This document shows positions 1 to 30,443 of a stretch of 30,443 nt of DNA, one piece after another (position 1 is the first letter of the stretch; every line of letters starts with the position of its first letter). The stretch covers positions 1-30,443 of IMG/VR virus record IMGVR_UViG_3300020418_000025; one strand, 5' to 3'. Position numbers and translations under genes: made by a program. The stretch comes from a virus. A model generated the notes under the pieces. The model ran no database searches, had not been told where the DNA came from, and saw nothing but the letters and a program-made list of their open reading frames with translations.

Positions 1-273
1 ATAAAATCAAAGAAGCCGTTTAAACAAACTAAACTTTGTGATGACCATCAAATTGAGTGGGTAGTTAAAGAGGTGGTAAAGGTGTTAAAGAAAGCTGATG
101 CTAAAGGGTTTGATGCTTTCAATACGAGCAGAGGACTAGCACAACTATGTGTAAGTTATATACACGACTCTGCACCTGATACACTATCAGCTCAACATTT
201 ATTATTAACAACAATAGGCATAGAACTATCCCAAAAAGTAGAAGAAAGATTGGAGGATAGAGATGACCATTAA
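1..273 (+). CDS. hypothetical protein, 5' end cut by window edge
   Basis: The frame is open from the first base, so this is the 3' part of a gene beginning before the window. A GTG at 73 is an internal alternative start, but the coding frame continues upstream with a lysine-rich segment. At least 90 residues are visible, predicted helical, ending in an acidic Glu/Asp-rich tail. I recognise no domain. It overlaps the next gene by 11 bases, as is usual in this chain of small early genes. Confidence 0.6.
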   Translation: MKSKKPFKQTKLCDDHQIEWVVKEVVKVLKKADAKGFDAFNTSRGLAQLCVSYIHDSAPDTLSAQHLLLTTIGIELSQKVEERLEDRDDH

Positions 274-442
274 AGATGAATTAAATAGAACAATGGCTGA
301 ACCTAAAACATTTAAAGAGTTTATTAGATGGTTGGAGGTATGGTCGCCCGTTGATTGGGAAGAAATGCAACGATTTGAAGATGAAGCAGGTGCATCAGTA
401 TGGATTAGATTTGATTTAGACAAGGAGGAAGATGATGAGTAA
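263..442 (+). CDS. small acidic hypothetical protein (59 aa)
   Basis: An ATG at 263 is preceded by a strong GGAGG at about 252-256. The 59 codons encode a Trp-rich, acidic peptide (motif WLEVWSPVDWEEMQRFEDEA) ending in DKEEDDE. The start overlaps the end of the upstream gene and its stop overlaps the next start, so translational coupling is likely. No family recognised. The good ribosome binding site and tight packing support it as a real early phage gene. Confidence 0.6.
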   Translation: MTIKDELNRTMAEPKTFKEFIRWLEVWSPVDWEEMQRFEDEAGASVWIRFDLDKEEDDE

Positions 443-650
443 AAAATATCATATTGACTTCACAAGTTTGGTAGTTGATCACAGAACTTATGAGAAACTA
501 AACTCAGATAAATTTCAATACTCAAATCGTAAAGAGTTTATAAAGAGATTAGTTGATGACGATATTATAGAGATTGTTAACATTGAAGAAGCAGATGAAG
601 ATGTCTCTATAGATAATTTTAATTTTTATAAATATTTTGGAGAAGAGTGA
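435..650 (+). CDS. small hypothetical protein (71 aa)
   Basis: Two adjacent ATGs (432 and 435) follow AGGAGG at 423-428. The second has the better spacing and gives MSKKYHIDF. The protein is mixed charged, with an acidic C-terminal half (EIVNIEEADEDVS) and an aromatic end. The N-terminal half, with a YSNRKEFIKRLVDDD segment, loosely resembles a short helix-turn-helix or ribbon-helix-helix protein, but no motif is convincing. Function unknown. Confidence 0.6.
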   Translation: MSKKYHIDFTSLVVDHRTYEKLNSDKFQYSNRKEFIKRLVDDDIIEIVNIEEADEDVSIDNFNFYKYFGEE

Positions 651-871
651 TGCTTGAGGCAGTAATAGTAACCATATGGGTTGAGTTAGCTGACGGCACA
701 TTGAAGTACAAAAGACTAGGAACGACCACGGATTGTGAGGGAGTGGCGACAAAACTATTTGAAAAGTACGAGCAAAATTCCAAACGACTAGTCGCCGTCA
801 AATGTGATACAGCAGAAAGTTTAAAATTAAAAGAAGAAACATTTAAAGGATTATATCCCTATGATAAATAA
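650..871 (+). CDS. small hypothetical protein (73 aa)
   Basis: The ATG at 650 overlaps the previous stop as TGATG; a GTG lies three bases upstream. GGAG at 638-641 is a suitable ribosome binding site. The sequence alternates beta-like and helical stretches (VTIWVELADGTLKYKRLG, then a charged helix) and ends YPYDK. No cysteines, membrane segment or recognised domain. Its last bases overlap the next small gene by 11. Confidence 0.6.
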   Translation: MLEAVIVTIWVELADGTLKYKRLGTTTDCEGVATKLFEKYEQNSKRLVAVKCDTAESLKLKEETFKGLYPYDK

Positions 872-1010
872 CAAAATAATTATGTATATTGATGACGAGA
901 ACTATATTGTAGAGGCAAATGGCAGGAGAGCAACTACAAGTCAAGGGGTACACATAAAAGTACCCTCAGATTACATCAAACATTTTACACGACTTAAAAA
1001 TGACAGATAA
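861..1010 (+). CDS. very small hypothetical protein (49 aa)
   Basis: An ATG at 861 lies inside the end of the upstream gene, with AAGGA at about 846-850. The 49 residues include MYIDDENYIVEANGRRATT and a short basic C-terminus (HFTRLKNDR). It overlaps the following start at 1000 by 11 bases. Function unknown. Support comes from packing and the absence of another gene in this interval. Confidence 0.5.
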   Translation: MINNKIIMYIDDENYIVEANGRRATTSQGVHIKVPSDYIKHFTRLKNDR

Positions 1011-1182
1011 GATTACAAATATTGAGACGATATATTATCTGTTTTTCTCTGGCTTGATGTCTAAATCAAGAGCAAGTCAGCAACTTAAACAACTAAATGC
1101 CCCAAACTACGAAGAAAGACTTTTGACTCTTGAGGGACATAGAAAGGAAAGAGTAGCCAATGGGCGAAAGCAATTTATATAA
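1000..1182 (+). CDS. small basic hypothetical protein (60 aa)
   Basis: The ATG at 1000 overlaps the preceding gene. The 60 residues have an aromatic N-terminal third (IETIYYLFFSGLMSKSRASQ) and a charged C-terminal half with several Arg and Lys. The segment SKSRASQQLKQLNAP could be a short helix-turn-helix, but this is only a guess. No clear ribosome binding site, so translational coupling is likely. Confidence 0.5.
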   Translation: MTDKITNIETIYYLFFSGLMSKSRASQQLKQLNAPNYEERLLTLEGHRKERVANGRKQFI

Positions 1183-1285
1183 ATTTTTAAAATTATGTTA
1201 TGGATATTTTTGTTTTTTTATAATATATTTTACAGTAGGGCTTTTCGGAGTATCAATATTGAATAGTATTTTTAACTTTATGTGA
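1160..1285 (+). CDS. single-pass membrane mini-protein (41 aa)
   Basis: An ATG at 1160 follows AGGAAAGAG at about 1145. The 41 residues are a short N-terminal tail followed by one long hydrophobic segment rich in Phe, Tyr, Ile and Gly (residues about 14-40), so a single transmembrane helix is likely. It overlaps both neighbours in the TGATG style. Small early phage membrane proteins often act on host functions, but nothing in the sequence identifies a target. Confidence 0.5.
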   Translation: MGESNLYKFLKLCYGYFCFFIIYFTVGLFGVSILNSIFNFM

Positions 1286-1431
1286 TGACTTCGTATATGG
1301 ATAAATGGACGGCGAGAAGAATAAAATTTTTAGATAAAGTCATAGCATTAGACATAAAGCAATTTAAGACACAAAAAGAATATGCAGATAAGGTATTAAA
1401 AATGTATGATGATATAATGGGTGGCAGATGA
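1285..1431 (+). CDS. small basic helical protein (48 aa)
   Basis: The ATG at 1285 shares a base with the stop of the upstream mini-gene. The 48 residues are strongly basic and helical (WTARRIKFLDKVIALDIKQF, then KEYADKVLKMYDDIM). No domain recognised. The start is probably reached by translational coupling, as no separate ribosome binding site is visible. Confidence 0.5.
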   Translation: MTSYMDKWTARRIKFLDKVIALDIKQFKTQKEYADKVLKMYDDIMGGR

Positions 1432-1511
1432 CACCACAATGGCTCAGAACTTTGACACTATACTCAGTAATACTCTTGGGTATCGTGTTTTTCCTTATAA
1501 GTATAATATAG
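1428..1511 (+). CDS. membrane mini-protein (27 aa)
   Basis: The ATG at 1428 overlaps the preceding stop as ATGA, with GGTGG just upstream. The 27 residues consist of a short N-terminus and one hydrophobic helix (LYSVILLGIVFFLISII). It is the last and smallest of the early chain. Its size makes it the least certain of the set. Confidence 0.35.
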   Translation: MTPQWLRTLTLYSVILLGIVFFLISII

Positions 1512-1530
1512 GTATTACTACAACAATATA

Positions 1531-1630
1531 CTAAAGGTATCCACATAGACTCCTATGTATACCTATAAATCCTAAGTACACCTATGTATTCAGCTAGGTA
1601 TACATATAGATACTCATAGATACATATAGT
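1531..1630. repeat. degenerate ~20-bp iteron-like repeats with a 12-bp inverted pair
   Basis: Five imperfect copies of a unit close to CTAxGTATACCTATAxAT begin at about 1531, 1553, 1572, 1594 and 1613, that is every 19-22 bases. Copies two and four are inverted relative to each other over 12 perfect bases: TATGTATACCTA at 1554-1565 and TAGGTATACATA at 1595-1606. The array fills the gap between the early mini-genes and the promoter of the replication operon. It could be a repressor-binding array, an origin or an upstream activating site. No gene covers it. Confidence 0.55.
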
Positions 1631-1671
1631 TCCCCTCGGGAGATAACCCAACCTACCATGCTTTTTTCCTG

Positions 1672-1700
1672 TTGACAACCCCTCCCGTGTATTTTATAGT
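1672..1700 (+). promoter_or_regulatory. sigma-70-type promoter of the replication operon
   Basis: A perfect -35 box TTGACA (1672-1677) is followed by exactly 17 bases and a -10 box TATAGT (1695-1700), five of six matches to consensus. Transcription would start near 1707, about 30 bases before the ATG of the primase-helicase at 1739. The rest of the 227-base gap 1512-1738 holds only the repeat array and this promoter. Confidence 0.8.
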
Positions 1701-1738
1701 ACAATTTGGGAAAAACGAGGTGTGAAAGGGGGAAAAAC

Positions 1739-3382
1739 ATGGAACACCAAACAGACTCTAAATTCATAAAGCACATACCGTGCGACAACTGTGGGTCATC
1801 TGACGGTAACTCACTATATTCAGACGGACATACTTACTGTTTCGTATGCAACACACATACACCCGGCGACAACCCGGCCCCTGTACCTAAACAGGAACCA
1901 CCGAAGCCACAAACCCTACCGAACGGCATCATTGATGAACTGACAGATCGCCACATATCCAGGGAGACCTGCCAACGATACGGAGTGAAACACAATCGTG
2001 TTGACACACAGATCAGCCGTCACCTCTATCCGTACACCGACAAAAACGGGAATCACATCGGGACTAAAGTCAGAGATACCCAAACCAAGGACTTCAAATA
2101 TATAGGCGATAGCCGTAACAGTATACTTTTTGGGCAGCACATCTTTGCCAAGGGTGGTAAATACATAACTATCTTCGAAGGAGAAGTGGATGCTCTGTCA
2201 GGCTACGAGATGCTCGGATCACGATGGCCGTGCGTATCCATCAAAAACGGTGCTCAGTCAGCTGTATCAGACTGCCAGAAGAACTTTGAATATATCAACA
2301 GCTTTGACACGATAGTCCTCTGCTTTGATAACGATGAACCCGGACGTAAAGCATCACAACAGGTTGCCGATCTGTTTCCACCCAACAAAGTCAAAGTCGT
2401 AGACCTCCACCTCAAAGATGCAAACGAATACATTGCCACCAATAACCGTAAAGGATTCACACAGCTCTGGTGGGAAGCTCGAGACTACACACCGGAGGGT
2501 ATAATCCTCGGAGAGTCAACGTGGGACTTGATAGAAAACGAGAAACCACAAGAGTCCTTGCCCTACCCGTGGCGGGGTATGAACGATATGACATACGGTA
2601 TGAGAAAATCAGAACTCACCTGTTGGTGTGCCGGCTCGGGTATCGGCAAGTCTAGTGTTATGCGAGAACTAGCCCACCACATTGTAAAGAACACCACAGA
2701 ATCCGTTGGCTGTCTATTCTTGGAGGAAAGTGTCCTCCGCACAGCTAAAGGACTAATGTCTGTTGAGGCCAACCTCCCCCTACACCTACCCACAACAACG
2801 GCCTCAATGGACATTAAAAAAGATGCATGGAATCAAACACTTGGCACCGGTAGAGTCAGATTATGGGATCACTTTGGTGCTACAAACATAGATAATGTCA
2901 TTAGTAAGATACAATATTTGTCCTCTGGACTAGCATGTAAGTACATAATTGTTGATCATCTGCATATGATTGTCGGTGCTCATGAGGGTAACGATGAACG
3001 ACGAGCCATAGATACAATCATGACCAGACTCAGAACTCTCGTGCAAGAACAAGGTATACATCTAATGCTTGTATCTCACCTAAGACGAACACTACCACAA
3101 AACAACACAGCCGAAGAGGGAGGAAGCATATCTCTAGCTGACCTCAGAGGTTCACATGGTATTGCTCAGTTATGTGATATGGTGTTTGCTTTGATACGAA
3201 ACGGACAAGCTGATACTGAAGACAAACGAAATTTAACAACGATACGAGTATTGAAAAACAGATTCAGTGGAGAAACCGGGCCATGTTGTTGGTTGAAGTG
3301 GGACAAAAATACTGGTAGGATGCAAGAACAAAAACAACCCGAACCAGCAGGAGAGAGTGATACGGATGCCGTCTTCCTTTAA
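1739..3382 (+). CDS. T7 gp4-like DNA primase-helicase
   Basis: Bifunctional replication protein: synthesises RNA primers and unwinds DNA at the fork. The N-terminal zinc finger has Cys15, Cys18, Cys34 and Cys37. A TOPRIM primase core follows, with TIFEGEVDAL near residue 146 and the acidic LCFDNDEPG further on. The RecA-like DnaB-type helicase domain carries Walker A SGIGKS near residue 300, a Walker B-like YIIVDHLHM and LVSHLRR. At 547 residues it is close to T7 gp4 (566). ATG 1739 is chosen because it has an AAAGGGGG ribosome binding site, while an upstream TTG at 1706 would lie at the transcription start. First gene of the replication operon; its end overlaps the polymerase gene. Confidence 0.95.
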   Translation: MEHQTDSKFIKHIPCDNCGSSDGNSLYSDGHTYCFVCNTHTPGDNPAPVPKQEPPKPQTLPNGIIDELTDRHISRETCQRYGVKHNRVDTQISRHLYPYTDKNGNHIGTKVRDTQTKDFKYIGDSRNSILFGQHIFAKGGKYITIFEGEVDALSGYEMLGSRWPCVSIKNGAQSAVSDCQKNFEYINSFDTIVLCFDNDEPGRKASQQVADLFPPNKVKVVDLHLKDANEYIATNNRKGFTQLWWEARDYTPEGIILGESTWDLIENEKPQESLPYPWRGMNDMTYGMRKSELTCWCAGSGIGKSSVMRELAHHIVKNTTESVGCLFLEESVLRTAKGLMSVEANLPLHLPTTTASMDIKKDAWNQTLGTGRVRLWDHFGATNIDNVISKIQYLSSGLACKYIIVDHLHMIVGAHEGNDERRAIDTIMTRLRTLVQEQGIHLMLVSHLRRTLPQNNTAEEGGSISLADLRGSHGIAQLCDMVFALIRNGQADTEDKRNLTTIRVLKNRFSGETGPCCWLKWDKNTGRMQEQKQPEPAGESDTDAVFL

Positions 3383-5051
3383 ATATACAGTATTAGATAT
3401 AGAAACCGATGAGATACCGGTAACAAAGATACATTGTATATGTTGCATGGATTTTGAAACAGGAGAAACAAAAGAGTTTATTGATAACCTTGACGAGTTT
3501 GTAGAGTTTCATAAACAAGACCCGGAAAGAATATATATTATGCACAACGGTGTCAGTTTTGATGCTATCGTTCTTAGTCGACTATTACAGATTTGTTTAC
3601 CACCAAAAAGAGTATGGGATACAATGCTAGCTTCACAGATGATACAACCACACAGAGATGGTGGCCATAGCTTGAAAGCCTGGGGCGAACGATTACAATG
3701 TGAGAAGATAGACTTCAAGGATAACTTTGAAACATACAGCAACGAGATGCTCTACTATTGTCGTCAGGATGTAGCCCTGACTCGTAAACTAGCCCAACAT
3801 CTACAGCCGTTGCTCAAACCATTTGGTAAAGCACCGGTGAGACTAGAACATAAAGTCAGACACATAATTACACAGCAAGAACTCAACGGTTTTTACCTTG
3901 ACCAGAAGAAAGCATCAATGCTGATGGCTGATCTTGAGGACAACTCCGGTCAGATAAAACAAGACTTACAGAAAATATTTCCACCAATAATAACAGAGAG
4001 ATACAGTGACAAGACCGGTAAACGATTAAAAGATAACGTCGAAGTATTCAATCCAAACTCTCGTCAACAAATAATAAAACGATTGAAAGCTGTGGGGTGG
4101 CAGCCCGATCCTCAACGACTAACCCCAAAAGGACAACCTATAGTGGACGAATCGGTGCTCTCAGAGATTGATTTATCTGAAGCTAAAAAGATGTCAGAGT
4201 TTTTATTAATGCAGAAAAGAGTATCACAAATAAAATCATGGCTCGAAGCTGTAGGACCAGACAGCCGGGTGCATGGCAGAGTTATAACAATCGGCTGTGT
4301 GACACACCGTATGAGTCATTATAGTCCTAACATGGCACAGATACCCGCCAGTTATTCTCCGTATGGCCCGGAGTGTAGAGATTGTTGGACAGTAGAAGAC
4401 CCCGTAAATTATTGTCTTGTTGGTTCAGATGCTTCATCACTAGAGATACGATGCTTTGCTCACTACCTTAATAATCAAAAGTATACAGACATTGTTGTTG
4501 GTGGTGACATTCACAATGTGCACAAAGAAGCTTTGGGTTTAGCTGATCGATCAGTATGTAAAACTTGGTTGTATGCCTACATCTACGGAGCCGGCAATGA
4601 AAAGCTAGGCAAGGTTGTTGGGGGTGGTATGTCTGAGGGCAAACAACTACGAGATAAGTTTGAGTCAGCCTTTCCAATGATAAGAGAACTAAAGAATAAA
4701 ATTACGGCTATGATACGATCCAACCACGGTAACATAAAAGCTATTGATGGCAGACTTTTAGAATGTCGAAGTGAGCACTCAGCTTTAAATGTTTTATTAC
4801 AAAGCTGTGGTAGTATTGTATGCAAACATTTTCTTTGTGAGATTGATCGCATGGTCAAAGAGAAAAAGTTAGATGCAAGACCGGTAGCCAATGTGCATGA
4901 TGAAGTACAGTGGGAGGTCAAAAGAGATCAAGCCGAAGAGTTCGGTCAGATTACTAAACAAGCTATGAAACAAGCTGAAAAGATTTTACAGTTCAACTGT
5001 CCTTTAGATAGTGAATATCATATTGGGACAACTTGGAAAGAAACTCATTGA
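3366..5051 (+). CDS. family A DNA polymerase with 3'-5' exonuclease (T7 gp5-like)
   Basis: Replicative polymerase. The N-terminal proofreading domain has the DxE motif (VLDIETDEI, Asp11 and Glu13), a second exonuclease motif with MHNGVSFDA and the third motif YYCRQDVAL. The polymerase domain shows motif A (SDASSLEIR, near residue 354), a motif B region with CKTWLYAYIYGAG and motif C (NVHDEVQW, near residue 511). At 561 residues it is much shorter than T7 gp5 (704), so thumb or thioredoxin-binding insertions are probably absent. Starts at GTG 3357 or ATG 3366 are both possible; I prefer the ATG. I see no DnaJ-like zinc insertion of the kind reported for phage HMO-2011. Confidence 0.95.
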   Translation: MPSSFKYTVLDIETDEIPVTKIHCICCMDFETGETKEFIDNLDEFVEFHKQDPERIYIMHNGVSFDAIVLSRLLQICLPPKRVWDTMLASQMIQPHRDGGHSLKAWGERLQCEKIDFKDNFETYSNEMLYYCRQDVALTRKLAQHLQPLLKPFGKAPVRLEHKVRHIITQQELNGFYLDQKKASMLMADLEDNSGQIKQDLQKIFPPIITERYSDKTGKRLKDNVEVFNPNSRQQIIKRLKAVGWQPDPQRLTPKGQPIVDESVLSEIDLSEAKKMSEFLLMQKRVSQIKSWLEAVGPDSRVHGRVITIGCVTHRMSHYSPNMAQIPASYSPYGPECRDCWTVEDPVNYCLVGSDASSLEIRCFAHYLNNQKYTDIVVGGDIHNVHKEALGLADRSVCKTWLYAYIYGAGNEKLGKVVGGGMSEGKQLRDKFESAFPMIRELKNKITAMIRSNHGNIKAIDGRLLECRSEHSALNVLLQSCGSIVCKHFLCEIDRMVKEKKLDARPVANVHDEVQWEVKRDQAEEFGQITKQAMKQAEKILQFNCPLDSEYHIGTTWKETH

Positions 5052-5076
5052 CAACTATTTTTTTATGTGTTAGTGA
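5048..5076 (+). promoter_or_regulatory. possible weak promoter before the SSB gene
   Basis: A perfect TTGACA (5048-5053) overlaps the polymerase stop codon. Seventeen bases further is only TAGTGA, a poor -10 box, followed by an AT-rich stretch with other possible -10 sequences. The 85-base gap to the SSB gene is the largest in the replication operon, so a second promoter is plausible but weakly supported. Confidence 0.3.
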
Positions 5077-5136
5077 TAAGACTTAATATTAATAGACTTA
5101 TATATGGATAAGTCACAACTTTAAAAGGAGAAATCT

Positions 5137-5652
5137 ATGGCAAATTCGTCAAAGAACGACAGACCAAAGGATGTTATTGTCCAAGGTATCTGTCATTACA
5201 ATCATTTATTTGAACCCGACAATACTTTTCCACCACCAAAGTTTAAAATTACTTTGCAAGTGGATGATAAAAATAAAAAGACACTTGAGTCTTTAGGTTT
5301 GAATGTAAAGAGTTCTGATACCAAACCGGAGCTTGGTAATTATATTGAAGTTAAAACAAACTTTTATAAAAAAGATGGAACTGAAAATCCCATTAAGCCG
5401 AGAGTGTTTGATACGAACAACAGACAACTAACTATTCAGGATGTACCAAACGGCCGTCTTGGTCGTGGTACGGAAGTGTATGTTAAGTTGAATCCATATC
5501 CATACACGTCACCCACAGGATCAAAGGGAGTTACAGCTATCCTTCGTTCTGTAAAAATAATTAAATTTGTGGCAGACACAAGCTCCGGGGCTGAGGACTT
5601 TCCTGAAGTAAATGCCCCACCGGTGGCTGAAGAATCAGCTACTTTTAATTAG
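5137..5652 (+). CDS. single-stranded DNA-binding protein (T7 gp2.5-like / DUF2815 type)
   Basis: Coats ssDNA at the fork and organises polymerase and helicase. The 171 residues have a beta-rich OB-fold-like core with features of the gp2.5/DUF2815 group: an early aromatic stretch (ICHYNHLFEPD), FKITLQVDDKNKKT, a late VYVKLNPYPYTSPTGSKGV segment, and an acidic C-terminal tail ending in Phe-Asn. Acidic tails with a terminal aromatic are how gp2.5 proteins contact partner replication proteins. The ATG is preceded by AAAAGGAG. Position directly after the polymerase fits. Confidence 0.85.
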   Translation: MANSSKNDRPKDVIVQGICHYNHLFEPDNTFPPPKFKITLQVDDKNKKTLESLGLNVKSSDTKPELGNYIEVKTNFYKKDGTENPIKPRVFDTNNRQLTIQDVPNGRLGRGTEVYVKLNPYPYTSPTGSKGVTAILRSVKIIKFVADTSSGAEDFPEVNAPPVAEESATFN

Positions 5653-5660
5653 GAGTTATC

Positions 5661-6509
5661 GTGGCGACTATTGACACGTTAGTACAAGATATTTATCGGT
5701 TGTTTGATGCCGGTGGTGTTGAACCTACAGATGAACAGCTTGAGGCTTTCTCAAAGTCGGTCACGAATTCTATTAGAAATTCTTTCCGGTATAAACCAAA
5801 CGAGTCACGGGGACTTCGTATGTCGGCTCTTGGTAAACCGGAAAGACAATCTTGGTATGAATGTCATCGTCCCGATTTACGAGAACATTTAACAGCCGAA
5901 ACAAAAATAAAGTTTTTATATGGCCATATACTAGAAGACTTGTTGTTATTGTTTGCTCGTATGGCGGGACATGATGTTACCGAAGAACAAAAAGAATTAG
6001 AACTTGATGGTGTTAAAGGACACAAAGATGCGACTATTGATGGTTGGATATGTGATATTAAAAGTGCCTCAAGCTTTGGATTTAAAAAATTTAAAAGTAA
6101 TAACTTAACAAAAGAAAACGATTCTTTTGGTTATCTATATCAAATCAAAGCTTATGGAGAAGCTGAACAAAACGACAAGCTTTGTTTCTTAGCTATTGAT
6201 AAACAGTTTGGACATATAGCTGTCTGCACTCCGGATAAAAAAGAACTACCAGATGTAAAAGAAAAGATAGCTAAACTTAAAACCTGCCTTGAGTCAGACA
6301 CACCGCCGCCGAGATGTTATCCTGATGAAACTGATGGAGTTACCGGGAACAGGAAGCTAGGTGTAAATTGTTCTTACTGTTCATTTAAAAATGAATGTTG
6401 GAGTGACTCTAACAAAGGTAAAGGATTACGAAAATTTATTTATAGCAATGGCCCTCGTTGGTTAACAACAGTTAAGAACGAACCTAAAGTTCCCGAAGAT
6501 ATTCCCTAA
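5661..6509 (+). CDS. PD-(D/E)XK exonuclease, Cas4/RecB-like, with predicted Fe-S cluster
   Basis: Predicted recombination or host-DNA-degrading exonuclease. The RecB-type core shows YGHILEDLL (His89, Glu92), an acidic residue at Asp123 and the catalytic CDIKSA (Asp132, Lys134), then the YQIKAYGEA helix (Gln161) typical of RecB nucleases. Cys68 (WYECHRPDL) and the C-terminal CSYCSFKNECW (Cys237, Cys240, Cys246) form the one-plus-three cysteine pattern that binds a 4Fe-4S cluster in Cas4 and AddB. It takes the place of T7 gp6 exonuclease. GTG 5661 is the start, with AGGAG at 5651-5655. It overlaps the endonuclease I gene by one base. Confidence 0.85.
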   Translation: MATIDTLVQDIYRLFDAGGVEPTDEQLEAFSKSVTNSIRNSFRYKPNESRGLRMSALGKPERQSWYECHRPDLREHLTAETKIKFLYGHILEDLLLLFARMAGHDVTEEQKELELDGVKGHKDATIDGWICDIKSASSFGFKKFKSNNLTKENDSFGYLYQIKAYGEAEQNDKLCFLAIDKQFGHIAVCTPDKKELPDVKEKIAKLKTCLESDTPPPRCYPDETDGVTGNRKLGVNCSYCSFKNECWSDSNKGKGLRKFIYSNGPRWLTTVKNEPKVPEDIP

Positions 6510-7000
6510 TGTTTAGTCGCATAAAGAAAAAAAAGGTAAAAGGAATTATCTTTCGGTCCGTCTTTGAATCAGAAGTTTGTAAGAAACTTATGGACAATAA
6601 AGTATTCTTTGAGTATGAAACCCTGACTATACCTTTTTCAGTCCCAGAATCTTATCATACCTATGTGCCTGATGTCGTATTGGCTAACGGCATAATTATT
6701 GAAATTAAGGGGCAGTTAACACTTGCAAATAGAGATAAACATTTGTATATACAAAGACAACTGCCAGAACTGGATATTCGTTTCGTTTTGCAAAATTCTA
6801 AATCAAAACTTTACAAAGGAAGTAAAACAACTTATGCTCAGTGGTTAAACAAACATAATTTTTTATGGGCAGATAAAACAATACCTCAAGAATGGATAGA
6901 TGAAGAACCAAAAGAAGAACCAGACCGACTATTTATCAAAAGAAAAAGCAAGCCGTATAAGTATCGATCCCTCGACCAGTACAGAAAGAGAAAATCATGA
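6509..7000 (+). CDS. endonuclease I, Holliday-junction resolvase (T7 gp3-like)
   Basis: Resolves branched DNA and helps digest host DNA before packaging. The four catalytic residues fall at exactly the same positions as in T7 endonuclease I: Glu20 (RSVFESEV), Asp55 (YVPDVVL), Glu65 and Lys67 (IEIKG). The second half keeps the conserved PELDIRFVL, KLYKGSKTTYAQW and IPQEWI segments. 163 residues against 149 in T7, with a basic tail. The ATG shares a base with the previous stop (TAATG). Its last ~100 bases overlap the next ORF in another frame. Confidence 0.95.
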   Translation: MFSRIKKKKVKGIIFRSVFESEVCKKLMDNKVFFEYETLTIPFSVPESYHTYVPDVVLANGIIIEIKGQLTLANRDKHLYIQRQLPELDIRFVLQNSKSKLYKGSKTTYAQWLNKHNFLWADKTIPQEWIDEEPKEEPDRLFIKRKSKPYKYRSLDQYRKRKS

Positions 7001-7304
7001 AGGAGAAAACGAAAGAACCTTATTCAGAGCCATCATTTATCAAGCACTGCTGGATGCTAGTGCTACCGAAATTACTAGCAAAGAAAACATGGTCATTCAG
7101 CAAGATGCTGTACGATGGTTTACTAAAACTGCTGGGGTTACTGCCTCTTGGTTTGTTGATGTTTGTGATCTTGCTAATCTTAATTATAGCCAAGTTCGTG
7201 ACTTTGCTGGTAGACTCATCCGTGAACCTGAAAAGGTTGATTTTGAACGAAAAAGGTTGAATGTGTTGTTAAACATGAGACATGGAGAAGATAATGACAA
7301 GTAA
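6900..7304 (+). CDS. conserved-looking phage protein, start uncertain (up to 134 aa)
   Basis: The C-terminal ~90 residues look like a real small protein: a helical region followed by DAVRWF, SWFVDVCDLANLNYSQVRDFAGRLI. I associate this arrangement with small helical, possibly DNA-binding proteins common in alphaproteobacterial phages. Codon use in this frame matches the neighbours. The only standard start is ATG 6900, which gives a 101-base overlap with endonuclease I and an unconvincing low-complexity N-terminus. The nearest good ribosome binding site (AAGGAG at 7000-7005) has no ATG, GTG or TTG in this frame after it. The true start is unresolved. No enzymatic motif seen. Confidence 0.6.
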   Translation: MKNQKKNQTDYLSKEKASRISIDPSTSTERENHEGENERTLFRAIIYQALLDASATEITSKENMVIQQDAVRWFTKTAGVTASWFVDVCDLANLNYSQVRDFAGRLIREPEKVDFERKRLNVLLNMRHGEDNDK

Positions 7305-7527
7305 CGATCCGGTTAACCACCCAGCTCATTACACAGTAAACGAAGGTATAGAGTGTATAGAGGCGATTGAAGCTACTCTTACACCCGAAGAGTTTCGTGG
7401 ATATTTGCGGGGACAGGTCATAAAGTATGTTTGGAGATGTAATTATAAAGGCAAACGATTAGAAGATTTAGAAAAAGCTGAGTGGTACTTAAAAAAATAC
7501 ATTAACACATTAAAGAAAGGACAATAA
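7294..7527 (+). CDS. DUF3310 family protein (T7 gp1.7-related nucleotide kinase family)
   Basis: Matches the DUF3310 signature from end to end: NDPVNHPAHYT at the start, IECIEAIEA, FRGYLRGQVIKYVWRCNYKG, then LEDLEKAEWYLKKYI. T7 gp1.7, a nucleotide kinase, belongs to this family, but most members are untested, so kinase activity here is only inferred. ATG 7294 is preferred over the in-frame ATG 7282 because GGAGAAG lies just before it. It overlaps the upstream stop by 11 bases. 77 residues, typical for the short form of the family. Confidence 0.85.
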   Translation: MTSNDPVNHPAHYTVNEGIECIEAIEATLTPEEFRGYLRGQVIKYVWRCNYKGKRLEDLEKAEWYLKKYINTLKKGQ

Positions 7528-7529
7528 TT

Positions 7530-7757
7530 ATGGATCCAATATCTGTGATAGTAGGATTAGCTATGAATTTTTATACATTAAATAACATAGATTTTTTTCA
7601 ACAACGAGCTATTAATGAAAAAACAATGGATTGTGAGTGGGAGTACGTTGGTAAAACTAAAGCTGATCCAGCTAACACCAGCTTAACTGTTTTTGGCAAT
7701 GTGTTTTTTAAACATAAATGTGAGAACAAAAAAGATGGTGTTGATACAAAACAATAA
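7530..7757 (+). CDS. small hypothetical protein (75 aa)
   Basis: An ATG follows AAAGGACAATAATT two bases after the DUF3310 stop. The N-terminus is hydrophobic (DPISVIVGLAMNFYTLNNI) and could be a signal peptide or anchor. The remainder carries two cysteines (MDCEWEYVGK, KHKCENK) that could form a disulfide if exported. No known domain. It overlaps the next gene by 23 bases. Confidence 0.55.
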   Translation: MDPISVIVGLAMNFYTLNNIDFFQQRAINEKTMDCEWEYVGKTKADPANTSLTVFGNVFFKHKCENKKDGVDTKQ

Positions 7758-8181
7758 GTCTCCTTTTCGAACGACAGAATATAACAAGTGGGACAATCCA
7801 GCTAAACAAGCCGTTAGAAATTTTTTATTAGGGCTTGGTTGTCAGTTGTCATCTGATATTGAGGATTACAATGCCGATATAAAAGTAGTAGAACCAGAAG
7901 TATCTTATCATGAAGTCGAAGTTAAGCCGGGATGGGTAAATGATTGGCCAACATCTTGGGATACAATACATATTCCTTACCGTAAAAAAAGATTGATTGA
8001 TATGCAAGACTTACCAGATCGGTTAACTTTTTATGTTTTACGTAAAGATTTACGAAAAGCTTGGTCTATAAAAGGTTCGGAGTGTGTGCAAATTATACAG
8101 GTTCCTAATAAATTTGTATCTAGTGGAGAATATTTCTTTAATATACCAATAAAAAATGCTACACTTATTGACTTACGATAA
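7735..8181 (+). CDS. possible PD-(D/E)XK nuclease-like protein (148 aa)
   Basis: ATG 7735 is taken as the start; an in-frame ATG at 7693 lies deep inside the upstream gene. The central region has Asp48 in NADIKV and, 14 residues later, YHEVEVKPGW with Glu60, Glu62 and Lys64. This spacing fits a PD-(D/E)XK active site. The later YRKKRLIDMQDLPDRLTFYV and LRKAWSIKG are compatible with the strand-helix order of small nucleases. The family is not certain: the motif is short and the match is by eye. It lies between replication genes and the RNR. Confidence 0.5.
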   Translation: MVLIQNNKSPFRTTEYNKWDNPAKQAVRNFLLGLGCQLSSDIEDYNADIKVVEPEVSYHEVEVKPGWVNDWPTSWDTIHIPYRKKRLIDMQDLPDRLTFYVLRKDLRKAWSIKGSECVQIIQVPNKFVSSGEYFFNIPIKNATLIDLR

Positions 8182-8404
8182 CTTTCCGTTTTTAGAATTT
8201 TTCGCAGCTACCGGAGCTTGTCTTTCGGTATACCTGTACGGTAACGGATCAAAAAAAGCCCCATGGGTTGGACTTGTGTCTCAAACTTTTTGGTGGTGGT
8301 GGGCTATCAGGCATGGATTATATTTTATAATGTTGTTAAATATATTTATGACTATAACTCACATAAGAAACATATTTAAAATGAAAAGGAGAAAAGTAAA
8401 ATGA
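8156..8404 (+). CDS. small membrane protein, PnuC-like fragment type (82 aa)
   Basis: Three hydrophobic segments are visible: LEFFAATGACLSVYLYG, WVGLVSQTFWWWWAIR and LYFIMLLNIFMTITHI, ending in a basic tail (FKMKRRKVK). The G-W-V-G followed by a Trp-rich helix is reminiscent of short phage and bacterial membrane proteins related to PnuC-type transporters, but far too short to be a full transporter. Start ATG 8156 or TTG 8168; no good ribosome binding site. It ends in ATGA overlap with the RNR gene. Confidence 0.55.
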   Translation: MLHLLTYDNFPFLEFFAATGACLSVYLYGNGSKKAPWVGLVSQTFWWWWAIRHGLYFIMLLNIFMTITHIRNIFKMKRRKVK

Positions 8405-10332
8405 AAAAGAAACTACCAACTGTTTATCAACAATTTATACATAAGTCTAGGTATGCTAGATGGCTGTCGGAAGAAAAAAGAAGAGAGGAGTGGCACGAAA
8501 CGGTGGGTAGATATTTTGATTTTTTTGAAAAGCATTTAGAAAAAAATTGTAAATATAAATTAGATAAAAAAATAAGAGAGCACCTTGAGAATAAAGTTTT
8601 AAATTTAGAAGTCATGCCATCAATGAGAGCATTAATGACAGCCGGACCAGCTCTTGAAAAAGAAAACATTGCCGGGTATAATTGTTCTTATATACCGGTG
8701 GATCATCCGAAAGCTTTTGATGAAATACTTTATGTACTTATGTGTGGGACGGGAGTTGGTTTTAGTGTTGAAAAAAAATATACAGAACATTTGCCTAGTG
8801 TTGCTGATGATTTCCATAATACAGAGTCTGTCGTCGTGGTCAGAGACTCTAAACTTGGTTGGGCAAAAGCATTTCGGGAAGTCATTACACTATTGTATGC
8901 CGGGCAAATCCCCAGGTGGGATATTTCTAACGTGCGACCAGCAGGAGCACGACTCCAAACTTTCGGCGGCAGAGCTTCTGGACCTGCACCACTCGTGGAT
9001 CTCTTCAACTTTGCCAAAGAAACCTTTATTAAAGCCAAGGGCAGAAAGCTCACCCCGTTAGAGTGTCACGATCTTGTTTGTAAAGTCGGAGAGATTGTTG
9101 TAGTTGGTGGTGTAAGGCGATCAGCTATGATTAGTTTGTCTGATTTAAACGATAGAGACATGAGAGATGCCAAGTCGGGTGAATGGTACAGAGTAGAATC
9201 ACAACGTGCATTGTCTAATAATTCAGCAGTATATGAAACAAAACCAGATAATATCGGTACATTTATGGAGGAGTGGTTAGCTCTATATAAATCAGGTAGT
9301 GGTGAACGAGGTATCTTTAATAGACAAGCATCAAAAACAGTTGCCGGCAGAAATAAAAGACGTGATGATAACTTTGAGTTTGGAACTAACCCTTGTTCAG
9401 AAATAATATTAAGACCGTTTCAATTTTGTAATCTATCTGAAGTGGTTGTTCGTGAATCAGATCAAGAAGAAGATTTACTTGATAAGGTTGAAGTGGCAAC
9501 TATACTTGGCACTATGCAATCCACTCTTACCAATTTTAAATATCTTCGCAGGCAGTGGAAGGATGCTACAGAAAAAGAGAGACTTCTCGGTGTGTCTTTA
9601 ACCGGTATCATGGACCATAAAATATTATCCGGAAATATATACAACACTTCTATATTGACACAGCTATTAAAAAGCATGAAACAAAAAGCTATTGAAGTAA
9701 ACAAAGTATGGTCTAAAAAATTTGGTATCAATCAATCAACGGCTATTACCTGTGTTAAACCATCGGGCACCGTGTCTCAGTTAGTTAATGCTGCATCAGG
9801 CATACATGCTAGACATAACGATTACTATATTCGTAGAGTTAGGGGCGACAAGAAAGACCCACTAACTCAATTTTTACAAACACAAAATATTCCAACCGAA
9901 GATTGTGTTATGAAACCGGACTCAACTGCTGTGTTTTCGTTCGTTGAAAAAGCACCAAATGATTGCATAACTCGTAACCAACGATCAGCTATTGAACAAC
10001 TAAACCACTGGCTAGTATATGCACAACACTGGTGTGAACACAAACCAAGTGTAACGATATCAGTTAATGAAGATGAATGGTTAGGTGTAGCTGATTGGTG
10101 TTGGAGAAACTTTGATGATTTAAGTGGTATATCTTTTTTACCAAACTTTGGTCATGTATATCAACAAGCACCTTACGAAGATATTGACAACGATACCTAT
10201 AATAGGTTAAAAAAGAATCAGCCAGATGAAATAAACTGGAGTGATTTAGCACTACATGAGCAAGATGACAATACTAAATCCTCCCAAACTCTTGCTTGTA
10301 GTGCTGGATCATGTGAGGTAGTTGATGTATAA
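8401..10332 (+). CDS. nrdJ: adenosylcobalamin-dependent ribonucleotide reductase, class II monomeric type
   Basis: Reduces ribonucleotides to deoxyribonucleotides for phage DNA synthesis, using a B12 cofactor. Key residues: Cys95 (NCSYIP), the active-site NPCSE with Cys332 and Glu334, Cys343 (FCNLSEV) eleven residues later as in the Lactobacillus enzyme, the KPSGTVS loop, and a C-terminal thiol pair Cys633 and Cys638 (ACSAGSC) that would reload the active site. 643 residues, shorter than the 739 of L. leichmannii. Most of the difference lies between Cys95 and Cys332. The ATG overlaps the previous stop by four bases and GAAAAGGAG precedes it. The host must supply cobalamin. Confidence 0.93.
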   Translation: MKKKLPTVYQQFIHKSRYARWLSEEKRREEWHETVGRYFDFFEKHLEKNCKYKLDKKIREHLENKVLNLEVMPSMRALMTAGPALEKENIAGYNCSYIPVDHPKAFDEILYVLMCGTGVGFSVEKKYTEHLPSVADDFHNTESVVVVRDSKLGWAKAFREVITLLYAGQIPRWDISNVRPAGARLQTFGGRASGPAPLVDLFNFAKETFIKAKGRKLTPLECHDLVCKVGEIVVVGGVRRSAMISLSDLNDRDMRDAKSGEWYRVESQRALSNNSAVYETKPDNIGTFMEEWLALYKSGSGERGIFNRQASKTVAGRNKRRDDNFEFGTNPCSEIILRPFQFCNLSEVVVRESDQEEDLLDKVEVATILGTMQSTLTNFKYLRRQWKDATEKERLLGVSLTGIMDHKILSGNIYNTSILTQLLKSMKQKAIEVNKVWSKKFGINQSTAITCVKPSGTVSQLVNAASGIHARHNDYYIRRVRGDKKDPLTQFLQTQNIPTEDCVMKPDSTAVFSFVEKAPNDCITRNQRSAIEQLNHWLVYAQHWCEHKPSVTISVNEDEWLGVADWCWRNFDDLSGISFLPNFGHVYQQAPYEDIDNDTYNRLKKNQPDEINWSDLALHEQDDNTKSSQTLACSAGSCEVVDV

Positions 10333-10891
10333 ACCATATGTAGTTATACCAAACGTTGTTCCAGAAAAATTGTGTGATGAAATGGTTAAAGAATCAAAAC
10401 ATTACAGTGAACAATTAGCTGGAGTTATGTGGAAAGACAAACCGGATTTAAAAAAAGATAGAAACTCTAATATTAGATTTTATCCTCTTGACCATTGGAT
10501 TGTTCCCAAACTTTGTGATCTGGCTAATACTGTAAATGACGAGCATTATAATTTTAAAATTACTAATTTACAGTGTCCTCAATTTACTGAGTACAAAAAA
10601 GGACAACACTACAAATGGCATAGAGATATTTACCCGCCTGAAAAAGACGGCCCCTATCCCGGATTAGTTAGAAAGTTATCAATGTGTATTCAGCTGTCTA
10701 ACTTTGAAGATTATAAGGGCGGTAATTTTTTTATAAAAGATTTTAACAACAAACAACACAAACCAGAAGAGTTTAAAAACAAAGGAGACTTGTTAGTCTT
10801 CCCTTCATTTTTACTTCATCAAGTAACAGAAGTAAAAGGAGGTAAACGATATAGTCTTGTGTGCTGGTTTATGGGGCCACCATTTCAATAA
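10325..10891 (+). CDS. 2-oxoglutarate/Fe(II)-dependent oxygenase, prolyl-4-hydroxylase type
   Basis: Non-haem iron dioxygenase of the double-stranded beta-helix fold. The metal triad is His99 and Asp101 in YKWHRD and His165 in FLLHQV; Arg175 (GGKRYSLV), ten residues after the last His, would bind 2-oxoglutarate. 188 residues, a normal length. Such enzymes are frequent in marine phages; their substrates are mostly unknown, with protein side chains or nucleic acids proposed. ATG 10325 lies within the end of nrdJ. It overlaps the cupin gene by 31 bases, so the two may be co-translated. Confidence 0.9.
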   Translation: MYKPYVVIPNVVPEKLCDEMVKESKHYSEQLAGVMWKDKPDLKKDRNSNIRFYPLDHWIVPKLCDLANTVNDEHYNFKITNLQCPQFTEYKKGQHYKWHRDIYPPEKDGPYPGLVRKLSMCIQLSNFEDYKGGNFFIKDFNNKQHKPEEFKNKGDLLVFPSFLLHQVTEVKGGKRYSLVCWFMGPPFQ

Positions 10892-11238
10892 AAAATATAG
10901 TTAGCCGACCTTGGGGACATTATCGAGTATTAAAATCCACTCCAAAGATGGTAGCAAAGATATTACACGTGTATCCAGACAAGGCAATGTCCGTTCAATA
11001 CCATAAATATAGAAATGAGCACTGGAAAATCTTGGAAGGCGAAGCAACGACCCTCATAGATGACCACTGGTGGACACTTACACGTGGTTATAGGGTTTAT
11101 ATCCCCAAAAATACAATTCATTGTGTGCGGGCTTGTAATGGCCATGTACGGATTTTTGAAATTTGGGAGGGTAAAAAACTAGATGAAAACGATATAATAA
11201 GGATAAGTCATGATTATAGTAGTCAGTGGGGGGTTTGA
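10861..11238 (+). CDS. cupin, mannose-6-phosphate isomerase type II-like
   Basis: Resembles the C-terminal isomerase/cupin domain of bifunctional mannose-1-phosphate guanylyltransferase/mannose-6-phosphate isomerase. It has RPWGHYRVL near residue 16, the cupin motif MSVQYHKYRNEHWKILEG with His48 and His54, and VYIPKNTIHCVRA with His87, giving a metal site. A free-standing domain of 125 residues would interconvert sugar phosphates (fructose-6-P and mannose-6-P in the family) or simply bind one. GTG 10861 is the only early standard start, overlapping the oxygenase gene by 31 bases. With the cytidylyltransferase next to it, it points to sugar-nucleotide or glycan chemistry. Confidence 0.8.
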   Translation: MLVYGATISIKNIVSRPWGHYRVLKSTPKMVAKILHVYPDKAMSVQYHKYRNEHWKILEGEATTLIDDHWWTLTRGYRVYIPKNTIHCVRACNGHVRIFEIWEGKKLDENDIIRISHDYSSQWGV

Positions 11239-11635
11239 TCCCCTACATTCTGGACATATAAATATGTTTAAACAAGCTCGCACAATGGGAAGTGTATGGG
11301 CAATAATAAATACTGACAAATGGTTACAAAGAAAGAAAGGTTACAACGTATTATCGTACAGTGAACGATCACTAATTGTTGAATCAAATAAATATATAGA
11401 TAAAATTATTAAAGGAATGGATGACGATGATACAGTTGTAAAAAATTTACAGTGTTTATATAAAGATAAAATTAAATTTGCTTTTGCTAACGGAGGTGAT
11501 CGTATACCCACATCCACACCAGAGATGGATTATTGTTTTGAACACAACATTCCGATGCTGTTTAATATAGGTGGGACAAAAACTGAATCATCGTCAAGAA
11601 TTGTTCGTAACTTACTTGACCAGGCCACTAAATAA
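11210..11635 (+). CDS. cytidylyltransferase-like enzyme (nucleotidyltransferase superfamily, HxGH)
   Basis: Compact 141-residue nucleotidyltransferase fold. GGFDPLHSGHINMF gives the HxGH nucleotide-binding motif at His13 and His16. ANGGDR and the late TESSSRIVR correspond to the second CTP/ATP-binding motif (ISSS-type) of glycerol-3-phosphate cytidylyltransferase and RfaE/HldE-like enzymes. It would activate a sugar- or alcohol-phosphate as a CDP or ADP derivative; the substrate cannot be read from sequence. ATG 11210 overlaps the cupin gene by 29 bases. Last gene of the plus-strand operon. Confidence 0.85.
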   Translation: MIIVVSGGFDPLHSGHINMFKQARTMGSVWAIINTDKWLQRKKGYNVLSYSERSLIVESNKYIDKIIKGMDDDDTVVKNLQCLYKDKIKFAFANGGDRIPTSTPEMDYCFEHNIPMLFNIGGTKTESSSRIVRNLLDQATK

Positions 11636-11669
11636 TATATACTCTTAATTGAAACAACGTCGTCAAAAG

Positions 11670-11712
11670 AATCTCTAGGAGTGGGACTGGAAACTGTAAG
11701 CTCCTAGAGATT
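11670..11712. terminator. hairpin between convergent operons, probable terminator
   Basis: A perfect 12-base inverted repeat (AATCTCTAGGAG at 11670-11681 and CTCCTAGAGATT at 11701-11712) encloses a 19-base loop. It lies 34 bases past the last plus-strand stop and directly at the end of the leftmost minus-strand ORF. Read on the minus strand it is followed by CTTTTG, a short U run. On the plus strand the tail is weaker (TTAACTCCTT). It probably limits transcription from both sides. Loop bases 11682-11687 are complementary to 11735-11740, so a more complex fold is possible. Confidence 0.6.
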
Positions 11713-11831
11713 TAACTCCTTAAATGTGATTTAGGTCCCAGTTGTTTTCGATGTCGAAGACCTATCTTTTTATATCTCCTCTTTGTTTTTTTTACTGGAC
11801 TATATTCTACTCTTTGTAATCTTTTTGCCAT
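11712..11831 (-). CDS. very small, highly basic ORF (39 aa)
   Basis: ATG at 11831 on the minus strand, stop just before the convergent hairpin. The 39 residues are almost one-third Lys and Arg (VKKTKRRYKKIGLRHRKQ), suggesting nucleic acid or RNA binding, or a packaged basic peptide. No ribosome binding site is evident. Its first 32 bases overlap another tiny basic ORF in a different frame. Natural-looking composition supports it, but length and overlap keep this uncertain. Confidence 0.4.
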   Translation of the reverse strand: MAKRLQRVEYSPVKKTKRRYKKIGLRHRKQLGPKSHLRS

Positions 11832-11934
11832 AATATTTAACTGGATTTCTATAACCTAATATTCTGTTCTTGTTTCTTGGAAATCTTTCACCACTACAAT
11901 CTCGTAGCCTTAGTATTTCAATCGACCTCTCCAA
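11800..11934 (-). CDS. very small basic ORF with TTG start (44 aa)
   Basis: On the minus strand a TTG at 11934 is preceded by AGGAG at a suitable distance and overlaps the stop of the secreted-protein gene upstream. The product includes SIEILRLRDCSGERFPRNK and GYRNPVKYYGKKITKSRI, a credible mixed sequence with a basic end. It overlaps the 39-aa ORF by 32 bases. No known family. The ribosome binding site makes it slightly more convincing than its neighbour, despite the rare start codon. Confidence 0.4.
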   Translation of the reverse strand: MERSIEILRLRDCSGERFPRNKNRILGYRNPVKYYGKKITKSRI

Positions 11935-12218
11935 TCTCTTTTGTCTCCTCTTGGACTTTGTATTTGTTTTTCACAAGCAAAATCACTATGCGTTGTTATA
12001 ACCATAGTATCCTTATCTGTGCATGTATAAAAGCATTTGACAGAGTCTTCTCCAAAAAAAGGTTTGACTATCTGTTCTTTGGTTAATCTGCAAGTTACGT
12101 TATATTGATTGAGTTGATCGTATAGTCTACCGTTGGTAGCTACAACCGGATCGCAAAATGAAAGAAGTAAAGGGAGCACTAAAGCTCCCACTACTATATT
12201 ATTTTTCTGCACATGCAT
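11910..12218 (-). CDS. secreted Cys-containing small protein
   Basis: From ATG 12218 the 102-residue product starts with a classic signal peptide: a Lys near the start, a hydrophobic core (VVGALVLPLLLSF) and a PVVA cleavage site. The Cys in LSFC does not fit a lipobox because Phe precedes it. The mature part has four cysteines (VTCR, VKCFYTC, DFAC), which could form two disulfides in the periplasm, and a basic end. Position after holin suggests a lysis or envelope role, for example spanin-like or superinfection-related, but no homologous family is recognised. A TTG 15 bases upstream is less likely as the start. The signal-peptide region also encodes an RNA hairpin. Confidence 0.65.
   Translation of the reverse strand: MHVQKNNIVVGALVLPLLLSFCDPVVATNGRLYDQLNQYNVTCRLTKEQIVKPFFGEDSVKCFYTCTDKDTMVITTHSDFACEKQIQSPRGDKRDWRGRLKY
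12172..12189 (-). terminator. terminator/attenuator-like hairpin inside the signal-peptide coding region
   Basis: Read on the minus strand, GGGAGC TTTAGT GCTCCC is a 6-bp GC-rich stem with a 6-base loop, followed by the pyrimidine-rich TTTACTTCTTTCATTTT. It begins ten bases after the pqqA-like stop codon. It has the form of an intrinsic terminator with an interrupted U-tract, and could lower expression of the genes further on relative to pqqA. It also encodes the core of the signal peptide. Confidence 0.45.
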
Positions 12219-12273
12219 AGCTATTGATCTCAAGACCGACTGCTATTTCTGTGATAATTGGTTTAGACCACAT
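12199..12273 (-). CDS. pqqA: PQQ precursor peptide PqqA
   Basis: A 24-codon gene on the minus strand. The peptide starts MWSKP and contains GLEINSYACAE. Glu15 and Tyr19 sit at exactly the positions used in Klebsiella PqqA, where PqqE joins the two side chains to begin pyrroloquinoline quinone synthesis. The MW-x-KP start, Gly13 and the ExxxY core match the family along its length. ATG 12273 is chosen because GGAG lies seven bases upstream; an in-frame ATG at 12285 would add four residues. It follows the holin gene and overlaps the secreted-protein gene by 20 bases. No pqqB, C, D or E is in the window, so maturation would depend on the host. Confidence 0.85.
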   Translation of the reverse strand: MWSKPIITEIAVGLEINSYACAEK

Positions 12274-12291
12274 AGTCAACTCCATTTGTTA

Positions 12292-12303
12292 TTTGTTAAC
12301 AAA
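12292..12303. promoter_or_regulatory. 12-bp palindrome upstream of pqqA
   Basis: TTTGTTAACAAA is a perfect palindrome located 19 bases before the chosen pqqA start, in the 75-base gap after the holin gene. A second TTTGTT half-site lies beside it. It might be an operator or a processing site; there is no direct evidence of function. Confidence 0.25.
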
Positions 12304-12348
12304 GTGCTGGTTGCCGTTGAAAGGCCGCAGTCCACTGATCTTTATATA

Positions 12349-12759
12349 TTACTTCCTCATGTTCTCTCTTGCAACCCCTTTTGATTTTTCCCAACTACGG
12401 AGTCCACCCATTCCGAGTAATGCAATGGTTAGAGAAATAAGTTCACCTGTGTCCACAAAGTTTGGCATATTTATTTCTGGTGCAAACAAAGCTGTGAACC
12501 AAGTCATTAGTGGTAAGATAAAGAAGTTTACAAATAAACCGATTGCACACACCCACATGATTGCAGGTCTTGCACCAGCTACAAACATACTTGGATGTTT
12601 AGCTGCTTCGGTGTTAGCTTTAGCCTGTTCTTTCGCCAGAGCATTCGCATGTTTTTCAGACATGGTAGCTATGTCGTGAGCCAGACGTGCCTTTTGGTCT
12701 TTGTCTTCTATGAATTTATCAAGTAGCCCAGTGACCGGACCTATAAGTGCTGTTAACAT
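12349..12759 (-). CDS. holin of the 3TM type (GTA-holin-like)
   Basis: Inner-membrane pore former that times lysis. The 136 residues begin with an amphipathic helix and a charged coiled-coil region rich in Ala, Lys and Gln (about 15-55), followed by HPSMFVAGARPAIMWVCAIG and hydrophobic helices at about 66-92 and 106-120. It ends with LLGMGGLRSWEKSKG, the conserved C-terminal GLRSxEK pattern of the 3TM holin family. The ATG shares a base with the upstream stop. No endolysin is recognisable next to it. Confidence 0.88.
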   Translation of the reverse strand: MLTALIGPVTGLLDKFIEDKDQKARLAHDIATMSEKHANALAKEQAKANTEAAKHPSMFVAGARPAIMWVCAIGLFVNFFILPLMTWFTALFAPEINMPNFVDTGELISLTIALLGMGGLRSWEKSKGVARENMRK

Positions 12760-13082
12760 TATTCAATTCCCTCTTGTGCTTGTTCTATCTTATCTAATAT
12801 AACACCCTTTAGTTGGTCCATCAAAACATAGGCTGAGTTTAAGTTAACACTACCTGCAAAATAATCTATGATAGGACCTCGATCATCAAACAAAACAGTT
12901 ATAATACCGGTAGCTTTATATTTATTAACATCTTCCTTAATGACATCTAAATGATCAACAACTATGTTTGTAAAATTATCCTGCGACATTTGACTGACTG
13001 CATCTTTTGACATTATGTGCTCAGACTTGTCTTTAAATAGATGCACAACAACATCTTTATCTTTATCTTTATTATCAGTCAT
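12759..13082 (-). CDS. hypothetical acidic protein (107 aa)
   Basis: Lys/Asp-rich N-terminus (TDNKDKDKDVVVHLFKDKS) followed by an alpha/beta segment (IITVLFDDRGPIIDYFAGS) and a helical C-terminus. No signal peptide or membrane segment. I recognise no family. It lies between the glycosyltransferase-like genes and holin, overlapping the first by 8 bases and the second by one, so it is translated with them. Probably cytoplasmic. Confidence 0.6.
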   Translation of the reverse strand: MTDNKDKDKDVVVHLFKDKSEHIMSKDAVSQMSQDNFTNIVVDHLDVIKEDVNKYKATGIITVLFDDRGPIIDYFAGSVNLNSAYVLMDQLKGVILDKIEQAQEGIE

Positions 13083-13983
13083 TATTAATTAAATGTTTGT
13101 AAGGTAATCCATGTGCCATCTCTGTTATTGTCCACTGTGTGTATGCAATATCATTAAATAATTGTTGACGATCTTCCATCTTTGGATCTTCTACATCTTC
13201 AATGGAATGGGATGATATTGGATAAGCAAAGTTAAGATTACTAGGTGTAATAACAGGGATACCAGCAAGGAGACTATCCACAGCCCCTCCACTTGTAAAC
13301 GAAACTGTAGCCCAACAATCTTCCAAATCCATCGCAATCGGATTTTTATGTCCGAACACCATGCTGACATCTTTTTGTTTTTCCACAAACTCTTCAAATT
13401 TAGATAGGTCATAAGATGATATTAACGGATGCATACGAACTCTAACAGGCCTGTCAGATATTTTTTTACATTTAACTATCTCATCCTGTAACCATTTAAG
13501 TATGTCAACATTAGCTGTTGCCGCATCTCCAGGCAACTGCATAAGAAACATTATATGTTTACCATCTTTTCTCCAATCTTTTATGTCTAAACCAAGATCG
13601 GTTCGTAGGATACCCCATCTATCTTTGTCAGATTTTTTATTATTAAAATAACCAAGGGTATCCATGTAGTGACCCTTACCAACTCTATAATATCTATGAT
13701 CTTCTGTTATAGTTCGTCCAAGCAATGGTGTTTCAATTACAAGCAAGTCACCTTTATGTTTAGTAACCACATCTTTTTTTAATAAGTGATGTTTTGTGTG
13801 TCTATCTTTCCACGATCCAAATATAACGGCTATATCACAATCCATATATTTAGTTGAGTTAGATAAGAACACAAGGTTATCTGTTGTCTCTCTAATACCA
13901 TGAGTCATAGCTGTCAGTGTATTAATATGTGGCTGATGCACAGCTGAATTTAAAAATACTCCTACTACTTTACGGGATGTCAT
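13075..13983 (-). CDS. GT-B-like glycosyltransferase, capsule-polysaccharide type
   Basis: 302 residues. The C-terminal half carries VRMHPLISSYDLSKFEEFV and then the donor-binding-like segment WATVSFTSGGAVDSLLAGIP followed by VITPSN. This resembles KpsS/KpsC-type capsule polysaccharide transferases and related GT-B proteins, in which a Ser/Thr-Gly turn precedes a helix and an A-G-I-P-V strand. The N-terminal half has Rossmann-like alternation (VVGVFLNSAV, DIAVIFGSW). The substrate is unknown. It overlaps the fused glycosyltransferase gene by 14 bases and forms a three-gene glycan module with it and the DxD-type gene upstream. Confidence 0.7.
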   Translation of the reverse strand: MTSRKVVGVFLNSAVHQPHINTLTAMTHGIRETTDNLVFLSNSTKYMDCDIAVIFGSWKDRHTKHHLLKKDVVTKHKGDLLVIETPLLGRTITEDHRYYRVGKGHYMDTLGYFNNKKSDKDRWGILRTDLGLDIKDWRKDGKHIMFLMQLPGDAATANVDILKWLQDEIVKCKKISDRPVRVRMHPLISSYDLSKFEEFVEKQKDVSMVFGHKNPIAMDLEDCWATVSFTSGGAVDSLLAGIPVITPSNLNFAYPISSHSIEDVEDPKMEDRQQLFNDIAYTQWTITEMAHGLPYKHLINND

Positions 13984-15601
13984 CGAAGATCTCCTTGTAT
14001 GTTGTTTTCTCTATCTTATCTTTTAACCCATCGTCCCATAATGCCTTGACCAAACCATCACCATGAACGTGAATATCAAGATCTATTTCTTCTCTTTGCA
14101 TAAGCTTTTCAAAGTCTTGAGCTTGAGCCAGTAATTCACCTGTTGTCCAGTATGGCTTGTTGTCTTCACCAACCGATACCTTCAACCATTTCTTACGACC
14201 GTCTTCAGCTAACTCATCCTTGTTTTCTGGTTCACCTTCAATGCACGAATCAAAACCATATAGATGCATTGTCCTGAACCCAAGTGTATGTAACAAACCT
14301 ATTGACCTCATACCAGCACACGTGCCGCCGGTAATAAGCAGTCTATCTTTAAAAAAGTCCCATCCTTCTATTGCATTACAATAAGCATCCCAAGCTACAA
14401 CCTTTGCTTTCTTATCAAGTAGGTGTGTAACCACATCAGGATTAGACATAGTTGCTACCCAATACATTACTCGTGGATGTGGCTCAGCTAACAATTCTTT
14501 ACGTACATAACCATGTGTAGATTTTTCATTGAAGGGTCTTGGATCTAAAATTGTACATGCCCACGGTTGAATATTATTTTCAAGAAGTGTATTGTGACTG
14601 TGCTTAACACACACAATCCTAACCCCTCTGTTCTGTAGTTGTTGTATTTCTCTAAAACTTTTTTTAAGAGATGGACCAGCCGATACAATAGCTACCTCTT
14701 CATCATTCCACTGACATCGTTTAGTTATAGCCATAGGCATACGTTTGGCATTTGTAAGTATATTCATACGAATATCTTCAATAGGCATACAGTCCTGTGG
14801 TGTTACCACTATAGGTTTTTTATTTGAATCTTCTGTTTTCTTTGCTTTGACTTTTGTGTTTGGTGCTTCTTGGTTAGCTTGTTCTTGTTTAAATTTTAAC
14901 AAACCTTTATTGTGATACATGTACCTAACAAGTGGCGATGCTTCAAATGCATTGAGATCAGCACAGTATGGTGATAGGTTATTAACTTGTAAGCCGTGTG
15001 CTTGATGTAGATTCATGATTCTAGTAAACACAAAAGCATCGTGCCATTCTTTATAATTATAAATTTCACCAGAGTCCCACACTCCAAATAAATCTGCAAA
15101 CAAAGCTTTATTAAGTTCTGTCATCTGCATCATAACAAAACCAGCTTCTATATAATTTACTGCCTCACGTCCAAGCACGGCTATATCTTTATCTTTAGGC
15201 ATCCACTCTTCAAGTTTAGCTTTTGGTATGTCGTTGTATGTTACGGTATCAGCATCAATCCATATACCCACATCACACTTTGGTGGATTTTTTACAAAGA
15301 ACTCATATTCAGTGTAGACTTTGTATGCCCATCGTTTAACATCTGTTCTCCAGTTTGGTGTATCCTTTGGGCTTTTGTACCTTTTAAAAAACTCGCACAG
15401 TTCTTGAGAAGCACCCATTAGATCTATGAACTCTACTCTTTTGGGATCGTACGATTGAAGACCACGTTCAGGCCAATCGTTGTAATAAGCATAGAGTTTC
15501 GTGTCTTCAGGCCAGTGTTTAATAAAACTTTCTATACAATCTTTGGCATAAAGATTCCAGTGATCGCCTCGGAACGATGTTACAAGTGAAAATGTAGGCA
15601 T
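13970..15601 (-). CDS. fusion of GT-A glycosyltransferase and DUF115/MptE-like domain
   Basis: 543 residues in two parts. Residues 1-230 look like a GT-A glycosyltransferase: an FSLVTSFRGDHW start, WAYKVY, and the metal-binding DxD at Asp116 and Asp118 (IWIDADTV). Residues 232-295 are a Lys/Glu-rich linker. From about 301 the protein matches the DUF115/6-hydroxymethylpterin pyrophosphokinase MptE-like group: VAIVSAGPSLKKS, VRIVCVKHSHNTLLENNI, CTILDPRP, LLITGGTCAGMRSIGLLHTL and MHLYGFDSC. That domain also occurs in Maf-type flagellin glycosylation proteins. The fusion suggests surface glycosylation. Overlaps both neighbours. Confidence 0.8.
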   Translation of the reverse strand: MPTFSLVTSFRGDHWNLYAKDCIESFIKHWPEDTKLYAYYNDWPERGLQSYDPKRVEFIDLMGASQELCEFFKRYKSPKDTPNWRTDVKRWAYKVYTEYEFFVKNPPKCDVGIWIDADTVTYNDIPKAKLEEWMPKDKDIAVLGREAVNYIEAGFVMMQMTELNKALFADLFGVWDSGEIYNYKEWHDAFVFTRIMNLHQAHGLQVNNLSPYCADLNAFEASPLVRYMYHNKGLLKFKQEQANQEAPNTKVKAKKTEDSNKKPIVVTPQDCMPIEDIRMNILTNAKRMPMAITKRCQWNDEEVAIVSAGPSLKKSFREIQQLQNRGVRIVCVKHSHNTLLENNIQPWACTILDPRPFNEKSTHGYVRKELLAEPHPRVMYWVATMSNPDVVTHLLDKKAKVVAWDAYCNAIEGWDFFKDRLLITGGTCAGMRSIGLLHTLGFRTMHLYGFDSCIEGEPENKDELAEDGRKKWLKVSVGEDNKPYWTTGELLAQAQDFEKLMQREEIDLDIHVHGDGLVKALWDDGLKDKIEKTTYKEIFDDIP

Positions 15602-16368
15602 TTCATGTCCTTTAATGTTGATCCATCTTGATAATCCATGTGAGCCTTTTCAGCAAACCACTTATCTGAAAACTCACAATCACCATAACCTTTCATCCAG
15701 GGTCCACCTAAAGAAAAGTGAACAGCTGATGGTTTGAGTGGAGTGTTCTCTTCCATTATGCCTGGAACATAATTCCATTTTGGGTTTATTTCTCCAACAC
15801 TACTAGGTCCCCGTGATAACCACGCAAACTGATGAAGATCAAGACCTTTCATTTCGTTAACGGCACCTTTTGTTAGTTTCCTATTAGCTTTGTGGTTCAT
15901 ATTAAATGCCATGAGAGACGACCACAATTTACAATTATATTTTGTTTGTATTTTATTATCCATTTTCATACTATTATCAGGCACATAATTAAATTTAACT
16001 GCCATGACAGGATAGTCATCATCAAGTTCGTCAAGTAAATTTTTTACATCATCAAGCCATAAGAAATCACAATCACAAAAAATTACCCATCCTTTTACTT
16101 TGTTACGTCTTGCTAGTTCTGGTATAAGAAAACGAGTATGGCTGAACTCTGTAGAAAAAGGGGCATTGTCTAACACATCCCAGTGTTGACCGTTCTTATC
16201 TATCCGCCACTCTCTATCAAACAAATTAAAACCCCGTAACGAATTATGCATCAAGGGTGTTACAGCTACAGGTATAGATGAACGTCTAACAAGTGAATGT
16301 TCACATACTTGATAAGCATCTATTTCTCTTGAGTCCCAACCGATCGCCACATGAATGTCTTTTACCAT
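15580..16368 (-). CDS. GT-A (GT8-like) glycosyltransferase
   Basis: 262 residues. HVAIGWDSREIDAYQVCEHS at the start is typical of GT8-like phage and bacterial transferases. VIFCDCDFLWL gives the DxD metal site at Asp99 and Asp101, and VHFSLGGPWMKGY near the C-terminus supplies the late His-Gly pair that coordinates the metal in this family. Acceptor unknown. ATG 16368 is clear and the gene overlaps the fusion gene by 22 bases. It is separated from the giant structural gene by only 35 bases. Confidence 0.85.
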   Translation of the reverse strand: MVKDIHVAIGWDSREIDAYQVCEHSLVRRSSIPVAVTPLMHNSLRGFNLFDREWRIDKNGQHWDVLDNAPFSTEFSHTRFLIPELARRNKVKGWVIFCDCDFLWLDDVKNLLDELDDDYPVMAVKFNYVPDNSMKMDNKIQTKYNCKLWSSLMAFNMNHKANRKLTKGAVNEMKGLDLHQFAWLSRGPSSVGEINPKWNYVPGIMEENTPLKPSAVHFSLGGPWMKGYGDCEFSDKWFAEKAHMDYQDGSTLKDMKCLHFHL

Positions 16369-16403
16369 GGGTATAATATATGTACTATTATTGTTCTATT
16401 CTG

Positions 16404-19400
16404 TCAATCTGAAAAATACAACTTTCTCATTTCCATACTTTTAGCTCGATCTAGCTTTGGAGTGTATCTTAATGAAGCCTCACTGTTTATTCCAGCTATT
16501 TGTATAGCAAATCTATTTTTTAAAGTTTCAGGCTGAATAATGACAACTTCTTCTGGCGGTCTTCCTTTATTGTATTCAGCTAACTCTCTCACTAATTCTT
16601 CAAACTCTTCTTGATATTTTTGGGACTCAGCCATATCTCCAGAAATTCGAGACCTATAAGATTTAGCTAACTTATCAGTCATCCTTCTAGTAAATGACTC
16701 TCTTAAACCTTTATCTCTAGTACCTAAATATCTTTTTGCTCTTACCAATTCTCTTTCTTTTGCAACTTTAGACGGAGTAAAACCTATAGCTTTAAATCCA
16801 ACGTCGATTGGGGTTAAATCTTCAGGAGCCACGATCGTTCTTCCTGTCCCTGCCTTAACACCCTCTGAAACATAATAAAAAGAATCAATAAAATTTCTTA
16901 TTCCTAGTGGGGCTAAATTAAAAGCAGCTCGGACAGGCTTATCATTTTTTATATCGTCTTTAATATTTGTAATAGTGTCACCAACTAAAGATCCAAATGG
17001 TCCTAACAACCAAGACAATTCGTTATTAAGAACATCAATACCTAAAGGATTTCCAAAAGCTGCACGTTGACTTAAATCTACTCCCATTTGACGAGGCAGT
17101 CCTCTTAATAAAGTGTCGGTCATACCGGTGCCAATAGACTCTTGTAGTAATTCTCTAAAAACTATTTCTACATCAATCTCTCTATCTGTAAAAAATTTAG
17201 AAATTCTTTTAAACATTTCTCTAAAAGTATCTGCAAATGGTAAACCCAATAACCCACCAAACATAACTACTGTTCCTAATGTTCCGAGCATTATATTCAT
17301 AGCTAATTTTCTTGTGAGAGGATCAGCTTCTTTGCTCAAAGCAGTGCCTCCAAGTATAAATATCCTTTCAATATACTGACCAACAAATGTTAAAAACTGT
17401 GTAGTTAAAACACCAACAGGTCCAAAAAATCCTGTAGCCCTAGCAATAGTCGGCCTGTTTTCTTTACCCATCAAAAACTGTGTATCAAACACCATCATCT
17501 CTCCGGCCATTTCTTTGGTGACGTTTTCAACATTTTTATATTTAGTGCCTTGCTTATGAATGTCCAAATTTTTTCTAAATCTAGGACTGTCTCTGTGCAA
17601 CCTATAACCAGCTAATGCTGTAGAAATTCTATTTAATTGTTCAACTCCTCCAAATAAAGCACCAGCCCAGTTAACTGTATTCCTAAAAGCTTTTATTGCT
17701 GGAGCACCAAAACCACTTCGAGACAACTGACTTTCCATTTCAATATCAAAACGAGCACCCGCATCTATGTTTCTAATTGGTGTAACTATACCTTTAGCAA
17801 ACAAACCACGTAAATATTCTTTTTCATCAGCTGTTAAAAAATCAGCATCTTTTATTTTGTCTGGATTGTAAAAATATTCATCTACATCTTTTACTTTACT
17901 TAATTTAAAAGCATCTGCCGAAGCTTTTATTAAAGCTTTTACACCTCTGACCCCATCTAATGTAGCCAATGTAGGGGCCGTAACCTGTGGTATTTGTGTT
18001 AAATTTAAAAGAGCTGATGACGGGTTAAACCCTAAATAACTGGTAAATGAAATAGCTTTTAATAATCTTAATTCATCTGACGGACTTCTCACATAATCAA
18101 CCTGTTCTTTCATGTACTCTATAAACTGTTTTGATATTTGTTTTGTATTAGCCACAGATTCTAAGTAACTTAGTGTACCGTTAATTGCAGGAGCTGACTG
18201 AACAGAAGCAGCAAAGGTTGACCCTGATTGTAAATACTGTAGTAAAGCTTCTCTATGATATGTTTGTTGATTTCTTGCATTAATAAAACCTGTAATATTT
18301 TCATCAGCCCTAGTTCTAACAAATCTTAAAAATCCTTTTTCAGTTGTCTTTTTTTTCATGTTTGATATTATTCCCGACAATTCAGATTGCAGTTCTGGAT
18401 TAGTTGAATAATATTCCACTTGCTCCATTATAGATAACTCTTTTAAAAATTCTTGTTTTGCGGTTTGTCCAGATTTTTTATCATCTTTAATTAAAGTTAA
18501 TTGTTTTATAGAAAAACCTTGGGCTTCTGGAAATTTTCTTTGAAGCTGTTCTAAAAGTTGTTTTCTTTTTTCTTTATCAATAGCTGGTCCTCGTTTTTTT
18601 TTCTGCCGAAGTAAAACTTCTTTAGTTTTTCGTGTAACTTTTTTTACTACTGAATCAGGAATTGCTTCAAAATGAATTGTTTTACCATCTTGATCTTTTA
18701 CAATAAAACCCTCAGCTCCAGCTCTAGTTCTTGGAAAGTATCCCGGATGTCTTTCGGTGCTTGCCTGTGTTAGAAGATCAATACCATGTTGTCTTAATCT
18801 GGCTTCTTCTTCTTTACCTTCTCTACGTTTCTCAGCTTGTTGTCTACGTAACTCAGCTATTATTTCTGAATGAGAAAAATTGTTACCCGGATATTTTATA
18901 TCAAGAGAAGCTAAGAAAGCTACCATTGTTTGTTCATAAATTCCGTCTAATGATTCTCTTACACCCTCATATATACTTGCTTCTTCTGGAGTTAAAGTTA
19001 GTTGTTGTTCAAAGTTTATTCCTGAGTCTTCACGACCAGGTATTGGAGGTACACCATCTAACGTCATGCTTCCGTCTTGATTTTTACGAGGTAAAGTTCC
19101 TTGGTAATAATCAGTTACTTCTAGGACTTGAGCAATCTTTTTATAACTTTCAGATCGTGGATCTAATTTTAAAAACGGTTTAGCAAACTTTAAAGCTCTG
19201 TCTTCAATGCTACTAGCTAGCTGTCTTTGACTTTCAAGAGATGACCACAAGATACCAAAAGTATCAGGATATTTTTCAGCTAAAGTTGAGGGGTGTACAA
19301 TATTTCTTTCTATTATAGTTAACTCTTGAAGTTGGTCAGCTAATTCATTTAAAGTTGCATCATCTAAATTCTTAGGATCTTCTAGTCTTTTTACTTTTTC

Positions 19401-22400
19401 TTCAAATTTAAATACCTCTCTCATTAATTTTCTACCCATGTCTACATCAGCTTCTGGTGTTGAGTAACTATGAGAGTGAGCAAACAAAGGATTAGTTATA
19501 TTGTACGGTCTGTCCTTATATATCTCTATCAATTCTTTATCAGTCTTAGCATATTTACCGTACAGAAAATCATCATAAATAGATTCAAAACTATAAAACC
19601 CTTTACCTGTAAACCAGTTTTGTATTTTTTTAAAGAACTCGACGACCTTATCAAATAATTTATTCAACGGACTTTTCGTGTCCATTTTTTGTTTAGCTAT
19701 TTCTTTTAAAAATTTGTAAGCTTCTAACCCATAGGCTCGTGTTTCTTTTGAGTTTTCAAATAAAACATTCTCATCTAACTTTTGGATAGTGGGGTGAGCT
19801 AATCGTTTAGCCTCACGTATTAAGTCTTTTATATTTTCAGTTTGAGTATCTAAGAATTTTATTTCAGGTTGGCTAATCAAACCAATTTCTTCAGCTATGT
19901 GAAATGATTCATGAATAGTAGTATAATCAGCATTACCAAAACCCAAAGCAACTTGAGCCATGTCACCAAAAGTTACACCTCTGACATAGTAACCCGTTTC
20001 ATCAACTCTACCTACTCCAATAACTTCATCAGTTTTTAAGCCCGTAGGAATAAACTGTATTAGTTTATCTGTTCCTAAAAGTTTACGAGTTATGTCTTGA
20101 AGCTCGGTAACAGATTTTTCTATGCGAAGTTTAGCTCCCGGTTTAGCTTCAATTCTAGCTTTTAATTTTGTTAGTGTTTGACCAGTAGCTTTGTTAACAA
20201 TCTGATCTTTTTCAAAACTTTTAAATAATTTATTAACGAGTCTAGTTGCAACCTTTAATTCATTTCCTTCAGGATATACAGTTCGTCCAGCATAAATGCT
20301 TTCATCAAAACCTAACTTGTTTGACATAACTCTTTCTAATAGACGAGCAAAAGATTCAGTCGGTTGTCCATAATACATGTCAGGTGGTTTTATAGCTACA
20401 TCTTGTTTTAAAGATCGTTTATAAAAATCTGATTCCATTATAAATGAATGTAAACTTTCCCAAGCTACTCTGGCATTTTCATTTAAAGTTGATCTAGGTT
20501 TCCACGTTCCGTGAGTTATATATTCTTTGCCGTACATACCAAGTAAATCTATTTGATTAAACAACCAAGGTGATTTTATTTTTGCTGCTTTTGCAGCTTT
20601 AGTTGAAGCCTCCTTGAAATAATCAAAACCTCCAGTTTTTCCAAAATTAACTCCAAGATAATTATCTAAAGCATGTCCAAGTTCATGAACTACTGTCGCC
20701 TCACTAAGTTTTGAAGACACAATACGAGGATCATATTTACCGGCTCTTAATTTTTTGCTGGCTCTATTATACCAACCAATAGTTCCAAGATCACTTGGTT
20801 GAGAAATTGATATAGAAACTTCACCACCCATACTTAAAGCTGTATATTGATCTTTTTTTAAGCCAAATCCTTTAGCTATTTTTTCTAGTAATTTAATTAC
20901 TTCTTCTTCAGACATTACGTTTGAATTAACTTCAGCATATTTAAACCCAAACATTTCTTCTAATTTTTTAGATTCAGGATAATTACCAAATCCTTTATCA
21001 CCCTTACCTTCTTGTGCTGTTAACATTTGAGTAATTATTTCATCATTTATTTTTTCAGCTTTATCTGTTAATTTCTTTTTATCTTCAATTAATGAAGATA
21101 GTGAAGCCTCTCCTTCTTGAGACCCATATAATTTACCTTCTATAATTTCAAATGTCTTCCCATCAGAACCACCTCGATTAGCTAAAAATACGTAACGAGA
21201 ATCTTGAGAATCAAAAGGAATATCAAACACTTCAGCAATTTTAAAGTTAGCTTTATCTAAAGCATTACGTTGTTCAGCAGGAGGTCTAGTAAAAACTAAC
21301 TTGCCGATTTGATTAGAAACTTTACTTGTAGATCCCTTTGGTAATAAAAGATCAGGTGTTGGTTTAAAAACTTGTGTTATTGGTTTTCCTATAACAGTGT
21401 TACCTTGTTTATCTAAAATTAAATCAGTTAGGTTTACAGGAATATCTCTTATTTTTCCTCCTATTCTTCTTGTTGCAAACCCATCATCAATTTCATCTTG
21501 AGTGACATCAATTCTATCTTTGCCTATTTTTATAACTGTTTGAAGTGTATCACTTCTAACTCTAGTCATTTGTTGTTTTGTATCAGGAGTGATTACGGAT
21601 TCTTGTGGTTTCATATTTAACCGTTGCACATCTTCTAATATTTGTGCTTGGTCTTTAGCCGGAGCTTGTTGAAATGTTGGATCATTTAACAACTCCATAA
21701 GTGATTTACCTTTAGCTGTATCTCGTATATATGTTTGATCTTTAATTTTATCAAAAGCATTTTTCAGACCTGTATTCATATATTTTTTTTGAATTTGGCT
21801 TTTAGCTACTTCAAGTATTCTTTCACGAGGAGCTGTGTTTAATAGTTGTAAGTTCGTTTCAGAGGGGTCAATGTTCTTAAAATAATTTTTAGCCCCGTCA
21901 AAAGTTAATGATTCTGTAGAATAAATAGAAAAGTTTTTACCTGTTCTTAATTTAGCTTTATCTATAGCTTTACCTTTTTCTAAAAAATCAACACTGACCG
22001 TTTCGACAATATCTCTGTTACGAAGTGTTAAAAGTTTTTCTTTTAAAGTTTGTTCGGCTTCTTTTGTTGTAAGACCTAACTGACGACTAATATCTTTAAC
22101 TGTAAATTCCTCACCAGACTTTTGGGCAATAGCATTAAAAATATTTTGATCTTGTAAAGAGTCTTTTTCTTTAATTTGTGTTCTAGCTTTTTGACGTATC
22201 TCTTCAAAAATTTTTTTCTGTCTTAACCTATCTTTATTAGCCTCCCTAATTAAATCAGGAGAAGATAAATTAGCCGCCTCTGCAAATTTATTCTTTGGAG
22301 TTATAGCACCTATTTCTTCTTTTTTTTGGCCTGGTATAGTATCAAAAGAATTTGTTAAGACATATTGAGCTTCTTCAGCATCTTGAACAGGCAGCCCTAA

Positions 22401-24041
22401 TCGTGTACGTCTGTCATAATCTTGTTTCTTTTTTTCTTTTTCTAAGTTAGCTTGTAAAGCTTCAATCTGTTCCTTTGGAGCATTTTCATCTTGAGCTGTA
22501 ATTAAATCATTAGCAGCCTTTTTTACGTCTTCACTGTCATACGTTGCATCAGGATCAGAAGATAATTCATTTATAATTCTATCAGGAGTTATTTTTTTAG
22601 TAGTAGAATATCCTTCACTAGGCATTACTTCAACTTCTCTTATTGTATCTCCGTCAGATTTATTAATTCCTCCCGGTACGACAAAACCTTGTATTCTACG
22701 ACCATCATCATCAAGAAATGTTATTGTTTGATTCTCAGCTAATTTAGCTGGAGTCTTTTGATTATTTATTTCTTGTTTTCTTTTTTTATCAGCTTCATCT
22801 TTAGCTAATCTTTTTTTCTTCTCAGCACTAGAGTCTAAATAACCACCAACTGTCCCAGCACCAGCACCAAAGAAACCACCGGCAACCATGCCAGCAACAC
22901 CAGCACTTAATAAGTGTTCTTTTAGTTCAGATAAACTTCTTGGTTCTCTACCCAAAGCTACATCAGTACCGATAGCATTTAACATCTCTTGACCAGCTTC
23001 AGTAATACCCTCTGCTACAGCACCAACACCAGCAGCTTTAGCACCTCTTTTAGCTATAGTTTTTATAGTGGACTGACCCACAGCTTCTAGGGCTTTATCA
23101 ACAGCTTTTTCGTCAGCTCCTGTTACCTTTGAAAATTCTTTTTTTGTAGCTTTCTCGCCGAACTTTTTTATAAATGGTTTTAAGACAGGAGCAAAAGCAA
23201 TAAGAGTTCCTACCTGTTCTAAAGCACCTTGACCAGCTCCAAACAATAGTTCGGTTCCGGCACTTCCAGTATCGGTGTCTGGTAAACCCTGTGCCCTTAA
23301 TTCATCTTTTACTGATTCTCTAACAGCACCAGTTCCCAATATTGATGATCCTATAAAACCAGTTATAGCTCCTGTAGCTAAAGCTGATAAACCAAGAAGA
23401 GGAGCAGCTGCGGCTCCGGCTACGGTTAAACCAAGAATACCAGCTGTGCTCGGTAACGTCTCACCTATAATAGCTTTTACAGAATCATAAGCATCTCCTA
23501 AACCTTCAGCCTCAAGTAAATCTTTACTTGCTAACGGTTTATTCATTTGTTGTCTACGTTGTTGTCCAGCTTTACGATCTAAATATTCGGAAGCATTTTC
23601 AAATCCAAGAAGTTCAGCTGATGATGCTGCCCAACTTAAAGGCAACATTTGTAAGGTATCAATACCACGATCAAAAGCTCTTTTAAAACCTTTCTTTGGT
23701 TCTAAAGGTTTCTCATATATTTCTGGATAATCTTCTCTTAGCTTAGCTTCTATTTCTTCATCGGGAGTTTTAATATCAAACTCAAGCTTTGTTTGATCTT
23801 TAAGAGTTATTGTTTTTTTCTTTGGAAGAATATCAGCATATTTTTCTTTTATGTCTGCATCTATCTCTGCATCTGACATCGTTCCCGGATAAGAGACAAC
23901 CTCACCGTTAGGTAATTCAAATCTTTTGTCTTTTACTTCTGGTTGTGGATTTAAAAAGTTTTGAAGATCAGCTACTGATAAGTTAGGGTTAGTGAAATCA
24001 ATGCCGGGATTAGCTGCTCTTGAAAAAATATCTTGAGCCAT
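16404..24041 (-). CDS. giant virion-associated protein with two zincin metallopeptidase motifs
   Basis: 2545 residues, a quarter of the window. Such phage proteins are usually carried in the virion and ejected with DNA. The N-terminal part is Ala/Gly-rich and hydrophobic (TAGILGLTVAGAAAAPLLG near 200, VAGMVAGGFFGAG near 385). The middle is charged and coiled. Two peptidase motifs follow: HELGH at 1119-1123 (VVHELGHALDNYLG), with ESFARLLERVM as possible third ligand, and HESFH at 1377-1381, with ETRAYGLEAY. The C-terminal third has hydrophobic stretches (MLGTLGTVVMFGGLLGLPFAD) and resembles large polyvalent (LPD, PLxRFG-type) proteins. I find no RNA polymerase motifs. Two bases separate it from the 872-aa gene. 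Confidence 0.8.
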   Translation of the reverse strand: MAQDIFSRAANPGIDFTNPNLSVADLQNFLNPQPEVKDKRFELPNGEVVSYPGTMSDAEIDADIKEKYADILPKKKTITLKDQTKLEFDIKTPDEEIEAKLREDYPEIYEKPLEPKKGFKRAFDRGIDTLQMLPLSWAASSAELLGFENASEYLDRKAGQQRRQQMNKPLASKDLLEAEGLGDAYDSVKAIIGETLPSTAGILGLTVAGAAAAPLLGLSALATGAITGFIGSSILGTGAVRESVKDELRAQGLPDTDTGSAGTELLFGAGQGALEQVGTLIAFAPVLKPFIKKFGEKATKKEFSKVTGADEKAVDKALEAVGQSTIKTIAKRGAKAAGVGAVAEGITEAGQEMLNAIGTDVALGREPRSLSELKEHLLSAGVAGMVAGGFFGAGAGTVGGYLDSSAEKKKRLAKDEADKKRKQEINNQKTPAKLAENQTITFLDDDGRRIQGFVVPGGINKSDGDTIREVEVMPSEGYSTTKKITPDRIINELSSDPDATYDSEDVKKAANDLITAQDENAPKEQIEALQANLEKEKKKQDYDRRTRLGLPVQDAEEAQYVLTNSFDTIPGQKKEEIGAITPKNKFAEAANLSSPDLIREANKDRLRQKKIFEEIRQKARTQIKEKDSLQDQNIFNAIAQKSGEEFTVKDISRQLGLTTKEAEQTLKEKLLTLRNRDIVETVSVDFLEKGKAIDKAKLRTGKNFSIYSTESLTFDGAKNYFKNIDPSETNLQLLNTAPRERILEVAKSQIQKKYMNTGLKNAFDKIKDQTYIRDTAKGKSLMELLNDPTFQQAPAKDQAQILEDVQRLNMKPQESVITPDTKQQMTRVRSDTLQTVIKIGKDRIDVTQDEIDDGFATRRIGGKIRDIPVNLTDLILDKQGNTVIGKPITQVFKPTPDLLLPKGSTSKVSNQIGKLVFTRPPAEQRNALDKANFKIAEVFDIPFDSQDSRYVFLANRGGSDGKTFEIIEGKLYGSQEGEASLSSLIEDKKKLTDKAEKINDEIITQMLTAQEGKGDKGFGNYPESKKLEEMFGFKYAEVNSNVMSEEEVIKLLEKIAKGFGLKKDQYTALSMGGEVSISISQPSDLGTIGWYNRASKKLRAGKYDPRIVSSKLSEATVVHELGHALDNYLGVNFGKTGGFDYFKEASTKAAKAAKIKSPWLFNQIDLLGMYGKEYITHGTWKPRSTLNENARVAWESLHSFIMESDFYKRSLKQDVAIKPPDMYYGQPTESFARLLERVMSNKLGFDESIYAGRTVYPEGNELKVATRLVNKLFKSFEKDQIVNKATGQTLTKLKARIEAKPGAKLRIEKSVTELQDITRKLLGTDKLIQFIPTGLKTDEVIGVGRVDETGYYVRGVTFGDMAQVALGFGNADYTTIHESFHIAEEIGLISQPEIKFLDTQTENIKDLIREAKRLAHPTIQKLDENVLFENSKETRAYGLEAYKFLKEIAKQKMDTKSPLNKLFDKVVEFFKKIQNWFTGKGFYSFESIYDDFLYGKYAKTDKELIEIYKDRPYNITNPLFAHSHSYSTPEADVDMGRKLMREVFKFEEKVKRLEDPKNLDDATLNELADQLQELTIIERNIVHPSTLAEKYPDTFGILWSSLESQRQLASSIEDRALKFAKPFLKLDPRSESYKKIAQVLEVTDYYQGTLPRKNQDGSMTLDGVPPIPGREDSGINFEQQLTLTPEEASIYEGVRESLDGIYEQTMVAFLASLDIKYPGNNFSHSEIIAELRRQQAEKRREGKEEEARLRQHGIDLLTQASTERHPGYFPRTRAGAEGFIVKDQDGKTIHFEAIPDSVVKKVTRKTKEVLLRQKKKRGPAIDKEKRKQLLEQLQRKFPEAQGFSIKQLTLIKDDKKSGQTAKQEFLKELSIMEQVEYYSTNPELQSELSGIISNMKKKTTEKGFLRFVRTRADENITGFINARNQQTYHREALLQYLQSGSTFAASVQSAPAINGTLSYLESVANTKQISKQFIEYMKEQVDYVRSPSDELRLLKAISFTSYLGFNPSSALLNLTQIPQVTAPTLATLDGVRGVKALIKASADAFKLSKVKDVDEYFYNPDKIKDADFLTADEKEYLRGLFAKGIVTPIRNIDAGARFDIEMESQLSRSGFGAPAIKAFRNTVNWAGALFGGVEQLNRISTALAGYRLHRDSPRFRKNLDIHKQGTKYKNVENVTKEMAGEMMVFDTQFLMGKENRPTIARATGFFGPVGVLTTQFLTFVGQYIERIFILGGTALSKEADPLTRKLAMNIMLGTLGTVVMFGGLLGLPFADTFREMFKRISKFFTDREIDVEIVFRELLQESIGTGMTDTLLRGLPRQMGVDLSQRAAFGNPLGIDVLNNELSWLLGPFGSLVGDTITNIKDDIKNDKPVRAAFNLAPLGIRNFIDSFYYVSEGVKAGTGRTIVAPEDLTPIDVGFKAIGFTPSKVAKERELVRAKRYLGTRDKGLRESFTRRMTDKLAKSYRSRISGDMAESQKYQEEFEELVRELAEYNKGRPPEEVVIIQPETLKNRFAIQIAGINSEASLRYTPKLDRAKSMEMRKLYFSD

Positions 24042-24042
24042 C

Positions 24043-26661
24043 TTATGGTCCTAATTGTTTAACGGATCCATAACCAAAATTAGGACCGGCTCCAGTCTGC
24101 CCTCCGGTTGTTGATACTCCTACCCCCAACATTTGTTTAAGGTTATTTACTTCAGATTGATACCTGTTTATTTGTTGAATAATTATATCTTTTGATCCTT
24201 GTAGTAATGGATTGCTTAATTCTTTTTGCATTTCACTTATTGCATCTTGAGTTATATCTAAAACGTCAATTATATTTTTCTTTTCTGCCGCACTTGTTGC
24301 ACCCTGCTTAGCTAACAATTCAGCTCTCCTAAGATTAGTATCAACTATAGCCTGATCTTCATCAAATAATTGTTTTCTCTCAGCTAAACTTAATTCTTGA
24401 TTTTTTAATCCTTTATTAAATTCAAATTTTTCTTTAGTTAGTGCAAGAGTTTCTTTGTCATTAACTAATCTATTTATTACTTCCATTTCACTTAGATTAC
24501 CTCTTCTTCCCATCTCAACAATATTAGCTTCTCTAACTTTAATCTGACTGTCTAAATCTTTTTTCTTTAATCCAATCTCAGCCCCGAATACGTCATACTT
24601 GTAACCTAACTCTTTATCAAGACGAGCACCTTTACCAGCCTCTTGAAGTTTAACTTTCTCAAGATCCGTTTGAATACCTAAAGCTTTTAAAGCTACATCT
24701 TCTCTACGGTCAGCAATTTTTTGTTCTCTATCTTCTTCTCTTTCTCTACGTCTTGTAGCTTCTGGAAGAACTTTTTTAACAGCTGATCCTGCCTGAGTTA
24801 AAAATCCCGGACCTACGTCTGGATCTCCTGTCATTAAGTTAAGACCGATAGATGCAATTAGATCACCCGGTAATCTACCTAAACCTTTTTTCTCTCTTTC
24901 GTCTCCCTCAGTTTTAGACTTATCGTATCCTGCAATTATAGCATTCAATTTATTTTCAATATTAGTTGAACCTTTTGATCCTACATCTTCTGGTGCAGCC
25001 TGTTGTTTTGGCTTTGCTGTAAGAATGTCTTTAATGTCTGTATTTAAAAAAGGAGCTAACCCTGATAAATCTCCAACTGGAGAACCTCCCGGTTGTGTTT
25101 GATCAGCTACAGATTTTGGTTGTTCGCCTGGTCCAATCACCTCACCATCTACAACTCTTCTATTGGTTTCCATGTACGGCATAGGCCCCCTGTCGCCAGC
25201 TGTCAAAACATCTGAAGGTTCTGATAATGTAGTATCAAACTCTCCTAAGTTTTCTACAACTTCAGGCCTATCTGCTAATATTTGTCTAGTGCTTAATAGA
25301 TAATCTCTATCTAATCTGTCTTTCTCCATAACATTTGCTCCAGCAACATCAGGAACACCTCCGGGTTCTTGGTCCTCTGCATAGCCAACTTCTTTTAAAC
25401 CTTTCTCAAATAACATTCTGTCCCTACCTTCAATAAAAGAAGGGATCTCACCTTTCTTTACATCGTAACGGGTTCTATCTTTTTTATCATAAGGGTTTGT
25501 AAATGTTCTTTGACCACTAAACGGATTTCTAGGATTACGAGGATCAGACACAAATTTATAAATACTGCTGACATACGGACGACTAAAGTCACTTGGGTTT
25601 ACACTTGGGTCATATCTAGTTGATCCAGATAAAATACCGCCGTTAGCTTTGTTAACTTTACCACCTTTTTTAAATAATCCAAACTGTGACCCAAGTCCAT
25701 ACACACCAAGACCAGCACCAAGCAGCTGTTGTCCCAGACCCGGCTGTTGTGTTTGTTGTTGTGCTGTTGTGTATGTGGACACCGGCAAATTAAACCCACG
25801 AAGTACAGATGACATCTCTTGTACTTGTTGTGACGGTCTTGTTGTTTCTCTAGCAAAATCTTCATAAGCAATGTCTAATGCTTTTTGTTGTTGTGCTTGA
25901 CGTGTACCACCAACAGTTTCAAGAGCACCAAGGCCGGCCAGTCCCAACTGTTGTTGTTGGCCACCAAGTGTAGCAAACTGTTGACCCGCAGCTAGTGATG
26001 CTGCTCTATCAGCCGCCAGTTGTTCCATAGCTTTATCATAAGCTTGTTGCGAACCTACAGCTTGGATGTCAGCAAGTCTTTGTCCTTGTTGTCGAGCTAG
26101 TTCTGATTCTATTAAAGCCTGACGTGATCCACCATAAGCACCGGCTCCTACAGCTTGAGCACCTATTTGTTGTTGTAATTTTTCTGCATCTCTAAGAGCT
26201 TCTCTTTTTTGTATGTCAATAACAGCTTGTTGATAAGGATTCATACGAGCAGCTATGGCTGTTGGATCTGTAGATTGTTGAGCCGCCTGTGCTGTTAGTA
26301 AATCAGCTGATGCAATATAAGGTTTATAATCACCGACAAGTTCTCCAACTCCTGAGTAAGCAGCTTGTTGTTCTGGAGTAAACTGAGCTAGTCTTTGACC
26401 CTCGTATCTTTGAAACGGTTCTGTGGTAACAGCTTCAGATCTTTCAAACAATCTTTCTAAATACGGTTGAAAATATTCTGGTATGTTACTTGTTTGTTGA
26501 GTAACTGTTTGAGGCGGAGGAGGGGGAGGTGATCCACCACCACTACCACCGAAGCATACCTTCATTGCCTCGTCGTTAGATACATCTTGGAATGGGTTAT
26601 CCTCCATTCCCACACCATATTGTTGTTCAGAAATTTTAAGTCGTTTTAATAAGTTAGCCAT
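24043..26661 (-). CDS. proline/glutamine-rich structural or internal virion protein (872 aa)
   Basis: The N-terminus carries a glycine run followed by six prolines (GGGSPPPPPPQTV), then a long Ala/Gln-rich helical region with many QQ pairs (AAQQST, RQQGQRLADIQ). A GAGLGVYGLGSQFGLF hydrophobic stretch is followed by the basic turn KKGGKVNKANGGI, a motif shared with the 670-aa protein. The second half is disordered and then strongly coiled-coil (RREREEDREQKIADRRED, residues about 640-830). Composition and position next to the giant protein suggest an internal or ejected virion protein. No enzymatic motif seen. Confidence 0.7.
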   Translation of the reverse strand: MANLLKRLKISEQQYGVGMEDNPFQDVSNDEAMKVCFGGSGGGSPPPPPPQTVTQQTSNIPEYFQPYLERLFERSEAVTTEPFQRYEGQRLAQFTPEQQAAYSGVGELVGDYKPYIASADLLTAQAAQQSTDPTAIAARMNPYQQAVIDIQKREALRDAEKLQQQIGAQAVGAGAYGGSRQALIESELARQQGQRLADIQAVGSQQAYDKAMEQLAADRAASLAAGQQFATLGGQQQQLGLAGLGALETVGGTRQAQQQKALDIAYEDFARETTRPSQQVQEMSSVLRGFNLPVSTYTTAQQQTQQPGLGQQLLGAGLGVYGLGSQFGLFKKGGKVNKANGGILSGSTRYDPSVNPSDFSRPYVSSIYKFVSDPRNPRNPFSGQRTFTNPYDKKDRTRYDVKKGEIPSFIEGRDRMLFEKGLKEVGYAEDQEPGGVPDVAGANVMEKDRLDRDYLLSTRQILADRPEVVENLGEFDTTLSEPSDVLTAGDRGPMPYMETNRRVVDGEVIGPGEQPKSVADQTQPGGSPVGDLSGLAPFLNTDIKDILTAKPKQQAAPEDVGSKGSTNIENKLNAIIAGYDKSKTEGDEREKKGLGRLPGDLIASIGLNLMTGDPDVGPGFLTQAGSAVKKVLPEATRRREREEDREQKIADRREDVALKALGIQTDLEKVKLQEAGKGARLDKELGYKYDVFGAEIGLKKKDLDSQIKVREANIVEMGRRGNLSEMEVINRLVNDKETLALTKEKFEFNKGLKNQELSLAERKQLFDEDQAIVDTNLRRAELLAKQGATSAAEKKNIIDVLDITQDAISEMQKELSNPLLQGSKDIIIQQINRYQSEVNNLKQMLGVGVSTTGGQTGAGPNFGYGSVKQLGP

Positions 26662-27071
26662 TTTGTTCTCTGTATAAATTGTTGGTTATCAAAACCAAGC
26701 TTGTCACATACTTTATTCCATTGCATGCGACCAGTTAATTCAATGCCGTCTAACTTTAACTTTTTAGCTAAGTCTTCAAGCTTTTTAAATATTTGTTTAC
26801 CTACACGGAAGTTAAGGTTTCGACCAAAGATAAACAAGATTTCCAACAACCTCTTTTTTGTTGGATAAAGATTTATTTTTATTACATAACCTGCGATTAT
26901 TCTACCATTATGTTTTATTCTTAACAAACCTAACACTCCTGTTTCGATGTGATGTCTGAGTATTTCAGGTGTGTATTTATTATCAAACGGTATGCGTTCA
27001 ATCTCCACCGGAAATAACATAAACAATTCTTCAATATCATCAAAAGATTTAACCTCTTCAACTTTAAGCAC
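26646..27071 (-). CDS. GNAT-like N-acetyltransferase
   Basis: 141 residues with GNAT layout: an N-terminal beta-alpha unit, GLLRIKHNGRIIAGYVIKI for strands 2-4, a FIFGRNLNFRVGKQIFKKLE stretch where the acetyl-CoA-binding loop and helix should lie, and IELTGRMQWNKVCDKLGF at the end, as in the final strand-helix of the family. The R/Q-x-x-G-x-G/A loop is degenerate (NFRVGKQ), so catalysis is not certain. The start is GTG 27071, overlapping the upstream structural gene by 8 bases; its stop overlaps the 872-aa gene by 16. Its place amid virion genes is common in marine podoviruses. Confidence 0.7.
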   Translation of the reverse strand: MLKVEEVKSFDDIEELFMLFPVEIERIPFDNKYTPEILRHHIETGVLGLLRIKHNGRIIAGYVIKINLYPTKKRLLEILFIFGRNLNFRVGKQIFKKLEDLAKKLKLDGIELTGRMQWNKVCDKLGFDNQQFIQRTKWLTY

Positions 27072-29076
27072 TCATTAATTGGTTTAACCCTAATGTTAAT
27101 TCACTAGGTTGTTTCGTCGTTCCTGTTTTTACTTTTCTTACGTTTTTCATTAGAGAGTATAATTTTTTAGATCCCTGATCATAACTACCTTTACCTAATT
27201 TTGCAACAACATCTCGAGGAACTACAAATTCTTGAGGACTGACAGCCGCAGCTTGTTTACCTTCAATGCTGGTTTGAATAAGATCATCCATACCACCACC
27301 CGGTCCTTGTAGTTCACCCGCCATTATCCCACCCGCCTGATACTGTTGCGGGTTCATCCCAAAGAAACTTTGTAATTTTCGAGCACCAGCATCGGATGAG
27401 CCATCACCTAAGTGACCGACAACATCGGCTGGTATAACGAATGCATTTTCTTGTAATTCTTCATCTGATTCTACTTCTCCGCCCTGGTTATAATAATCAA
27501 CCTTCATTTTTTCAACCCCTGGATATGTAACGTTTGCATAACCTATTTTAGAAACATCTTCTTTACCTAATGCTAAGTTTTCTGCTGACGTAGGATAACG
27601 ATAGGGACTTCTTTGTAACGGACCTTGATAACTTCCACCAATACCCCTGAGTAAATTATTGTCTTGAGCATATTTAAACATAGCATCACCTTGTTGATCT
27701 ATCAGGGTCTGCCCCATTAATCTTCCGATAGGTCCTAAAAGTCTACCTTTACGACCAAGCATATTTTCATAAATACCTATAATCTCATCATCAAATCTTT
27801 GACGTAGCCCCGGTTCAGATTTACCATAATTAACAGCAGACATATCAACAGTAGAGCTTGGTCCTGCGGATCCAGCTGGTGGTTGTTCTGCCATACCGGG
27901 AACATCTCCACCCTCAGCTAAACCAAGAAAACTTCTAACTTGATCAATGTTTACATTTAAATCTTTACGAGGTAAGTTTTGAGCAACTTGATCAAAGTTA
28001 ATACCTTTTGCTTGTTGTGGCATTTTAGGAATGGGCATCTGTGGCATCATAGCTTTTTCAGCCATTTTCATAGTTTGTAGTGGACTACCTTTCGGTGCTT
28101 TTGTTTTTGGTTTACCAGTTTTCAACAACTGAGATATTCCTGGCGGTACAGTATCTATCTTACCCGTAGCTAAAAAATTAGCTGATGGGGTTGGATCAGC
28201 TACACCACTTGGAGGACTCATAATGTTTATGTTTTGAGATGTGACCCTAGAATCAACGGGCTTCATGCGAGGGTCGGTCGGTGAGAACCCACCCATTTGA
28301 AATTTTTTAATCTGTCCACCTTTTTTAGCTCCTATGTAACCATATGAGTCGGGACTAGTTCTACCGTAAGCTAAGTCTTCTGGGTCAGGATATGTGTACT
28401 CACCTCTGTCTAATGGACCTTTATAATCATATTTACTAAAATCTCTTTCTTCCGTAGGCGGTAATGTTAATGGTGCCGGTGCTTCCGGAGGAGTTGCCGC
28501 CATTTGTAAACCAAGACCACCCGCAGCTATGTATGCTGGGTTGACAGCCTTATCTGTTATTAATCCTGTTGGGTCTATAGGCACTGGAGATGTATCAATT
28601 AGACCACCTAGTATTCCGGAACTAACACTTTGTAATGGACGTTCAACTAATTTACCACCAACAGTTTTATACATAGCATCTGTCCCAAGTTGTATAGGAG
28701 ATACCATTCCAGCTCCGCCAGCCCCGGCCGGTTGTAAAATAGCTGGAATTGTCTTATCAGCAAACTGAAGACCACCTCCGCCAATCTGTTGAGCAGTTGA
28801 ATCAGCAATAATATTTTGACCAACATCAGACATACCTGTCCCCGTAAGTCCAAATATACCTTCCCCACCAGTTGGCTTCGCAGTTAAACCTCTTGTTAAA
28901 CTTCCAATACCATAAGAGAATGCAGCTGATCCTATACCGGCTAGTGGACTACCTGTTTCAATCCCTGTCTTGATACCCATGTATGCAGCTGCGGGTAACG
29001 GATTACCACCGGCTGCAATCGTAATACCAATAGGAGCAACAATATCAGTAAAAAAACTTTTAATAGAACCAAACAT
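27064..29076 (-). CDS. structural protein with duplicated DVV-LG-GS motif (670 aa)
   Basis: The ATG at 29076 overlaps the preceding stop (TAATG) and has GGAGGG about ten bases upstream; a TTG 18 bases earlier is rejected. The N-terminus is Gly/Ala/Ile-rich and hydrophobic. The middle is Pro-rich and probably disordered, with Gly-Gly turns after basic residues (AKKGGQIKKFQMGGF). The C-terminal part repeats a motif: residues 544-572 (FVIPADVVGHLGDGSSDAG) and 615-643 (FVVPRDVVAKLGKGSYDQG), 15 of 29 identical. Similar GG and DVV-LG-GS motifs are frequent in virion proteins of marine podoviruses. The exact role is unknown. Confidence 0.7.
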   Translation of the reverse strand: MFGSIKSFFTDIVAPIGITIAAGGNPLPAAAYMGIKTGIETGSPLAGIGSAAFSYGIGSLTRGLTAKPTGGEGIFGLTGTGMSDVGQNIIADSTAQQIGGGGLQFADKTIPAILQPAGAGGAGMVSPIQLGTDAMYKTVGGKLVERPLQSVSSGILGGLIDTSPVPIDPTGLITDKAVNPAYIAAGGLGLQMAATPPEAPAPLTLPPTEERDFSKYDYKGPLDRGEYTYPDPEDLAYGRTSPDSYGYIGAKKGGQIKKFQMGGFSPTDPRMKPVDSRVTSQNINIMSPPSGVADPTPSANFLATGKIDTVPPGISQLLKTGKPKTKAPKGSPLQTMKMAEKAMMPQMPIPKMPQQAKGINFDQVAQNLPRKDLNVNIDQVRSFLGLAEGGDVPGMAEQPPAGSAGPSSTVDMSAVNYGKSEPGLRQRFDDEIIGIYENMLGRKGRLLGPIGRLMGQTLIDQQGDAMFKYAQDNNLLRGIGGSYQGPLQRSPYRYPTSAENLALGKEDVSKIGYANVTYPGVEKMKVDYYNQGGEVESDEELQENAFVIPADVVGHLGDGSSDAGARKLQSFFGMNPQQYQAGGIMAGELQGPGGGMDDLIQTSIEGKQAAAVSPQEFVVPRDVVAKLGKGSYDQGSKKLYSLMKNVRKVKTGTTKQPSELTLGLNQLMSA

Positions 29077-29495
29077 TAGTGAAAGTCCCTCCAACCTGTA
29101 CCATCATAGCCTTGAAACTTATTAGTAGCAGCATTAAATCTAATTTGCCCTTTCAACGGTGTAGCTTCTGCCGTATCAGGGTTTGTTAAGTTACTATTAA
29201 GTCTTAGTCGTCCTTGTATACTTATAGATCCAAACTGATCTTGTTGTACACCATTACGAATTTTTACTTGGTCAGCTGATAGTTTATCATTTAACGAATC
29301 AGCCCATGCTTCCATTTTATTAAGTGCATCGTCTGAAAAAGCATTAGCATTACCGGCATCAAGAAACGATACAGTCGTTGTTGGAGCAGGTGCTGGTGGA
29401 CCAAATCCAGTGCTTTGTGGAGATCCTGTTGTAAACGTCGTCGAGCTGTTTTCCATGTTAGGTGTTATTCTTGGGAATCTTGGATAATCTGCCAT
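29076..29495 (-). CDS. fibre-like small structural protein (139 aa)
   Basis: The N-terminal half is Pro/Thr/Ser-rich and flexible (SSTTFTTGSPQSTGFGPPAP), followed by a helix (DALNKMEAWADSLNDKLS). The C-terminus is LKGQIRFNAATNKFQGYDGT and a final WRDFH. This kind of ending (FN-xTN-KFQGYxGxxW) is common in phage fibre or baseplate-type proteins with beta-structured tips, where it often marks a trimerising or receptor-binding tip. The gene lies head to tail with its neighbours (stop and start adjacent). A minor virion or tail-tip protein is my best guess. Confidence 0.65.
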   Translation of the reverse strand: MADYPRFPRITPNMENSSTTFTTGSPQSTGFGPPAPAPTTTVSFLDAGNANAFSDDALNKMEAWADSLNDKLSADQVKIRNGVQQDQFGSISIQGRLRLNSNLTNPDTAEATPLKGQIRFNAATNKFQGYDGTGWRDFH

Positions 29496-29807
29496 TTATG
29501 CTACACTCCTTTTTTGTTTTGTCTTTTTCTTTTGTTGATTTATAAAAGCTCTATAGACAGCAGCTTGTTTATTTTTACCTGCAACTCTAGCTCGTTGTTC
29601 CATAGCTATCGCAGCCTGTGTTTTATGGGCATGACTACGACCTGATCTTTTTATCTTAGCCACCGAAGCTCTAGCATCTGCAACCGTTGTAAATTTTAAA
29701 CCACGTATTGTGCCTTTTGGGTTCTCGTCGGTATACAAGTCAGAGTGTTTTTTACTACCGACTGGTTGTCCTTTTTTTCTTGGTATTCTTCTGTTATCTT
29801 TTGCCAT
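29496..29807 (-). CDS. small strongly basic protein (103 aa)
   Basis: Lys/Arg-rich throughout, starting AKDNRRIPRKKGQPVGSKKH and ending in KKKTKQKRSVA. The central GTIRGLKFTTVADARASVAK and HAHKTQAAIAMEQRARVAGK are a pattern I associate with small proteins in marine phage structural operons. No membrane segment, no cysteines. Basic charge and position among virion genes suggest a DNA-associated or packaged protein. Start ATG 29807 overlaps the upstream gene by 14 bases. Confidence 0.65.
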   Translation of the reverse strand: MAKDNRRIPRKKGQPVGSKKHSDLYTDENPKGTIRGLKFTTVADARASVAKIKRSGRSHAHKTQAAIAMEQRARVAGKNKQAAVYRAFINQQKKKTKQKRSVA

Positions 29808-30443
29808 CTTGTGTTACATCCATTCTGAAAGATCCTAGTCGCCAGTTAGTTCCACCCGTAGATGTCGAAATACGAATAATAGCTTGACGACTACGAGCAC
29901 GTGTTCTTATAAATTGTGTTGTCGGTGTTACAAAAAATGGTCCCTTTTCTCTAATCTCTCCGTTTGGAAAGTTTTTAAGTTTCATATTTAAAGTAACACG
30001 ACCACCATCATTTATTGTAAAGTCTGGAACGATTCTATCCAAATACATAATACTATCTCCTGGTCCATACGATGGTGGAGTTGTATCAAACTCTGATGAC
30101 TCAAGGAAAGCTTCTTGCTTTTGACCATCAGCTGTATAAATACCTTCGGGTTCGTTTGTATATAAATAGTTATCGCCGTCAGCTTCTTGACCAGTTGTTA
30201 TCACGTTTTGAAATACTTCTTTATCTTCCCATGTTGTAAATATAGTTGTACCAAATGTCCAATAGTTTTCAACAGGATTATAACTTACATATCGATCTAC
30301 CTCTGTTGCGTTTTTACTTGGATACAACCATGTTACTTCTCTGAACTCTTGGTTTGTACCAGCATACACTTTTTCTTTTTGATCAAAGTTAAAATCATTA
30401 TAAACATAACGACGAACTGTACACGGTAAAGCTTTGACAGCAC
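29794..30443 (-). CDS. structural protein, C-terminal part only (5' end beyond window)
   Basis: The frame is open to the right edge of the window, so only the last ~216 residues are visible; a GTG at 30369 is internal and not the real start. The fragment is beta-rich with many Tyr, Trp and Thr (RYVSYNPVENYWTFGTTIF) and ends RTRARSRQAIIRISTS, WRLGSFRMDVTQDGKR. This ending, with R-x-RQ-x-x-x-RI and WR-x-G-x-x-R-x-D-x-x-x-DG-R, is typical of large beta-structured neck or tail proteins of marine podoviruses, possibly tail-tubular in function. It is the first gene seen of the minus-strand structural operon. Confidence 0.75.
   Translation of the reverse strand, partial: AVKALPCTVRRYVYNDFNFDQKEKVYAGTNQEFREVTWLYPSKNATEVDRYVSYNPVENYWTFGTTIFTTWEDKEVFQNVITTGQEADGDNYLYTNEPEGIYTADGQKQEAFLESSEFDTTPPSYGPGDSIMYLDRIVPDFTINDGGRVTLNMKLKNFPNGEIREKGPFFVTPTTQFIRTRARSRQAIIRISTSTGGTNWRLGSFRMDVTQDGKR

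Follow-up and report, generated by a model that had tools for sequence, protein, structure and literature searches.

A phage-encoded PQQ precursor peptide and its covarying leader RNA: a candidate auxiliary metabolic gene in a marine virus

The pqqA locus and its surroundings

The window analyzed here comprises all 30,443 nucleotides of the IMG/VR virus record IMGVR_UViG_3300020418_000025 and carries a gene for the PQQ precursor peptide PqqA (pqqA, 12202..12273, minus strand), identified by its open reading frame, by matches to both PqqA profiles and by purifying selection. The product, MWSKPIITEIAVGLEINSYACAEK, is 24 aa long and is read from 12273 to 12202, with the stop codon at 12199–12201; the plus strand of 12199–12273 reads LFFCTCIAIDLK..., and pqqA is encoded on the minus strand only. 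An initial annotation, made from the letters alone, had placed a PqqA reading frame at 12199–12273, after a holin gene and behind a good ribosome binding site. The frame was borne out, with minus as its strand, and Trp2, Lys4, Pro5, Gly13, Glu15 and Tyr19 all carry the residue numbers claimed for them. The ribosome site is GGAG at 12280–12283, 6 nt 5′ of the ATG. A second ATG at 12285 is in frame in the window but out of frame in the relatives L125 and L126, so the MW start is the conserved one.

The peptide scores 36.8 bits against TIGR02107 (cut-off 20, E = 2.4e-9), the profile proposed as a check by the initial annotation, and 33.8 bits against PF08042 (cut-off 21.1, E = 3.3e-8). It is the only PqqA match in the whole record, and PHROGs gave no PqqA match. 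The reading frame is confirmed as a genuine PqqA and not a chance occurrence. It resembles the PqqA of Klebsiella pneumoniae and of Alphaproteobacteria in length, in the MW-x-KP start, in Gly13, in the Glu15-x3-Tyr19 pair and in passing both profiles, and its tail is of the alphaproteobacterial type, as in the PqqA of HIMB59. Unlike cellular pqqA genes, the window copy is phage-encoded, stands without pqqB-E and appears to form its own transcription unit.

Upstream lies the holin gene (12349..12759, minus strand), confirmed by PHROG 3427 (E = 1.8e-30) and Pfam GTA_holin_3TM (E = 9e-15). Immediately after its stop codon, and directly before a leader hairpin (12303..12336, minus strand), is a −10-like box, TATATAAA (12341..12348, minus strand), which is a putative pqqA promoter. 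A hexamer matching TATAAT in at least five of six positions was found 12–25 nt upstream of the leader core in 59 of 65 leaders, against a mean of 23.7 and a maximum of 35 in shuffled controls. Since most leaders directly follow such a box, transcription of pqqA probably starts from a promoter of its own where the holin gene ends. We do not claim that the leader forms the 5′ end of every pqqA mRNA, as several T4-like contexts (L358, L363) are without a −10-like box. Just after the pqqA stop, a terminator-like inverted repeat with a weak T run, GGGAGC-TTTAGT-GCTCCC (12172..12189, minus strand), is kept in relatives though its bases change, and may end the transcript.

The 3′ end of pqqA is overlapped by the start of a gene for a small signal-peptide protein of 102 aa with four conserved Cys (11910..12218, minus strand), for which no Pfam, PHROG or NCBIfam family was found at significance. 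A strict link between this protein and pqqA was rejected: 36 loci have pqqA and nine, with 3 kb on both sides, have none, so the link is only partial.

The window also encodes a primase/helicase, a family A DNA polymerase, a Gp2.5-like ssDNA-binding protein, an endonuclease, a B12-dependent ribonucleotide reductase and a DNA ejection protein, and it is a genuine phage genome, not host contamination. Its general layout is that of the HMO-2011-type marine podoviruses and pelagiphage HTVC103P; its ribonucleotide reductase is closest to that of HMO-2011 (62%) and its DNA polymerase to that of HTVC103P/HTVC104P (44%). Unlike the window phage, HMO-2011 and HTVC103P have no pqqA, which makes the gene dispensable in that wider group. 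Four genes (13970–15601 and 15580–16368, minus strand; 10861–11238 and 11210–11635, plus strand) encode MptE-like/glycosyltransferase-like, mannose-6-phosphate isomerase-type cupin and cytidylyltransferase-like proteins, perhaps for surface-sugar modification. A single virion-type protein of 2545 aa occupies 16404–24041 (minus strand), and its C-terminal part resembles a DarB-like antirestriction PHROG.

Conservation of phage pqqA

For the analysis of selection we took all distinct genes behind the leader that have a 23-codon frame starting with Trp, with no other PqqA motif demanded. All 49 distinct sequences encode PqqA. Trp2, Pro5, Gly13, Glu15 and Tyr19 are invariant in 49/49, with the Glu15 and Tyr19 codons changing synonymously, and Cys21 is invariant as well. 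dN/dS is 0.057 in the pqqA frame and about 1.5 in the two other frames, a very large contrast even though the sequence pairs are not independent, which confirms a protein-coding gene. Synonymous sites are near saturation (pS 0.685).

The peptide is conserved both in phages related to the window and in unrelated phages, and contigs with a holin at least 90% identical mostly keep pqqA at the same place, L128, L129 and L168 being the exceptions. In these and the other holin relatives without pqqA (L131, L132) the site holds unrelated DNA and no decayed ORF. Conservation among related phages and purifying selection on the E-x3-Y pair, both raised by the initial annotation as points on which its reading would stand or fall, are thus observed. 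What it had named as speaking against that reading was not seen: the profile matches, Glu15 and Tyr19 are kept, dN/dS is far from 1, and the frame is not missing from otherwise conserved DNA.

A covarying leader hairpin

The leader upstream of pqqA is a 34-nt hairpin, AGUG-GA-CUG-CG-GCC-(loop)-GGC-AAC-CAG-CACU, recognized by covariation. Its consensus consists of AGUG, a 2-nt bulge, CUG, CG, GNC, a loop of 3–8 nt, GNC, AAC, CAG and CACU. The middle helix covaries among CUG/CAG, CCG/CGG and UCG/CGA, the outer helix among AGUG/CACU, GAAG/CUUC and UGAG/CUCA, and between these short helices the 2 × 3 internal loop CG/AAC is invariant. In the alignment 99.3% of cells are paired and seven of ten pairs change on both sides, values reached by none of 500 shuffles, and in slid controls pairing drops to 26–64%. 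Because some rows of this alignment had been chosen with pairing demanded, we recounted on 37 distinct elements picked solely by the letters GCG(R)NC and AACC; pairing holds in 36–37 of 37 at every position except the outermost (33/37). Minimum free energy folding of the single window leader was uninformative (z = −0.59), whereas covariation was informative.

IMG/VR (2.9 million viral contigs) was searched for the leader without reference to pqqA, using the pattern GTGGRCTGCGRYC...AACCAGCAC. The search returned 91 stretches, 54 of them distinct; pqqA follows 19–32 nt downstream in 53, and in the remaining one the contig end falls inside pqqA. Searching again with the covariant form CCG/CGG yielded 52 distinct matches: 30 are leaders of pqqA, one of them at the end of a contig, and the other 22 are chance matches in GC-rich sequence, nearly all without the outer stem. 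In viruses the leader is found only before pqqA, and every match not due to chance precedes that gene. Both podovirus-like contigs such as the window and contigs that encode a T4-type late-transcription coactivator carry it, so that leader and pqqA behave like a portable cassette.

One copy was found in a cellular genome, the HIMB59 single amplified genome AG-896-A16 (L429/L529; G008:C2:10946-10979), where the leader stands behind a TATAAT box and before rpoH, and where the stretch from hairpin to ribosome site is similar to the phage one. It is absent from the 31 other HIMB59 genomes. Its presence in other Alphaproteobacteria was rejected, as the only extra matches sit inside a coding gene and are due to chance. 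The window pqqA has the leader and the inspected host pqqA copies do not.

Distribution of viral pqqA

At least 120 viral contigs contain the strict pattern MWxKP-x7-GxE-x3-Y, and at least 119 contain GLEIN-x-Y-x-C, the alphaproteobacterial form; the two sets overlap and may include a few cellular contigs (L008 looks cellular). A tblastn search of phage records with the 24-aa window peptide found none, the query being too short for divergent copies; the canonical viral PqqA form identified 12 records. Among cultured methylophages, unannotated pqqA genes lie on the minus strand in Venkman (MT375522, 9977–10045), P19250A (KX815270, 28085–28153), MEP301 (MW452941, 3316–3384), MEP401 (OP830906, 41902–41970) and MEP402 (OP830907, 43050–43118). 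In four Melnitz phages (MZ577095, around 74885–74953, plus strand, is one) pqqA lies under another ORF, annotated as a hypothetical protein. Five cultured-phage copies were scanned and all pass TIGR02107 with 34–41 bits. With unannotated copies in cultured phages and at least 120 contigs matched, viral pqqA is common and mostly missing from annotations; it is found on hundreds of viral contigs, far more than recorded.

That viruses can carry pqqA was known before. The Lake Baikal methylophage population VP_266 was reported in 2020 to have PqqA (PMC7678222), and pqqA, pqqD and pqqE have been reported in reservoir viruses (PMC13188868); PQQ goes unmentioned in the papers about HMO-2011-type phages and about one lineage of OM43 phages. 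VP_266 and the window are alike in that PqqA is carried by a phage predicted to infect a PQQ-needing bacterium, there one with methanol dehydrogenase. VP_266, however, is a single freshwater population of the T4-like kind, interpreted as a methylophage. The window phage is marine and of a different type; its peptide has the alphaproteobacterial form, its host is probably HIMB59, and its conserved leader element also occurs in T4-like phages. New here are the leader, which among viruses is tied to pqqA alone, the wide occurrence of unannotated pqqA in viruses and the probable connection to HIMB59.

In the T4-like phages that have leader and pqqA, further genes encode a quinoprotein-dehydrogenase-associated SoxYZ-like carrier, a homologue scoring just above the TIGR04557 cut-off, and IscA/IscU-type proteins. 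The block of carrier, IscA-type gene, leader with pqqA, and IscU-type gene spans 4417–6333 of L432 and recurs in L575, L514, L597 and relatives. When phage contigs were found by the carrier alone, pqqA lay within 1 kb of it in 12/12 informative cases; in this type of phage IscA- and IscU-type proteins flank pqqA. PqqE, which with PqqD links the Glu and Tyr residues of PqqA, works with three Fe-S clusters (PMC5715301), and the IscA/IscU-type proteins fit such an Fe-S enzyme.

Several other genes were seen near viral pqqA. On a 60-kb contig (L431, about 2–523) the upstream gene encodes a fatty-acid-desaturase-fold protein (PF00487) with an AlkB-like motif, NYLEHYGL, possibly an alkane or lipid hydroxylase. 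Hsp20 and peroxiredoxin genes adjoin pqqA in other phages (upstream in L104 and L454). One phage contig with leader and pqqA (NZMJ01000006; L202/L346) is binned in a MAG labelled Maricaulis.

Likely host

The nearest cellular PqqA found, by eye, is that of HIMB59, MAWTKPMISEISVGLEINSYACAEK, whose 12-residue C-terminus, GLEINSYACAEK, is identical to that of the window peptide; the phage gene would accordingly be a homologue of a host metabolic gene. Two other alphaproteobacterial genomes, with AEV/AEA tails and DNA of 57–58% GC, equal HIMB59 on a profile of the phage peptides. As these GC-rich genomes score equally, host assignment by peptide similarity alone was rejected. GC content is 36.9% in the window, 27–34% in HIMB59 and 53–58% in the other Alphaproteobacteria with an equally close PqqA. 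The four-Cys protein has a single homologue in HIMB59 (27% identity, E = 1.7e-5), encoded some 400 nt downstream of a host pqqA. Taken together, PqqA, GC content, the leader copy and the four-Cys homologue make HIMB59 the likely host. No phage of the window type was found in 32 HIMB59 genomes, and no tRNAs were found for host matching.

In the HIMB59 order, which includes a MAG titled HIMB59-MED-G10, pqqA is present in 31 of 32 genomes with one to four copies each; 22 of the 32 have pqqE and 22 have a PQQ alcohol dehydrogenase, most genomes being incomplete. One copy heads pqqB, pqqC and pqqE, with a putative pqqD between, near genes for a MoxJ-like protein, a cytochrome c, an XoxF-like dehydrogenase and a SoxYZ-like carrier. 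The likely host order, in which the pathway looks complete, has a PQQ alcohol dehydrogenase and also pqqB, pqqC and pqqE, from the pqqB-E set that the initial annotation had suggested looking for in predicted hosts. Outside the operon, every inspected copy forms a unit of its own among unrelated genes and has a terminator-like hairpin behind it, as if supply mattered. Dispersed copies (six examples: L336, L337, L339, L340, L341, L343) encode nearly identical peptides, and upstream of such copies is a shared motif resembling TGAATA-N5-ATCAG...TTAA.

Proposed function

We propose that the window pqqA serves as an auxiliary metabolic gene whose product is extra substrate for the host PQQ pathway, and we put the probability of this reading at roughly three in four. 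The Glu and Tyr of PqqA give all carbons and nitrogens of PQQ, and Klebsiella makes PqqA about 20-fold above PqqC/PqqE (PMC2294125), which marks the peptide as a consumable. The phage would make extra PqqA from its own small unit of promoter-like box, folded leader, ribosome site, pqqA and hairpin. Host PqqD and PqqE would then bind the phage peptide and cross-link Glu15 to Tyr19, and host proteases with PqqB and PqqC would complete PQQ, which in turn would keep a periplasmic PQQ-dependent alcohol dehydrogenase (XoxF/methanol-type), and hence electron flow, active during phage replication. Because one PqqA is used per PQQ, a 24-codon gene would be the cheapest way to lift or maintain cofactor supply while host transcription is shut off. 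No pqqB, pqqC or pqqE was found among 449 viral loci, so the model depends wholly on host enzymes. The host is inferred, and so is everything after translation: processing of the peptide by host enzymes, a higher PQQ level and a gain for the phage. Phage-provided PqqA substrate was also the interpretation of the initial annotation; it is supported here, with more PQQ and more alcohol oxidation as its predicted consequences. The leader, the secreted four-Cys protein and the wide occurrence in phages had escaped that annotation.

Two independent facts argue for the supply role: the SoxYZ-like carrier and Isc neighbors in T4-like phages, and the presence of pqqA in phages isolated on PQQ-dependent methylotrophs. 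The former also bears on the converse proposal that the phage peptide is a decoy, competing with host PqqA for PqqD/PqqE, lowering PQQ and slowing periplasmic oxidation. For a decoy, the leader-binding residues (KP and those after it) would suffice, and the PqqA profile matches agree with one. Glu15 and Tyr19, however, from which PQQ is formed, would be of no use to it, yet they never change in the 49 genes, and a carrier with IscA/IscU company points to support and not to blockade. We consider it improbable.

The position of the window pqqA beside lysis genes would suit another role, in which extra PQQ is released and occupies an outer-membrane importer (PqqU-like) that serves competing phages as receptor; in E. 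coli, a phage that targets PqqU is blocked when PQQ binds this importer (PMC12124388). In T4-like phages, however, pqqA sits with Fe-S and carrier genes and not with lysis genes, and such superinfection exclusion seems very improbable. We give equally little credence to a reading in which a radical SAM enzyme, of the phage or of the host, turns the peptide into something other than PQQ, either a signal or a variant of the cofactor. The YACAEK tail of the peptide is unlike that of Klebsiella and Cys21 is invariant, but host PqqA has the same tail, including the copy beside pqqB-E, and TIGR02107, an equivalog model, is passed with ease. Passive cargo, either a recently acquired functionless host gene or host DNA mis-binned as virus, is strongly disfavored: although IMG/VR has some misassigned contigs such as the cellular-looking L008, the low dN/dS with near-saturated synonymous sites, the place beside holin in several independent contigs, the copies in cultured phage genomes and the gene's own conserved leader all speak against it.

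The intact, strongly conserved pqqA and its leader suggest that phages keep the alcohol-oxidizing enzymes of their hosts supplied during infection. If so, phages of abundant ocean bacteria would manage the cofactor of host alcohol oxidation via a 24-codon gene, and, as annotation pipelines miss a gene of this size, viral influence on the turnover of methanol and other alcohols would be underestimated. The cultured methylophages in collections carry unannotated pqqA, so that the idea is testable with existing strains.

Possible roles of the leader

The leader is a covarying, previously uncatalogued element: Rfam 15 contains no family that matches it up to E = 10. Known cis-regulatory RNAs in Rfam 15 likewise include short structured 5′ elements close upstream of the ribosome site of a metabolic gene, but none of the classes is assignable to a leader with the invariant CG/AAC internal loop. 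Candidate roles are those of a stabilizer, a protein site or a sensor. More tentatively, and with the odds against it, it could belong to a regulatory RNA class not described before and do more than stabilize passively: an RNA that responds to a metabolite, a protein or a state of stress and so adjusts how much PqqA is made, that has been exchanged with a host using it before rpoH, and that travels with pqqA as a cassette between unrelated phages of the window type and the T4-like type. As a candidate new RNA element it can be tested on more than 80 natural variants. In other phage contexts (L488, L492, L505, L458, L481, L363, L516, L454 and L475) a second hairpin, with the sequence GGTGAGTTCCTAGTAACAGAATACTCACC or one close to it and with CCTRGNAACAGAA in its loop, precedes pqqA, the first leader being present or absent.
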